Assembly: GCF_036248255.1 (NCBI RefSeq)
Contig: NZ_CP109179.1
Span: forward strand, 620,001 to 684,000
DNA: 64,000 nt
Direction: 5' to 3'
Source: Streptomyces sp. NBC_01717
GTDB taxonomy: Bacteria > Actinomycetota > Actinomycetes > Streptomycetales > Streptomycetaceae
Shown: positions 1 to 64,000 of the stretch, piece by piece
Numbering within the stretch: position 1 is the stretch's first letter
How the letters are laid out: the number at the start of each line of letters is the position of its first letter
Notes under the pieces: generated by a model
What the model was told of the DNA's origin: nothing
Database searches by the model: none
What the model saw: the letters and a program-made list of their open reading frames with translations, nothing else
Made by a program: the position numbers and the translations under genes

Positions 1-142
1 AGGTGTCGGCCTGTTCGAACACCTCGCGCAGCGACAGTTCGTCCTGGCCACCGTCCTGTCTCAGCACCGGAATCCAGGGCTGTGTGGTCAGGTCGAACGA
101 CAGCCCGCCATCACTCCTGCTGTTCTGGTCGGTTTCAGGCAC
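1..142 (-). CDS. casA: CasA/Cse1, type I-E Cascade large subunit (N-terminal fragment)
   Basis: The first 47 codons of a gene leaving the left edge. A GTG start at 142 overlaps the cas3 stop (GTGCCTGA), which indicates translational coupling. The fragment contains FDLTTQPWIPVL followed by LSLREVFEQA, the characteristic N-terminus of Cse1/CasA, the Cascade subunit that recognises the PAM and recruits Cas3. An ATG eight codons in is out of frame, so GTG is the start. Its place directly after cas3 and the I-E type repeats support the call. The remaining Cascade and adaptation genes should lie to the left, outside the window. Confidence 0.85.
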   Translation of the reverse strand, partial: MPETDQNSRSDGGLSFDLTTQPWIPVLRQDGGQDELSLREVFEQADT

Positions 143-3071
143 GGGTCACCTCGAGGCCGTCGTGCTGGCTGTAGCGGAGTGCGAACCCTGCCAGACGGGT
201 CTGACAATCCTCGTCGAGCGGAAGAATCAGCTGGCCGGAGAGCCAGTGACTGTCCTTCAACTGCCATGCGGGTACGTAGAGTTCCTCCAGCTCTTCGATC
301 GCGCGGTCCATGACAGCGGCGTACGAGAACTGGATCGGCAGCCTCAGTCCGCAGCTCGCTGCCGCCCGTGCCGTTCGCGGCGGCGGGGGCTGGTCCCGGG
401 GCAGTTCCAGCCCCCCGAGTCGGTTGCCGTGGCGGTCCTGCGCCAGCCAGGGAACCGTCGTCAGCGATCCGTCGGCGCGCTGCTGCACGACGACGACCTC
501 AAGACTTTCCCTGCTGTCGCGGACCTGGGCCCGCCCGGTTCGGGTGTCGTCCGCGTCGCCCACTCCTGCCGCAACCCACCCGAACAGGGGCCTGCCGTCC
601 CTTCCGGCTTCCTCCAGTCGGAACACGGCCGCCCGTTCGGCCTGGTCTGCACGGTGCCGCTCGTACCGTTCGAGGGCATCGGCCATCGCGGGTGCCCAGC
701 TCTGCGGGCCTGCGGGACCGTCGGCGTATGCCGCCTGTACGAGGGGGCTGATGTCGTCGGGCAGCCGTACCGGACGGCTTGATGCTTTCTCGAAGTGGGG
801 CAAGAGCGCGGCCGCGGATCGCAGGAGCGCGTACGCCCCGTACACGGCGACCGAGCCTCGCACCGGCGCCGGCACGTCGCCTGTCCAGTCGACACCGGTG
901 ACCAGACAGCGCGCCCGGCGCAACCGCTTGGGACGTTCGTGCTGCCCTTCACCCCGCTGATGCCGGTGCAGACGCCCCATGCGCTGGAGCAGCAGGTCGA
1001 CCGGGCAGAGGTCGGTGACAAGTAGGTCGAAGTCGACGTCGAGGGACTGCTCGGCCACCTGGCTGGCCACGACGATGTGCGGCCCCGTCGGGCGGCCTTC
1101 CGCTTTGCCCGGCGGCCCGAAGCGTTTCAGGAGATCTGCGTCCTTCGCCGCGCGGTCGATGTCGATGAAACACGAGTGGGCGACCGTCACGTGCTCATCA
1201 CCGAACGTCGCCCTGAGCACCTGGGCGGTCTCCAGCACCCGCTTGACCGTGTTACGTACGACCAGCACGCAGCCGCCGCCGTCCAGCTCAGTGGCGAGTC
1301 GGTCAACGAGAACGTCCAGGTCGTCGTCGATCCGCTCCAGGATGACGTCCGTGCCCCGGGCGGAGGCGCCAGGACTGCTCAGGACCGGTTTCCCGCCGGG
1401 TGTCACGGCGGTCAGCAAAGGATAGGCGCCGGCCTTGCCCACCGCCTCGAACTCCGCGGCACTCCGGGCTTCTTCGGCGCTGCCGCCCGCGTACGCCTCG
1501 ACGAGCTCGCGGCGCCTTCCCGCGGGCAGGGTCGCGGACAGCACCACCACTGGCACGCGATACGCGCCGAGCCACGACAGCACGCGGTCGAGGTAGACGC
1601 TCATGTACGTGTCATAGGCATGCGCCTCGTCGATCACGACGACCTTCCCGGCGACCGCGAGGTGGCGCATTGCCAGGTGTCGGCTCTTGAGCCCGGCGAA
1701 CAGCAACTGGTCGACGGTTCCCGCGACGAACGAGGACAGCATGGCCTTCTTACGGCCGCGCAGCCAAGCGTGCGCGACGAGCTCAGCAGGAGCGGACCGT
1801 GTCGCGTGCGTGGGGCGCCATGGCGGCTCTTCGGGCGCGTCCGCGTCGACCGCGACGATCCGGTGGCCGCTCTCGCGCATCAGGTCGGCAAAGTCCTCGT
1901 TCAACGCGGCCTTCGAGTGAGCGAGCAGGACGGAGTACCGGGCGTCTTCGGCTGCGGGCAGCCGCTCGAGCCAGTTAAGAAGGCGGGGGAACATCGCATT
2001 GCCAGTGGCCATGGTCGGCAGCGCGAAGAACACGCCGCCCGCCCCCGAGCGGGCAGCGAAGATCTCGGCGACCGCCAGGGCGGCCTCGGTCTTCCCCTCC
2101 CCCATCGGCGCCTCGATCACCATCAGCCCCGGGGCTGCCATCGCCCGGGCCAGTTCGACGGCGGCTTCCTGCACCGGCCGGACCTTCGCCCCTGGCGGCA
2201 GATCGAAGCGGGAGGCGACCAGTTCCTGGGCGTCCCCTGCGGGCTCGTCCGGGCACCAGGGCGCGGGCAGATCCAGCCCGCGCCAGGCCGCGGCCACCCG
2301 CTCCTCACTGCTGCGGACGACGTCCTGCGGGAAGTAAGGAAAGAGGTCGGTGTTGCTGGAGACCCAGTCGGCGACGATCACCAGCGCTGTGAGCAACACC
2401 TGCACCGGCTGCGGCAGTTTCACCGACCGCCACTCATTCAGCCGGTCCCGTACGCCGTACTCGTCGGCGCACGCATCGAGCAGGTCATCCTGCACCCGCT
2501 GCCACGCGGCTCGGCTCAGCCCCGGGGTACGCAGCAGGTGCCCGTGCTTGTGCAGGGCTGCAATGTGACCGTGCTCCGGAGGCACCCCGTGGTGTCCTCC
2601 CACGACGACCGTGACCTGCCCGGTCTGCTTCACCGTCCAGCCATGCCGCTTCTGCAGCCACTCCCCCAGCAACGCCTGCCCGGCCAGCCCGTGCGGCGCC
2701 ACCCTGCGGTCCGGCCCGAGGACCCGCGCCGAGCGCATCTGCAGCCCTTGCTCACGCATATGGTCTGCGAGCTGTTCGACCTGACAGGCGAAAGCGGGCG
2801 TCGCCTTCCCGATGTCGTGCACCCCCGCCAGCCACACGGCAAGCCGACGTGCGTCCTGCTCACCACCGGGCAGCGCCGAGGCGATCAACTTCCGTACGCT
2901 CGCGGGCAGCCACGTGTCCCACAGCAGACCGGCCACAGCGGCGCTGTCCTCCATGTGCCGCCACAACGGCAGCCACCCGTCGGAATCCCTGTCGTGCTTC
3001 GCCCATACCGTCAGCACCGGTCCATCGAGCCTGCCCCGCAGGCCCGAGCGGGACATTCCCTCACCCGTCAT
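135..3071 (-). CDS. cas3: CRISPR-associated helicase-nuclease Cas3 (type I-E)
   Basis: A 978-residue single-chain Cas3 that degrades target DNA once Cascade has bound it. The N-terminal HD nuclease shows HMEDSAAVAG and GVHDIGKATPAF. The SF2 helicase follows with Walker A APMGEGKTEAAL (about residue 322), Walker B/DEAH VVIDEAHAYD (about 480), the SAT-like motif LSATLP, and motif VI QRMGRLHRH. A C-terminal domain of about 200 residues completes the usual length. It is transcribed away from the array, with casA overlapping its stop, so cas3 heads the cas operon. All key motifs are intact, so the enzyme should be active. Confidence 0.97.
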   Translation of the reverse strand: MTGEGMSRSGLRGRLDGPVLTVWAKHDRDSDGWLPLWRHMEDSAAVAGLLWDTWLPASVRKLIASALPGGEQDARRLAVWLAGVHDIGKATPAFACQVEQLADHMREQGLQMRSARVLGPDRRVAPHGLAGQALLGEWLQKRHGWTVKQTGQVTVVVGGHHGVPPEHGHIAALHKHGHLLRTPGLSRAAWQRVQDDLLDACADEYGVRDRLNEWRSVKLPQPVQVLLTALVIVADWVSSNTDLFPYFPQDVVRSSEERVAAAWRGLDLPAPWCPDEPAGDAQELVASRFDLPPGAKVRPVQEAAVELARAMAAPGLMVIEAPMGEGKTEAALAVAEIFAARSGAGGVFFALPTMATGNAMFPRLLNWLERLPAAEDARYSVLLAHSKAALNEDFADLMRESGHRIVAVDADAPEEPPWRPTHATRSAPAELVAHAWLRGRKKAMLSSFVAGTVDQLLFAGLKSRHLAMRHLAVAGKVVVIDEAHAYDTYMSVYLDRVLSWLGAYRVPVVVLSATLPAGRRRELVEAYAGGSAEEARSAAEFEAVGKAGAYPLLTAVTPGGKPVLSSPGASARGTDVILERIDDDLDVLVDRLATELDGGGCVLVVRNTVKRVLETAQVLRATFGDEHVTVAHSCFIDIDRAAKDADLLKRFGPPGKAEGRPTGPHIVVASQVAEQSLDVDFDLLVTDLCPVDLLLQRMGRLHRHQRGEGQHERPKRLRRARCLVTGVDWTGDVPAPVRGSVAVYGAYALLRSAAALLPHFEKASSRPVRLPDDISPLVQAAYADGPAGPQSWAPAMADALERYERHRADQAERAAVFRLEEAGRDGRPLFGWVAAGVGDADDTRTGRAQVRDSRESLEVVVVQQRADGSLTTVPWLAQDRHGNRLGGLELPRDQPPPPRTARAAASCGLRLPIQFSYAAVMDRAIEELEELYVPAWQLKDSHWLSGQLILPLDEDCQTRLAGFALRYSQHDGLEVTRA

Positions 3072-3313
3072 GCCTGATGAATACAGGCAAACCCGGTCCC
3101 AGAATGCCTATATGACGAAAACTCAAGAAATCTTCTTCTGACCCGACAGTAACTCCCTGACGGCAGGCAGACAGGATCTAGGATGATCACTTTGCACTGC
3201 CGCCCACCGGACGTCTAGACGGAAGAACCAGGTGCGTTATGCCTGTTATGCCGGACTCGGTGAAAGTATGCGAAAACTGCGTGTCGTCGCGATAAAGGCG
3301 CAGGTCACGCAGT
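3072..3313. promoter_or_regulatory. cas3 promoter region and CRISPR leader
   Basis: A 242-bp non-coding gap between the divergent cas3 gene and the first repeat. It is less GC-rich than its surroundings, with A/T runs near 3110-3130 and 3265-3285. By position it should hold the cas operon promoter (minus strand) and the array leader (plus strand). The leader side is assigned because repeats next to it are perfect while the last repeat at 5266 is degenerate. No -10/-35 boxes could be fixed with confidence. Confidence 0.6.
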
Positions 3314-5294
3314 CTGCTCCCCGCACCCGCGGGGATGGTCCCGGATGCTGACCGCCGGGGCGTGGTCCGGAGTGCTGCTCCCCGCACCCGCGGGGATGGT
3401 CCCGGATGCTGACCGCCGGGGCGTGGTCCGGAGTGCTGCTCCCCGCACCCGCGGGGATGGTCCCGCGGCCGGCGATGCGGTGCTACAGGAGAGACACTGC
3501 TCCCCGCACCCGCGGGGATGGTCCCGTGTTGTCCTGGGTGCGGACGTCCCACACGATCTGCTCCCCGCACCCGCGGGGATGGTCCCGGCGGCGCACTGAC
3601 ATCGCGTTCGCCCTGGGCCTGCTCCCCGCACCCGCGGGGATGGTCCCTGGCTCGATGTCTACACCGGAGTGAACGGAGGCTGCTCCCCGCACCCGCGGGG
3701 ATGATCCCAGCCCGAAGTGGGACAGTTGGCTTTCGCAGATCTGCTCCCCGCACCCGCGGGGATGGTCCCGTCCTCCAGTTCCACGCGGGTGAAGTGGTCA
3801 GCTGCTCCCCGCACCCGCGGGGATGGTCCCGATCACCGCCGACGCCGGGGGAAACATCACAGCTGCTCCCCGCACCCGCGGGGATGGTCCCGTGGCGGGG
3901 GCCCTGCCGGACCCACGGCACTGCTGCTCCCCGCACCCGCGGGGATGGTCCCGGTGTTCCGCCAGACCGAGCGGGGCCCGGACACTGCTCCCCGCACCCG
4001 CGGGGATGGTCCCGACTACGTCTCCGCCTGGCTCCGCATCATGCGCTGCTCCCCGCACCCGCGGGGGATGGTCCCGGTGTCGATTCCAGCAGGCATGGTC
4101 ATGGGTCCTGCTCCCCGCACCCGCGGGGATGGTCCCCAGCGACCACGGCAGACCGTCGCGCTCCACCTCTGCTCCCCGCACCCGCGGGGATGGTCCCACG
4201 GTCACGAGCGTGACGTGCGCGACCGGTCTCTGCTCCCCGCACCCGCGGGGATGGTCCCGGCGTGACCAAGACCGTAGACGAGCAGAACAACTGCTCCCCG
4301 CACCCGCGGGGATGGTCCCGGCACCTTCACTTCCGCCGGAACGCTCACCGTCTGCTCCCCGCACCCGCGGGGATGGTCCCGGGCGCGACGGGGTCGACGG
4401 GACGGACGGTCGCTGCTCCCCGCACCCGCAGGGATGGTCCCATGGCGCCTGCCATCGAAATGGAGGAGACTGGCTGCTCCCCGCACCCGCAGGGATGGTC
4501 GCCCTGCGGATCCCTGGCATATGCCGCAGGGTCACTGCTCCCCGCACCCGCAGGGATGGTCCCTGCGCCGCCTGGTAGGCGGTCGTCTGCATCGTCTGCT
4601 CCCCGCACCCGCAGGGATGGTCCCGTCATGCACGCGTCGAAGCCTGGCGACACCGCCTGCTCCCCGCACCCGCAGGGATGGTCCCTGCGCCGCCTGGTAG
4701 GCGGTCGTCTGCATCGTCTGCTCCCCGCACCCGCAGGGATGGTCCCGACCCGCCAGGCGGAACCTCGTAGATCGGCCACTGCTCCCCGCACCCGCGGGGA
4801 TGGTCCCTCACCACTTGCCTACCTTCTTCGCCAACGTGTCTGTTCCCCGCACCCGCGGGGATGGTCCCGGCCAGGCGTTGGTCAGGATCGGGTCGAAGGA
4901 CTGCTCCCCCGCACCCGCGGGGATGGTCCCAGTCGCGGCCTCGGTGAGGGCGGCCGGTCGAGCTGCTCCCCGCACCCGCGGGGATGGTCCCCTGCGCAAC
5001 TCTTTCGTCGGTCTGATCGTCGTCTGCTCCCCGCACCCGCGGGGATGGTCCCGTGTCGAGCAGGTCGTCGGCCTTGTTGGCGCTCTGCTCCCCGCACCCA
5101 CGGGGATGGTCCTCCGGCGCCGATCCGGTACGAGGTCGGCACCCACTGCTCCCCGCACCAGCGGGGATGGTCCCTCATGCCGCACTCCTCAGTTCGTCTT
5201 GTGCCACTGCTCCCCGCACCCGCGGGGATGGTCCCTGCATGAATTCCGGGACCCTCGTGAGCCGGCTGCTCCCCGCACCCACGGGGATGGTCTA
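3314..5294 (+). CRISPR. Type I-E CRISPR array, 33 repeats and 32 spacers
   Basis: Repeats of 29 bp with the palindromic core CCCCGCACCCGCGGGG recur every 61 bp (32-bp spacers). The same repeat strand as the E. coli I-E repeat is read on plus, so transcription should run left to right. Repeat starts run 3314, 3375, 3436 ... 5207, 5266. The repeats at 4046 and 4901 carry a 1-bp insertion, and the last spacer is 30 bp. Six consecutive repeats (4413-4746) share GCAGGG instead of GCGGGG. The final repeats (5085, 5146, 5266) vary and the last ends GGTCTA, marking the trailer end. Spacers 1 and 2 are identical (3343-3374, 3404-3435), and the spacer at 4564 recurs at 4686. Confidence 0.98.
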
Positions 5295-5367
5295 CGGGAC
5301 GATCCTGCTACCGCTCGAGACCCGCGGCAGCTCGACAGAAAGGGCTGTGCCTCAAGAACGGTACGGG

Positions 5368-5577
5368 TCACGTCTCCTCCTCAGCCTGCATGCGGGCCGC
5401 TTGCCGGCGCCACACCCTGACGGCCACCGCGACGGCCAGAACGAGGGCCTCGGCACCGACCATGGTCGCCCACCAGGCCGGCGGGTCCCCAACAACGAGC
5501 CAGACAAGGCCAGTACACAGAGCCGCGGCGAGCAGGCCGTGGATGGCCTGCTCGGCGAGTTCGAGAGTGCGGGGCAT
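5368..5577 (-). CDS. Small membrane protein, unknown function
   Basis: A 69-residue protein starting MPRTLELAEQAIHG, preceded by a strong ribosome-binding site (GGAGGAACCGATG). Two hydrophobic stretches (LLAAALCTGLVWLVV and WWATMVGAEALVLAVAV) predict two membrane helices with a basic, then acidic, C-terminal tail. The frame stays open upstream for about 129 more codons, so it could be the end of a longer protein, but the ribosome-binding site favours an internal start. No family was recognised. Confidence 0.55.
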   Translation of the reverse strand: MPRTLELAEQAIHGLLAAALCTGLVWLVVGDPPAWWATMVGAEALVLAVAVAVRVWRRQAARMQAEEET

Positions 5578-5964
5578 CGGTTCCTCCGAGGTGGGGTGAC
5601 TGGCGGCGGTCGGCCGCCAACCACAAGACGAGACCAGGCGGTGGAGGGTTCGAAGGGGGGCGCACAAGTGCTTACAAACACCTGCCCGTGCCAACGCGAG
5701 CCGCCCTCCCGGTGTGGCCGCAGTTGCAGCGTTTCGTGTCGATGCCGGAGCATGCAGGGGCTGGGCGGGGGCGTCGGGTGCGAACGCGTCGAGGATTTCG
5801 ACGAGGTCCCGATTGGCATCCGGGTAGCCGTCGCCCCATCCGTTGGTCGGGGTGGTCTCCTCGGCAACAAACTCGCGGATGGCTGCCAGCCGGCCCTGGT
5901 GCCGAATGAGGAGGATCGCCTGGCGGATCGCCCTCTGACGGAAGGCGTTGACCTGGTCGCGCAA
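5578..5964 (-). CDS. Hypothetical protein directly upstream of the small membrane protein gene
   Basis: An open frame in phase with the gene at 5368-5577. Its N-terminal half looks protein-like: REIEQLRDQVNAFRQRA just around the first ATG suggests a coiled coil, followed by AILLIRHQGRLAAIREFV. The second half (CKHLCAPLRTLHRLV) is less convincing. There is no stop before the downstream start, so this may be one 198-residue protein, or an upstream gene whose stop was lost. Coordinates show the part not assigned to the small membrane protein. Function unknown. Confidence 0.35.
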
Positions 5965-6070
5965 CTGCTCGATCTCCCGGTCCCGGACGCCGAGTACGGC
6001 GTCGGCAACGGCGTGCCGCTCAGGGCGCTGCCGGAGCCGTACCAGCTGACCGAAGTCTGAGTACAGCGAA

Positions 6071-6098
6071 GCGGCCCGCCCGATTGGGCCGGGGCCGC
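6071..6098. terminator. GC-rich hairpin, probable terminator
   Basis: GCGGCCC and GGGCC/GGCCGC arms form a strong hairpin. On the plus strand it is followed by a T-rich stretch (TTTCTTGTTTCT). It separates the 5.4-6.0 kb frames from the next small frame. Confidence 0.45.
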
Positions 6099-6110
6099 AT
6101 TTCTTGTTTC

Positions 6111-6215
6111 TCAGAGGTGACTGGTCAGGATGTCGAGCATCGCTTCCAGATCACCACGAGTCATCTTCGCCGTGCACAAGTTGGCTACAGCCAGCGGGTT
6201 CGTCCACTCCTCCAT
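6111..6215 (-). CDS. Possible 34-residue peptide
   Basis: A short frame starting MEEWTNPLAVANLC and ending LEAMLDILTSHL. The composition is protein-like, but there is no convincing ribosome-binding site and it may be the tail of a lost gene. It ends just before the hairpin at 6071-6098. Confidence 0.2.
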   Translation of the reverse strand: MEEWTNPLAVANLCTAKMTRGDLEAMLDILTSHL

Positions 6216-6448
6216 CACTGTGGATGACCCAGATGAAGAGCCTCCCCGGGGTTCGGGAACGCTACTACGGCCGTCCCGATCAGTGGATACCCGGCGCTTT
6301 CCGCCACCCGTCTGCGTCCCGGAACCGCCCCACGCGGCGGCGCCGGGGCCCAGACAGGCCGCCGGCCTCGCGCACCATCCCTCCCACCACAGTGCCTGCT
6401 TCTTAAAAGCGTTCGCGGACAGGCACTTTGACCGTCCGCGAACGGAAG

Positions 6449-6658
6449 CTATGAGTCGTACGGGTTACCTGACTCATCAGTAATCGAGATTCCCTGCCAA
6501 AAATGGACCTTCACGCCGTTGTTTGACCCGACCCCCGGGGACCGGTCAAGGGGCGCTGCCTGTGCCGTGCCAGCAGTGCTCACGGCGGCCACGAGGACCA
6601 TGGACGGTACGGAGATCAGAGCGGCTGCCCTGATCTGCATGACGGTCTTGCGCTTCAT
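6449..6658 (-). CDS. Small secreted peptide precursor, unknown
   Basis: A 69-residue protein with a clear Sec signal peptide: basic MKRKTVMQIR, a hydrophobic core (ALISVPSMVLVAAVS) and an AQA cleavage site near residue 34. This leaves a mature peptide of about 35 residues (APLDRSPG ... GNPYDS) with no cysteines and an aromatic HFWQG centre. A good ribosome-binding site (AAGGGGAG) precedes the ATG, which overlaps the end of an IS110 relic (ATGA). It may be a genuine small exported peptide or the truncated start of a larger exported protein. Confidence 0.55.
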   Translation of the reverse strand: MKRKTVMQIRAAALISVPSMVLVAAVSTAGTAQAAPLDRSPGVGSNNGVKVHFWQGISITDESGNPYDS

Positions 6659-6883
6659 CGGCTCCCCTTAAATTCGTTGTCGGGCGCGCGCCCGGTGTGT
6701 TCTTTAAACGCTCTCGGAGCGATCCGGTCACTGTGGTGCAGCTGGCCAAGGAGCCGGTCGAAGAAGGTGCGCAAGGCGGCTGTGTGCTGGTCCCCGATAC
6801 TTCGGCGGCGGTCATAGTGGGCGCGAGATTCGGATAACGCGGCGAAGGACCAGAGGTAGCCGACGTCGGCCAGTCGTGTTCTT
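6655..6883 (-). pseudogene. IS110-family transposase, C-terminal relic
   Basis: Read on minus, DVGYLWSFAAL is followed by SRAHYDRRRSIGDQHTAAL and FFDRLLGQLHH. These are the hallmark C-terminal motifs of IS110 transposases (transposase 20 domain). Everything upstream is missing and an IS5-family element lies at its 5' edge (6892). The relic ends in a TGA that overlaps the start of the small secreted peptide gene. Confidence 0.7.
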
Positions 6884-6891
6884 CACCTTTA

Positions 6892-7895
6892 GGCACTGTT
6901 TCTCGGATCATGTTCGGAGCCAGATCATGATGGCTGCGAGGGTGACGGTTCCGAGGTAGATGTAGGCGCGTTTCTCGTAGCGGGTGGCGACGGCGCGGAA
7001 GCCTTTGAGTCGGTTGATGGCGCGTTCGACGGTGTTGCGTTTCTTGTAGCGCTCGCTGTCGAACCCGGTGGGCCGGCCGCCTCGAGAACCTCGGTTCTGC
7101 CGGTGTCTTTGCTGGTCGAGACGTTCGGGGATGGTGTGCCGGATTCCGCGTCGTCGTAGGTAACGGCGGTTCTTCCGGGACGTGTAGGCCTTGTCCGCCA
7201 AGACATGGTCGGGTCGCGTGCGGGGCCGTCCGACTCCGGTGCGGGGCACGGAGACCTGCTCCAACACACGCTCGAGCTGCGGGCCGTCACCGTAGTGTCC
7301 GGGCGTCAGGACGAAAGCGAGGGGGCGGCATCGTCCCTCGGCGACGAGGTGGATCTTGGTGGTGAAGCCGCCGCGGGAACGTCCCAGACACTCGCCGATC
7401 TGACCACCTCCTCCAGCCGGACGGCCAGTCTCCGCAGCACCGGATCGACCTGGTTCGTCCCCCGGCCGGCCCCCTTTTCAGGGACCGCGGCCGCCGACGC
7501 TTTCCTCGCGCCGGCGGCGTGCTGGTGGGCCCGCACCGCCGTCGAGTCCACCGACACATCCCAGTCGATCCCGCCCGCGGCGTCCTCGGCAGCCTGGATG
7601 CGAGACAGCAGCATCTTCCAGGTTCCATCAGCTGACCAGCGACGATGCCGCTTATAGACCGTTTCCCACGGCCCGAACCGCTCCGGCAGATCCCGCCACT
7701 GCACACCCGTCCGCACCCTGTAGAGAACCCCGTTGATCACCCGCCGATGATCGCTCCACCGACCTCCACGCGCACCACCAGGAGGTAAGAACGACTCCAG
7801 CCGATCCCACTCCGCATTCGTCAGATCCCCACGGCCCATGCAGCCAGCCTGACCCCAACACCCCACTCACGTCCGGAGATCCGAGAAACAGTGCC
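6892..7895 (-). mobile_element. IS5-family element (IS427-like), 1004 bp
   Basis: Inverted repeats GGCACTGTTTCTCGGATC at the left and its complement at the right bound the transposase frames. A TA dinucleotide flanks both ends (6890-6891, 7896-7897), matching the short TA-type duplication of the IS427 group. The left end abuts an IS110 relic. Both ends are intact, so the copy is complete and possibly recent. Confidence 0.85.
6908..7839 (-). CDS. IS5-family DDE transposase in two overlapping frames
   Basis: The first frame starts MGRGDLTNAEWDRLESF and carries [14 protein letters not shown], the first catalytic Asp region. The second frame supplies [39 protein letters not shown] (second Asp) and ERAINRLKGFRAVATRYEKRA (Glu region). 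The switch lies near 7400, and no single frame covers the protein. Many IS427-group elements make the full enzyme by programmed frameshifting, so this arrangement can be functional. A simple frameshift mutation is the alternative. Confidence 0.8.
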
Positions 7896-8069
7896 TAGTG
7901 ATGGGCGATCAAGCTCTTGCCGGAGGCTCTGGTGGTGGGTGGTGAGCCGGCGTCTGCCTTGAGCGCACGGCCGTCGGCGAACAAGGACCAGTCGTCGCTG
8001 ATCTCGGCCAGGAGTTGCGGGCTCCGGTGGGTCGCTGTCCGAGAAGCGCCAGGGCCCCTCAATGCCCCC

Positions 8070-8473
8070 GTGGACGACCTGGTGCAGTTCCTCCGCGACC
8101 GCCTCGACGAAGACGAAAGAAGACGGGCGCTGCCGCCGAGTCCGCATGGTCGGTCGACCACGGGCACTACGCCAAACTGGTCTACGGGGCCGACCAGTCC
8201 GCGGTCCTCTGTGGTGGATGCTGGGGCGGTGAGGCTTCGGTATCGTCGACGGCCGACGCGCTGCACATCGTCCGCCATGACCCGGCCAGCGTCCTGGCCG
8301 TGGTCGAAGCCAAGCGGGCCGCCATCAGCCATCACAAGAAGCTACGCCCCTTCGCCGAGTTGGAACGCCGTGAGGAGTACATCCTTGCCGAGGGCGCCGG
8401 CGCCGTCGTGATCAAGATGCTTGCCCTGCCCTACGCCGACCACCCTGGCTACCGCGACGACTGGCGGCCGTAG
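8070..8473 (+). pseudogene. DUF6221-like protein, frameshifted
   Basis: A GTG start gives VDDLVQFLRDRLDEDER, then the frame must shift by one base near 8120. It continues AWSVDHGHYAKLVYGAD ... ADALHIVRHDPASVLAVVEAKR and ends LALPYADHPGYRDDWRP. The start, the HI..HDP..VL..VEAKR block and the ALPYADHPGYRDEWRP-type end are typical of DUF6221 proteins common on Streptomyces plasmids and phages. One indel breaks the gene. A sequencing error is the alternative. Confidence 0.55.
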
Positions 8474-8596
8474 CGCGCCATGGAGCCATGACCGTCCGTT
8501 TCTCGTCGACGTGTGCGGCGCCCAGGCGGACTGAACTACAAGTGGCCTCGACGGGGGAGTGCGAGACCACGGGCGCGTGTGTGTTTGTGACGGACC

Positions 8597-17269
<8,673 letters not shown>

Positions 17270-17381
17270 AACCGACTTTCCCCGTGCCGAAAGTGCTGCC
17301 GCAGCGGATGTCCATACGATGCACCGCCCCGTCTCCGGGGCGACGCAACAATGAAGGGCCCTGCGCTTCTCGGACTTCTTC

Positions 17382-17632
17382 CTATGCCGCTGCCTGCAAC
17401 TCTTCGTACTCGGCGTGGACTTCTGCGGGAGACTTGTAGCCAAGTCCGGAGTGGAGGCGCTTTCGATTGTAGAACATCTCGATGTAGCGGACGATAGCCC
17501 GGTGGGCGTGTGCGCGTGTTGGGAACGTGGTTCGGTGCACGAGTTCGTTTTTGAGGGCGCCGATAAATGATTCAGCCATCGCATTGTCCCAGCAGACACC
17601 TGTGCGGCCGACCGACGCCCGCAGCGTTGCTG
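17382..17632 (-). pseudogene. IS3-family transposase (OrfB) C-terminal relic
   Basis: The minus-strand sequence reads SVGRTGVCWDNAMAESFIG ... NELVHRTTFPTRAHAH ... YIEMFYNRKRLHSGLGYKSP, the conserved C-terminal third of IS3-family integrases, including the DNAMAESF and YNRKR motifs. It is cut off upstream near 17632, where unrelated sequence begins. It lies upstream of the giant toxin gene and interrupts what would be its promoter side. Confidence 0.85.
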
Positions 17633-17635
17633 TAT

Positions 17636-18010
17636 GGGCACGGGGTGGTGGCGGCGCTTGCCCTTCTGGCCCTGACGTCAACCGCCGCCGAGCGGCCCCT
17701 GCTGGTCGTCACCGCCATCGCGCTGTGTGCGCTCATTCCGTTGTGGTACCGCTCCGCTGTGTACGCCACCGACGAGTGGGCCGCTCCGGTGCGGGCCATG
17801 GTGAACTTGGGCCGCAAACCGCTGGCCGACGCGCTCGGACTGGTACTGCCCCAGCAACTGTCCGAGGAACGCACCATGTGGCAGCTCGTTACCCGGATGT
17901 CCCGGCGTCCCTACCGGGATGCCGCAGATACGGCCTTCGCACCATACCGGGCTGCGCCACCAGATCCGAACTGTCCATTGCATCCACCGGCTTCCAGATC
18001 GGGTGCGTAA
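17636..18010 (+). pseudogene. Fragment of a membrane protein
   Basis: The frame starts inside coding-like sequence at the IS3 relic junction. It reads a hydrophobic pair (VVAALALLALTSTAAERP, LLVVTAIALCALIPLWY) followed by VYATDEWAAPVRAMVNLG and ERTMWQLVTRMSRRPYRD before drifting into low-quality sequence and a stop. No start codon or ribosome-binding site is left, so the 5' part was lost at the IS3 boundary. The family was not recognised. Confidence 0.4.
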
Positions 18011-18065
18011 TGCACACAGCGCTGGATGTCCTTGCAGAGAAGTCACGCCCATCCCCGAATAGCGC

Positions 18066-18149
18066 ATGGTGGGAACACTGCCTCTTCCCCAGTCCGACTC
18101 CCCCGCCACCGACCGCACCCTCGCCACCGGCCTCGCCGCTCTCACCTAG
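18066..18149 (+). pseudogene. Left piece of a gene region split by IS701
   Basis: MVGTLPLPQSDSPATDRT runs to an in-frame TAG that is part of the CTAG target of IS701. The matching right piece starts at 19710. Because the TAG is in phase across the insertion site, the frame was already stopped before the element arrived, or this is not one gene. Confidence 0.25.
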
Positions 18150-19705
18150 TACTCCAGCCGGACTTCTCCATTACCGCTGGTCAACGGCTTGAGTGTGGGG
18201 ATTGTAGCGGGGTGGGTTTGGGTGCGGGGCGGTCTTGGTGGACCGTCCCGCGAACGGGTGGCCGCGCCGCATGTAGTGACAGTGTCGGGCGCGTGCTTGG
18301 TGGCGGCGTCTCCAGTGCGACCAGCTCATTGCGTGATCGCGTCGTTCAGGACGGCGGGGTTCAACTGCCAGCAGACGACGGATTTCTGCCGGGGTGAGGT
18401 CCACGAGGTCGGGTGTGTCGGCCGCGTCACCCCTTTTTCGCGTTCCTGAACGGCCATCGCCGCGAGGAAGATGTGCGCGAGCATGACGAGTGTGATGTGC
18501 CGGAACCAGCCGACGTAGCGGCGGACTTCGTACTGGTCCAGGCCGCATTCGTTCTTCGCACTCTGGAAGCATTCTTCGACCTTCCAGCGGCAGCCCGCGA
18601 TGCGAGTCAGGTCGGCGACGGTGGCGCCCAGCGGGGCACTGGCCAGGTAGTAGGCCACCTCGTCGGGCCTGGCGATGCTGCGGCGGGCGAGCATCCAGCG
18701 TTGCCGAGTGGGCTCGTCGCCGTCGAACTCCCAGACGGCGGGCAGCCGGGCCGCCGCCCAGTCGTAGAGCCGTGGCCCCTTGGCGCCGTTGCCGCAGGAC
18801 AGGCGTTGCCATGCCTCGGGCGGGGCCTGGCCGATGAGGTGGTCGATGCGGGGGCCGTGGACCTGCTGCGACTTGGGGACCGCGACGACGTAGGACAGAC
18901 CAGCGTCTTCCAGGAAACGACGGAAGCGGGAGTCCTGGCCGTAGGCGGAATCTGCGGTGACCCAGGAGAAGGCGAGCGGGGAGTGAAGGGCCCGCAGGAT
19001 CATGGCGCGGGCGAGGTCGTTCTTGGTGGTGAAGTCACGCTCGTCGGGGATCCTGGCCGCTCGGCAGCGCTCCCGGTCTTCGGCCCAGGACTTGGGTAGA
19101 TAGAGCTCGCGGTCGACCAGGGCGTGCCCGCGTGTGGTGGCGTAGGCGGCGAAGACACCGATCTGGCAGTTCTCGGTCCGGCCCGCGGTCCCGGAATATT
19201 GCCGTTGCACCCCGGCCGAGGTGGTGCCCTTCTTGACGAAGCCGGTGTCGTCGATGATCAACACACCCTCTGATGAGCCGAGTTGCTCTGCTGCATAGGA
19301 CTGCAGGTCATCGCGGAGACGGTCGGCGTCCCACCGGCTGTGGGACAGCAAGTGCTGGAGTCCGTCCGGGGTGGCATGGCCGGCGTACTCAGCAAGCTGC
19401 CAGCTGTTCTTGCGGCCTACCGGGCCCAGCAGCCCGCGCACGTAATCGCGCATCCGGCGTCGTGGTTCTATCCGGGCGAAGCAGGCTCCGGCCCGCAGGA
19501 ATAGATTCTCGAGTTCATGGTCCCAGGCACGCCTGGGCACATCACTGATCACGCCTATGGACTGCTCGGCCCGCAGTCACTACATGCGGCGCGGCCACCC
19601 GTTCGCGGGACGGTCTGCCAAGACCGCCCCGCACCCAACCCACCCCGCTACAATCCCCACACTCAAGCCGTTGACCAGCGGTAATGGAGAAGTCCGGCTG
19701 GAGTA
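18150..19705 (-). mobile_element. IS701-family element, 1556 bp, intact
   Basis: The element is bounded by unusually long, nearly perfect terminal inverted repeats of about 140 bp that start TACTCCAGCCGGACTTCTCC. A CTAG target duplication flanks it (18146-18149, 19706-19709), which is the target and duplication typical of IS701. One transposase gene fills the interior. Confidence 0.93.
18326..19552 (-). CDS. IS701-family transposase
   Basis: A full-length 408-residue DDE transposase. LIIDDTGFVKKGTTSAGVQR holds the first Asp, WVTADSAYGQDSRFRRFLE the second, and WKVEECFQSAKNECGLDQYE the catalytic Glu. The gene lies between intact long inverted repeats, so the element is potentially active. Confidence 0.93.
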   Translation of the reverse strand: MISDVPRRAWDHELENLFLRAGACFARIEPRRRMRDYVRGLLGPVGRKNSWQLAEYAGHATPDGLQHLLSHSRWDADRLRDDLQSYAAEQLGSSEGVLIIDDTGFVKKGTTSAGVQRQYSGTAGRTENCQIGVFAAYATTRGHALVDRELYLPKSWAEDRERCRAARIPDERDFTTKNDLARAMILRALHSPLAFSWVTADSAYGQDSRFRRFLEDAGLSYVVAVPKSQQVHGPRIDHLIGQAPPEAWQRLSCGNGAKGPRLYDWAAARLPAVWEFDGDEPTRQRWMLARRSIARPDEVAYYLASAPLGATVADLTRIAGCRWKVEECFQSAKNECGLDQYEVRRYVGWFRHITLVMLAHIFLAAMAVQEREKGVTRPTHPTSWTSPRQKSVVCWQLNPAVLNDAITQ

Positions 19706-19709
19706 CTAG

Positions 19710-20004
19710 GCCGCCGCCTCCACCCTCGCTCTGCGCGGCCTCAACCTGCGCTCCTCATCCTTCGTCCACGTCCACAACAACGTCCAACCCATGCCCGTCC
19801 AGAACCGCCCCGACATCCACGTCCCCCAACCGTTCCTAGCCAGTGCACATAGGTGAGTCCTGGACCCACTGCCGCGTGCTGGGCGCATCCCGAACGGTGT
19901 TGGATGCACTGGTCCCCCGCTTTCGCTTCCCGAAGGACCCCGGCGAGACCCGGTTCGTGTCCGATGCCCCGCCCAAGCGCCACCGCAACGACGACCAGGC
20001 CTGA
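19710..20004 (+). pseudogene. Right piece of a gene region next to IS701
   Basis: The first frame after the element reads AASTLALRGLNLRSSSFVH ... VQNRPDIHVPQPFLA. A second frame then gives VHIGESWTHCRVLGASRTV ... DPGETRFVSDAPPKRHRND to a stop at 20004. Both stretches look coding but need a frameshift between them near 19845. The family was not recognised. Confidence 0.35.
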
Positions 20005-20241
20005 CACGCAAATGCCCGGGGCGGTCGTTCCGTCACCAGCGCCATACGCCAGCCGCCCACCCCGGGCACCGCTCAGCCTTCCACACCCCCACCCGGGGGC
20101 CGGACCAGGTCCCCGTTGCTGGCGCTCCAGCGATCACGCCCGTACACCCCCTTGATCCACCGGCATCTATGGCCAGCTTCTCCGCGCCCAGATACCGACT
20201 GCCGAGAGTCCACACCAGCCGAGACGGAGGCCTCTGCCCAC

Positions 20242-20700
20242 ATGCGCGCCCGAACCACGCTCACCCTCGCCCTGCTCGGACCCTCACGCTCACCGCGTGC
20301 GGAGCCGACACCCAGTCCCCGCCCGCGCACGATGCCCGTCTGAAGAAGGCCGCGGGTATCTGCAGCATGGACCTGGTCCTCGGGCTCTGGAAGAACACTC
20401 GCCCCTGGGCGCTGCGCAACCACAAGATCCGCCCGGCCGAAGGGGCCCGCCGCAACCGCGGACTTATCCGTATCGCCTGGCCGGCACCGAACTCGTTGCC
20501 TACCTCACCGAACTTGACGTCAACGCGCACTGCGGCTGGATGAGTTGCATCACCGACGACCGCAAGGCCACCGCCCTCCGCGTCTACGACAGCCTCGCCC
20601 CCGCCATCGACCGCGTGAGCAATGTCCGCACGGCCGGTGACCCCGACCCCGAAGTCGTCATCGACGACACCCTCGCCACCCCGCCCCCTGACCACTCGGT
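20242..20700 (+). pseudogene. Lipoprotein gene broken by frameshifts
   Basis: The ATG frame reads MRARTTLTLALLG. Shifting by one base restores a lipobox (LTLTACGAD) followed by SPPAHDARLKKAAGICSM. A further shift near 20450 gives LAGTELVAYLTELDV ... WMSCITDDRKATALRVYDSL. Each segment is coding-like, but three frames are needed, so the gene is dead unless the assembly is wrong. The family was not identified. Confidence 0.5.
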
Positions 20701-20822
20701 TCCACGCCGCCCGCCCCACCGGGCGGCGTGCCGTAGCCACAGGAGCGAAGGAGACGAAGGGCCGACCATCGGCCGGGCCCTTCGTCGCTGCAATCGATTC
20801 CATTATGTACTCTGCCTGTGGT

Positions 20823-21165
20823 TCAGCTCCTTGAGAGGCTGCGGGCGGTGATATCGCCGTGGGAGGTGGTGGCGCGGATGTCGAGTTCGGCGGTGCCGTC
20901 GTTCTTGAGGGAGTTGCTGACGCGGCCGTAGTCGGTGCCGGCGTCCAGGGCGGCCGAGACGCCGGCGGCGTCGACCGAAATGTTGCCGGACTGGGTGCGG
21001 AGCACGACCGTGCCGCGCACGGCCCCGGTGAGACGGATGTCGTCCCTTGCGGTGCTGATCTCCGCGGGGCCGCCCAACCGGTCGACCTCGATGTCGCCGT
21101 CGATCGCAGTGAGGCCTGGCTGCCGCGGACCTTGGTGAGATCACCAGAGCCGTGAAACGTCGGCT
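20823..21165 (-). pseudogene. DUF4097-type beta-repeat protein, 5' truncated and frameshifted
   Basis: GSGDLTKVRGSQASL in one frame joins GGPAEISTARDDIRLTGAV ... TQSGNISVDAAGVSAALDA ... SNSLKNDGTAELDIRATT and THGDITARSL-like repeats in the next. Repeated G(D/N)I..(A/S) beta units are typical of DUF4097/putative adhesin domains. The first half of the protein is missing. Confidence 0.6.
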
Positions 21166-21291
21166 CAAGAAGATCCAGTACTGCCCTGACCTCGTCGAGG
21201 GCTGTATCGCTGCCACGGGTCTGAGTCTGGATGGCTGATCGAAACCGGGGACGGTCCCGGATCACACATTCCAGTCCTCATAGTCCCCGAA

Positions 21292-21790
21292 TCACACGTC
21301 GTCGCAGAAGGTCTCCCAGAACCCGTTGTGCACGAGAGCGGTCTCGTCGATGTTGGAGACGAGATCGCGCAGCTCTTCCGCCACCTCCTCGCACCTCTCC
21401 GCGTCGCTCTCCGCATAGAACGGGAAGCATGCGATCACGGCCGCGACGCATCGGCTGAAGGAGTCGAGGTCTCTGTTCACGTGCCAGGTCGTTCGCTGCC
21501 TCCAACTTGGGAATTTGCACGATGTGACCACTGGCCACGTCGACGGCGATGCGTCCGAACAGGCCCCTTGTCGCGATGGCGACCATCCCCCGCTCACCGA
21601 TCCCTCCGAAGTACACGGCTCGCTCAGCGGCCGGTACTCGTATCCGATCAATCCGCCTGGGATGCCAGTCTTCCCGAGATCGATAGCGATCTGGGTGGGC
21701 ACCTCGGATGGGGCCTCGGTGGGGATCAAAACGAACTCGGGCTTCGGCAACTGCGGTTGGAGGCGGAGGCCGCGCCGCATCGAGCTGCTG
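21292..21790 (-). pseudogene. SUKH-family (SUKH-4-like) protein relic
   Basis: Frame one gives FVLIPTEAPSEVPTQIAID ... GYEYRPLSEPC. A one-base shift gives ATRGLFGRIAVDVASGHIV. Returning to frame one gives NRDLDSFSRCVAAV and ELRDLVSNIDETALVHNGFW to the stop. The GRIAVDVASGHIVQI strand pair and the late F.. helix are typical of SUKH proteins, often toxin-immunity proteins in Streptomyces. The double shift makes it a pseudogene. Confidence 0.5.
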
Positions 21791-21854
21791 GAGCTCGCCA
21801 CCACGCCGGCCGTGGTGGGTTGGCTGGCCGGTGCGGGCCGGCCGGTTTCGTCGG

Positions 21855-22379
21855 TCAGTCTCCGTCGCTCGGTTTCGTGGCGGTCTTGGAGTACGCGTCG
21901 TGCCAGGCTGCCTTCGCGCCCGAGTCGCCGATCCGGTACACGTCGACGACCGCGCCCGCGGCCACCACCACAGACAGGATGGCCGCGGCGACGTGAAGGA
22001 CCGACCCGGACCGCGCTCCCGACCGAGCCCCGGAAAGCTCCCGCGACTGCGGCGCGCCCGTACGGCGGGAGATCCACCACACGCCGGCCGCCAGCACGAA
22101 CAGGCCCAGCGCCCAGGGCAGCATTCCGTCGCCCAGCTCGGCGTGCCGCCGCACCAGCGGGTCGCTGTCCACGTGTCGCTCCAGCCACTCCCCGGCCTGG
22201 GTGGCCAGCGGTACGGTCGCCAGCGTGACCAGGGCGAGTAGCGGCAGCGCCAGTCCGAGCCGCCGGGCGGCCTGTGGCCACAGCGCGCATATCACGAGCG
22301 TCAGCGCGCTGAGCGGGACCAGGACAACGACGGCATGGACCAGCAACACGTGCGCGGGCAGGCCGTTGATCAAACTCAT
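21855..22379 (-). CDS. DUF2231-type membrane protein
   Basis: A 174-residue integral membrane protein starting MSLINGLPAHVLLVHAVVVL, the typical opening of DUF2231 proteins. Four hydrophobic helices are visible: LVHAVVVLVPLSALTLVI, LGLALPLLALVTLATVP, MLPWALGLFVLAAGVWWI and VLHVAAAILSVVVAAGAVV. The HxxxVHxxVVxxP and RRHAELGD features are kept. It is one of few intact genes in a decayed stretch. The biochemical role of the family is not known. Confidence 0.85.
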   Translation of the reverse strand: MSLINGLPAHVLLVHAVVVLVPLSALTLVICALWPQAARRLGLALPLLALVTLATVPLATQAGEWLERHVDSDPLVRRHAELGDGMLPWALGLFVLAAGVWWISRRTGAPQSRELSGARSGARSGSVLHVAAAILSVVVAAGAVVDVYRIGDSGAKAAWHDAYSKTATKPSDGD

Positions 22380-22623
22380 CAGGCGCTCCTCCAGGGGCGG
22401 CCGTGGGGGCGCGAACGCCCCCAGTGGAGGGAAGGGTGAACTGGTTCAGGCGGGTGCCAGGAAGTGGTCGCCTCTTTTCCGGCTACCCGGGCGGAGGCAG
22501 GAGCCTTCACCCGTGAATACGGCGACTTCCTGTCTCGAGTTCACGCCCGTGAGGCTAGATTTCGAGGCCGTGGCGTCGGCCCGCGGGCGTGGCACTTCTG
22601 AAGCGCTGTCAGTGGCTGTTTGT

Positions 22624-22765
22624 AACTGATGGTTTCAGAATGAGGTTAGGAGTCGTCTCAAGCAGATGATGCTGCACGCGAGTTGGAGTAGACCCAGGTG
22701 AAGGTCGGCGCGTATCTCGTAGCGGATTCTGAGTCGCTTGAACTGGTGGAGCCAGGCGGTTGAGT
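22624..22765 (-). pseudogene. IS5-family transposase 3' relic with terminal repeat
   Basis: WLHQFKRLRIRYEIRADLHL and LLQLACSIICLRRLLTSF match the last 40 residues of the IS5-family transposase at 28930-29772. The outer sequence AACTGATGGTTTCAG matches the terminal repeat of that element. Only this end survives. Confidence 0.75.
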
Positions 22766-22844
22766 CGGCCGCGCGGTGAGGTGCTTGCCGTGGGGCGAGT
22801 CCTGTTCCGCGCGGCCTCCCGCCGAACCGGACATGACGGTTTCC

Positions 22845-23640
22845 CGGTCATCCGGCTCTCCAGTGACTACGGCGTGAACGGGGAAGCTGTGTCCCAGTGG
22901 CGGCCCCTGAGGGATGTCGGCGAGCTGCACAGTGCCGTCGGGGAGGGCGATTACCGGGGGCGGGTGGCCGCCCGGGTCATGCTGCACTGCCGCGTCGTCG
23001 GGTCGTAGACCAGGTACAGGCAGATCGTGCCCACGGTTCGGCTGTCGGGGCCGTCTCCCCGGGTTCACGGCTGCCGAGCGGGTGACGAGTTCGTGCAGGC
23101 GCTCGAGCAGTTCGTCGGGGGCAGGTCCAAAGAGGCCAGGGCGCCGATGGCGGCCCGCAGTTCGCCCATGGCTGCCGCGGCGCGGATTGCCCGGCCGGGC
23201 GTGTCGCCGGCGACCAGAGCGACGCCTGCGCCGGACAGCGCGATGACGTCGACCCAGTTGCCGCCGGGACCCGAGGGCACGTAGCTGTGAGCGGTCTCCA
23301 CTGCGGTGTGCACTGGTACCTCGGGCGGGCGCAACCTGAGCTGGAGGAGGTGCCCGGCCGAGCGTTCACGGCCGTAGAGCCGGGTGTTGTCCAGGCACAC
23401 TGCGGTACGTGCGGCCAGTTGGACGGCGAGTGCCAGATCGTTGTCCTCGTACGCATCCGGGCACTGCCCCCCGGTGGAAGCAGACCAGACCCAGTACCAC
23501 GGTGCGGGCGAGCAACGGGACCACCATCATCGAGTGGACCCCGGCCCCGAGCAGCACCCGGGCCCGGACAGAACACCGACCAGCAGTGGGCCGGCGACAT
23601 TGGCGAGCGGCTACGCCGCACGACCTTTCGCCGACAGCTG
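22845..23640 (-). pseudogene. GAF plus PP2C (SpoIIE-type) phosphatase relic
   Basis: Alternating frames give GVHSMMVVPLLARTVVLGLV (GAF core), CLDNTRLYGRERSAGHLLQ, GNWVDVIALSGAGVALVAGD (phosphatase metal motif, normally GDWYDV) and GGHPPPVIALPDGTVQLAD. The order matches Streptomyces GAF-PP2C regulators of anti-sigma factors. Several frameshifts, loss of both ends and N in place of the usual Asp of GDW show it is dead. Confidence 0.65.
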
Positions 23641-23814
23641 CCCGGACTCGACGACCACCGGTTTCCGAGCGCGACTCCAGGGGCTCCCGTACTGGTCGCC
23701 GCACAACAACGGGAGTGGCTGGCAGGTCATTTGAGCTGCCGTAATCTGGCCGCTCGCCTAACTGGCCGTGCGGTCTGGGAGGCGACCCCGGCTCCGCGCG
23801 ACCCGGCGCAGCGT

Positions 23815-24822
23815 TCAGTACTGTTCGGTCTCGATGAAGCTCGCGTCCGTGTCACCGAAAGCGGCGGCGATCGGGTCGAATCCGGGCGGGCTGTCCTTGA
23901 GGCTCATGCCCATACTGGCCAGCTTCTCCTTGACCTCGTCGATCGACTTCGCACCGAAGTTGCGGATGTCGAGGAGGTCGGCCTCAGAGTGGGCCGCGAG
24001 CTCACCCACCGTGTGGACACCCACGCGCTTGAGGCAGTTGTACGAACGGACCGTGAGCTCGAGCTCCTCGATCGGCAGCGCCAGATCGGCGGCGAGCGCG
24101 GTGTCCGTCGGGGACGGGCCCATGTCGATGCCCTCGGCATCGATGTTGAGCTCGCGCGCCAGACCGAACAGCTCGACCAGGGTCTTACCGGCCGACGCCA
24201 TGGCGTCACGGGGACGCATGGCCTGCTTGGTCTCGACGTCGACGATCAGCTTGTCGAAGTCGGTGCGCTGCTCGACACGGGTCGCCTCGACCTTGTACGT
24301 GACCTTGAGCACCGGCGAGTAGATGGAGTCGACCGGGATACGGCCGATCTCCTGGCCCGCCTGCTTGTTCTGGACGGCGGAGACGTAACCGCGACCGCGC
24401 TCGACGGTCAGCTCCATCTCCAGCTTGCCCTTGCTGTTCAGTGTGGCCAGGACCAGGTCCGGGTTGTGGACCTCGACACCGGCCGGCGGGACGACGTCAG
24501 CAGCGGTCACCAGACCGGGACCCAGCTTGCGCAGGTACATCACGACCGGCTCGTCGTGCTCCGAGGAGAGGTCCAACTGCTTGATATTGAGTATGAGGTC
24601 GGTGACGTCCTCCTTGACGCCCGGCACGGTGGTGAACTCGTGCAGGACACCGTCGATCCGGACGCTGGTGACAGCGGCGCCGGGAATCGAGGAGAGGAGC
24701 GTACGGCGGAGAGAGTTGCCTAGGGTGTAGCCGAAGCCCGGCTCCAGCGGCTCAATGGCGAACCGGGAGCGGAACTCGTCCACGACCTCTTCGGTCAACG
24801 AGGGACGTTGAGCAATCAGCAT
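23815..24822 (-). CDS. rpoA: RNA polymerase alpha subunit, isolated copy
   Basis: A 335-residue, uninterrupted RpoA. The N-terminal assembly domain ([39 protein letters not shown]) and the C-terminal domain ([38 protein letters not shown]) are complete. A strong ribosome-binding site (TGGAGGCACC) precedes ATG. Streptomyces rpoA normally sits between rpsD and rplQ in a ribosomal operon. Here neither neighbour is present and both sides are pseudogenes, so this is probably a second copy. It is slightly shorter than the usual chromosomal protein (about 340 residues), mostly near the C-terminus. Confidence 0.96.
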
Positions 24823-25164
24823 GGGGTGGTGCCTCCAGATTTCGGCGCCCGCTATTTGACGTCGTAGACACCGCAGGATATCGGTAATACGACCTCACAA
24901 GAATCCGCACCGCCCGACGCTGCCAGGTGCCAGCTCAGCTGGCGGGACAGGAGAGTTGCCCGAAGCGCGCTGAACCTTTGCCGTCAGGCCGCAGACCGGC
25001 GCGGTGGTGAGCCGAAGAGGCCGAGTGCCTGCTGCCACGGGCCGTGCACATCCGTGCCGCCGGTTCCTCAGCCACCTTGCGGGCCGAGCCTGCGTCCGCG
25101 TGTTCTACGGCGTGCGGAAGGACTGTGAACCGGGCGCCGTCGCCGGCTGGCGCGAACCACGCAA

Positions 25165-25545
25165 GATAGGGGCGCTATGCGATGGGTGATCAAGAGCACG
25201 CCGTGCCCGCAGAACATGGAAGGTCTCTTGCGGCCAGAGCGCCCGCTCCCTCGTCGCCATCGGGATGATGCCCAGGGACACCGCGGGTAGCGCCCCGACG
25301 GACAGCAGGTGCCCGAGCTGGGCGTCGGCCGACTCGGCGTTGCCGAGCTGGAAGTACAGCACCGACTCCTCGACGAGGGGCAAACACCGGTGTCCCCGCT
25401 CCCGGATTACCTGGGAACGTTCGACCCGGGCCGCGGCCGTCTCCGCTCCGTCGTCGGGGATATCGAGGAGTCGTGTGTTCGTGCTGAGGAGCGCGCTGGC
25501 GTAGCCCTCGGTCTGTACGAGTACACCTGGAACACTCCGGTCCCC
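25165..25545 (-). pseudogene. DUF5753/HTH regulator, C-terminal relic
   Basis: VPGVLVQTEGYASALLSTN, RVERSQVIRERG, LVEESVLYFQLGNAESADAQ, GIIPMATRERALWPQETFHV reads as the DUF5753 domain found at the C-terminus of XRE-type regulators in Streptomyces. The N-terminal helix-turn-helix is missing and the last part runs into unrelated sequence and a stop. Confidence 0.65.
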
Positions 25546-25859
25546 AGGGCGCGTCGGGGTGCCGGTCCCGGGCCGCGTCGCAGTCGGGCAGGAACCGGCA
25601 CCCCGTCACGGCAACTCCCCGGGTGGGGCCAGGCCCCGGGGGCCAGCAGGCCCCGTGGGCCTCATACCGGGCATGAGCCCCACCGGCTCCGAAGCAGTGG
25701 TCTGCCCGGGCTGGGGGCTCGTTGCCCCGTTCATCCGATGGGGACCGATCTGGAACATTCAACAAAAGTTTTTTCGCGCTTGCGACACACCAATCGACGC
25801 GCGTAGACCAGAATGTCCGCAACTCAACTGCCTCACAACGGAATTAAAAGGATCGGTCT

Positions 25860-26927
25860 GTGCGTCTGCTCCCCCTTGCTGCATCACTGTTGACGGCGGT
25901 CGCCTCGCTGACCGTCACCACCCCCTCCGCCCAAGCCACCAGCACCGCCCATAACTCCCATGACACCCCGTATGGCGCGGGCCACGCGTGCTCTCGGTGG
26001 GTGGACATCGATGGTTTCTCCGACCACCTCGACAAGACCACGCTGGACGGTGTCCCCGTCGCCGAACTGTCAGGGCTGACCTACGACTCCAACGACCAAC
26101 TCCTGGCCGTGGCCGACAACTCGTATCTGTTCACCCTCGACGTGCACAGCAAGCAGCCGGTCTCGGTGCTCCCGCTGAGGTACCCGGACGGCGCCCGCGT
26201 GGATTCCGAGGCGATCGCCGTCGACCGTGACGGCACATGGCTGATCACCGACGAGACCCAGCCGTCCATCAACCGCTTCACCCGCTCCGGACGGCTCATC
26301 GACAGGCTGCCGGTGCCGGACGCGCTCAAAGTGGCACCAGCCGGCCGGGCCACACACAACCTGACGTTCGAGGGGATGGCGCTGCTGCCCGGCGACCACA
26401 CCCTCGTCGCCTCCATGGAAGGCTCCCTCGAAGGCGACGGCACCGACATCCGGCGGTTCCAGACCTGGCAGCGCACCGGACGCTCCGACCGCTTCCGCCT
26501 CGGCCCGCAGTACACCTTCCAGAATGACCCCGGCCTCGACATCTCCGACATCACCTCCACCGGTGACGGTCGACTGCTGGTCCTCGAACGCGGCTACACC
26601 CCCAATGTCGGCAACACCGTACGGCTGTACCTGGCCGACCTGCGGCACGCGACAGACGTCAGCAGGACCGAGACAGTGGCCGCCGGGCAGCAGGCAGTGC
26701 GGCTGGTCCACCGGACGCTGCTCGCTGACATTGGAAGCTGCCCGTCGCTCGGCGCAACCGCCAAGCAGCCCCAGCCGAACCCGCTGCTGGACAACATCGA
26801 GGCCGTCACCGTCACCGGACACACCCGGGACGGCCGGGTGAGACTGCTGCTGGTCAGCGACGACAACCAGCGCTCGACGCAGACCACACGGCTGTACTCG
26901 CTCAACGCACGGCTGCCGCGGTCGTAA
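25860..26927 (+). CDS. Secreted phytase-like (esterase-like activity) beta-propeller protein
   Basis: A 355-residue exported protein with a GTG start after AAAAGGA. The signal peptide MRLLPLAASLLTAVASLTV is cleaved at AQA near residue 26. The mature part shows ELSGLTYDSNDQLLAVADN, RVDSEAIAVDRDGTWLITDE, NLTFEGMALLPGD, GLDISDITSTGDGRLLVLER and LLDNIEAVTV, the acidic turn motifs of the esterase-like activity of phytase family. The substrate is not predictable. It is intact and stands alone, followed by a long-stem hairpin. Confidence 0.85.
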   Translation: MRLLPLAASLLTAVASLTVTTPSAQATSTAHNSHDTPYGAGHACSRWVDIDGFSDHLDKTTLDGVPVAELSGLTYDSNDQLLAVADNSYLFTLDVHSKQPVSVLPLRYPDGARVDSEAIAVDRDGTWLITDETQPSINRFTRSGRLIDRLPVPDALKVAPAGRATHNLTFEGMALLPGDHTLVASMEGSLEGDGTDIRRFQTWQRTGRSDRFRLGPQYTFQNDPGLDISDITSTGDGRLLVLERGYTPNVGNTVRLYLADLRHATDVSRTETVAAGQQAVRLVHRTLLADIGSCPSLGATAKQPQPNPLLDNIEAVTVTGHTRDGRVRLLLVSDDNQRSTQTTRLYSLNARLPRS

Positions 26928-26930
26928 GCT

Positions 26931-26990
26931 GAGCGCCCTTTCCCCCGACCGGCTCTGCTCTGCGTCCGTCCGGGATTGGGAAGGGCGCTC
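26931..26990. terminator. Inverted repeat after the phytase-like gene
   Basis: GAGCGCCCTTTCCC (26931-26944) pairs with GGGAAGGGCGCTC (26978-26990) across a loop of about 33 nt, starting a few bases after the stop. A terminator is the simplest reading, though the large loop makes it weak. Confidence 0.4.
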
Positions 26991-27137
26991 CGTCCACCAG
27001 CCCCTCCATCCGCGGTTCCTGGACGCGCCGCATAGATGCACTTCCGCACGTAGTCGAATGTATCCGGCGTAGGCATCAAGCTTCCGTTCGTCCCACCTGG
27101 TCAGCATGGCGTACCTCGTGCGTTGCCGGTCCATTAA

Positions 27138-28909
27138 GGGCGTGCCGAGAATCAACGTGTTGCTTCCCGCTCTGCGGCTCGTTGATGTGGTACGCGCATC
27201 TCCGAGTCGATCCGTGACCAACTCGCCCTGAAGTTTGCGGTGTTGTTCCCGCACCTCGACGAGCGGCAGCGGCGTCTGCTGATGGCAACCGAGGCCCGTT
27301 TGCTGGGCCATGGCGGGATCCGGGCCGTCGCGCAGGCGGCCCAGGTCAGCGAGACCACGGTCCGCAAGGGCGTGGACGAGCTGGAATCCGGGGCGCAACC
27401 GTTGGGACGGGTTCGCCGACCCGGGGGCGGGCGCAAGAAAGCAGCCGACATAGACCCGAGACTCCGGCCAGCCCTGCTCGCCCTGGTTGAGCCTGACTCG
27501 CGCGGGGATCCGATGTCACCGCTGCGCTGGACGACGAAGTCGACCAGGAAACTGGCCGAGGAACTCACCCGCCTGGGGCACAAGGTCGGCGCCGACACGG
27601 TGGGTGACCTGCTGCGGGAGGAAGGCTTCAGCCTGCAGGCCAACGCCAAGACCATCGAGGGCTCCCAACACCCGGACCGCGACACCCAGTTCCACTACAT
27701 CAGCGAGCAGGCCAAGGCCCATATGGACACCGGACAGCCGGTGATCAGCGTGGACACCAAGAAGAAGGAGCTGGTCGGCGAGTACAAGAACGCCGGACGC
27801 GAGTGGCGGCCGACCGGCGAGCCGGTGAAGGTCAGGACGCACGACTTCCTCGACCGGCAGGGACCGGCCAAGGCGATCCCGTACGGGATCTACGACATCG
27901 CCGCGAACACCGGCTGGGTGAATGCCGGCACGGACCACGACACCGCGGCGTCCGCGGTCGCCTCCATCCAGCGTTGGTGGCAGGCCCGCGGTCGGCACGA
28001 CTACCCGGCCGCCACCCGGCTTCTGATCACCGCCTACGCAGGCGGCTCCAACGGCCACCGCACCCGCGCCTGGAAGACCGAACTCGCCGCGCTCGCCGCC
28101 GAGACGGGACTGGAGATCACGGTCTGCCACATGCCTCCGGGCACGTCGAAGTGGAACAAGATCGAGCACCGGCTCTTCTCCCATATCGGCATGAACTGGC
28201 GCGGCAGACCGTTGACCAGCCACGACGTCATCGTGAACAGCATCGCCGCGACCACCACCCGCACCGGGCTACGGGTCGAGGCCCATCTGGACACCGGCGC
28301 CTACGAAACCGGAATCAAGGTCTCCGACACCGAGAGCGACGCCCTGCCGATGCACCGCCACCGCTTCCACGGCGACTGGAACTACACCCTCAACCCCGCC
28401 CACGCAAAGCCGACACCCCGGGCAGCCGACCCCGCCGAACCGGCAGACACCGTCCCAGCCCGGGCCTCAGCCCGTCCCGGCCCCGCCTCGCTCCGCGACC
28501 CGGAACTGACAGACATGACGGCCGCACAGCTGGACCAGCTGACCCGCACGCTGATCCCCGCCCTCGAGGACAGGCGCGAGAGTCTCCGGCACCAGCAGCG
28601 CGGCGGCAACCGGCTCCGGGCCCGGGGCGCCGGCGCCAAGGACACACTCACCGCACCCGACCGGATCCTCGCCACCGTCCTCCACCAGCGCAAGATCGGC
28701 ACCCAGGACCTCCTCGCCGCACTCTTCGGCGTCACCCGCAGCACCATGTCCAGAGCCGTGCAGGAGGTGCAGCCTCTCCTGGCCGAGCACGGCCATACGA
28801 TCCCGCCGTCCACCGCGAGGTTCCGCACACCAGCAGACGTGGAGGCCTTCCTCACCCCGGAAACTGTCCAACGCGAGATCAAATACGCATGTTGATTCTC
28901 TGCACGCCC
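27138..28909 (+). mobile_element. ISAzo13-family element
   Basis: Ends are GGGCGTGCCGAGAATCAAC at the left and the complement of GGGCGTGCAGAGAATCAAC at the right. TAA flanks both sides (27135-27137, 28910-28912). The right-hand TAA is shared with the first bases of the neighbouring IS5-family element, so this element inserted exactly at the edge of the older IS. Confidence 0.8.
27240..28895 (+). CDS. ISAzo13-family transposase
   Basis: A protein of about 551 residues with the Rhodopirellula-type transposase DDE domain: PVISVDTKKKELVGEYKNAG (first Asp), LLITAYAGGSNGHRTRAWK (normally DAGGSNG) and MPPGTSKWNKIEHRLFSHI (catalytic Glu). GTG at 27240 starts MLFPHLDERQRRLLMATEA. Coding-like sequence (SESIRDQLALKFAV) extends about 15 codons upstream without an ordinary start codon. 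The second catalytic position reads Ala (AYAGGSNG), which may make the enzyme inactive. Confidence 0.88.
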   Translation: MLFPHLDERQRRLLMATEARLLGHGGIRAVAQAAQVSETTVRKGVDELESGAQPLGRVRRPGGGRKKAADIDPRLRPALLALVEPDSRGDPMSPLRWTTKSTRKLAEELTRLGHKVGADTVGDLLREEGFSLQANAKTIEGSQHPDRDTQFHYISEQAKAHMDTGQPVISVDTKKKELVGEYKNAGREWRPTGEPVKVRTHDFLDRQGPAKAIPYGIYDIAANTGWVNAGTDHDTAASAVASIQRWWQARGRHDYPAATRLLITAYAGGSNGHRTRAWKTELAALAAETGLEITVCHMPPGTSKWNKIEHRLFSHIGMNWRGRPLTSHDVIVNSIAATTTRTGLRVEAHLDTGAYETGIKVSDTESDALPMHRHRFHGDWNYTLNPAHAKPTPRAADPAEPADTVPARASARPGPASLRDPELTDMTAAQLDQLTRTLIPALEDRRESLRHQQRGGNRLRARGAGAKDTLTAPDRILATVLHQRKIGTQDLLAALFGVTRSTMSRAVQEVQPLLAEHGHTIPPSTARFRTPADVEAFLTPETVQREIKYAC

Positions 28910-28929
28910 TAACTGATCGTTTCAGCAAG

Positions 28930-29772
28930 GTGTCCGGGGTGCGTGCTGATCTTGTTCCTGACGACTTGTGGGAGCGGGTGGCCCCGCTGCTGCCGCCCAC
29001 TCCCGAACGGCGCGTTGCCACCCCGGGCGGCTGCGCGTTCCCGACCGAGTGGCACTCGCAGGCGTCATGTACGTGCTGCGAACTGGTGTCGCGTGGCGCG
29101 ATGTCCCCGCCGAGACGGTGGGCTGCTCCGGGGTGACGGCCTGGCGTCGTGCTCCGGGGTGACGGCCTGGCGTCGGCTTCGGGACTGGACTGAGGCTGGC
29201 GTCTGGCCACGCCTGTATACGGCCCTGCTGGTCGATCTGCGCCGCGCCGGCCTGCTGGACCTGGACGACTGCTCCGTAGACGGGTCGCACCTCCGGGCTC
29301 TCAAAGGGGGGATCACGTCGGCCCGTCACCCGTCGACCGCGCCCGCCCCGGCTCGAAGCACCACCTGATTGTCGACCGCCACGGAACCCCGCTCGCCGTC
29401 ACCCTCACCGGTGGGAACCGTCACGATGTCACCCAGCTCCTGCCGCTGCTGGACGCCGTCCCATCGATCCCGGGACTTCGGGGACGTCCTCGTCGCAGGC
29501 CCCGGCGCCTGTATGCGGACCGGGGCTACGACTTCGACAAGTACTGCCGCCTGCTGTGGAAGCGAGGCATCAAGCCGATGATCGCCCGACGCGGCGTCGC
29601 CCACGGCTCCGGACTGGGCAAAGTGCGCTGGGTGGTCGAGCGCGCCTTCGCCTGGCTGTACCAGTTCAAACGACTCCGCACCCGCTACGAACGACGCGCC
29701 GATCTCCACCAGGGCCTGCTCGAACTGGCCTGCAGCCTCATATGCCTGCGGCGCCTACGAACCTCATCCTGA
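28930..29772 (+). pseudogene. IS5-family transposase with frameshifts
   Basis: GTG start, VRADLVPDDLWERVAPLLPP, then frames switch: LAGVMYVLRTGVAWRDVPAE, LRDWTEAGVWPRLYTALL, DDCSVDGSHLRALKGG (first Asp), KHHLIVDRHGTPLAVTLTGG, YADRGYDFDKYCRLLWKRGI (second Asp), WVVERAFAWLYQFKRLRTRY (Glu). At least four shifts are needed. One is caused by a 26-bp tandem duplication at 29124-29175. Confidence 0.85.
29124..29175 (+). repeat. 26-bp perfect tandem duplication
   Basis: The 26-bp unit beginning TGCTCCGGGGTGACGG occurs twice in a row. As 26 is not a multiple of three it shifts the transposase frame at this point. Removing one copy rejoins the upstream and downstream coding segments. Confidence 0.95.
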
Positions 29773-29777
29773 AGCGA

Positions 29778-30083
29778 TCAGTTGGCTACGCTGAACCATC
29801 CCGGCCGCACCTCGTTCAGAAGCGGTTGCAGCGCCCGCGCTGCGGACCGCATGTCCTGATCCGTGAGGTCAAGAGGCTCCGGCAGGCTCAACCCATACCC
29901 GCGCAGCCGCCAGAGGTCGAAGATTTCGCTCCCGTCGGATGAGTTCCGATACGAACAGAGGTCTTCTTGGGCTGATGTGCTCGTGAGGTGCCAGTAGAGG
30001 CGCCGCCCAGTCCTCGGATCGTGGGCACGTACGGACTCGACCAAGCTTGATGACCGGTAAGGAGACTCCAGCGTGAGCGACAT
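29778..30083 (-). CDS. Hypothetical protein reading into the IS5 end
   Basis: A frame of 101 residues with protein-like sequence (GRRLYWHLTSTSAQ, SEIFDLWRLRGYGLSLPEPL, AARALQPLLNEVRPGWF). Its stop lies inside the terminal repeat of the IS5-family element, so the native C-terminus may be lost. The listed start overlaps the divergent DinB gene by 11 bp. A shorter GTG start near 30025 is possible. Function unknown. Confidence 0.35.
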   Translation of the reverse strand: MSLTLESPYRSSSLVESVRAHDPRTGRRLYWHLTSTSAQEDLCSYRNSSDGSEIFDLWRLRGYGLSLPEPLDLTDQDMRSAARALQPLLNEVRPGWFSVAN

Positions 30084-30609
30084 CGTGGTCCAGAAGATCG
30101 TCCGGCCGGAGCGCGCAGTATCGGGCCCGTGGCTGGAAGTGATCGCCTCGAATCTCGATTACCACCGAGCGACCTTCTTGTGGAAGTGCGAGGGCCTCTC
30201 GGATGCACAACTGCGGCTACGTCCTGTGCGGTCGTCGGCGTTGACCCTGCTGGGGCTCATGCGCCATCTGCAGGGGGTTGAGCGTGCCTGGTTCCAGCGG
30301 ACGTTGGCCGGCACGACGCCTAGCTTCTTCCCCTATCGGACCTACGTCACCGCTGACGGTGGCGAGTGGTACGACGAGTCGGACGCTACGCCGGCCAGGG
30401 ACGTCTACGAGGAGTACCTCAAGGCGTGCGAGGAGTCGCGGCAGGTATTCGCGAAGGTGACCGTCGACCTCGCGCGCATCGTGCCGAACCCGGAATTCGG
30501 TGACACCGATGTGCGGTTCGTCCTTGAGCACGTGATCGAGGAGTACGCCCGCCACGTCGGCCATGCGGATCTCCTCCGCGAGGCCATCGATGGCGTCACT
30601 GGCGAGTAG
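30073..30609 (+). CDS. DinB-family (DUF664-like) protein
   Basis: A 178-residue four-helix-bundle protein. NLDYHRATFLWKCEGLSDAQLRL and RPVRSSALTLLGLMRHLQGVERAW give the first metal-ligand histidine region (RHLQGVE), and VLEHVIEEYARHVGHADLL gives the later E/H ligands. This arrangement matches DinB/DUF664 proteins, some of which are thiol-dependent (mycothiol) enzymes. The exact reaction cannot be read from sequence. GGAGACTCCAGC precedes the start. Confidence 0.88.
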   Translation: MSDIVVQKIVRPERAVSGPWLEVIASNLDYHRATFLWKCEGLSDAQLRLRPVRSSALTLLGLMRHLQGVERAWFQRTLAGTTPSFFPYRTYVTADGGEWYDESDATPARDVYEEYLKACEESRQVFAKVTVDLARIVPNPEFGDTDVRFVLEHVIEEYARHVGHADLLREAIDGVTGE

Positions 30610-30807
30610 CCGACCGCTGCGCCCCACGAAGCATGCCTCAGCCCAGCATGCGACGAATCGCTACCGTACTGGCCAGCTACGGCTAAGCAAAATGGCCAAC
30701 CAACCGTGAGTACAGGCTGGTCACCAGGGGTCCTGCGACCGCCCCTGGCTACATATCGCTGGCGGTCACACCGCCGTGGCGAGGGGCCGACCGCCCCAGC
30801 GGATGCC

Positions 30808-31480
30808 TTTCTCTCAGCGGATGCGGGCGCCTTCCTTGCGCTCGGCGGCCAGGACGTCGCGGTGGCGAGCGTTGGCGTTGCGCCACCGCAGGTAGGCGTG
30901 CAACGCCCGGGTCTGCACGGTGTGGTTGGGGTAGTTCGAGTTGGCGATGGTGAACTGCCTCAGCGGTCCGAAGTGGGCTTCGATGGGGTTGGCCCACGAG
31001 GCGTAGGTCGTCGTGAAGCACAACTCGACCTTGTTCTTCGTCGCCCGGCGCCGGATGTCGCGCCCTTGTGGGCGGACAGGTTGTCCAGGATCACGTAGAT
31101 CGGGGCGCCGTCGGGCCGGGTGGCGCGAATCGATTTCAGCGCGGCCAGCGTGTTCCCGGCACCCTTCTTGCGCCGGTTGACACCCCACAGGTTGTCGTCG
31201 CCGACCGAATAGCAGCCGTGGAAGTACCGCACGCCGTGGGTGCGGTGGTAGGTCGCCGGCACCCGGTCGGGCCGGGTCCGTCCGGCCCAGCAGCTGCCGC
31301 CGGTGGGCCGGATTCCCAGTGGGCGCGGTGCCCCGGCGCACGATCTGCTGCAGCCGTTGGCCTTCCTGGTCGGTCAGTCTGCGCACGTCCGGCTCGGCCA
31401 CCGCACCTCCAGCAGTCGGACCGGACGTTCGCCATATCCAACCGCCACGAGCGCCAACCCGGCGAACCTATGCGGTCACA
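30808..31480 (-). pseudogene. IS630-family transposase, deleted and frameshifted copy
   Basis: AEPDVRRLTDQEGQRLQQIV matches the first residues of the intact IS630 transposase at 51094-52212. Then a deletion of about 190 codons leads to PATYHRTHGVRYFHGCYSVG, NRRKKGAGNTLAALKSIRA and ILDNLSAHKG. A frameshift then leads to ELCFTTTYASWANPIEAHFG. It is a relative, not an exact copy, of the intact element. One terminal repeat remains (about 31450-31485). Confidence 0.85.
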
Positions 31481-31489
31481 CCACTAGCA

Positions 31490-32009
31490 AACTAGCTTGC
31501 TGATCAGGGCCCCTCGGAGCGAGTCGCGCTCCACAGAGGGGGGTGCGAGAAAGAGTCGGCCGCTTGGTCACGGCAGCTGGTGATCCACTCGCGGCACTCA
31601 AAGCGGCCGAGGACTGCACTGGTGCCGCCCGTCACTGTTCGGTCGACGGCCCGATTGCGCACGACGAGTACAAGGATTTCGTCCTAACCGGGCGCCCGCC
31701 ACGCAGCTCTCCCAACCGGCGCCCCCCAACCGACGCCCATAGAGCAGCCCGAGCAGTGACAGCTGATGACGCATCTGCTCGAGAAGTCCTCTCCGCGCCA
31801 ACGGAGGTGAGCCAGGCATGCAGAATGCGATCAAGAATGCCTTCGGGTCCTCTCTGTGCCTTGGAGTGACTCGAAGTCTCTAAACGGATTCCACTCCCCC
31901 GCCCCATCGCCAGTGCTGCGTCCCGAAGCGCCCGGGTGGGCTCGACGGTGGCGTACCCGACTGGAAGCCGGTTGCAACACCGAGCGGGGTTCGCAACCCG
32001 GCCGGTCTA
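31490..32009. other. Stretch without a supported gene
   Basis: Short frames exist on both strands (for example 31543-31869) but have no recognisable motif or ribosome-binding site. The region lies between an IS630 relic and the left end of an IS5-family element and is probably debris. Confidence 0.5.
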
Positions 32010-32871
32010 GGCCGTGTGTCGAAAGTGGATCTTGAGCGATGAATGATCACGGTTCATGGGGCGGGGAGATCTCACGGACGAGCAGTGGGCGGCGCTGGAG
32101 CCGTTGTTGCCGAAGGGGACAAAGTCGGGACGGCCGCCCGTCTGGCCTCGGCGGCAGCTGATCGACGGCATACGGTTCCGGGTCCGGACCGGTGTGCCGT
32201 GGCGGGACGTACCCGTCGAGTACGGACCGTGGGGACGGATCTACGACCTGTTTCGCCGATGGCAGCGGAACGGCACCTGGCACCGGATCCTCACCCGGCT
32301 CCAGTCTCTGGCCGACGCGAAGGGTGCGATCACGTGGGACCTGAGCGTCGACTCCACGGTCTGCCGCGCCCACCAGCATGCTGCCGGGGCTCGCAGGCAG
32401 GGCGAGCTACAGAAGGAACCGCCGGGTGGCGTGTTCACCGAGCCCGGTGATCACGGGCTGGGACGCTCGCGCGGCGGGTTCACCACCAAGCTGCACCTTG
32501 CCGTCGAGCAGGGCCAAAAGCCCATGTCGATCGTGGTCACGGCAGGACAACGCGGGGACTCGCCGCAGTTCGAACCCGTGCTGGCAAAGGTCCGTGTGCC
32601 CCGGATCGGGCCGGGCCGGCCGCGCGTCCGTCCCAATCGCGTGCGGGCTGACAAGGCGTACGCCTCCCGCAAGAACCGCGCCTACCTGCGCCGCCGCAGG
32701 ATCCGCTGCACCATCCCTGACAAGGCCGACCAGGCGCGCAACCGCCAGAAGCTTGGATCCCGTGGCGGTCGACCGCCGCACTTCGACCCGGCCGACTACC
32801 GGCAGCGTCACGCGGTCGAGTGCGGGATCAACCGCCTCAAGAGATACCGCGCCGTTGCCACGCGATATGAC

Positions 32872-33090
32872 TGTGAGGATGTTCAGGTGCCGCTCCGGGC
32901 GGTGGTCTGACTCGCGATACGACTGGCGTTGGTGCCTTGAGTTTGATCTGTCGGCCACTGCTCGGGGCGGTATTCGCTGCCGCCGGGCAGGGGATGTGTC
33001 CCGATAGGGGCCTTCGCAACAGGCACCGTCACAGTCTTGACCGCCCCGGCCCGGCGACGGCCACCGGTTCCCGAGGCGATCAGGAGACAG
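32872..33090 (+). ncRNA. Possible IS110 bridge RNA region
   Basis: In IS110 elements the long non-coding end upstream of the recombinase encodes a bridge RNA that pairs with target and donor DNA. This left end has the right place and length. No loops could be assigned to the GCGATATGA/AAGCTCG target by eye, so this rests on family knowledge. Confidence 0.35.
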
Positions 33091-33096
33091 GCGACC

Positions 33097-34206
33097 TTGA
33101 CCAGCATCACGCAGTCCACCGCCCCATGTCACATTCCAGCGGACGCCGAGGACGTCCTGCTCGGCGTGGACACTCACAAGGATGTCCACGCCGCAGCCGT
33201 CATCACCGTGCTCGGCGCCGCCCTGGACGGTCGCAGCTTCCCCGCGACCGCCGATGGCTATCGGCAACTCCTCGACTGGGCAAGGTCGTTCGGCGTGCTG
33301 CGGCGGGCCGGGGTCGAGTGCACCGGCTCATACGGAGCCGCCCTGACCCGTCACCTGCGCGCCGAGGGCATCGAGGTGACCGAGGTCAACCAGCCTGACA
33401 AGGCCGCCCGACGCCGGCACGGCAAAACCGACGCCATCGACGCCGAGGCCGCCGCCCGCGCAGTGCTGACTGGACGAGCCACCGCCGCGGCGAAGACCGG
33501 CGATGGTCCAGTCGAGATGCTCCGGCTGTTCAAGCTGGCGAAGGGGTCCGCCATCAAGTCCAGGACTCAGGCTATCAACCAGCTCAAGAGCGTCCTGGTC
33601 TCAGCTGACTCCGCCCTCCGCGAGTCACTGGCCGGGCTGAGCAACCCGCAGCTGTTCAAGCTGTGCGCCAACCTCGACACCCAGCCCACGAGCGGGCCGG
33701 CCGGGGCCGCTCGTCACACCTTGAGGCTGCTGGCCCGCCGCATCCGGCACCTGACCGAGGAGATCGACGATCTCCAAAAGTGGATAGCCGAGGCCGTCGA
33801 GGCCAGCACGCCCGGCCTGCTGGAAGTTCGTGGCGTCGGGCCGGACAGCGCCGCCGCCCTTCTCGTCTCGGCTGGCGACAACCCTGAGCGGCTCGTCAGC
33901 GAGGCATCCTTCGCAGCTCTATGCGGCACCAGCCCGGTCGAGGCTTCCTCTGGGAAGACACAGCGCCGCAGACTGAACCGAGGCGGCGATCGCCAGGCGA
34001 ACGCCGCCCTCTACCGGATCGTCCTGAGCCGTTTGCGCTGGGACGACCGCACCCGCGATTACCTGCAACGACGTCTGGCCGAGGGGAAGACGCGCCGCGA
34101 GATCATCCGCTGCCTCAAACGCTACGTCGCACGAGAGATCTACCGACTTCTCGTCCCATCGAAGCCTCCGGCTGACCAGGCAGGACCTGTCAGAGCCGCT
34201 GCTTGA
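33097..34206 (+). CDS. IS110-family transposase (bridge-recombinase type)
   Basis: A recombinase of about 369 residues. The N-terminal RuvC-like DEDD domain is seen as LLGVDTHKDVHAAAV (Asp), VECTGSYGAALTRHL (Glu) and RHGKTDAIDAEAAARAVL (two Asp). The C-terminal transposase-20 domain has LLEVRGVGPDSAAALLVSAG and NRGGDRQANAALYRIVLSRL, including the usual serine-region neighbours (ALCGTSPVEASSG). TTG at 33097 was chosen because AGGAGA lies 9 bp upstream and TSITQSTAPCHIPAD matches family starts. The frame stays open to a TTG at 33037. Confidence 0.92.
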   Translation: MTSITQSTAPCHIPADAEDVLLGVDTHKDVHAAAVITVLGAALDGRSFPATADGYRQLLDWARSFGVLRRAGVECTGSYGAALTRHLRAEGIEVTEVNQPDKAARRRHGKTDAIDAEAAARAVLTGRATAAAKTGDGPVEMLRLFKLAKGSAIKSRTQAINQLKSVLVSADSALRESLAGLSNPQLFKLCANLDTQPTSGPAGAARHTLRLLARRIRHLTEEIDDLQKWIAEAVEASTPGLLEVRGVGPDSAAALLVSAGDNPERLVSEASFAALCGTSPVEASSGKTQRRRLNRGGDRQANAALYRIVLSRLRWDDRTRDYLQRRLAEGKTRREIIRCLKRYVAREIYRLLVPSKPPADQAGPVRAAA

Positions 34207-34292
34207 CATCCATAGGGGCATCAAGCTCGCGGTCCGCTACGAGGCGACCGTCCTTGTCGCTGCCATCAACGAGTGGCTGTGACCCTCGGCCG

Positions 34293-34823
34293 TCACGCGG
34301 TGGGATCCACGTTCCACGCCGTAGGCAGATCGCTGCCGCAGAAGACGCAGACGAAGTCGTCCTCGCGCACGATGTTGTGTTCCTGGCAGTCGGGGCACCG
34401 CCGGAACACCACCTCGTGGGTGAAGCCGGAGGGCCGCACGAGCTCCACGTCGTCCAGAGCACGGGCGACTTCCGACCAGGAGGCGATGTCCGGGCAGTAT
34501 CCGGTGGACTGGTTGGTGACCTCACTCACGACCCACTGATCTGCCTCACGGGTGAAGCTGATCTCGCCGGCACTCAGAACCATGTCTCCGCCGGCACAGG
34601 CCACGTGCTCGCTTCGTCGCGGCGCCAGTCGAAGCACACCGTCCATACCGACCACGAAGGTGAACGGTTCGGCCAGCTCCGCCGCCGATCGCTCAGCGAT
34701 CCAGCTGTCGAAGTCAGCCGCCGAGCTGATCCTGCACCCGCCGCCACCAGGACGGACCGCAGTCTTCAGCTCGACCGGTCCGACATATCTGTAACTCCGC
34801 CCCCGCGCACTCACGTCAGCCAA
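34293..34823 (-). CDS. Unknown passenger protein with C-terminal zinc ribbon
   Basis: A 176-residue protein inside the IS5-family element, convergent with the transposase. The middle shows AADFDSWIAERSAAELAEPF and TFVVGMDGVLRLAPRRSEH. The C-terminus has a four-cysteine pair, CPDCQEHN and CVFCGSDLP, expected to bind zinc. It starts 24 bp inside the right inverted repeat, so it travels with the element. No transposition motif is visible. It may be cargo, a regulator, or a gene captured from a host. The family was not recognised. Confidence 0.65.
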   Translation of the reverse strand: MADVSARGRSYRYVGPVELKTAVRPGGGGCRISSAADFDSWIAERSAAELAEPFTFVVGMDGVLRLAPRRSEHVACAGGDMVLSAGEISFTREADQWVVSEVTNQSTGYCPDIASWSEVARALDDVELVRPSGFTHEVVFRRCPDCQEHNIVREDDFVCVFCGSDLPTAWNVDPTA

Positions 34824-34970
34824 CCTAGAGCACTTCCGACACAGGCCCTAGTGATCAGCTGGTCAAGGACACCGGATACCTCCGAGGATGCCCGTTGAAA
34901 GTGGATACGTCGCGGCCGTGCCCAGCAGTGGATCGGTTTGAGTGAGACAGGGTGCGACCTGGTGTCTCAG

Positions 34971-35339
34971 TCAATCTGGCATCTGCGGGCCCTGGGCGGC
35001 CTCGCGCTCGGCAGCGAAGTCGTCGAGGAGTTCGAACAGGACCTTGATCGCACGCTGCTCGTCATCGGGCGGAAGGTTCCAGATGTCGTCCCAGCCGCTT
35101 GGGAGGGCGATGTGGAGAACCTGGCCGGGCCAGGCGTGGTTGCAGTCGTGTCCACGGCTGGCGACGAGCCACTCGTGCCAGCCGGCGAGCCCCTGTCCTT
35201 CGTGCCGGAGGGCGTGCTGGTCGTAACCGGTCAGGAACGCGGTCAGCATGTGGAAGGAGGTTTTCCCGACGAACATGCCTGGGCGCTGGCCGACGCTGGC
35301 GAAGTATTCGCGTTCGGTCACCTCTGAGAGAGGTTTCAT
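34971..35339 (-). CDS. Hypothetical protein, second gene of a small operon
   Basis: A 122-residue soluble protein starting MKPLSEVTEREYFASVGQRP, with GMFVGKTSFHMLTAFLTGYD and a Trp-rich middle (AGWHEWLVASRGHDCNHAWP). The ATG overlaps the stop of the upstream gene (ATGA), so the two are coupled. It resembles small paired genes common in Streptomyces accessory regions. No function can be assigned. Confidence 0.7.
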   Translation of the reverse strand: MKPLSEVTEREYFASVGQRPGMFVGKTSFHMLTAFLTGYDQHALRHEGQGLAGWHEWLVASRGHDCNHAWPGQVLHIALPSGWDDIWNLPPDDEQRAIKVLFELLDDFAAEREAAQGPQMPD

Positions 35340-35653
35340 GCGTCCGCATCCTCATCGTCACTGGCGCTGTCGTCCGGGGCTGGACGAAGCCTGCGGCGGG
35401 CCGCTTCCAGACGTTCGGCGTAGTCCGCTGCAAAGATCCCCGGCAGCGACTTGTCAAGCGTTCCGGCTATGCGATGCAGGGGTGCCCAGACTGCGGAATC
35501 GTCGATGTGACGGCTGAGGCCCGTCATCTGCACCTGCTCCAGCCAGTCCGACAAGACCAGCGCCTCATCTGGGGTGAGTTTGATGATGATCTCCGGATTC
35601 TCCACCTCTTGAACATAGTCCGTGGACCATGCGTCGTCAGAGGCACCTGGCAC
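35336..35653 (-). CDS. Hypothetical protein, first gene of a small operon
   Basis: A 105-residue frame from a GTG at 35653: VPGASDDAWSTDYVQEVENP, EIIIKLTPDEALVLSDWLEQ, GIFAADYAERLEAARRRLRP with an acidic tail (DDSASDDEDADA). Codon pattern and sequence quality are good from this point; further upstream the frame is a shadow of another one. It is coupled to the downstream gene by ATGA. Function unknown. Confidence 0.6.
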   Translation of the reverse strand: MPGASDDAWSTDYVQEVENPEIIIKLTPDEALVLSDWLEQVQMTGLSRHIDDSAVWAPLHRIAGTLDKSLPGIFAADYAERLEAARRRLRPAPDDSASDDEDADA

Positions 35654-36057
35654 AGGCCGACTGTGGACATTGGTCTCTTCTGGGAGCTCATCGACCCGAC
35701 ACGGGCGCACGCCTCCGCCGGGACCGCGAACTTCAGGGCATCCTCCGATCCGATGCGATCGTCCGGACCCACGTCCAGCATCACGACCACGCCATCCCGG
35801 CGTACGGAATTGTTCGGCGTGTGACAGATCCGGCCGCCCTGCCAGCCGTCCCGCCACGACAGAGGCAGCGGCTGCGAAGCCAGCGCGGCAACCTCCAGAT
35901 CGGAGTCGAGCCGCATCAGATGTCCCAACTCGACCCACGATTCGTAACCGATATCCGCGGCCAGTCGCTGCCGAGTACCAGCCAGGGAAGTTGCGCTATC
36001 CCAAGTGCGGCGGAAAACCACGCACCTGCTCGGCCATCTCGAAGCGGCAGGCCACAT
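35524..36057 (-). CDS. Doubtful hypothetical protein upstream of the two-gene operon
   Basis: A frame with a coding-like middle (DIGYESWVELGHLMRLDSDL, LPLSWRDGWQGGRICHTPNN, VVVMLDVGPDDRIGSEDAL). Its last 40 codons overlap the gene at 35336-35653 and look non-coding. Either the native stop was lost or a frameshift once joined it to that gene. Confidence 0.3.
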   Translation of the reverse strand: MWPAASRWPSRCVVFRRTWDSATSLAGTRQRLAADIGYESWVELGHLMRLDSDLEVAALASQPLPLSWRDGWQGGRICHTPNNSVRRDGVVVMLDVGPDDRIGSEDALKFAVPAEACARVGSMSSQKRPMSTVGLCQVPLTTHGPRTMFKRWRIRRSSSNSPQMRRWSCRTGWSRCR

Positions 36058-36559
36058 TATCTTGAGCGGCCCTCGGCGCAGCTCTCCCCGGACATCAACG
36101 TACTCCTGACAGAAGTCCTCCGCGTCCGTCAGCCACCTGCACTCGGTGCTGACCCCGTACAGCGACGGTAGGGAGCCAAGCGCGGTGGCGGGTCAGAAAG
36201 AGCGAGACAGAGCGGCAGATGGCCAACCTTGGCTGATGGGAACACCTGGATGATTCACATGGACCGAGACTGGTCCACCTTCAGCGAGACAGGTCAGGAA
36301 CCGGAAAAAGCTCACTTCATGGTAGAAAAGCGACTCACAGAACGGCACCTTAAACGGCCTATCTCAGCGCAGCCGGTATGACGCTATACCGAAGGTACTC
36401 CCAGGCCGCCAGGCGGGCGCACAGCCGATTTAGCCCCACCAGGCAAGGCGCTGAATGCGACATATGGGTGAAACGATTCCCCTTGCGCGACTGAGTGCCT
36501 CCGTTGGCCCGCTTTGGCCAACTGAAGCGCTCAGTGAGTTCCGAGACAGATGTCGCTGG
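36058..36559. other. Stretch without a supported gene
   Basis: Only short frames without motifs or ribosome-binding sites. It lies between a doubtful gene and a TnpB relic and is comparatively AT-rich around 36290-36370. Confidence 0.4.
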
Positions 36560-36850
36560 AGCCACGGGCTGATCCGGGGTGCCGGAGCTGACGGCTCGGG
36601 TCGGTGGAAAGTGATGGCGGTTGACTCCCGCAACGCCTTCCGGCTGTGTCCCGCCTGCATGGGACACACCGCGAAGGAGGAGCGGCCCACACTCAACAAG
36701 TTCCGCTGCATCATCTGCGATCACACCGCACACGCCGACACAGTCGGAGCGCTCAGCGCCCTACGGGCCGGGCTGGTCCGTAGCAACGCGCCATCGGTAA
36801 GGCGAGAGACCCCGCCCCTTCAAGGCAGGGAGGAGTCCCGCGGGTCCAAG
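36560..36850 (+). pseudogene. TnpB (IS200/IS605-type) C-terminal relic
   Basis: Reads WKVMAVDSRNAFRLCPACMG, HTAKEERPTLNKFRCIICDH and TAHADTVGALSALRAGL. This is the TnpB C-terminal zinc-ribbon (CPAC/CIIC) with the HADxxGA motif of the last RuvC Asp. The CCTTCAAGGC hairpin just after (36826-36837) is typical of the right end and omega-RNA of these elements. The N-terminal half is missing. Confidence 0.75.
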
Positions 36851-37042
36851 AATTCGCCGATGGCCGTGACCACAGGAACGTGCACGCGAATCAGTTCGGC
36901 AACTGCTCCTAGAAGCGGGACGAAGTCTCGAAACATCTGGGCAGGATGGACTTTGAGCTAGTGCTCCGACATTCTGTGCGGACCTTGATCGCGGTTCGGC
37001 GTCGATCCGCGAGTCCGTCCTTCGTACGCAAGGGGAACTCTT

Positions 37043-37873
37043 ATGAGCTCGTCCCGCCTGCCCTCCCGCCGGATCGCCGTGATCTGCGCGGCCGCCGCGC
37101 TTGCACTTCCGCTGAGTGCCTGTAGTAGCAGCGGTGATGGCGCGACCGTCAAAGGTGCGAAGCTGATCAAGTCCGGCCAGATAACCACCTGTACGCACTT
37201 GCCGTACGCACCCTTCCAGTCCGAGAAGGACGGAAAGGTGGTCGGTTTCGATGTCTCGATGATCGATCTGGTCGCCGAGGACCTGGGTGTGAAGCAGGAA
37301 GTCGTGGACAAGTCGTTCGAGACGATCAAGACCGGTGCCGACCTCAATGCCAGTGTCTGTGACGTGGCGGCCGCCGGCATGACGATCACCGACGAGCGCA
37401 AGCAGAATCTGGACTTCTCCGTCCCGTATTTCAACGCCACCCAGGCCCTGTTGGCCCGCAAGGGCGTCAAGGCGGCGTCCGTCGAGGACATCACCAAGCA
37501 GAAGCTCAAGCTCGGTTCCCAGTCCTCCACCACCGGCGAGGACTTCGCCCATTCGCACGGCGCCGACCCGCAGTCCTTCGAGAGCTCCGATGCCGAGCTC
37601 AATGGACTGCGCACCGGCCAGGTCGATGTCATCGTGCAGGACTATCCGGTCGTGCAGAACTGGCTCAAGGACCCTGCAAACTTGGCCAAGTTCGAGATCG
37701 TGGGCAATCTCGACACCGGCGAGCAGTACGGCTTCGCGGTCCGCAAGGGTGGCAACCCCAAGCTCCTTGCGGCGATCAACCAGGCCATCAAGGACGCGAA
37801 GTCCGACGGCACGTACAAGAAGCTGTACGAGCAGTGGATCGGGCCCATGCCGAAGGGTGCCGACGCCCAGTGA
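37043..37873 (+). CDS. Amino-acid ABC transporter substrate-binding lipoprotein
   Basis: A 276-residue lipoprotein with a signal peptide ending LPLSAC (Cys27 lipidated). The bacterial solute-binding family 3 fold is seen in ITTCTHLPYAPFQSEKDGKV, GFDVSMIDLVAEDLGVKQE, DVAAAGMTITDERKQNLDFS, VPYFNATQALLARKG and TGQVDVIVQDYPVVQNWL. These motifs match polar or basic amino-acid binding proteins. It starts after AGGGGAACTCTT and is the first gene of a three-gene importer operon; its stop overlaps the permease start. Confidence 0.94.
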   Translation: MSSSRLPSRRIAVICAAAALALPLSACSSSGDGATVKGAKLIKSGQITTCTHLPYAPFQSEKDGKVVGFDVSMIDLVAEDLGVKQEVVDKSFETIKTGADLNASVCDVAAAGMTITDERKQNLDFSVPYFNATQALLARKGVKAASVEDITKQKLKLGSQSSTTGEDFAHSHGADPQSFESSDAELNGLRTGQVDVIVQDYPVVQNWLKDPANLAKFEIVGNLDTGEQYGFAVRKGGNPKLLAAINQAIKDAKSDGTYKKLYEQWIGPMPKGADAQ

Positions 37874-38712
37874 CCACCCTGATCACCGGCAAGGACCGGG
37901 AGGGGGCGGCTGCGCGGCCCCGGATGTCGCCGCGACGCCGTCGCCGTATCTCCCGTGGCGTGCAGTATGCCGTCTTCGTGGTCGCCGTGGTGGTCGTTGG
38001 CGCGCTGGCCGACTGGCAGCAGCTCCAGGAGCAGTTTCTGGACCTGTCGGTCGCCCAGCGGCTCTTCCCCGAGCTCATCACGGTCGCGCTGCTGAACACC
38101 GTGGTGTACACGCTGACCGGCTTCGGCGTCGGACTCGTACTGGGCCTCGTGGTGGCCCTGATGCGGCTGTCGTCCGTTGCGCCGTACCGCTGGCTCGCGA
38201 TGGCGTACATCGAGTTCTTCCGCGGCCTGCCCGCCCTGCTGATCTTCATCTTCGTCGGGGTGGGTGTCCCGCTCGCCTTCCCGGGGCTTGTCTTCCCCGG
38301 GGAGACCTACGGACAGGTCGCCTGCGCCCTCGGTCTGGTCTCCGCCGCGTACATGGCGGAGACCATCCGGGCGGGCATCCAGGCCGTACCGCGCGGCCAG
38401 CTGGAGGCGGCGCGCACGCTGGGCATGTCGCACGCCACTGCGATGCGGTCGATCGTGATCCCTCAGGCCTTCCGGATCATCGTGCCGCCGCTCACCAACG
38501 AAATGGTCCTGCTCTTCAAGGATTCCTCGCTGGTGCTCTTCCTGGGCGTCACACTGCAGCAGCGTGAACTCACGAAGTTCGGGCGCGACTTGGCCAGTAC
38601 GACGGCCAACACCACCCCCATTTTCGTCGCGGGCCTGTGCTACCTCCTGGTCACTGTCCCGCTCGGCTATCTCGTACGGCGCCTCGAGGCCCGTCACGCA
38701 CAGGCCAGGTGA
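37870..38712 (+). CDS. Amino-acid ABC transporter permease
   Basis: A 280-residue permease of the His/Glu/Gln type. GTG at 37870 overlaps the binding-protein stop (GTGA). About five to six membrane helices follow ([39 protein letters not shown] and others). The EAA loop that contacts the ATPase is [40 protein letters not shown] is the family signature. The single permease probably works as a homodimer. Confidence 0.94.
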
Positions 38713-38719
38713 TCACGAG

Positions 38720-39487
38720 ATGGCGGACATGACTGCGGCGATCGAGATCCAGGGGCTGCACAAGTCGTTCGGCGACGTCGAAGTGCTGCGCGGTATCGAC
38801 TTCACGGTCGCGCCCGGCGAGGTCGTATGCGTCGTCGGCCCCTCAGGGTCGGGGAAGTCGACCCTGCTTCGCTGCGTGAATCTGCTGGAGGATCCGACCA
38901 GCGGCACGGTCACCGTCGGCGGTGTCGACATGACCGATCCGGACATCGATCTGGACGCGATGCGCCGGCGGATCGGCATGGTCTTCCAGCAGTTCAACCT
39001 CTTTCCTCATCTGAACGTCCTGGACAACCTGACGATCGCTCAGCGTCGGGTTCTTGGGCGCGGCAGGGAGGAAGCCGGCCGCATCGCCCGGGAGAACCTC
39101 GCCAAAGTCGGACTGGCCGACCGTGAGGACAGCTTCCCCGCCCAGCTCTCCGGCGGCCAGCAGCAGCGTGTGGCCATCGCGCGGGCCCTGTCGATGGGGC
39201 CCGGGCTGATGCTCTTCGACGAGCCGACCAGCGCGCTCGACCCCGAGCTGGTGGGCGACGTACTGGGGGTCATGCGCACGCTGGCCGACGAAGGCATGAC
39301 GATGCTGGTCGTCACCCACGAGATGGGCTTCGCCCGCGACGTCGCCGACCGTGTGGTCTTCATGGACGACGGCCGAGTGGTGGAGGAGGGCGCCCCGGAG
39401 GATGTACTGGCCCGGCCGGAGCACCCCCGGACCAAGGCCTTCCTCGCCCGGGTACTGCACCCGGACGCCGTGCAGCCCGAGGCCTGA
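38720..39487 (+). CDS. Amino-acid ABC transporter ATP-binding protein
   Basis: A 255-residue ATPase with Walker [10 protein letters not shown] (residues 40-48), Q-loop [17 protein letters not shown], signature [15 protein letters not shown], Walker [18 protein letters not shown] and switch [19 protein letters not shown]. This is the GlnQ/HisP pattern. A second ATG three codons on is an alternative start. It completes the importer operon. Confidence 0.95.
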
Positions 39488-39539
39488 CACAAGCGTCCAG
39501 CGTCCTCGTGGCCGCGTCAGCGTTCTTCGGTGGGCTGGA

Positions 39540-39690
39540 AGTGTTGCCCCCTCCCCTCCCTGAAGGGGAGGGGAGGGGAGGGGATTCCTCACCTTGAAGG
39601 GCTGATCGGGGATTTCTAGCTCACGCTGCCGGCCGGGGCAGCGCCCTGTCTGGTCTTACGCGATCAGCGTTCGCCGGGGTGGGATCCTCG
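39540..39690 (-). ncRNA. IS200/IS605-type right end / omega-RNA-like relic without tnpB
   Basis: On minus this matches, over about 110 bp, the sequence following the TnpB relic at 43945-44310: AAGACCAGACAGGGCG, TCCCCGATCAGCCCTT, and GAGGAATCCCCTCCCC leading into a hairpin. In IS605-type elements this region makes the omega RNA scaffold. No tnpB coding sequence remains here. Confidence 0.5.
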
Positions 39691-39885
39691 GAGACATCCG
39701 GTGACAGCGCAGCATGCGCGGACAGAGGGGTGAGCGGAACTGGCTAGAGGCCGACAGTCGGACTGGGGTGCACTCCCTCGTGACCGTGCCTGGGGAGCCG
39801 GGCGAGATACCCTGGCACGCGATCGCACAAGATAATGGCCCCGCCCCCGCCAATAGGCTGAGTCGCGGGGCCGTGGCACCGATTC

Positions 39886-40977
39886 CTACTTCCCTCCGGC
39901 TGCTGAGGCTTGCTCAGCTCGCATCCTCTTTGTCTCCTCGATTTTGTAGTCCACCAGCAGCTCGGTGAGCTTCCGCCTTGTCGGCACATCGAGTTCAGCA
40001 ATGATCAGCTCCGACAGAGCTTCAGGATCACGGGACGGCAACTGGCCCACCGCGCCAGCTTCCTCTCGCGGCTTCGGCAGATCGCTCCCGGCGGTCTCGT
40101 CAGACGCGGACCCATTTATTACGGCGTAATAATCGGGAGACGGCTCGGGGCTCGCTGATAGCCCGGACGGCTCTTCCTTCGGTTTCTTCTCAGCGGGCGC
40201 AGTGAGGGTCTGCTTCTTGCGACTGCTTGCGGCACGCTGCTCCGCCCGGGCCTTCTTGTCTGCGGCTTCCTGCGCCTCCTTCTCCTTGAGCAGTCGCAGG
40301 TGTTCCTCTTGCTCCTCGGCGTTCTTCTTCCCGACTCGCCGCAGCAGGGCTGCTGATTCCTCACCAGACTGAAGCCTCTGCTTCAGTTCGGGTGTCAGGG
40401 TGAGTAGCGCGAGCCTCTGGGAGACCCATCCCTGGGAGCGGTGGAGTCGGGCTGCGAGCGCCTCTTGTGTGCCGTGGACTTTGAGGAGTTGGTCGAGGGC
40501 CTTTGCTTCGTCGAGGTGGTCGAGATCCTGACGGTGGATGTTGGCGACGAGGGCCGATTCCAGTATTTCGTCGGGGTTGCTGCCGAGGTCGTCGTCGAGC
40601 ATCACCTTGATCTCGGTGAGGCCAGCTTCCCGTGATGCGGCAAGGCGGGAGTTGCCGTCGATAACGACGTACTTGGTGTCCGGCTCCAGATCGTGCTCTC
40701 GCCCGGGGTTGCCTTCGAGGTAGGCGAACCGGCCCATGATGCTGATCGCGGTCTTCTGGCCGTGGTCCCGAAGACTGGCGCTGAGGTCTGTCAGGTCACC
40801 GAGTTCGGACCGCGGGTTGTCCGGGTTGAGACTGATCAGGTCAACGGACAGCTTGACGGGAGGCGGTGCTCCTTCAGTCGGAGCGCTGGTGTTGGCGTTG
40901 ATCGCGGCGCGGCGTGCGCTGATGGTCTGCGTCTGTCCGAACGACGCACCAGCGCCGAGCCTGGATGCCTTGCTCAT
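39886..40977 (-). CDS. parB: ParB-family partition protein
   Basis: A 363-residue ParB/Spo0J protein. The N-terminal nuclease-like domain shows LSVDLISLNPDNPRSELG, YVVIDGNSRLAASREAGLTE and SALVANIHRQDLDHLDEAKA. The helix-turn-helix follows (TQEALAARLHRSQGWVSQRL). The C-terminus has a highly charged coiled coil (EEQEEHLRLLKEKEAQEAAD) and a dimerisation helix. The ATG overlaps the parA stop. A palindrome TATTACGGCGTAATA lies inside the gene (40117-40131) and matches the sites around the locus. Confidence 0.92.
   Translation of the reverse strand: MSKASRLGAGASFGQTQTISARRAAINANTSAPTEGAPPPVKLSVDLISLNPDNPRSELGDLTDLSASLRDHGQKTAISIMGRFAYLEGNPGREHDLEPDTKYVVIDGNSRLAASREAGLTEIKVMLDDDLGSNPDEILESALVANIHRQDLDHLDEAKALDQLLKVHGTQEALAARLHRSQGWVSQRLALLTLTPELKQRLQSGEESAALLRRVGKKNAEEQEEHLRLLKEKEAQEAADKKARAEQRAASSRKKQTLTAPAEKKPKEEPSGLSASPEPSPDYYAVINGSASDETAGSDLPKPREEAGAVGQLPSRDPEALSELIIAELDVPTRRKLTELLVDYKIEETKRMRAEQASAAGGK
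40117..40131. promoter_or_regulatory. Palindrome TATTACGGCGTAATA, candidate parS site 1
   Basis: A 15-bp palindrome (17 bp with the outer T/A pair) inside parB. Three more copies of the same palindrome lie at 42276, 43000 and 44383, flanking the partition genes. It is AT-rich against a roughly 70% GC background. Confidence 0.6.
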
Positions 40978-42215
40978 GAGATCTCCCGGGCCAGGGCCCG
41001 CATTCCGACGGACTGGTCACAGCGGGGCGAGTACGCCAGCAGGGGTTGCTTCACGCGTACAGCCTCCTTCTGCTCCTTCAGGTCTCCGATGACTCCGACT
41101 ACCCGGGGATCCTTTATGTCCATCCACGATTCGAGGGATGAGGTGGCGATGTATCCGCGTCGGGCATCGTAGTGGTTCACGACGATGCCGAGGTAGTCGA
41201 GTTCAAGGTGCATGTCGTTGCGCAGGTCCTCGATCTGCGAGGTGAGGAGTCCGTACGCGTCGGCGGAACTGTCCTCGGCCTGGACAACGACCAGTACACC
41301 GGAGTTGCCGGGTGCCTCACCTGGGCGGCGGCGCCCGTAGTACGCGGCGGCGTCCATGCTCAGGCCGAGGCTTGGCGGGCAGTCGATGAGGATCGCGTCG
41401 TACTCGTCCTCGACGGCGGACAGTGCCCTTTCCAGTGCGGCCTCTCGGGCGCGGACACCGGAGAGCTTGACGTCCAGAAGGAACGCGTCGGTGCATGCGG
41501 GCAGGAGGTGCAAACGGTCACCGAACCGGGCGTCCTCTATCGGCACGATGAGGTCACGCAGTTGGCCCTTGGACTCGCCCGCCATGTGCTTGGTGAGGCT
41601 GTCGCCCTCGAGCGCCAGAGGCTCCTGCCCAAGCTGCTTGGTGAGGTGGCACTGGGGGTCGAAGTCGACCAGGAGAACCCTCATGCCGATGCCCGGGAGG
41701 TCCTCGTAGTCCAGGGGAGAGTCACCGTCGTCCTCAGACAGGGCGGCCGCGAAGTGCTTGGAGATCCGCACGGGGTGAAGCTGGTTGGCATCTTCAGCCA
41801 GGGCCTCACCTGTGCCAGCGGTGATAGCGGTCTTACCGACCCCGCCCTTCTGGTTGCAGACGACAACCCGCTTGGGGTGCTCGGGTCGCACCACGGTGGG
41901 AGCTGGGTTGGTCTCGAGCCACATCTGAACCGACTGCGCGAGGCCTTGGATGATGGAGACTCCGCGGGAGGCGCAGTCGCCACGGAAACTGTCCCACTGG
42001 CCTGCGGGAAGGAAGGTGGCAAAGGACTTGGCGCCTGACGTGTCGATGGGTGCGAGGTTGGACCCGAGCCCGCGCCAGGCCTCGATGCCGGCCTCGACGG
42101 CGTGCTGAATGTCGATGCCATGCTGGGCGGCCCGGATCTTCAGGTCCAGCTGTAGTGCGACAGGGATCTTCGAGACGACCTTCTCGCGGTCGCCGCCTGG
42201 GGATGACAAACTCAT
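40974..42215 (-). CDS. parA: ParA-family partition ATPase, long N-terminal extension
   Basis: A 413-residue protein. Residues 1-115 form an extension (EKVVSKIPVALQLDLKIRAA, HGIDIQHAVEAGIEAWRG) that may bind DNA at its own operator. The ATPase core has VVVCNQKGGVGKTAITAGTG (deviant Walker A), LLVDFDPQCHLTKQLG, AILIDCPPSLGLSMDAA and VVQAEDSSADAYGLL. ATG at 42215 was chosen over an upstream ATG at 42260. A TATTACGCCGTAATA palindrome sits 60 bp upstream, placed to be an operator or parS. Confidence 0.93.
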   Translation of the reverse strand: MSLSSPGGDREKVVSKIPVALQLDLKIRAAQHGIDIQHAVEAGIEAWRGLGSNLAPIDTSGAKSFATFLPAGQWDSFRGDCASRGVSIIQGLAQSVQMWLETNPAPTVVRPEHPKRVVVCNQKGGVGKTAITAGTGEALAEDANQLHPVRISKHFAAALSEDDGDSPLDYEDLPGIGMRVLLVDFDPQCHLTKQLGQEPLALEGDSLTKHMAGESKGQLRDLIVPIEDARFGDRLHLLPACTDAFLLDVKLSGVRAREAALERALSAVEDEYDAILIDCPPSLGLSMDAAAYYGRRRPGEAPGNSGVLVVVQAEDSSADAYGLLTSQIEDLRNDMHLELDYLGIVVNHYDARRGYIATSSLESWMDIKDPRVVGVIGDLKEQKEAVRVKQPLLAYSPRCDQSVGMRALAREIS

Positions 42216-42275
42216 GGTAGATACCTTACTAACGCACACGATCAGATGCAGCATCAACACGCTAGCTTCGCCAAG

Positions 42276-42290
42276 TATTACGCCGTAATA
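42276..42290. promoter_or_regulatory. Palindrome TATTACGCCGTAATA, candidate parS/operator site 2
   Basis: A perfect copy in the region upstream of parA, where it could serve as both operator and centromere. Confidence 0.65.
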
Positions 42291-42506
42291 ACTGTCTTAC
42301 GGAAGGTCAGCCAGTCTCGGTCGATCTGAACCGTCCGATCGCATGTCGCAGTCAACCTTGGCATCCCTGATCTTCGCAGGGGATCCCGGCCTTCAGGCCG
42401 GGCGGGAATGCGATCCCGAGCACGGAGGCGCGGAGCACCGGAGTTCTCTGCGTTGTCAGTGGAGCCAGCTAGGTTGACCGCACTGACCGAATGGGGGGTG
42501 GGCTGG

Positions 42507-42575
42507 ATGATTCGTGCGTACAAGTTCCTGATGCGGCCCACCGCCCGGCAGGCGTTCGACGTGGTGAACCAGTGA
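42507..42575 (+). pseudogene. TnpB N-terminal relic
   Basis: MIRAYKFLMRPTARQAFDVV matches the conserved N-terminus of IS605-type TnpB (MIRAYKFRLYPT-like). It stops after 22 codons, and the TGA overlaps the GTG of the next gene. A CCGGCCTTCAGGCCGG hairpin at about 42389-42404 could be a right-end relic of the same family. Confidence 0.5.
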
Positions 42576-42817
42576 CGCGCTGGCTTCGCTGCTTCTGGGA
42601 CGAGGAAGCCGTCTGCCTCTACTTCGAGTTGGACACCGATGGGTACGTGATCCGGCAAGTCGAGTTGCAGGAGCCCGGAACCAAGGCTTTGGCCGCTGCC
42701 TCGCTGGCCGAGTGGCAAGAAGCCCAAAGAGACGGTCGGTTGGCTGAGTACGAGAGTGTCTACGGTCTGACCGCGGAACCGCCCATCTCTGAGTGGGAGG
42801 GGCACGACCCGCGGTGA
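42572..42817 (+). CDS. Small hypothetical protein
   Basis: An 81-residue acidic protein from GTG at 42572: VTRWLRCFWDEEAVCLYFEL, DTDGYVIRQVELQEPGTKAL, AAASLAEWQEAQRDGRLAEY, ending EWEGHDPR. It is a coding-like, recurrent type of small Streptomyces protein. The start overlaps a TnpB relic, so the native start region may have been replaced. Function unknown. Confidence 0.55.
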   Translation: MTRWLRCFWDEEAVCLYFELDTDGYVIRQVELQEPGTKALAAASLAEWQEAQRDGRLAEYESVYGLTAEPPISEWEGHDPR

Positions 42818-42827
42818 TTGACAGCCA

Positions 42828-42989
42828 ATGAGTTCGAGATCGTTTGGTCGACCGCTCGTCGGCAGCTTCAGGATCGCCAGCGGCGACATTGTTGGTGAGC
42901 GCGCCGAGGACACGGTGAGGCACCTCTGGTTCGAGGTCATGTTCCCCGACGATCACTGGGGCACCACACCTGACGAACTCCTTCGCTGA
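42828..42989 (+). CDS. Possible 53-residue protein
   Basis: MSSRSFGRPLVGSFRIASGD ... RHLWFEVMFPDDHWGTTPDE. It lies close behind the previous gene and ends 10 bp before a candidate parS palindrome. There is no good ribosome-binding site. Confidence 0.3.
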   Translation: MSSRSFGRPLVGSFRIASGDIVGERAEDTVRHLWFEVMFPDDHWGTTPDELLR

Positions 42990-42999
42990 GGCAGGACAG

Positions 43000-43014
43000 T
43001 ATTACGCCGTAATA
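43000..43014. promoter_or_regulatory. Palindrome TATTACGCCGTAATA, candidate parS site 3
   Basis: A perfect copy; with flanking bases the palindrome is 17 bp (G...C). It lies in a non-coding gap between small genes. Confidence 0.6.
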
Positions 43015-43201
43015 CCGACCCGTTCCGTGTGTGCCTCTCGTCGCGTCGAGGCGGGCGACCCATCCCCTGCGAAGTCTGCGCACTCCTGGTCTTCCCCAGG
43101 CATGCACGAAGGGCGCCGGTCACGCCTGGGCAAGTGGTGCAGTGCTCCGGCCTACTCGGGGTGCGAGGGTGCAACACACCACTCCCCCGGCACCTACCGA
43201 T

Positions 43202-43870
43202 ATGTCGCTACAGGCTGCTGTGCTGCTCCGGACAATGTCAGAGGTATCAGCAAAGATCGCAGCTGCGATCGCGACTACTGCCAACTACGCGTGGTACAAC
43301 GAACGATTCGTCGAACTCTCGAGGGCGTATTGCATGACCCTGGTCCACGACCTGCACCTAGCCGCATTGCTGCGCCGGCTTGTCTGCCGGGCGAGACTGC
43401 ACTCACCGGAATGCCGGTACTCGTCGACGCGGCATACGAACTCCAGGACAGACACCAGGGTCGCCACACACTGATCGCTCTGACCGCGATCGACTCATGG
43501 GCCCTCGTGATCGAACCCAACGGCTACCTCGGCGTCACCGAAGTAGGGCCTTGCTGCTTCGAAAGGCACCCGCTGGGTCTCGCGATGCGACGACCACGAA
43601 GGGCAACACCGGCGACACACTCCCCTGGGGCCAGGCCACAAAACAGCGCCTGCAGGTCGAACTCGACGATTCTGGATACCGAACCGGCTCCACCCCGGAC
43701 GAATTCCGGCACGTCATCTGCCACACCGGCTTCGAGTTTCCGGAAGAACCTGTCCTCATCGACCACTCCCCCGCCGCATCCACCGACCTCGCCCTCGCGG
43801 GAACACCCCCACGCAGCTTCGCCTCACTCCCGAACTGCTCCAGAACACACCCTGTCCCACGGCAGTTCTG
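43202..43870 (+). pseudogene. DUF6461-like protein, frameshifted
   Basis: ANYAWYNERFVELSRAYCMT in one frame joins GETALTGMPVLVDAAYELQD, RHTLIALTAIDSWALVIEPN and GYLGVTE in another. A third frame carries ATKQRLQVELDDSGYRTGST ... GFEFPEEPVL to the stop. The (A/V)DSWAL.IEPNG(Y/F)LGVT block is the hallmark of DUF6461. At least two frameshifts make it a pseudogene. Confidence 0.5.
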
Positions 43871-43874
43871 AGAT

Positions 43875-43944
43875 CCGTTGAAATCTCCTCTGCCTGAAGG
43901 CGAGGGGATTCCTCACCGTCAAGGGCTGATCGGGGATGTCTAGC
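43875..43944 (-). ncRNA. IS200/IS605-type right end / omega-RNA-like segment
   Basis: Directly downstream of the TnpB relic: ATCCCCGATCAGCCCTT, GTGAGGAATCCCCTCGCC and a short CCTTCAGG hairpin. It matches 39540-39690. In complete elements this is the scaffold end of the omega RNA, with the guide starting in flanking DNA. Confidence 0.45.
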
Positions 43945-44310
43945 TCAGGCTGCCGGTCGGGGCGGCGCCCTGTCTGGTCTTACGCGATCAGTACTAGCCG
44001 GGGTAAGACCAGCGAGGGCCAGCATCACGCAGGCGGAGTTGTCCCGGAGAGACACGGCTCCACACGTGGTGCAGGCATAGGTTCGTTCCGAGAGAGGCAG
44101 TGCGTGCTTGGTTCTCGATCCGCACGTCGCGCAGTCCACGGTGGTGTGCGCGGGGTGCACAGGCCGGATCTCCCACTCGTGCTTGCGGCTCATCTCGACA
44201 GGGGGCGCCTTCGTCGCGCTGATCGCGGCATCGGCGGATTGTTGGGCAGTGGTGGACTTGGCGAGGAATTTCGCGCGGGCATGACTACCGGTGACAGATT
44301 CTGCGGGCAC
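43945..44310 (-). pseudogene. TnpB C-terminal relic (RuvC end and zinc ribbon)
   Basis: AKFLAKSTTAQQSADAAISA, MSRKHEWEIRPVHPAHTTVD, CATCGSRTKHALPLSERTYA and CTTCGAVSLRDNSACVMLAL give the four-Cys zinc ribbon and the RDNSA motif (last catalytic Asp) of TnpB. Only about 120 residues remain, with no N-terminal or central RuvC motifs. Confidence 0.7.
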
Positions 44311-44382
44311 GTCCCAGACAACTCCAGCCGCCGTAGGCCGGAGCCCTGCCCTGCTCTCACAGATCTAGCGCAGGGCACGAAG

Positions 44383-44397
44383 TATTACGCCGTAATA
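44383..44397. promoter_or_regulatory. Palindrome TATTACGCCGTAATA, candidate parS site 4
   Basis: A perfect copy with a 17-bp palindrome including flanks. It lies upstream of the second ParA locus, which it could also control. Confidence 0.6.
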
Positions 44398-44741
44398 CCG
44401 CCCGCCAGTGAGCCTGCCCTGGCCGCGTAACGGCACGTGCTTGGGATCAGGAGGCCTACGTCGCCAGGCCGTACGTAACGGCGGACGTACCCGCAGAACC
44501 CCTCGGCCGCCTTGACTGGACTCCACCTTCACACGTCAGGGACAGGAATGTGGCTGCACGACTCTCGCCCTACGCCCGCACTGCGCTGATCGGACCCTTG
44601 GGGGAACTGGGCCGTGCCGTGGACTCCCCAATTGGGGAGTCCACCCTTGATATCGCTCCATGGACGGATTCCGGTGTGCCAGGATGCCGGTACCGCGCCT
44701 GTCCTGACGCGGATGTGGGGTACGCAAGGAGGCCAGCTCCG

Positions 44742-45674
44742 GTGCTCAACGATCCTTTGGAACTGATCGACCCACCAGCGAACAGCGTCGTGATCGGCAC
44801 GGGCAAGGGCGGCGTTGGCAAAAGCACGATCGCCGCGCATCTGGCCGGCTCCTCGGCGGCAGAGGGCCGACGCACCCTGCTGATCTGCCTGACAAGCCAG
44901 GACGATGACGACCTCGGCATCAAGCGATACGGCAGAGGCATTCACCCTGCTGGGCCGACCGTCATAGACGGGCAGGGCCTGTATCGCGCTGTCTACGACC
45001 GCACACCGCTACTGCCTGTCCGTGAAGTGCGCCCCAACTTGGATGTGGTGCCGGGCGGCGAAACAGTGGGCGAGCTGATCCAGCTGCTGATGCACCGGAT
45101 GATGGGCGAAGGGGCCGGGGTGGCACTCTCCCTGGCTCGCTCGCTGGCACCCATCGCCGGCTGGTACGACCAGATCGTCATCGACAGCGCTCCGGAGAAC
45201 GACTCGCTCGAGCAACTGGCCGTCGCAGCGGCACGCGTCCTCGTGGTGCCCACCCGGTCGGATGACTCCTCTATCCAGGGCATGGAGCGCATCTCCCGAA
45301 ACTTCAAGATGGTGCGCCGCCAGGTGAACCCACACCTGCGCGTCGGTGGAGCCTTCCTCTATGCATCGAACCCGACCGCGACGTCGATGCACGCAGAGGT
45401 GAAGGAGGACATCCGTGCAGTCCTTGGAATCACGACCCCGATCCTGTCGACCGTGGTCGGCTACCGCGAGAAGCCGGCCCGCAACTCACGCAAGAAGGGC
45501 CTGCTGTTCTCCGAATATGCAGAGCTTCTGCCGATGAGTGCCAAGGGGTACGACGTGGCTGCCGGCCGCGCGAAGGTCGCGGACGTTGTACCCGAGGCCA
45601 TCGTGGGCCTGGCAGACGACATGCGGGCCCTGACCACCGAGATCTTCGAGCACTGCAGGAAGGCAACAGGCTGA
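44742..45674 (+). CDS. Second ParA-family ATPase
   Basis: A 310-residue ParA-like ATPase. GTG at 44742 follows AGGAGG at the right distance; the frame stays open upstream but looks non-coding. Motifs are VVIGTGKGGVGKSTIAAHLA (deviant Walker A, residues 20-28), LDVVPGGETVGELIQLLMH, IVIDSAPENDSLEQLAVAAA and VLVVPTRSDDSSIQGMER. It is only distantly like the first ParA. Its stop overlaps the start of the next gene (ATGA), forming a two-gene cassette. Confidence 0.9.
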   Translation: MLNDPLELIDPPANSVVIGTGKGGVGKSTIAAHLAGSSAAEGRRTLLICLTSQDDDDLGIKRYGRGIHPAGPTVIDGQGLYRAVYDRTPLLPVREVRPNLDVVPGGETVGELIQLLMHRMMGEGAGVALSLARSLAPIAGWYDQIVIDSAPENDSLEQLAVAAARVLVVPTRSDDSSIQGMERISRNFKMVRRQVNPHLRVGGAFLYASNPTATSMHAEVKEDIRAVLGITTPILSTVVGYREKPARNSRKKGLLFSEYAELLPMSAKGYDVAAGRAKVADVVPEAIVGLADDMRALTTEIFEHCRKATG

Positions 45675-46618
45675 TGGGCGGCGACCTGTTCAGCGACGAC
45701 GAGTTGGGAACGTCCCCGACCATGGGCACCGGCCTGATGGGACGGGGCTACCCGGGCGTTGTCCAAGACGCAAGCGTGGTCATCAAGGCACCGGTCGGCA
45801 CGACGCTGGAGTCGATTCCACTCCCCCGCCCCCCAGCGAGCGAAGGAGAGCTCAGCTCTGATGAGGAGGAGACCTTCGAGGCGTGCAAGGCAGGGGTCGA
45901 CAACCTCCACAAGGCCTTTTGGATCGCCGGCAAGGCTCTGGAAACGATGAGGACCGGCAACCTGCACCGGAACTCCGGAGTGCCGAACTTCGCGGAGTTC
46001 ATCTGGATCAACTGGGAAATCTCCGAGTCGCACGCTCAACGGCTGATGGCTGAGTGGCGGATAGGAGAAGCGCTCGCTGGTCTGGGCTGGCGGCCCCGGG
46101 AGTCCCAGGTGCGTGAGCTGACGCCCGTCGCCAAGAATCACGGCGAGGACGCAGCGGTGGCCGTCTACGACACTCTGGCACGTGGCGGAGGACGCGTGAC
46201 AAGTAGCGCGCTGAAGGATGTGGTGAGGCAACTGCCAGCCATTCCTTCCGGCGCTGTGCCCGCAGATGTCGAACGGGCAGTCCGCGAGATCCTCAAGGCT
46301 TCGGGGCCAACCACGGCAAGCGGGACCGGCAGTCTTACTGAGGTCCCGGCCGGGGACGCAGCCGCGGTCACCTCCTCAGCGAATGACTCCGCAGGTGGGA
46401 GAGACAGCCAGAGGCCTGATCCGACCGACTCCGAGGACGTACGTCGGCTCATGCAGGCTCTCGCCTCTGTGACGGATGCTGCGAAGACGGTCAGCCGTCC
46501 GGCAGTTCGACGTGCCGTCGATGAGCATCCTGAAGCCGCCATGCTGGTTGTCAAGGAGATCGAGACGCAGCTCGGCAAGATCGGGCGGGCGATCGCCCTG
46601 CGAAAGCCGGCCCGCTAA
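45674..46618 (+). CDS. Partner protein of the second ParA (possible ParB-like)
   Basis: A 314-residue protein coupled to the ParA gene by a 4-bp overlap. The middle (CKAGVDNLHKAFWIAGKALE, NFAEFIWINWEISESHAQRL, GWRPRESQVRELTPVAKNHG, GGRVTSSALKDVVRQL) resembles the helix-turn-helix regions of Streptomyces plasmid proteins that read 'SxxHAxRL'. The C-terminal part is flexible and charged. By position and partner it is probably the centromere-binding protein, but ParB nuclease-like motifs are absent. Confidence 0.7.
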   Translation: MGGDLFSDDELGTSPTMGTGLMGRGYPGVVQDASVVIKAPVGTTLESIPLPRPPASEGELSSDEEETFEACKAGVDNLHKAFWIAGKALETMRTGNLHRNSGVPNFAEFIWINWEISESHAQRLMAEWRIGEALAGLGWRPRESQVRELTPVAKNHGEDAAVAVYDTLARGGGRVTSSALKDVVRQLPAIPSGAVPADVERAVREILKASGPTTASGTGSLTEVPAGDAAAVTSSANDSAGGRDSQRPDPTDSEDVRRLMQALASVTDAAKTVSRPAVRRAVDEHPEAAMLVVKEIETQLGKIGRAIALRKPAR

Positions 46619-46631
46619 AGGCTCCTACACA

Positions 46632-46664
46632 AGAGCGGGACGGCTCATGGAGCCGCCCCGCTCT
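46632..46664. terminator. Bidirectional terminator between convergent partition operons
   Basis: AGAGCGGGACGGCTC, a 3-nt loop (ATG) and GAGCCGCCCCGCTCT form a 15-bp stem with one mismatch. It fills the 48-bp gap between two converging genes. Confidence 0.85.
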
Positions 46665-46666
46665 CA

Positions 46667-47389
46667 CTACGCCTCCCCGGACGCTCTCCTGCGTGGGCTC
46701 TCATTGGGCAACGGTGGAAGGAAGGCGTCCAGAGCACTGTTGAGGAAGTCGGACCGGTTCGGAAACGCGTACGCAGAGGCGAGGGCGTCGATGACCGCCA
46801 GCTCGCGGCTGGAGGGACGGAAACTCTGCTGACGGCTGTCTTTGACCGATCCCCGGGCCGTACGCCGGGCCGGCACCTCACCGAACAAGCCATCCGGGTC
46901 GCTGTCTTCCTCCTGCACAGGCTGTCTCCGGTGGCGCAGAGCCTCGCGCAGGGAACCGAACAAGTCGTGCTTCTTGGCGTGGAGCACAGCGCGACGCACC
47001 ACGACAGCGTTCGTCGGCTCATGACCGGTCGTCACTTTCTGGGTGAGCTGGTAGTGCGCGAACCGCCTCCGCACGTCGGAACTCACCATGATCGTGCACT
47101 GGCCGGCCTCTTGCCCCCTCTCCCCCAGTTGCGGCACCTGCACCTCGACGACGACCGCCGGTACCGCGGAGTGTGAACCCTGATTGGCAACAGTCGGCAG
47201 CACAGGCTCGGGCTGACTAACCGGTGCTGGAGCGGGAGATGCCTCAGGAGCGGGCGCATCCGGGGTGGACTTCCGTCGCCGGACGGGAGGGGCTTGGAAG
47301 GCATTGCTGGCCGCTGACGCGAAGGCCTTCAGGCCGTCATCGTCGGGAAGCCCACCCCGCTTCCTGGGCGTTCTGGTGGAATCGGTCAT
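46667..47389 (-). CDS. Partner protein of the third ParA (possible centromere-binding)
   Basis: A 240-residue basic protein with a Pro/Ala-rich N-terminal half. QCTIMVSSDVRRRFAHYQLT and TNAVVVRRAVLHAKKHDLFG resemble a ribbon-helix-helix-like segment, and FRPSSRELAVIDALASAYAF with PNRSDFLNSALDAFLP a second one. The ATG overlaps the stop of the ParA gene. Such small DNA-binding partners are typical of plasmid partition loci, but the exact family was not recognised. Confidence 0.65.
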   Translation of the reverse strand: MTDSTRTPRKRGGLPDDDGLKAFASAASNAFQAPPVRRRKSTPDAPAPEASPAPAPVSQPEPVLPTVANQGSHSAVPAVVVEVQVPQLGERGQEAGQCTIMVSSDVRRRFAHYQLTQKVTTGHEPTNAVVVRRAVLHAKKHDLFGSLREALRHRRQPVQEEDSDPDGLFGEVPARRTARGSVKDSRQQSFRPSSRELAVIDALASAYAFPNRSDFLNSALDAFLPPLPNESPRRRASGEA

Positions 47390-48378
47390 GCCGCCTCACT
47401 CTCCGTTCCGGCACCGCGGTCAAGCGCGATCTTCGCCTGCATGATCTCGATGGCCAGCGACTGGTAGTCCCCCGCGAGTGCCTTCACCGAACGCCGAAGA
47501 CTGGGTTCAATTGCCGTGCTGGCCCCCATCTCGTGCGCGACACGGCCGGCCATCCGGCACGCCACTGCCGCCGCCTCTACATGGCGGATCGTCTGGCTGA
47601 AGACAGGGGCAGCGCCATTGAGATCCTCCTCCAGTTGCTCCTTGATCTTGGCCTGGACATTGGTAGCGCTCGCGTTGGTGGCGAAAATGACGACGCCGAG
47701 CAGTCGCAGCATCGGGTTGAGGACGCGAGCCTGACCGAACCGTCTGGCGACTGTGCGCAGCCCCTTACGCGAGGAGGGATCGGATTTGGAGGGGATGAGG
47801 ACCAGGTCCCCTGCTGCGAGTGCCTGGAGTTGCAGGGGTTCTGACCCAGGGGCAACGTCCAGGATGATCACGTCGTAGTCGTCGCGGACAGCGTCAATCG
47901 CTGCGGCGTACATACCCATCCAGGCGTTCTGATCCTCAGCGTTGTCGTAGCGCGAGGCTAGACGGCGTTGGCAGTACAGCTCTTCGACGACGTCCTCGAG
48001 AACAGCTCCGCCAGGCACGACAAACAGGCCTGGACGTGCCTCGCCGGTCGGAGTGAGTACCTTGCCGTCGAGGATCGCGGTGGCCTGAGCCTCGCCGTCG
48101 TCGGCAAGCACGGTTCCTGTGGTTCCGAGGTCCTCGCCGTTGTTGCCCTGCTCGTCCATCTCCATGAGCAGGACCCGGAGCCCGATGCCGGACCAGGCCG
48201 CACCCAGGGCTGCAGACAGGGAACTCTTGCCTACACCGCCCTTGCCATTGACGATCACGAATACCTTGGCCTGGTGCACACCCTCCGACATGAGCTGAAG
48301 GCGCCGCCGCACTGCACGTTTCACCTCGATCAGATCGATGGCCGGGAGCGAGTGGAGAGCGAAGGGCACAGAGATCAC
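47386..48378 (-). CDS. Third ParA-family ATPase
   Basis: A 330-residue protein with VFVIVNGKGGVGKSSLSAAL (deviant Walker A), VLLMEMDEQGNNGEDLGTTG, VIILDVAPGSEPLQLQALAA and LVLIPSKSDPSSRKGL. The 30-residue N-terminal extension is basic; a start at the internal ATG (MSEGVHQ) is possible. It is coupled to the downstream partner gene by ATGA. Its sequence is closer to the second ParA in size and organisation than to the first. Confidence 0.88.
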   Translation of the reverse strand: MISVPFALHSLPAIDLIEVKRAVRRRLQLMSEGVHQAKVFVIVNGKGGVGKSSLSAALGAAWSGIGLRVLLMEMDEQGNNGEDLGTTGTVLADDGEAQATAILDGKVLTPTGEARPGLFVVPGGAVLEDVVEELYCQRRLASRYDNAEDQNAWMGMYAAAIDAVRDDYDVIILDVAPGSEPLQLQALAAGDLVLIPSKSDPSSRKGLRTVARRFGQARVLNPMLRLLGVVIFATNASATNVQAKIKEQLEEDLNGAAPVFSQTIRHVEAAAVACRMAGRVAHEMGASTAIEPSLRRSVKALAGDYQSLAIEIMQAKIALDRGAGTESEAA

Positions 48379-48469
48379 CTCCAGTCATAAAATGGACATC
48401 ATGTGATCATCGACGGTACGGGTGCTGCGAGTGCTCTCACGCAGGACACACACGTCGTGAAGTGCTGCG

Positions 48470-49123
48470 GTGCCGGTGTCCACCCGGTTGGACGCAGAGG
48501 CTGACACCGCAGCCGACGACATCGCGTGCACTATGCTGAGCGCCGCATATAAGGCAAACCATAGCGGTACGGCTAGCACGCCATATAGGGGCATGTACCG
48601 CCTAACTGGAGAGTCGACACTTGTGGTCGGGCGACTAGGTCGGGCAACCAGGCCACGACAACTCGACCGCAAAGTATGGCTGAGCGCTTCTGTTGGCCGA
48701 CCGAGCGTCCGAGTTGACCTGCGGCGGCTGGCCCTCCCTTATGGCGAACAGGTGTTCCACCGGCCCGAGGTCTGGTTGTTGCCGCCGGGGTCTCGGTGGG
48801 TTGCCCAGTTGCAGGTGTGGATCGACGGCGAGGATGTGGTGACGGTCGGCGAGGGAGGCCGTGGCCCGTTTACGGTGGAGGCTCTGGCCGCCGACGGTCG
48901 CAGTTGGCTGCGGGCGACCCGGAGAGCGGCGACGCGTCGTGGTGGGGGAGAGCCCGATTGCACGGGCAGATGTTGCGGCTTCCGCTCAGTGTTGGTGCAG
49001 CGGCAGAGGTGCGTTGTGGAGCGGTTCGTCAGGTTGGGCGTCCACGCAGTGATGATGTCAACCGGCTCACACGGCATCTCGCAGGGAATCCCGGGCTTCA
49101 GGACTCTGCTCAGGAATGCGTGA
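48470..49123 (+). CDS. Hypothetical protein, probably damaged
   Basis: The best part is RWVAQLQVWIDGEDVVTVGE, GGRGPFTVEALAADGRSWLR and CTGRCCGFRSVLVQRQ, a pattern seen in small Streptomyces proteins (acidic turn, then C..CCG). The N-terminal part is weak. The C-terminus runs into a sequence resembling an IS605-type right end (AATCCCGGGCTTCAGG at 49086), so the native end may be lost. Function unknown. Confidence 0.35.
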   Translation: MPVSTRLDAEADTAADDIACTMLSAAYKANHSGTASTPYRGMYRLTGESTLVVGRLGRATRPRQLDRKVWLSASVGRPSVRVDLRRLALPYGEQVFHRPEVWLLPPGSRWVAQLQVWIDGEDVVTVGEGGRGPFTVEALAADGRSWLRATRRAATRRGGGEPDCTGRCCGFRSVLVQRQRCVVERFVRLGVHAVMMSTGSHGISQGIPGFRTLLRNA

Positions 49124-49422
49124 TTCGGGCCCCACGACCACACCAATCATGGGGGCCAACGTGCCGGTAGCGAAAGGCGGCCTCGAACATTTCACCTCGC
49201 CGCCGATCAGTACGACGTCGAAGTGGCCCGAGCAAGATCAGGGATGGACACCAGCCGCGGCGCACTCGTGTTCTGCCTCCTAATTTCACGATCTGCACCG
49301 TGCCCGCCTCCCAGTAGGACGCCCCGCGCGAGCGTACGTGCGCCAGTTGGCAGAGCTGAGTTCGATCCAGCAGACGGCCGCCAGCTGAACGCGGCCACAC
49401 CAACGGAGGGCCCAGCGCGTCT

Positions 49423-49872
49423 CTACGCAGACAGACCGGCGAGAAAATGGGAGACCAGGCGATACACGATGTCGGGTTGTTCCAGGTGCAGGTCGTGCCG
49501 GGTCTCGCGAACGCTGACTGACATGGTCGGGACGCGGCGGCGCATCAGTTCATCGACCCGTGCAGGCGAGATGAAGCTCGACTGGGCCAGCATGAGCAGA
49601 GTGGGGCAGGTGACGCGCTCCCACTCGTGGGCAAAGGAGTGCCGGGCAGCGTCCGCCACGGACTGGACCATCACGTCCTGGTCGAAGCGGGGCCACCATT
49701 GCCCACCGCGTTCCTCCAGGCCATCCGCCCAGCCCATGCCGATTGCCCCGCCGCCGAAAAACTGGACCGCAGCATCGCGCGAGGCAAAGGAGGCCGGCCA
49801 CGAGTCGAACCACCGGCGGATATGAGCCGGCCATGCACCACATCCGACATCGCGCACTGATCCACCGTGCAC
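49423..49872 (-). pseudogene. Alpha/beta hydrolase, C-terminal half only
   Basis: IRRWFDSWPASFASRDAAVQ, RFDQDVMVQSVADAARHSFA, WERVTCPTLLMLAQSSFISP and VRETRHDLHLEQPDIVYRLV form the lid and last strands of an alpha/beta hydrolase, with the catalytic His in RHDLHLEQP. The nucleophile half is missing. The first residues (MHGGSVRDVGCGAW) are not part of the family. Confidence 0.7.
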
Positions 49873-49904
49873 CGGGATTATGGGTCGGCCGTTACCGTCG
49901 AGTT

Positions 49905-50183
49905 ATGGCGCTACGCATGGAGTGGTCGATGGAAGGCTCTTTCTCTGGGGCGGCAGGGCAGACCGTGCGCGACGTGCGAGAAGCTGTGTACTGGCTCGAC
50001 ACGTCACTGGTGCGGGTCCAGGAGCGCGCGAACCTGCCCCCATTTGAGTCCGATCGGCTCGGCCAGTGCGCGCGGCTCCTGCGCGCCCGGATGCTCGACG
50101 AAGCAGACAGTGTCACGGCGCGCGGTAAGCAGTGGTCGGCCACTGTCGGCCCTCTCAGCATGACACTCACCCCGACCGGCTGA
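49905..50183 (+). CDS. Small hypothetical protein
   Basis: A 92-residue frame starting MALRMEWSMEGSFSGAAGQT, with VRDVREAVYWLDTSLVRVQE and RLGQCARLLRARMLDEADSV. It is coding-like and free of frameshifts but has no clear ribosome-binding site. It lies between a hydrolase relic and an IS5 relic. Unknown. Confidence 0.35.
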   Translation: MALRMEWSMEGSFSGAAGQTVRDVREAVYWLDTSLVRVQERANLPPFESDRLGQCARLLRARMLDEADSVTARGKQWSATVGPLSMTLTPTG

Positions 50184-50185
50184 AA

Positions 50186-50490
50186 GCCGGTGCACAGAAG
50201 ACGCAAGAGCGGGCGGCCGACGGCAACTGCCGACCCTTGATCTTCCACCTCAGTGCTGGACAGGCAGGGGATACACCCGCATTCGCGGACGTGATGGCCC
50301 GCCCGCGTCTTCCTCGAGTGCGAGGGCGCCCCGGCACTCGGCCGGACCTAGTCTTGGCCGACAAGGGGTACTCCTCGCACGCCATCCGTGTGCACCTGAG
50401 CAAGCGGGGAATCCGGAGAGTCCTCCCCGTTCCGGCCGACCAACTCGGCCACCGCCTGCGGCGGGGGAGCCAGGGCGGCAGACCACGACT
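50186..50490 (+). pseudogene. IS5-family transposase, middle relic
   Basis: CRPLIFHLSAGQAGDTPAFA, RVRGRPGTRPDLVLADKGYS (second catalytic Asp), HAIRVHLSKRGIRRVLPVPA and GHRLRRGSQGGRPR match the central part of IS5-family transposases. Both ends are missing and the relic runs straight into a perfect 17-bp hairpin. Confidence 0.8.
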
Positions 50491-50491
50491 T

Positions 50492-50528
50492 GCCGATGGG
50501 CTACCAGCAACGCTGGTAGCCCATCGGC
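50492..50528. terminator. Perfect 17-bp hairpin
   Basis: GCCGATGGGCTACCAGC, loop AAC, GCTGGTAGCCCATCGGC. There is no T-run after it on either strand, so it may be a terminator, or the fused ends of a lost element. Confidence 0.5.
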
Positions 50529-50560
50529 CGTTCTACCCGGCCTGTTCTGCGCGCGCTTGC

Positions 50561-50705
50561 TCAGGAGGCGCAGTAGAAGCGGGCCTTGCCGGCGAAGTTG
50601 CGGTCGGCGGCGGCAACGTCCCGGCCGGTCTGTTCCGAGGTCGCGTCCAGGACCGTCGACAGCAACTTCGGGGGAGTGTTGCCGGTGGAGTAGGGGCGGC
50701 CGTCT
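50561..50705 (-). pseudogene. 3' end of a gene cut off near IS630
   Basis: APDGRPYSTGNTPPKLLSTV, DATSEQTGRDVAAADRNFAG, KARFYCAS then stop. It is coding-like, starts at the left edge of the IS630 element and has no start of its own. The missing 5' part was not recognised on the other side of the element. Confidence 0.4.
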
Positions 50706-50741
50706 GGTGCTCTGACCGGGAAGGTTCGCCGGATTGGTGGA

Positions 50742-51062
50742 TCATTCCTGCTCGGAGGCAGCGGCGAGGCGGCGGCGGCAGAAGTCGGCAGCCGTGAGGT
50801 GGGGCCTGTGCAGCGCATCGCTGTAAAGGCGCATCTCACGAGCCGCTTGGTCCAGGTGCTGCCAGAAGCTGAGGGGCAGGTCGAGGTCGTCACCGAGATC
50901 GACCAGGCAGTCGAAGGCGAGTCCCAGCTCGTTGTGCTCCAGGAACTCCAGCGTCGCTGAGAGGTCGATGTCCGGCAGGCGTGTGAGGTGGGCTCGGGCG
51001 GCGTCGAGGTGGTCACGGGTCTGATTCCAGCTGGCCTGCAGAGCCTCACGATCATCGGTCAT
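50742..51062 (-). CDS. Hypothetical protein carried inside IS630 ends
   Basis: A 106-residue acidic helical protein: MTDDREALQASWNQTRDHLD, LSATLEFLEHNELGLAFDCL, VDLGDDLDLPLSFWQHLDQA, AREMRLYSDALHRPHL. The EFLEHNELGLAFE.L.D.GD pattern is that of a recurrent small Streptomyces protein of unknown role. It lies between the left inverted repeat and the transposase, in the same direction, so it moves with the element if both ends work. Confidence 0.7.
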   Translation of the reverse strand: MTDDREALQASWNQTRDHLDAARAHLTRLPDIDLSATLEFLEHNELGLAFDCLVDLGDDLDLPLSFWQHLDQAAREMRLYSDALHRPHLTAADFCRRRLAAASEQE

Positions 51063-51093
51063 GGTGCCAGTGTTGCCGGTGCCTTGATCGGGG

Positions 51094-52212
51094 TCACGCG
51101 ACTTTCGTTGGTCGTCCGCCCCAGCGGATGCGCTTCTCGCTGCGGATGCGAGCACGCTCCTTCCGCTGGGCGGCGAGGACGTCGGGGTGTCGGGCATTTT
51201 TGTTGCGCCATCGCAGGTAGGCGTGCAGGGCACGGGTCTGGACCGTGTGATTGCGGTGGTGGGAGTTGGCGACGGTGAACTGCCGTAGCGGCCCGAAGTG
51301 GGCCTCTATCGAGTTGGCCCAGGACGCGTAGGTCGGGGTGAAGCACAGTTCGACCCGATTGTTCTTCGCCCAGCGCCGGATCATGTCGCCTTTGTGGGCG
51401 GAGAGGTTGTCCAAGATGATGTAGATCGGGGCGCCGTCCGGGCGGGCCGCGCGGATCGACCTGAGTGCGGTCAGGGTGTTGCCAGCTCCCTTCTTGCGGC
51501 GGTTGACGCCCCAGAGGGTGTCGTCGCCGACGGAGTAGCAGCCGTCGAAGTAGCGGACGCCGTGGGTGCGGTGGTAGGTGGCGGGGTGCCGTTCGGGGTG
51601 ACCGGCAGGGGCCCAGGACGAGCCGGCGGTGGGTCGGATGCCGAGCGGGCCGAACTCGTCGAACGCGAAGACCCGGTCGGGGAAGCGGTCCAGGACGTGT
51701 TCGATACGGTCGAGCTTGGCGTCGCGCTCAGGGTCCGGGGATTCCTTCCACGTCTTGGTGCGCTGGAAGGTGATGCCGCGGCGAGCGAGTAGGCAACGTA
51801 ACGCCTCGCGGCCGATGCAGATGACGCGGCCGTGGGCTTTCCGCAGGTAGGCGGCGAGTTTGCGGATGGACCAGCGGGTGAAGGGCTGGCCGAGTTTGGT
51901 CGGGCGGGTGGTGGCCGTCTGGATGACGAAGTTCTCGTCGTCAGGACTGAGCAGGCGGGGACGGCGTCCCGCCCACTGAGGGTCCAGGCAGGCGAGGTCG
52001 ATCTCGTTGAACCGGTGGATCACGTCCCGGACGGTGTCCTCGTCGGCCTGCACCAACTGCGCGATCACTGGCACCCGGTTTCCGCCGGCGGAGGCCAGCA
52101 GCATCATCGCGCGCCGGTAGCGCACCGAACTGGTGCTGCCCCGGCGCACGATCTGCTGCAGCTTCTGCCCCTCCTGATCGGTCAACCTGCGCACACGGAC
52201 GGGCTCTGCCAC
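51094..52212 (-). CDS. IS630-family transposase
   Basis: A 372-residue DDE enzyme. The N-terminal helix-turn-helix (RVPVIAQLVQADEDTVRDVI) is followed by RKLAAYLRKAHGRVICIGRE, VFAFDEFGPLGIRPTAGSSW (first Asp), PIYIILDNLSAHKGDMIRRW (second Asp) and CFTPTYASWANSIEAHFGPL (Glu). GTG at 52212 (VAEPVRVRRLTDQEG) was chosen to match the related relic; an in-frame start 12 codons upstream is possible. It is intact. Confidence 0.92.
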   Translation of the reverse strand: MAEPVRVRRLTDQEGQKLQQIVRRGSTSSVRYRRAMMLLASAGGNRVPVIAQLVQADEDTVRDVIHRFNEIDLACLDPQWAGRRPRLLSPDDENFVIQTATTRPTKLGQPFTRWSIRKLAAYLRKAHGRVICIGREALRCLLARRGITFQRTKTWKESPDPERDAKLDRIEHVLDRFPDRVFAFDEFGPLGIRPTAGSSWAPAGHPERHPATYHRTHGVRYFDGCYSVGDDTLWGVNRRKKGAGNTLTALRSIRAARPDGAPIYIILDNLSAHKGDMIRRWAKNNRVELCFTPTYASWANSIEAHFGPLRQFTVANSHHRNHTVQTRALHAYLRWRNKNARHPDVLAAQRKERARIRSEKRIRWGGRPTKVA

Positions 52213-52297
52213 CACACCCCCAACGATCGGACGGACGTCACCGCACATCCAACCGTCGCCATCACCAACCCGGCGAACCTTCCCGGTCAGAGCACTA

Positions 52298-52520
52298 GAT
52301 GAACTGATCGGCCGTTTTCGCGTACTTACCGGTCGAGGAATCCTTCGCTCAGTACAGCGACCGCGCAGGGGCCCCCGAGCTGGACTAGGCGATCGACATC
52401 AAACTCGAGTGCTGGCCTGGTGCGGCCGCTACCCGGCCTTCCCTCGCCTGCTCGTGGTCTTTACTGGCGGGTTCGAAGCCGCCTGGCTCGATGTATTGCT
52501 GATCGGTGAATGCTCGCCGA
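52298..52520 (+). pseudogene. Possible replication-relaxation protein relic
   Basis: Two frames give EESFAQYSDRAGAPEL and VLAWCGRYPAFPRLLVVFTG. The second resembles the 'W...(Y/F)P.FPRLL.V.TG' end of replication-relaxation proteins of Streptomyces plasmids. It is short and frameshifted, so the call is weak. Confidence 0.25.
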
Positions 52521-52689
52521 CACTGACCTGACGCTCACCGATACCCCAATGCGGAGCGGCCTGCGGACGTGCTCCGGTTGGTCGGTCGGGGGCGTGAGCG
52601 GACTGTCTGCGCCGGGGGAACTGGTCGGAGCGGGCGGGCCCGGTTATTGGAGGAGGGTGGCTATGTGCTGGCAGTGCCCCGCTGGCTTC

Positions 52690-53300
52690 GGTCCCTGGCT
52701 TCAGTCCCTTGGTAAAACAGCAGGTCAGAGGGGGTTCGGTGCCTGATTCAGGGACTGAAGGGACTCAAGTTGAGCGTTATGACGTCACTACGTGTGCGCG
52801 TATGCGCAGGCGTATGAATCTTGTTCTAGACGTATTAGGGCTAGCTCATAATTAGGGATTTCAGTCCCTTCAGTCCCTGATCTGCTACCTATACGTGCTC
52901 TGACCTGCATCTTCTGTCAGGGACTGAAGCCAGGGACCAACGGCATCCCGGCCCTGGTTCTCAGTCCAAGCGCGTTCTGGCTCAAGCCTGCCTGCCATCC
53001 GGTAACCCCGCCCGCCCCAGGGCAGGCTCTGTTCCGCCGGCTCTACTTCTGGCCTCCAGTCCCTTCAGCCTCTCGCAAAACGTCACATACTTCGCATATC
53101 ACCTCAACGGAAGGCTGTTTGTCAGGGGCTGAAGGGACTCAAGGGACTCAAAAACTGATAGAACGGCACGCGGGGGAGTTCCCCGGCCGAGGATGACCTG
53201 AGCCCTAGACTCATTCCGAAAGACAGTCCCTTCGGTCCCTGAACCTGCAGACACGGACCCCTGTGACCAGCATTCTTGTCGTAGGGACTGAAGCCCCTAC
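52690..53300. repeat. Iteron array 1 and probable replication origin (CAGTCCCT type)
   Basis: The motif CAGTCCCT and its complement AGGGACTG recur singly and as paired direct repeats (TTCAGTCCCTTCAGTCCCT) at about 52701, 52749, 52861, 52916, 53057, 53122, 53223 and 53281. Between them lies a relatively AT-rich segment (52785-52860). No gene fits in this 1-kb gap. It ends 25 bp before a primase gene, and the last copy overlaps that gene's promoter area, suggesting self-regulation by the initiator. Confidence 0.85.
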
Positions 53301-53324
53301 GACCGGACCGATAAGGACGACTGC

Positions 53325-54410
53325 GTGCCGCGCCACGGTAAGACGAGCCCGGACACTTCCCCGGCCAGCTCCGTGCCGTCGCTTGCCCTTGCACGCTGGT
53401 GCGCAAGCAACGGCTGGCCGGTCCATCCTCTTGCGGTGGGCCGCAAGACTCCCGCCGCGAACTGCTCAGCCTGCAGGGACCGGCACCACAACCCCAAGGC
53501 CTGCCCCTGTTTGCCAGCAGGCAGGCCTTGTCATGGCTTCCACGCCGGCACGACCAACCCGTTGCGCATCGAGAAGTGGTGGACCGATAGCCCCCGCTCC
53601 GGTGTAGGAGTGGCCTGCGGGGCGGCCGGCCTCGTCGTCCTCGACATCGACGCCCACTCTGCCCCGGTGCCGGACCGAAGCCGGTTGCTCCCGGGTATCG
53701 CCATCCACGAATCGGTCAACCTGGCTGGACTCGCTTCGGGCTTTGACACGATGGCGTTGCTAGCCGCCTTTCGTCGGCAGCCCAACCCTGCCGACGACGA
53801 GAACACCTTGCGCGTTCGCACTCCGTCGGGCGGCCTCCACGTCTGGTATCGCAACACGGTTGCCGGAACCCGTTTCCGCTCCTCGACGGGTTCGAGCCCG
53901 AGGGTCGCGCTCGCCTGGCAGGTTGATGTGCGGGCAGAGGGCGGCTACATCATCGCGCCCGCTACCCGCACCTCCCAGGGCAGCTACGAGGCGGTCGGCC
54001 CGGCTCGTATGCCGGCCCCGTTGCCTGACTGGCTCGCGGCTGAGCTGATCCGGACGGGCCACACGGTCTCCTCGGCACCAACGCCGCAGACCGCCTCGAC
54101 TCTGCCCCGTGCTCGACAGGCGAGCAAGCCGAAGTCCGCTCACCGGATCCTGGACCCACACCTGGCTGAAGTCGCCCAGTGCGCGGCCACACCAGAAGGC
54201 GCGGGGTTTACCGAGAAGCTGAACCGGGCTGCGTTCACCGCAGGCGGCCTTGCCGCCGCAGGACACCTCAGCGAATCCATCGTCCGTGAACTTCTTGCCG
54301 CCGCCGCGCACGAGGCACGCCCCTGGCAGATATCCCGCAACGAAAAGCTCATCAATGACGGTCTCGCCGCCGGGGCCGCCCGACCGCTCCATCTCAAAGG
54401 ACGTTCATGA
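53325..54410 (+). CDS. Prim-Pol primase/polymerase, replication module 1
   Basis: A 361-residue protein from GTG with AAGGA upstream. LARWCASNGWPVHPLAVGRK and a Cys-rich knot (NCSACRDRHHN, CPCLPAGRPCHGFHAG) precede GVACGAAGLVVLDIDAHSAP, where D107 and D109 are the catalytic acids of the bifunctional primase/polymerase (Prim-Pol) family. RTPSGGLHVWYR holds the conserved His and IAPATRTSQGSY follows. The C-terminal 90 residues (GFTEKLNRAAFTAGGLAAAG) resemble the tail of plasmid primases. The stop overlaps the helicase start. It probably primes plasmid replication at the adjacent iterons. Confidence 0.9.
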   Translation: MPRHGKTSPDTSPASSVPSLALARWCASNGWPVHPLAVGRKTPAANCSACRDRHHNPKACPCLPAGRPCHGFHAGTTNPLRIEKWWTDSPRSGVGVACGAAGLVVLDIDAHSAPVPDRSRLLPGIAIHESVNLAGLASGFDTMALLAAFRRQPNPADDENTLRVRTPSGGLHVWYRNTVAGTRFRSSTGSSPRVALAWQVDVRAEGGYIIAPATRTSQGSYEAVGPARMPAPLPDWLAAELIRTGHTVSSAPTPQTASTLPRARQASKPKSAHRILDPHLAEVAQCAATPEGAGFTEKLNRAAFTAGGLAAAGHLSESIVRELLAAAAHEARPWQISRNEKLINDGLAAGAARPLHLKGRS

Positions 54411-55918
54411 GCAGCGCCGAAAGCACCCGCTTTGACGCAACTGCCGCCGCTCAGCAGATGCTCAATCTCGAAGCCCTGCAGCCCGCCCCGGCCCTCCCGG
54501 TGCAGGCTGCTTCCGCGTCCCCCTTGTCGACTCAGAGCCAGTTGCCCAGCACTCTTACCGACCGCGGTAATGCCAAGTTGTTCGTCCGCCTCTACCGCAG
54601 CCAGTTCCGGCACGTTGAGGGCCTGGGCTGGTTTGCCTGGGACGGCTACAGGTGGAAGCGGACCGGCGGCGAGAAAGCTGCGCTGTGGGCGGCGGGGGAG
54701 ATGGCCGAGGAGATGCCGGATACCGATCTCCGTGGCATCTTCAGCGACCGCGAGCTCTGCGTCCACAAGAAGCGCACCTTGTCGACCACTGGCATGAAGG
54801 CCCTGCTGACCCAGGCGAAGGCATCCCCGGACCTGTCCGTAGACCCCGACACCCTGGACGGCGATCCCTACGCCCTGTGCACCCCTGAAGGCGTCGTCGA
54901 CCTCACGACCGGCCGCCTGCGCAAGCCCGATCCCACACGCGACTTTCACTCCCGCGCCACGAGCGTTGCCCCCCTGAACATGCCCACCCCTCGCTGGCAC
55001 CAATTCCTGGCCGAGACCTTCGGTGACGACGCCGAAGGCCAGGAAATGATCGACTTCCTGCACCTGCTGCTCGGCTACTCCATCACCGGCGACGTCGGTG
55101 CCCAGGTCCTGCCCTTCCTCCACGGCCAGGGAAAGAACGGGAAGTCTGTTCTTCTTGACGTGATGATTCAGATCCTCGGCGACTATGCGGACGCAGCCCC
55201 GCCCGGTTTCCTGATGGACCGAGGTGCGTTCTCCGAACACTCCACCGAGCTCACAGAGCTTCACGGCCGGCGCCTGATCGTCTGCAGCGAACTCAAGCCG
55301 AACGACCGGTTCGACGAAGCCCGCGTTCGCCTTCTTACCGGCGGAGACAAGATCAAGGCCCGCCGCATGCGGCAGGATTATTTCTCCTTCACGCCCACCC
55401 ACCACCTCTGGCTGCTCGGTAACCACCGCCCCGAAGTCTCCACCGGTGGCTTCGCGTTCTGGCGCCGCATCCGTCTGTTGCCCTTCGAACGGATCGTCCC
55501 CGACGAGCGGAAGATCGACAACCTCGCCGTGGAACTCGTCGGTGACGAAGGTTCAGGCATCCTGCAGTGGCTCATCGAGGGCGCTCGCCGCTACCTCGCG
55601 ACCCGTGACAGCCTCGCCGGACCGGACCGGGTCCGTATCGCCACGAGCGCCTACGCCAACACCGAAGACCACATCGGCCGCTTCCTCGCCGAATGCTGCA
55701 TTCACGACCCTGAGAAGCAAGAACTCCGTGTTGAACAGGGCTTGTTGTACGCCTCCTACAGCACCTGGTGCACTGCCAGCGAAGGTATCCGCCCCGCCAC
55801 AACCCGCACCTTCGCCACCCGCGTCCGGCAAGAAGTGGGCCTCGCCTCACCCGCCGACATGATCAAATCCAACGGCCGGAAGTTCTACCCCAACCTCGCC
55901 CTGGTAGCCGAGCAGTGA
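54407..55918 (+). CDS. P4/D5-type replicative helicase, replication module 1
   Basis: A 503-residue SF3-type helicase. TLTDRGNAKLFVRLYRSQFR, HVEGLGWFAWDGYRWKRTGG (D5_N domain) and FHSRATSVAPLN lead to FLHLLLGYSITGDVGAQVLP, HGQGKNGKSVLLDVMIQILG (Walker A about residues 240-247), GRRLIVCSELKPNDRFDEAR, LLTGGDKIKARRMRQDYF and HHLWLLGNHRPEVSTGGFAF. This is the phage/plasmid primase P4-family C-terminal pattern. It is translated from an ATGA overlap with the primase. Together they should form the initiator of module 1. Confidence 0.93.
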   Translation: MSSAESTRFDATAAAQQMLNLEALQPAPALPVQAASASPLSTQSQLPSTLTDRGNAKLFVRLYRSQFRHVEGLGWFAWDGYRWKRTGGEKAALWAAGEMAEEMPDTDLRGIFSDRELCVHKKRTLSTTGMKALLTQAKASPDLSVDPDTLDGDPYALCTPEGVVDLTTGRLRKPDPTRDFHSRATSVAPLNMPTPRWHQFLAETFGDDAEGQEMIDFLHLLLGYSITGDVGAQVLPFLHGQGKNGKSVLLDVMIQILGDYADAAPPGFLMDRGAFSEHSTELTELHGRRLIVCSELKPNDRFDEARVRLLTGGDKIKARRMRQDYFSFTPTHHLWLLGNHRPEVSTGGFAFWRRIRLLPFERIVPDERKIDNLAVELVGDEGSGILQWLIEGARRYLATRDSLAGPDRVRIATSAYANTEDHIGRFLAECCIHDPEKQELRVEQGLLYASYSTWCTASEGIRPATTRTFATRVRQEVGLASPADMIKSNGRKFYPNLALVAEQ

Positions 55919-56159
55919 ACCACACACACCCGCCCGCCCCCGCCCGCCCCCGGCAAGGCCCCCTAGGCCCTCGCTCCCGGCCGGTCTACGATGACGGCAA
56001 AGCCCACTGCTACGAGGCACCACCTCACGCAGTGACATCACGGCCCCCAACGGGAGCCCACAAATTGTTGGCACGGGAAATCAGCGCCTACCAGGTACGT
56101 GGGGAACAATCCGGGCACCACGTGAATCGGTGCCCACAAATGAAGGAGAGGTCGCGGCC

Positions 56160-56546
56160 ATGAGCTCGCTCCTGACCGACGGCGATCTCGCCCACGAAGC
56201 AAACGTGGTGTGGATTGAGGACCCCGAAAACCTCGACTACGTCCGCCAAGCCCTGGACAAGACCCCCCGTCGCCGCAGCAAGCCCCGATACGAACGCGAC
56301 GGCCGCATGATCGGGTACGTCGAGCTCGACGGCACCGCCGAAGCCGACCCAGACAGCGGCCTCTACCGGCGACGCGTCTTCTTCCTCCTCCCTCACGACC
56401 GCGACTCCGCCCCAGAAGGTGTCTACCGGCAAGGAGCACCGGGAGAAGCAGTCGACCCACGAACCATCCGGCCAAATCGGGTGGGGGAGAAGACACCACG
56501 CTCTCAGCGTGGGATCGCCTCCGCTATAACCCCGGCCAGCTCGTAG
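56160..56546 (+). CDS. Small third gene of replication module 1
   Basis: A 128-residue protein starting MSSLLTDGDLAHEANVVWIE after AAGGAGAGG. DPENLDYVRQALDKTPRRRS, KPRYERDGRMIGYVELDGT, RRRVFFLLPHDRDSAPEGVY and GAPGEAVDPRTI align closely with the third gene of module 2 (60030-60431). It is conserved in both modules in the same position, so it is probably part of the replication system (regulator or copy control). The family was not recognised. A strong terminator follows at 56578. Confidence 0.8.
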   Translation: MSSLLTDGDLAHEANVVWIEDPENLDYVRQALDKTPRRRSKPRYERDGRMIGYVELDGTAEADPDSGLYRRRVFFLLPHDRDSAPEGVYRQGAPGEAVDPRTIRPNRVGEKTPRSQRGIASAITPASS

Positions 56547-56577
56547 TCCGCCGTCCGGACTGCCTGCGCCCGCTTTA

Positions 56578-56617
56578 GTCGACTGCGCCCCCGCCTCACG
56601 TTGGGGGCGCAGTCGAC
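56578..56617. terminator. Strong terminator after module 1
   Basis: GTCGACTGCGCCCCC and GGGGGCGCAGTCGAC pair perfectly around a loop of about 10 nt. This separates module 1 from the iterons of module 2. Confidence 0.85.
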
Positions 56618-56904
56618 GACGACCTTGGCGACAGCAACCCACGTGCACGGTGGCGTTAGCGAAACCGAACGCGGACGCGGACTCAACGTGCACGTGCTTT
56701 CCTGAACGCTGAGCGCATCAACCGCCGGCTGTCGACCCCGACGACATCGACGCCCGCCACCGCGACCCGACGGTGCGCTGCGTCGTCGAGCAGGACTGCG
56801 ACAAGTACACCATGGCGCGCAGCTGGAGATCGCGCTGCGCTTCGTAGGCGGAGCCCCACCGTAAACGCTCCAGCTCATCACTGCACCGGCCGGTGACCGT
56901 CGTC

Positions 56905-57465
56905 ACAGCGACTCAAGGGACTGGACCTCGTAGGCCCGTTCGCCGGCAGGTTCCTTCGGTCGCTTCAGTCGCTGGCCGTGGAGGCCCGGCCAGCGACTGA
57001 AAGCCTGGCACGCCGCAGGATGCTCAGTCGCTGCCTCGGTATACGCCAAACATGCAGGTCAGAAGACTTCTTGCGACCAGAGCAGCGACCGAAGCGACTC
57101 ACAGTGCCTGTATATGCCGTCATTCTTGAGTGTGCGTGTGTGTCATATATAGAAGACTTCAGTCGCTTCAGTCGCTTTCTGTCTTCCAGCAGGCTTCTGA
57201 CCTGCAGCTTTCGGCGAGCGACGAGGCCAGCGACTCAAGCTCGCTGGGTCGCTGCCCCTCGCTCTTGGTCGCTGGTACACCTGGCCTGCCTCGACACGGA
57301 GCCTCTGTGTTTCCAGGGGTGTCCGCACGTTGCCACGTACTTCGCTAGTGTGTGTTCATTGTTGAGTCGCTTCAGTCGCTGATGGGGGAACCACATGCCT
57401 GCTGAGCTGCGGATTTCTCGCAGCGACTCAAGGCAGTCAGTCCCTGAACGTTCAGTCGCTGACTC
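56905..57465. repeat. Iteron array 2 and probable replication origin (CAGTCGCT type)
   Basis: CAGTCGCT and its complement AGCGACTG recur at about 56956, 56990, 57025, 57083, 57158, 57215, 57363, 57419 and 57452, often as TTCAGTCGCTTCAGTCGCT. Compared with array 1 each unit has G for C at one position. Two places mix the types: AGCGACTCAAGGGACTGG at 56907 and CAGTCCCTGAACGTTCAGTCGCT near 57440. The last copies lie inside the first codons of the primase gene. Confidence 0.85.
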
Positions 57466-58510
57466 CTTGATGCTGGCTACGGCCAGGTGGTGTGCCAGCC
57501 GCGGGTGGCCAGTGCACCCGCTGACGCCTGGACGCAAGACACCAGCCGGAAACTGCCCTCGGTGCCGTGAAGCAAGGCACTCCCACCACAGGTGCGACTG
57601 CCGGGAAGCTGGTCGGTGGTGCCACGGATTTCACGCCGCCACCCTCGACAGAGCCCAAATCGACCAGTGGTGGAGCCACACGCCCGATTTCGGTGTGGGC
57701 ATCGCGTGCGGCCCCGCAGGACTGGTCGTCATCGACGTCGACGCTCACCAGCAGCCGCTCCCGGACCGGCACCACGTCCTGCCCGGCATTCCGATCCCGG
57801 AGGGCGTCGACCTCCGGGGACTGGCCAACGGCTACCACTCCCTTGCCGTCCTGGCCGCTTTGCGCGGCGTAGCGAGCCCCGCCGACGACGTGTCCACCCT
57901 GCGCGTGCAGACCCCATCAGGAGGGCTTCACGTCTGGTACAAAGCGACTGACGGACGACGCTGGCAGTGCTCGACCGGATCGGGCGGCGGCCGGGCGCTG
58001 GCCTGGCAGGTAGACGTGCGTGCCCACGGCGGCTACATCATTGCCCCCGGTACCACAACGAGCGCAGGAACCTACACACCGCTCGGAACGACTCGGGAGC
58101 CTGCACCGCTGCCGACGTGGCTGGCCCAAGAACTTGAGCGCACCGGGCACCTTCCGGCTCCGAGTGTTCCTGCCCCGCGGTCTGTTCCGCCACGTGCCCG
58201 CCAGGCTGTCATTGCAGCTGGCGGCGGCGCCGACCGGGCCAGCCGCACCCTGGCCACCGTCCTGGGCGAGGTCGCCGCCTGTTCAGCCGTGGCTGAAGGA
58301 GCGGGGTTCTCGGACAAGCTCAACCGTGCCGCTTTCACCGCAGGCGGGCTGGTTGCAGCGGGGCACCTGGCTGAGCAAGCTGCCGCCCAGGCACTGCAGG
58401 AGGTAGCCGACGTGGCCCGCCCCCGCCAGACGCGCCGAATCGAGCAGATCATTCGCAGCGGCATGAATGCTGGCAAGCAACATCCTTTGGATCCGGGGAG
58501 TCGCTCGTGA
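57395..58510 (+). CDS. Prim-Pol primase/polymerase, replication module 2
   Basis: A 371-residue paralogue of the module 1 primase. The first 25 codons cover iterons (MPAELRISRSDSRQSVPERS); an ATG at about 57470 is an alternative start. LATARWCASRGWPVHPLTPG, a Cys/His knot (NCPRCREARHSHHRCDC), GIACGPAGLVVIDVDAHQQP (D114, D116 catalytic), LRVQTPSGGLHVWYK and GGYIIAPGTTTSAGTYTPLG match module 1 in order. The C-terminal tail (GFSDKLNRAAFTAGGLVAAG) is nearly identical. The stop overlaps the helicase start. Confidence 0.9.
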   Translation: MPAELRISRSDSRQSVPERSVADSLMLATARWCASRGWPVHPLTPGRKTPAGNCPRCREARHSHHRCDCREAGRWCHGFHAATLDRAQIDQWWSHTPDFGVGIACGPAGLVVIDVDAHQQPLPDRHHVLPGIPIPEGVDLRGLANGYHSLAVLAALRGVASPADDVSTLRVQTPSGGLHVWYKATDGRRWQCSTGSGGGRALAWQVDVRAHGGYIIAPGTTTSAGTYTPLGTTREPAPLPTWLAQELERTGHLPAPSVPAPRSVPPRARQAVIAAGGGADRASRTLATVLGEVAACSAVAEGAGFSDKLNRAAFTAGGLVAAGHLAEQAAAQALQEVADVARPRQTRRIEQIIRSGMNAGKQHPLDPGSRS

Positions 58511-60033
58511 CTTCCTCCGCCAGCGACGACGGTTTCCTCTTCAACTTTGATCCGCAGGCCGTAGCAGCCCAGATCCTTGCTCAAACGGCAACGCCGCTGC
58601 CGGCGCAGGCAGGAGAAATGCGCTTGGCAGCAGTGCGGGACAGTCCGGCCACGCCCGTCGGCCTGCTGCCAGATACGCTCTCGGACCGCGGCAACGCCAA
58701 ACTGTTCGTGAACCTGTATGCCAACGACTACCGTCACGTTCCCGGCCTTGGCTGGTTCCGGTGGGACGCCACCCGCTGGCAGATGGACGAGGACGATGCC
58801 GTCGTCTGGGCAGCTGGCGACCTCGCAGAGAACCTGGCCGTCAGCGACCCTCGAGGCATCTTTACCCCGACCGCGCTGCAGCAGCATCGACGCCGGGCCC
58901 TGAGCACGTCGGGCATGAACGCCATGCTCACCCAGGCCAGGTCCGCCCCGGGCATGGTCCTCAACGCCACGCTCCTGGACGCTGACCCCTACGTTCTGTG
59001 CACCCCCGCAGGCGTGGTCGATCTGCGCACCGGCCTACTGAGAACACCCGACCCGAACAAGGACTTTCACTCCCGCTCGACCTCGACCGGACCGACACAC
59101 GGCCCTACCCCGCGATGGGACCGCTTCCTTGCCGACACGTTCGGCGACGACGCGGAAGGCACGGAAATGATCGACTTCCTGCACCTGCTGCTGGGCTACT
59201 CCATCACCGGCGACGTCGGCGGGCAGGTAATGCCGTTCCTGTTCGGATCCGGCAAGAACGGCAAGTCCGTCCTCCTGGATGTGCTCATGAAACTGTTGGG
59301 GGACTACGCCGACGCTGCCCCACCCGGCTTCCTGATGGCCCGCCCCTATGAGGGCCACCCCACCGACCTGGCTGAGCTGCACGGCCGTCGCGTCATCGTG
59401 TGCTCCGAGGTCAAACCCGGTGACAAGTTCGACGAGGCACGCGTCAAACTCCTGACCGGCGGGGACCGCATCAAAGCCCGCCGGATGAGGCAGGACTTCT
59501 TCAGCTTCGCCCCCACCCACAAGCTCTGGCTGCTGGGCAACCACCGACCCGAAGTCGGCACCGGCGGCTTCGCCTTCTGGCGCCGCATGAGGATGATCCC
59601 GTTCGAACGTGTTGTCTCCGACGACCGCAAAATCGACAACCTTGCAGACATCCTGGTCGCTGAAGAAGGCCCCGGCATCCTCAACTGGCTGATCGAGGGG
59701 GCACGCCGCTACCTCGCAGGCGACAAAGACCTCACCGGCCCCCAACGAGTCCGCATCGCCACCACCGCCTACGCAGAAACTGAAGACCATACCGGACGTT
59801 TCTTCGAAGAGTCCTGCGCTCTCAACCCAGAACATCGAGCCGAGCAGACCAGGCTCTACGCCGCTTACAGGGACTGGTGCCAAAATGAAGGAGCACCTGC
59901 CATCTCATCCCGAGCCTTCGCCACCCGGGTACGTGATCTGGTCGGACTCGCGTCGCCAAAGGAAATGAAAGTGTCCAACCAGCGAAAGTACTACCCGGGC
60001 ATCGGATTGCTTGCCGACGAGGAGACAACGTGA
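58507..60033 (+). CDS. P4/D5-type replicative helicase, replication module 2
   Basis: A 508-residue paralogue of the module 1 helicase. TLSDRGNAKLFVNLYANDYR, HVPGLGWFRWDATRWQMDED, FLHLLLGYSITGDVGGQVMP, FGSGKNGKSVLLDVLMKLLG (Walker A), GRRVIVCSEVKPGDKFDEAR, LLTGGDRIKARRMRQDFF and HKLWLLGNHRPEVGTGGFAF line up block by block. It starts GTGA on the primase stop and ends overlapping the third gene. Confidence 0.93.
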   Translation: MTSSASDDGFLFNFDPQAVAAQILAQTATPLPAQAGEMRLAAVRDSPATPVGLLPDTLSDRGNAKLFVNLYANDYRHVPGLGWFRWDATRWQMDEDDAVVWAAGDLAENLAVSDPRGIFTPTALQQHRRRALSTSGMNAMLTQARSAPGMVLNATLLDADPYVLCTPAGVVDLRTGLLRTPDPNKDFHSRSTSTGPTHGPTPRWDRFLADTFGDDAEGTEMIDFLHLLLGYSITGDVGGQVMPFLFGSGKNGKSVLLDVLMKLLGDYADAAPPGFLMARPYEGHPTDLAELHGRRVIVCSEVKPGDKFDEARVKLLTGGDRIKARRMRQDFFSFAPTHKLWLLGNHRPEVGTGGFAFWRRMRMIPFERVVSDDRKIDNLADILVAEEGPGILNWLIEGARRYLAGDKDLTGPQRVRIATTAYAETEDHTGRFFEESCALNPEHRAEQTRLYAAYRDWCQNEGAPAISSRAFATRVRDLVGLASPKEMKVSNQRKYYPGIGLLADEETT

Positions 60034-60431
60034 GCTCCCTCATCACAGAGGACGAAATCTGCCACGAGACCGCACTCGTCTGGCTCGAGGATACGACCGA
60101 CCTCGACTACGTACGCCAGAGCCTCGACCGGCTGCCCACCCGCCGAGCCAGACCTGCATACCACCGGGACGGTCGCATGGTGGGATACGCACTCCTTGGC
60201 TCCAACGCCAAACCTTCACGCTCATCGGGCACCTTCCGACGACGCGTCTTCTGGCTCCTGCCGCACGACCGAGATACCGACGCCAACGGTGTCTACGCCA
60301 CCGGAGCACCAGCCGAGGCCATCGACCCCCGGACCCTTGCTCCGGCGAGCAAGGGATGTAAGACCGAACGGTCCGAGGGAGGCCCCCCCTCCAGCGCGAT
60401 GCAAGAACTAGGCATAACACTCCCTCTCTGA
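60030..60431 (+). CDS. Small third gene of replication module 2
   Basis: A 133-residue protein from GTG overlapping the helicase stop: MSSLITEDEICHETALVWLE, DTTDLDYVRQSLDRLPTRRA, YHRDGRMVGYALLGSN, RRRVFWLLPHDRDTDANGVY, TGAPAEAIDPRTL. It is paralogous to 56160-56546. In module 2 it is translationally coupled, while in module 1 a gap of 240 bp separates it from the helicase. Confidence 0.85.
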   Translation: MSSLITEDEICHETALVWLEDTTDLDYVRQSLDRLPTRRARPAYHRDGRMVGYALLGSNAKPSRSSGTFRRRVFWLLPHDRDTDANGVYATGAPAEAIDPRTLAPASKGCKTERSEGGPPSSAMQELGITLPL

Positions 60432-61140
60432 AAAGCAGCACCACCCTCGCCATGCCGCAAGGGTTCTCCGCGATCACTGAGCCCGGCGATACAGATTGAT
60501 GTCCTCGGAGGAGCACCTGTGCAACCCACGGCGGACGGCACAGGGCGTGGACGGCTGATGACTCAGGTAGAGGATCTCGACAGCCCAGTCATACGTGCAC
60601 GCTGCGTTACCTGCAAACGTGCACCACGCACGTGGCTACCCGTGAACGCGGATCCTGGCTCCTCCACCGCAGCCGTGTGGTCCTCCACCGCAGCCGTGTG
60701 GTCCTCCACGCCTGCCAGGGATGCCGGCCGGGCATTTGTCGGCCCGCCCCACGAGCTGTCGCCGACGGAAGTACAGTCGCTGTTCGGCGAGAGCCCCGGA
60801 AGTCGGCGATGCGTGCCCGGATTCGCCGGCGACGGCTCCGGCCGGACAACCCACGTGTGCAGCGCAGAGCCCCCTGCCCGGAGTCATCGGGACGCCGGAC
60901 GAGTGGCATATATCTTCTGTTGTGGTGCGGCTGGAGGGGGGCTTGGTGTGGTCTGCAGGCGGGGGTGGGCCTGTTTGCGGCGAGGAGGGCGCTGAGGACA
61001 GGAGGATCAGGGGTGGCGGATTGTGTGTTGCACGGTGTGCTGTCTCGGATGTGCCGTGTCTGATCACAGGCTCTGTGCTTGTGCCACTGTCCTTAGCGGC
61101 GGCTCGTTTCCGGAGCCCGTCAGCTCGGGTGTTGGGGCGT
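60432..61140. other. Stretch without a supported gene
   Basis: Frames here (for example 60519-60995) have no motif and an odd composition. A 21-bp unit (CTCCACCGCAGCCGTGTGGTC) occurs twice in tandem at about 60662-60703. The segment lies between the convergent module 2 and the sigma factor gene. Confidence 0.4.
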
Positions 61141-61779
61141 TTACTTTGCGAAGCCGGCTTCTTTGAGTGCGTGCTTGAGTGTTTTGATGGCGTAGTGGGT
61201 GCGGGATTTGACGGTTCCGAGGGGCAGGCCTAGTTCTTTTGCGGTTTCGAGCCCGGTCAGTGATCTGAAGTACAGGCAGTGGATGACGGCTTGTTGCTCT
61301 GCCGTCAGCGATGCGAGGGCTTTGTGGATCAGTTCTGCGACCAGTAGTCGGTCGTAGCCGTGTTCGGGTTCGGGGATCAGGGTGAGCACGGCGTCGTTGC
61401 ACTCGGGGGGCCGTACTCGGCGTGCTCGGTCCGCGTCGATCGCGATGCGTCGGGCGACGGTGAACAGCCAGGGCCGGAACGATTCGAACTCGCGGCTGGC
61501 GTCGAGTGCGTTGGGGTGTTTCCAGGCCCGGATCAGGGTTTCCTGTGTGATCTCCTCCGCACGCCAGCGGTCGCCACGTGTCAGCGACAGGCAGAATCGG
61601 TGCAGTGCGGATCCGTGCAGCTCAACGATGCTTTCCATCTGGGCCGCGGTGGCGGTCCGCTGAGCCGGAGCTGTGTGTGCGCGGTGCGTCGTGGGGGTTG
61701 CCGTGGGCGGGTGGGTCGTGTCACGGAGGGGGGTGTCGTGGCGGCCGGCGTTGCGGCGGGTGAGGAGCGCGGTTGTCAT
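61141..61779 (-). CDS. ECF-type RNA polymerase sigma factor
   Basis: A 212-residue sigma-70 family group 4 protein. ATG at 61779 follows AGAGGGGGA. Region 2 is SALHRFCLSLTRGDRWRAEE, ITQETLIRAWKHPNALDASR, SFRPWLFTVARRIAIDADRA. Region 4 is SLTAEQQAVIHCLYFRSLTG, LETAKELGLPLGTVKSRTHY. The N-terminal 45 residues are a Thr/Ala-rich extension. No anti-sigma gene is next to it; upstream is a TnpB relic and a 10-bp hairpin at 61797. Target promoters cannot be inferred. Confidence 0.92.
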   Translation of the reverse strand: MTTALLTRRNAGRHDTPLRDTTHPPTATPTTHRAHTAPAQRTATAAQMESIVELHGSALHRFCLSLTRGDRWRAEEITQETLIRAWKHPNALDASREFESFRPWLFTVARRIAIDADRARRVRPPECNDAVLTLIPEPEHGYDRLLVAELIHKALASLTAEQQAVIHCLYFRSLTGLETAKELGLPLGTVKSRTHYAIKTLKHALKEAGFAK

Positions 61780-61796
61780 AGTGATCCCCCTCTTTT

Positions 61797-61820
61797 GACG
61801 GGGCGGTCCGCCGCCCCGTC
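61797..61820. promoter_or_regulatory. 10-bp hairpin just upstream of the sigma gene
   Basis: GACGGGGCGG, loop, CCGCCCCGTC. It lies 17-40 bp before the sigma factor start and borders the ribosome-binding site, so it is in the transcript leader or promoter. Confidence 0.5.
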
Positions 61821-61929
61821 TGCTGACAGGAAACACTCTGCTCAAGTACTTCCTCGGAAACATCGGCCACCTGACGTACGACCGCCCTCGAAGCGACACC
61901 AGGCACGTACGTCACGCCGGTGGCATCCT

Positions 61930-62377
61930 TGAGCGCAGGGCGCCGTAAGCACGAGAGTTGCACCGGGCGACCGGCGAGCGCGGTGTCGTCGCAGGCCTGA
62001 CAGCAGAAGATCTCTTGTGAGGGCCAGTTCTCCGTCGCGGTGTGTCCGCAGCCGGGGCACGTCCGGGAGGTGCTGCGGGAGTTCACGGCCGTCACTTCTC
62101 ATCCGGCGCTTGCAGCCTGTGTGTTCAGGCGCGCGAGGAACACCCACCATCCGGCATCACTGATCGAACGGTTCGCCGGGCCATAGCTGTGGCCCTCGGG
62201 GAGGAAACGACCGCGCGCCTCGAGGTCGTTTTTGGGTGCGGGCGCCTTGCGCATGCTGCGGATTGTGAGGCCTTTGCGTGCGATGACATCGTGCGCGCAG
62301 ACCAGAGCGAGAGCGGTCTTGTGCGCGTGGTCGAGCCGCTGACGCCGAACCTTGCCAGGCAGGCCTCGGAGCCCTAG
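61930..62377 (-). pseudogene. TnpB relic with in-frame TGA
   Basis: RLDHAHKTALALVCAHDVIA, ARGRFLPEGHSYGPANRSIS, DAGWWVFLARLNTQAASAG then TGA, and in the same frame EVTAVNSRSTSRTCPGCGHT, FCCQACDDTALA. This is the RuvC-II to zinc-ribbon part of TnpB. The TGA falls where related proteins have Arg or Lys, consistent with a CGA to TGA change. The part after the stop alone could look like a small zinc-ribbon gene, but it is TnpB. Confidence 0.75.
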
Positions 62378-62428
62378 CTGGGGAAGCCACGAAATGAATG
62401 CCGCAGAGTGACGGAACTCCCTGCGTGA

Positions 62429-63313
62429 CTACTGAGCGGGACGTCTGCGGTGTGGTCGGCGCCTCTGATGAGGCATTGGGTCCCCCGTTTGGGAACCTGA
62501 GGGCTGTTCCGGGATCTCGGGTTGTGCCTGGTAGGTGAACTCGGTGGCGAGCATGAGGGCCCGGCGGGCTTCGTCGGTGGTGGTGGCGGGCTGTTTGCGC
62601 TCGCGGGCAAGCTGATGGATCTCGCGGACGAAGCCCTCGATGAATGTGCTGAAGTTGGCCCGCTCCAGTGCGGTCTCCCGGTGGTCGATGGTGTCGGTGA
62701 TCTCGCTGAGCCAGTACTCGGACATGGTGGTCACAACGAAGCCGTCCTGGTGCTCGACGAGCATCCGCCCGATGCGCAGGGCGAGAGGGAAGCGCCGCTC
62801 TTGCGCGACTACTCGAGCCCGCTCGGCCCGCTCCTCGGCCAGCGTCCGATCTTCGTGCTTGCGGGCCGTCTCGGGAGAGCGTCGCTCGTCCGGTTCGCGG
62901 ACCTGCTCAGCCTTCAGCCGCCGGGCCTTTTGGTAGGCCCCCTGTTTCGACGTCACGCACAGCGCTTCGTTGAAGTGATGCCACGGCACTCCGGCGGCTC
63001 GTCCTTGTTCCACTGCCTTGAGCTGGCCGGCGTCCGCCTGCTCGCGCAGGTGCTGCCATAGCTTCGCTCGCAGCACTGCGGCCTCGCCCACGACGTTCAC
63101 CGGCACGTCCTCCGGTTGCTTCAGTTCGGAGGCCGTTCTGGCCGCGTGCTGGAGCACGAGGAACAGTTCCTCCGAAGCCGGGAACCGTTCGAACTCGGGG
63201 TCCCTGCCCAATCGGTGCAGCTCGCGCAGACGGTCGGCGATGACTGCCGTGTTGATCCGGCCCAACCGGACCGGCAGCCGCTTCGTACGGGGTTTGCTGA
63301 TCTTCTTGGCCAC
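62429..63313 (-). CDS. Unidentified plasmid-type protein, possible DNA-binding regulator
   Basis: A 294-residue highly charged helical protein. GTG at 63313 (VAKKISKPRTKRLPVRLGRI) is chosen; the frame stays open to an ATG at 63370, which would place a palindrome inside the gene. INTAVIADRLRELHRLGRDP, ELFLVLQHAARTASELKQPE, VLRAKLWQHLREQADAGQLK and a long Arg/Glu helix (EDRTLAEERAERARVVAQER) are visible. The Lys/Arg-rich N-terminus and the palindrome at its promoter suggest DNA binding and self-control, but this is inference. Confidence 0.65.
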   Translation of the reverse strand: MAKKISKPRTKRLPVRLGRINTAVIADRLRELHRLGRDPEFERFPASEELFLVLQHAARTASELKQPEDVPVNVVGEAAVLRAKLWQHLREQADAGQLKAVEQGRAAGVPWHHFNEALCVTSKQGAYQKARRLKAEQVREPDERRSPETARKHEDRTLAEERAERARVVAQERRFPLALRIGRMLVEHQDGFVVTTMSEYWLSEITDTIDHRETALERANFSTFIEGFVREIHQLARERKQPATTTDEARRALMLATEFTYQAQPEIPEQPSGSQTGDPMPHQRRRPHRRRPAQ

Positions 63314-63331
63314 ACCAGAAGTCTGCACTCC

Positions 63332-63360
63332 TAGGGGGTTCCCAAACTGGGAACCCCCTA
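63332..63360. promoter_or_regulatory. 29-bp palindrome, probable operator
   Basis: TAGGGGGTTCCCA, AAC, TGGGAACCCCCTA: perfect 13-bp arms with a 3-bp centre, 19 bp upstream of the chosen start at 63313 and between it and htpG. A half-like sequence (TTTGGGAACC) recurs at about 62489 within the gene. Confidence 0.7.
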
Positions 63361-63573
63361 AGGTGACCACCTATGAAACAATGGCGCCGGAGACCAGGCG
63401 GGGGAGCGGGGCCATATCCGCGATCTGTTTACGATTCGTGGGGTCAGGCGGCGTTCGCCGACGGTGGTGTCTCATCTGGGGGTGCCCCGGACACGCCGGT
63501 GATGGCGCGGCGATCTGCCCAGTCCCTGGCTCTGACGTTTGATCACGCTTTCATCCCCGAAGGAGAGAACCCC

Positions 63574-64000
<427 letters not shown>

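Follow-up and report, generated by a model that had tools for sequence, protein, structure and literature searches.

Two replication modules lie side by side in the 64,000-nt stretch of Streptomyces sp. NBC_01717 DNA analysed here (hereafter the window), which raises the question of where two such similar systems came from and how both could be kept on one replicon. Modules A and B are both complete and contain the same Pfam families in the same order, namely Prim-Pol (PF09250), helicase (D5_N, PF08706, plus DUF5906) and DUF6009 (PF19472), confirming the common plan of iterons, Prim-Pol, helicase and small third gene that the first-pass annotation had described. All three genes are open in both modules, with identities between A and B of 57% for Prim-Pol, 63% for the helicase and 56% for the DUF6009 protein. 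Both helicases carry a D5/P4-type superfamily 3 domain with the motifs GxGKNGKS, VCSE, GNHRP and FWRR, which we take to be the Walker A, Walker B-like, sensor and arginine motifs, and both Prim-Pol proteins display the PF09250 domain with DxD and SxH motifs; the catalytic motifs are intact in A and B. An alternative in-frame ATG of Prim-Pol B at 57470 would put all iterons upstream of the gene. Judged by sequence, the 799,261-bp contig (G000:C2) would be a multireplicon with two distinct open replication modules. The same replicon also contains a B-lineage module C (G000:C2:387545-390134), about 283 kb upstream of the window pair, which is decayed: its Prim-Pol is shortened to 223 aa, and its three GCT units are scattered.

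Table 1. Features of modules A and B in the window.
Feature	Position	Strand	Description
Module A	52690..56546		complete module
Iteron array A	52690..53289		14 [AG]GTCCCT, 8 on + and 6 on -; several pairs spaced 9 bp
Prim-Pol A	53325..54410	+	361 aa, PF09250; VVLDIDAH and SGGLH motifs
Helicase A	54407..55918	+	503 aa, D5_N and DUF5906; proposed initiator
DUF6009 gene A	56160..56546	+	PF19472; ATG at 56160, ORF open from 56130
Module B	56907..60431		complete module
Iteron array B	56907..57460		16 [AG]GTCGCT and 2 AGTCCCT
Off-type AGTCCCT in array B	56916..56922	-	AGTCGCT unit 9 bp away
Off-type AGTCCCT in array B	57439..57445	+	aligned relative without unit here
Prim-Pol B	57395..58510	+	PF09250; longest ORF 371 aa from 57395, overlapping last iterons
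Helicase B	58507..60033	+	508 aa, D5_N, DUF5906 and weak Pox_D5
DUF6009 gene B	60030..60431	+	PF19472; overlaps helicase B stop

As is typical of iteron replicons, an array of short, near-identical repeats adjoins the proposed initiator gene in both modules, each array spanning 550-600 bp with 14 units in A and 16+2 in B. Counted on both strands, array A comprises 11 AGTCCCT and 3 GGTCCCT units and no [AG]GTCGCT, and array B comprises 12 AGTCGCT and 4 GGTCGCT units besides the 2 AGTCCCT. The first base is A or G in both, and the types, hereafter the letters CCT and GCT, differ in later bases only. In 1000 first-order Markov resamplings per array, the home counts of 14 and 16 were never reached (maxima 3 and 4). 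The units cluster by module (14:0 in A; 16 GCT to 2 CCT in B), the outcome on which the first-pass annotation had staked its reading. Its statement that a one-base difference runs throughout the arrays holds for the 14 CCT units of A against the 16 GCT units of B and fails for the two CCT units in B, which it had itself noted as mixed. Since two such units were reached in only 6 of the 1000 resamplings, they are probably altered iterons; the idea that they are remnants of a transition found no support, the nearest relative's B locus (L219) having 15 GCT and no CCT units.

The single base was followed through a survey of 151 non-redundant full modules from Streptomycetaceae. Full modules of the A lineage carried CCT in 83 cases, CCG in six and another letter in three, and those of the B lineage carried GCT in 52 cases, with six more having a GCT array downstream. 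Not one of the 151 modules crossed lineage and letter, and one distant module had neither letter. On a tree of 163 typed helicases, the three letter states required two changes, the minimum possible, and a rule set in advance fitted every one of the 34 array-bearing new modules (a further four lacked an array). A possible fourth letter type was represented by a single module, L191. Two apparent exceptions were rejected: in the six deep-B modules the main GCT array is located 3' of the DUF6009 gene, and the CCT array of L144, which suggested a crossed B module, belongs to an upstream remnant of an A-type Prim-Pol and helicase, while 16 GCT units lie immediately upstream of the L144 B helicase, whose own Prim-Pol is absent. 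No array was present in L193 (A lineage, 86%), and iterons were not identified in the distant relatives L212-L215 and L258-L260.

The letters are thus locked to the helicase lineages, in agreement with the earlier proposal that initiator and iteron diverged jointly. The two lineages occur in 7 of the 17 genera searched within Streptomycetaceae, and their split is older than the genera sampled. Because the letters separate lineages so widely spread, A and B are, on the sequence evidence, two old types sharing one replicon, possibly joined by cointegration or insertion. With types assigned by hand, fewer replicons carry two modules of one letter than random assortment would give, although such same-letter pairs do occur (G103, G179 and G301). 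Among 14 A-B pairs, co-inheritance of the two modules was partial rather than complete (Mantel r 0.51, P 0.008). Taken across relatives, the distribution of letters suggests that CCT and GCT could be an old letter code letting two copying systems share a plasmid, and it fits the earlier idea of two origins coexisting without competition.

We consider it reasonably probable that A and B are complete modules of ancient, co-resident lineages whose helicase initiators are kept apart by one iteron base. Both lineages would belong to one Streptomycetaceae plasmid replicon family, in which the D5-type helicase of each module acts as the initiator, binds the repeated 7-8 base iteron through a C-terminal winged helix, assembles on the array and melts the duplex, following which the adjoining Prim-Pol would prime. 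The lineages would be separated by a single base in every iteron (CCT or GCT, and CCG in a third lineage), to which differences in the winged helix, chiefly in the wing turn, would correspond. Each helicase would then be mostly confined to its own array, and two orthogonal, compatible modules could thereby share a replicon without mutual titration or over-initiation. Weighing against this proposal are the same-letter pairs, the partial co-inheritance of A and B, the two CCT units in module B and the absence of an array in L193.

The helicase winged helix is likely to be the iteron reader rather than Prim-Pol, since iterons of the matching type are retained in 18 of the 33 modules in which no Prim-Pol was detectable; six near-complete Prim-Pol-less helicases, which count against the proposal, have 2-4 units only. 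AlphaFold2 predicted the winged helix at residues 421-500 of helicase A, in a model of low overall confidence (mean pLDDT 67, most of the ATPase core <50), and the predicted fold matches RFX DNA-binding domains. A single wing-turn residue, Gly490 in helicase A and the aligned Gln492 in helicase B, tells all three letter types apart. Type-specific columns were not significantly overrepresented in the winged helix (P 0.061, 0.081 and 0.070), and, with a single emergence of each letter on the tree, a specificity residue would look no different from any other position fixed between the lineages. The idea that Prim-Pol instead reads the iterons and fixes the letter accords with two observations: in full modules its lineage matches the letter no less well than that of the helicase, and in most modules the array adjoins its gene. 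The Prim-Pol matches listed contained no winged helix, which neither favours nor weakens this idea. Considering the matching iterons retained by Prim-Pol-less modules, it is very improbable.

Other explanations concern the origin and function of the pair. The first-pass annotation had envisaged, as one possibility, that a duplication in this plasmid was followed by conversion of CAGTCCCT into CAGTCGCT, and adjacency, common strand and equal gene order would suit a recent tandem duplication followed by a one-base change in every iteron and joint protein drift. Each module, however, has its own relative on NZ_CP109267 (98% identity for helicase A, 88-89% for helicase B), closer than the 63% between A and B, and the lineages split before the sampled genera; the helicase tree and these separate relatives led us to reject this scenario, which is hardly credible. 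It is also conceivable, if unlikely, that lineages and letters are real while one module alone fires and the other is a cointegration passenger decaying like module C. The state of module C and the broken or Prim-Pol-less second modules common among relatives point that way, but in A and B all genes are open, the catalytic motifs are kept and the arrays are full, and A-B pairs with both modules open recur among relatives. Finally, the repeats, mostly just 5' of the operon start, might serve mainly as autoregulation operators of the rep operon, the letter separating regulatory circuits rather than origins. Such a role is improbable given the 3' arrays of the deep-B modules, the 14-18 units with 9-bp pairing, which resemble origin iterons, and the location of SaPI origins downstream of rep in the available part of the source (PMC7581432). 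Operator function is compatible with the orthogonal-initiator explanation, and both may hold.

More tentatively, and with some doubt, that explanation can be extended to a natural orthogonal-origin code of at least three, perhaps four, lineages, with iterons each one base off CAGTCCCT: CAGTCGCT, CAGTCCCG and CAGCCCCT. An RFX-like wing would read the iterons, with the turn residue as the switch, and plasmids would stack modules of different letters and avoid repeating one. Some second modules would have shed Prim-Pol and may borrow their partner's, leaving a minimal helicase-plus-iteron origin. If true, this plasmid family would fall into separate compatibility types, each defined by a single iteron base; nature would supply numerous examples and co-resident modules, a candidate residue would be at hand, and a joint specificity change of initiator and origin without a dead intermediate would become directly testable. 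The compatibility of large Streptomyces plasmids could then be typed from sequence, and vectors for Streptomyces could be given origins that do not interfere.

SCP1-type replicons of Streptomyces linear plasmids were reportedly described by Redenbach in 1999, and the Streptomyces linear plasmid pFRL1 is said, after Zhang in 2010, to have two internal origins. By description, SCP1-type replicons combine a helicase gene with iterons on large Streptomyces plasmids, as here, and probably form one family with the A/B modules; pFRL1, named elsewhere as a linear plasmid (PMC3572947), likewise resembles the A and B pair in having two replication loci. In the available part of PMC13152386, Streptomyces linear plasmids are described as helicase plus iteron, and letter types, unlike here, are absent from that description. 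The initiator helicases SaPI Rep and SCCmec Cch2 (SaPI5 structure 7ola) show 12% identity over the structural match; they belong to Staphylococcus elements with, in the excerpt available, an origin 3' of rep (PMC7581432), unlike the window modules. Among the titles and abstract openings listed in our search, in which subscription literature was thinly covered, none reported a one-base iteron pair from Streptomyces plasmids. The earlier statement that no such pair had been described nevertheless overlooked begomoviruses: according to the accessible text of PMC2974675, EuMV strains have GGNGTCC iteron cores one base apart, accompanied by a single-residue difference in the Rep iteron-related domain, and yielded no infectious reassortants. 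One-base iteron changes with replication incompatibility are thus, as far as that text goes, already known, although from a non-homologous rolling-circle Rep and with the types in separate strains rather than one replicon. Similarly, matched RepB/iteron variation is credited, in the portion of PMC3138775 available, with the coexistence of near-homologous lactococcal theta plasmids, which differ in Rep family, have 22-bp iterons and are separate plasmids, whereas A and B lie on one replicon.

Modules A and B, two tandem replication modules in the window G000:C2:620001-684000, whose contig of 799,261 bp belongs to a 10.2-Mb genome in three contigs, share an identical gene order and strand, and the one-base iteron difference proposed for them in the first-pass annotation was borne out. 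Array A contains 14 [AG]GTCCCT units (CCT type) and no [AG]GTCGCT unit (GCT type), while array B contains 16 GCT and two CCT units, and none of 1000 Markov resamplings reached these home-unit counts. Neither of the two CCT units in array B recurs in its nearest relative, where 15 GCT units and no CCT unit were counted. Both modules retain the Prim-Pol motifs VVLDIDAH/VVIDVDAH and SGGLH and the helicase motifs GxGKNGKS, VCSE, GNHRP and FWRR, and both look able to work.

Coordinates and make-up of the modules and neighbouring features (window positions unless a contig is named)
Feature	Coordinates	Strand	Description
Module A	52690-56546		First iteron to DUF6009 end; iteron array, Prim-Pol, D5-type helicase, DUF6009
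Module B	56907-60431		Iteron array, Prim-Pol, D5-type helicase, DUF6009
Module C	C2:387545-390134 (L004:3546-6135)		B-lineage; same replicon, outside the window
Deep-B modules L167, L169, L170, L171, L174, L176			Main GCT array 3' of DUF6009; 0-6 units upstream
ORF, 384 aa	51094-52248	-	Adjoins array A; resembles IS630-type transposase (by eye only)
ORF, 252 aa	61141-61899	-	Resembles a sigma factor of the sigma-70 family (by eye only)
ORF	63373-63999	+	Passes window end; resembles HtpG/Hsp90 (by eye only)
CRISPR array	3314-5246		At least 31 copies of a ~29-nt repeat (CTGCTCCCCGCACCCGCGGGGATGGTCCC or a variant of it), 61-nt period; two repeat-spacer stretches present twice (3314/3375 and 4535/4657)

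The replicon is seemingly a megaplasmid, and the repeat of its CRISPR array is presumably type I-E-like.

A recent duplication within this plasmid, as first supposed, is contradicted: the helicases of the two modules share 63% identity, and each module has its own relative on another plasmid. With helicase A as tblastn query, 402 of 72,556 plasmid records matched; Streptomyces accounts for 329 of these, and the top match (97.8%) is in NZ_CP109267. This plasmid also encodes a B helicase with 88-89% identity to that of the window, ~13 kb past the A helicase on the same strand, and DNA similarity to its A locus covers window positions 52552-56599, ending soon after DUF6009 of A. Thus, each module has a separate relative and their spacing is variable.

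The sample for the whole family combined the 80 best of 333 relatives among loci on named genome contigs, two named plasmid stretches, stretches from a genus search, in which 105 of 392 genomes matched at E 1e-60 and at most three candidates were scored per genome, and further stretches selected from that search and from 37 mostly few-contig genomes. Removal of identical helicases left 203 modules, 151 of them full, that is, with a near-complete stop-free helicase and Prim-Pol in one piece; lineage was assigned by nearest proteins and iteron type by the commonest unit (minimum six). Full A-lineage modules comprised 83 of CCT type, six of the CCG variant and three others, full B-lineage modules 52 of GCT type and six others, and one distant module (L213, 51% helicase identity) was also of other type. 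Among these 151, no GCT type occurred in the A-lineage and no CCT type in the B-lineage. The six B-lineage others carry 4 to 13 GCT units within 365-600 bp 3' of DUF6009, with three CCT units besides in L174. Among the three A-lineage others, L048, whose locus is truncated upstream, has four CCT units, L191 has seven CAGCCCCT units, and no array was found in L193.

A helicase tree built with FastTree has 197 rows, of which 163 are typed (90 CCT, 59 GCT and 14 CCG, partial modules included) and need two changes, the minimum for three states; the other 34, untypeable from the upstream stretch, are cut loci, truncated copies, deep-B modules, distant relatives and a few without an array. Joint divergence of the putative initiator helicase and its iterons, as first proposed, holds, and is both older and more widespread than was first supposed. 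Five open B-like helicase copies (L155, L158, L160, L162 and L163; minus or plus strand) lack the first ~20-50 residues and Prim-Pol, have 0-2 GCT units upstream and lie close to an opposite-strand full B module; they are possibly regulators or relics.

The letter rule resides in particular bases of the unit. CCT and GCT types have the same first base (A or G at ~61:39), and all three types have the same commonest same-strand spacing (9 bp). Following CAGTC, CCT-type modules have CCT in 609 of 820 occurrences, GCT-type modules GCT in 363 of 491 (CCT in six), and CCG-type modules CCG in 98 of 139 (CCT in three). In a first set of 132 full modules, 22 CCT units were counted in 58 B modules and 15 GCT units in 74 A modules, against 48.5 and 45.5 when the letters of all 132 were shuffled; off-type units are therefore no more frequent than background.

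The rule was then fixed beforehand for held-out sequences: the letter was predicted once from the best-matching training helicase and once from helicase-A position 490, a wing-turn residue of a predicted winged helix. Searches of 200 family genomes (matches in 37, in seven of 17 genera) and 296 phylum genomes gave 40 stretches with 42 helicases, 38 after removal of four duplicating the training set. The upstream stretch scored was 1000 bp before Prim-Pol where present, compared with 2400 bp in the written rule. At least five units accompanied 34 of the 38, and all 34 agreed with both predictions, 29 being GCT (70-91% identity to the best training helicase) and five CCT (three at 96-98% identity to training rows), with zero CCG cases. 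No units were found for the remaining four, namely one cut-short contig and three relatives at 33-43% identity.

Co-residence was examined by scoring every candidate in 37 matching genomes, most of which have few contigs, and by typing 55 modules on 39 replicons by hand. Same-type pairs made up three of 18 (G103, G179 and G301) versus 7.7 expected by shuffling (P 0.013), and one of 11 (G179) versus 5.4 for intact modules only (P 0.004), which suggests that same-type modules are avoided on one replicon. Different-lineage pairs stand in tandem in both orders or convergently, with gaps of 1.2 to 21.5 kb between typed helicases. Part of this pairing reflects shared history, since A- and B-helicase distances were correlated across 14 pairs (Mantel r 0.51; 42 of 5000 permutations). 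The count omits truncated array-less copies, L183, L189, L190, L191 and L193, the A remnant beside L144, the G179:C2 copy scoring like that on G179 C1, and module C, which would make one more same-type pair. The helicase and DUF6009 of module C are open; it is probably dead, because its Prim-Pol is shortened to 223 aa by a large internal loss and only three scattered GCT units remain of an array nearly gone.

Replication origins of Streptomyces linear plasmids are reportedly treated in the SCP1 and pFRL1 origin papers. Among the literature matches listed, none described a plasmid family in which a single iteron base separates lineages that are stacked on one replicon. Linear Streptomyces plasmids are described as relying on a helicase gene plus iterons for replication (PMC13152386). 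SaPI Rep reads its iterons by the C-terminal domain, and the SaPI primase is dispensable (PMC7581432), which agrees with the existence of modules lacking Prim-Pol. In begomoviruses, iterons that differ by one base go with a corresponding change in Rep (PMC2974675), and the coexistence of lactococcal plasmids is ascribed to matched RepB/iteron variation (PMC3138775).
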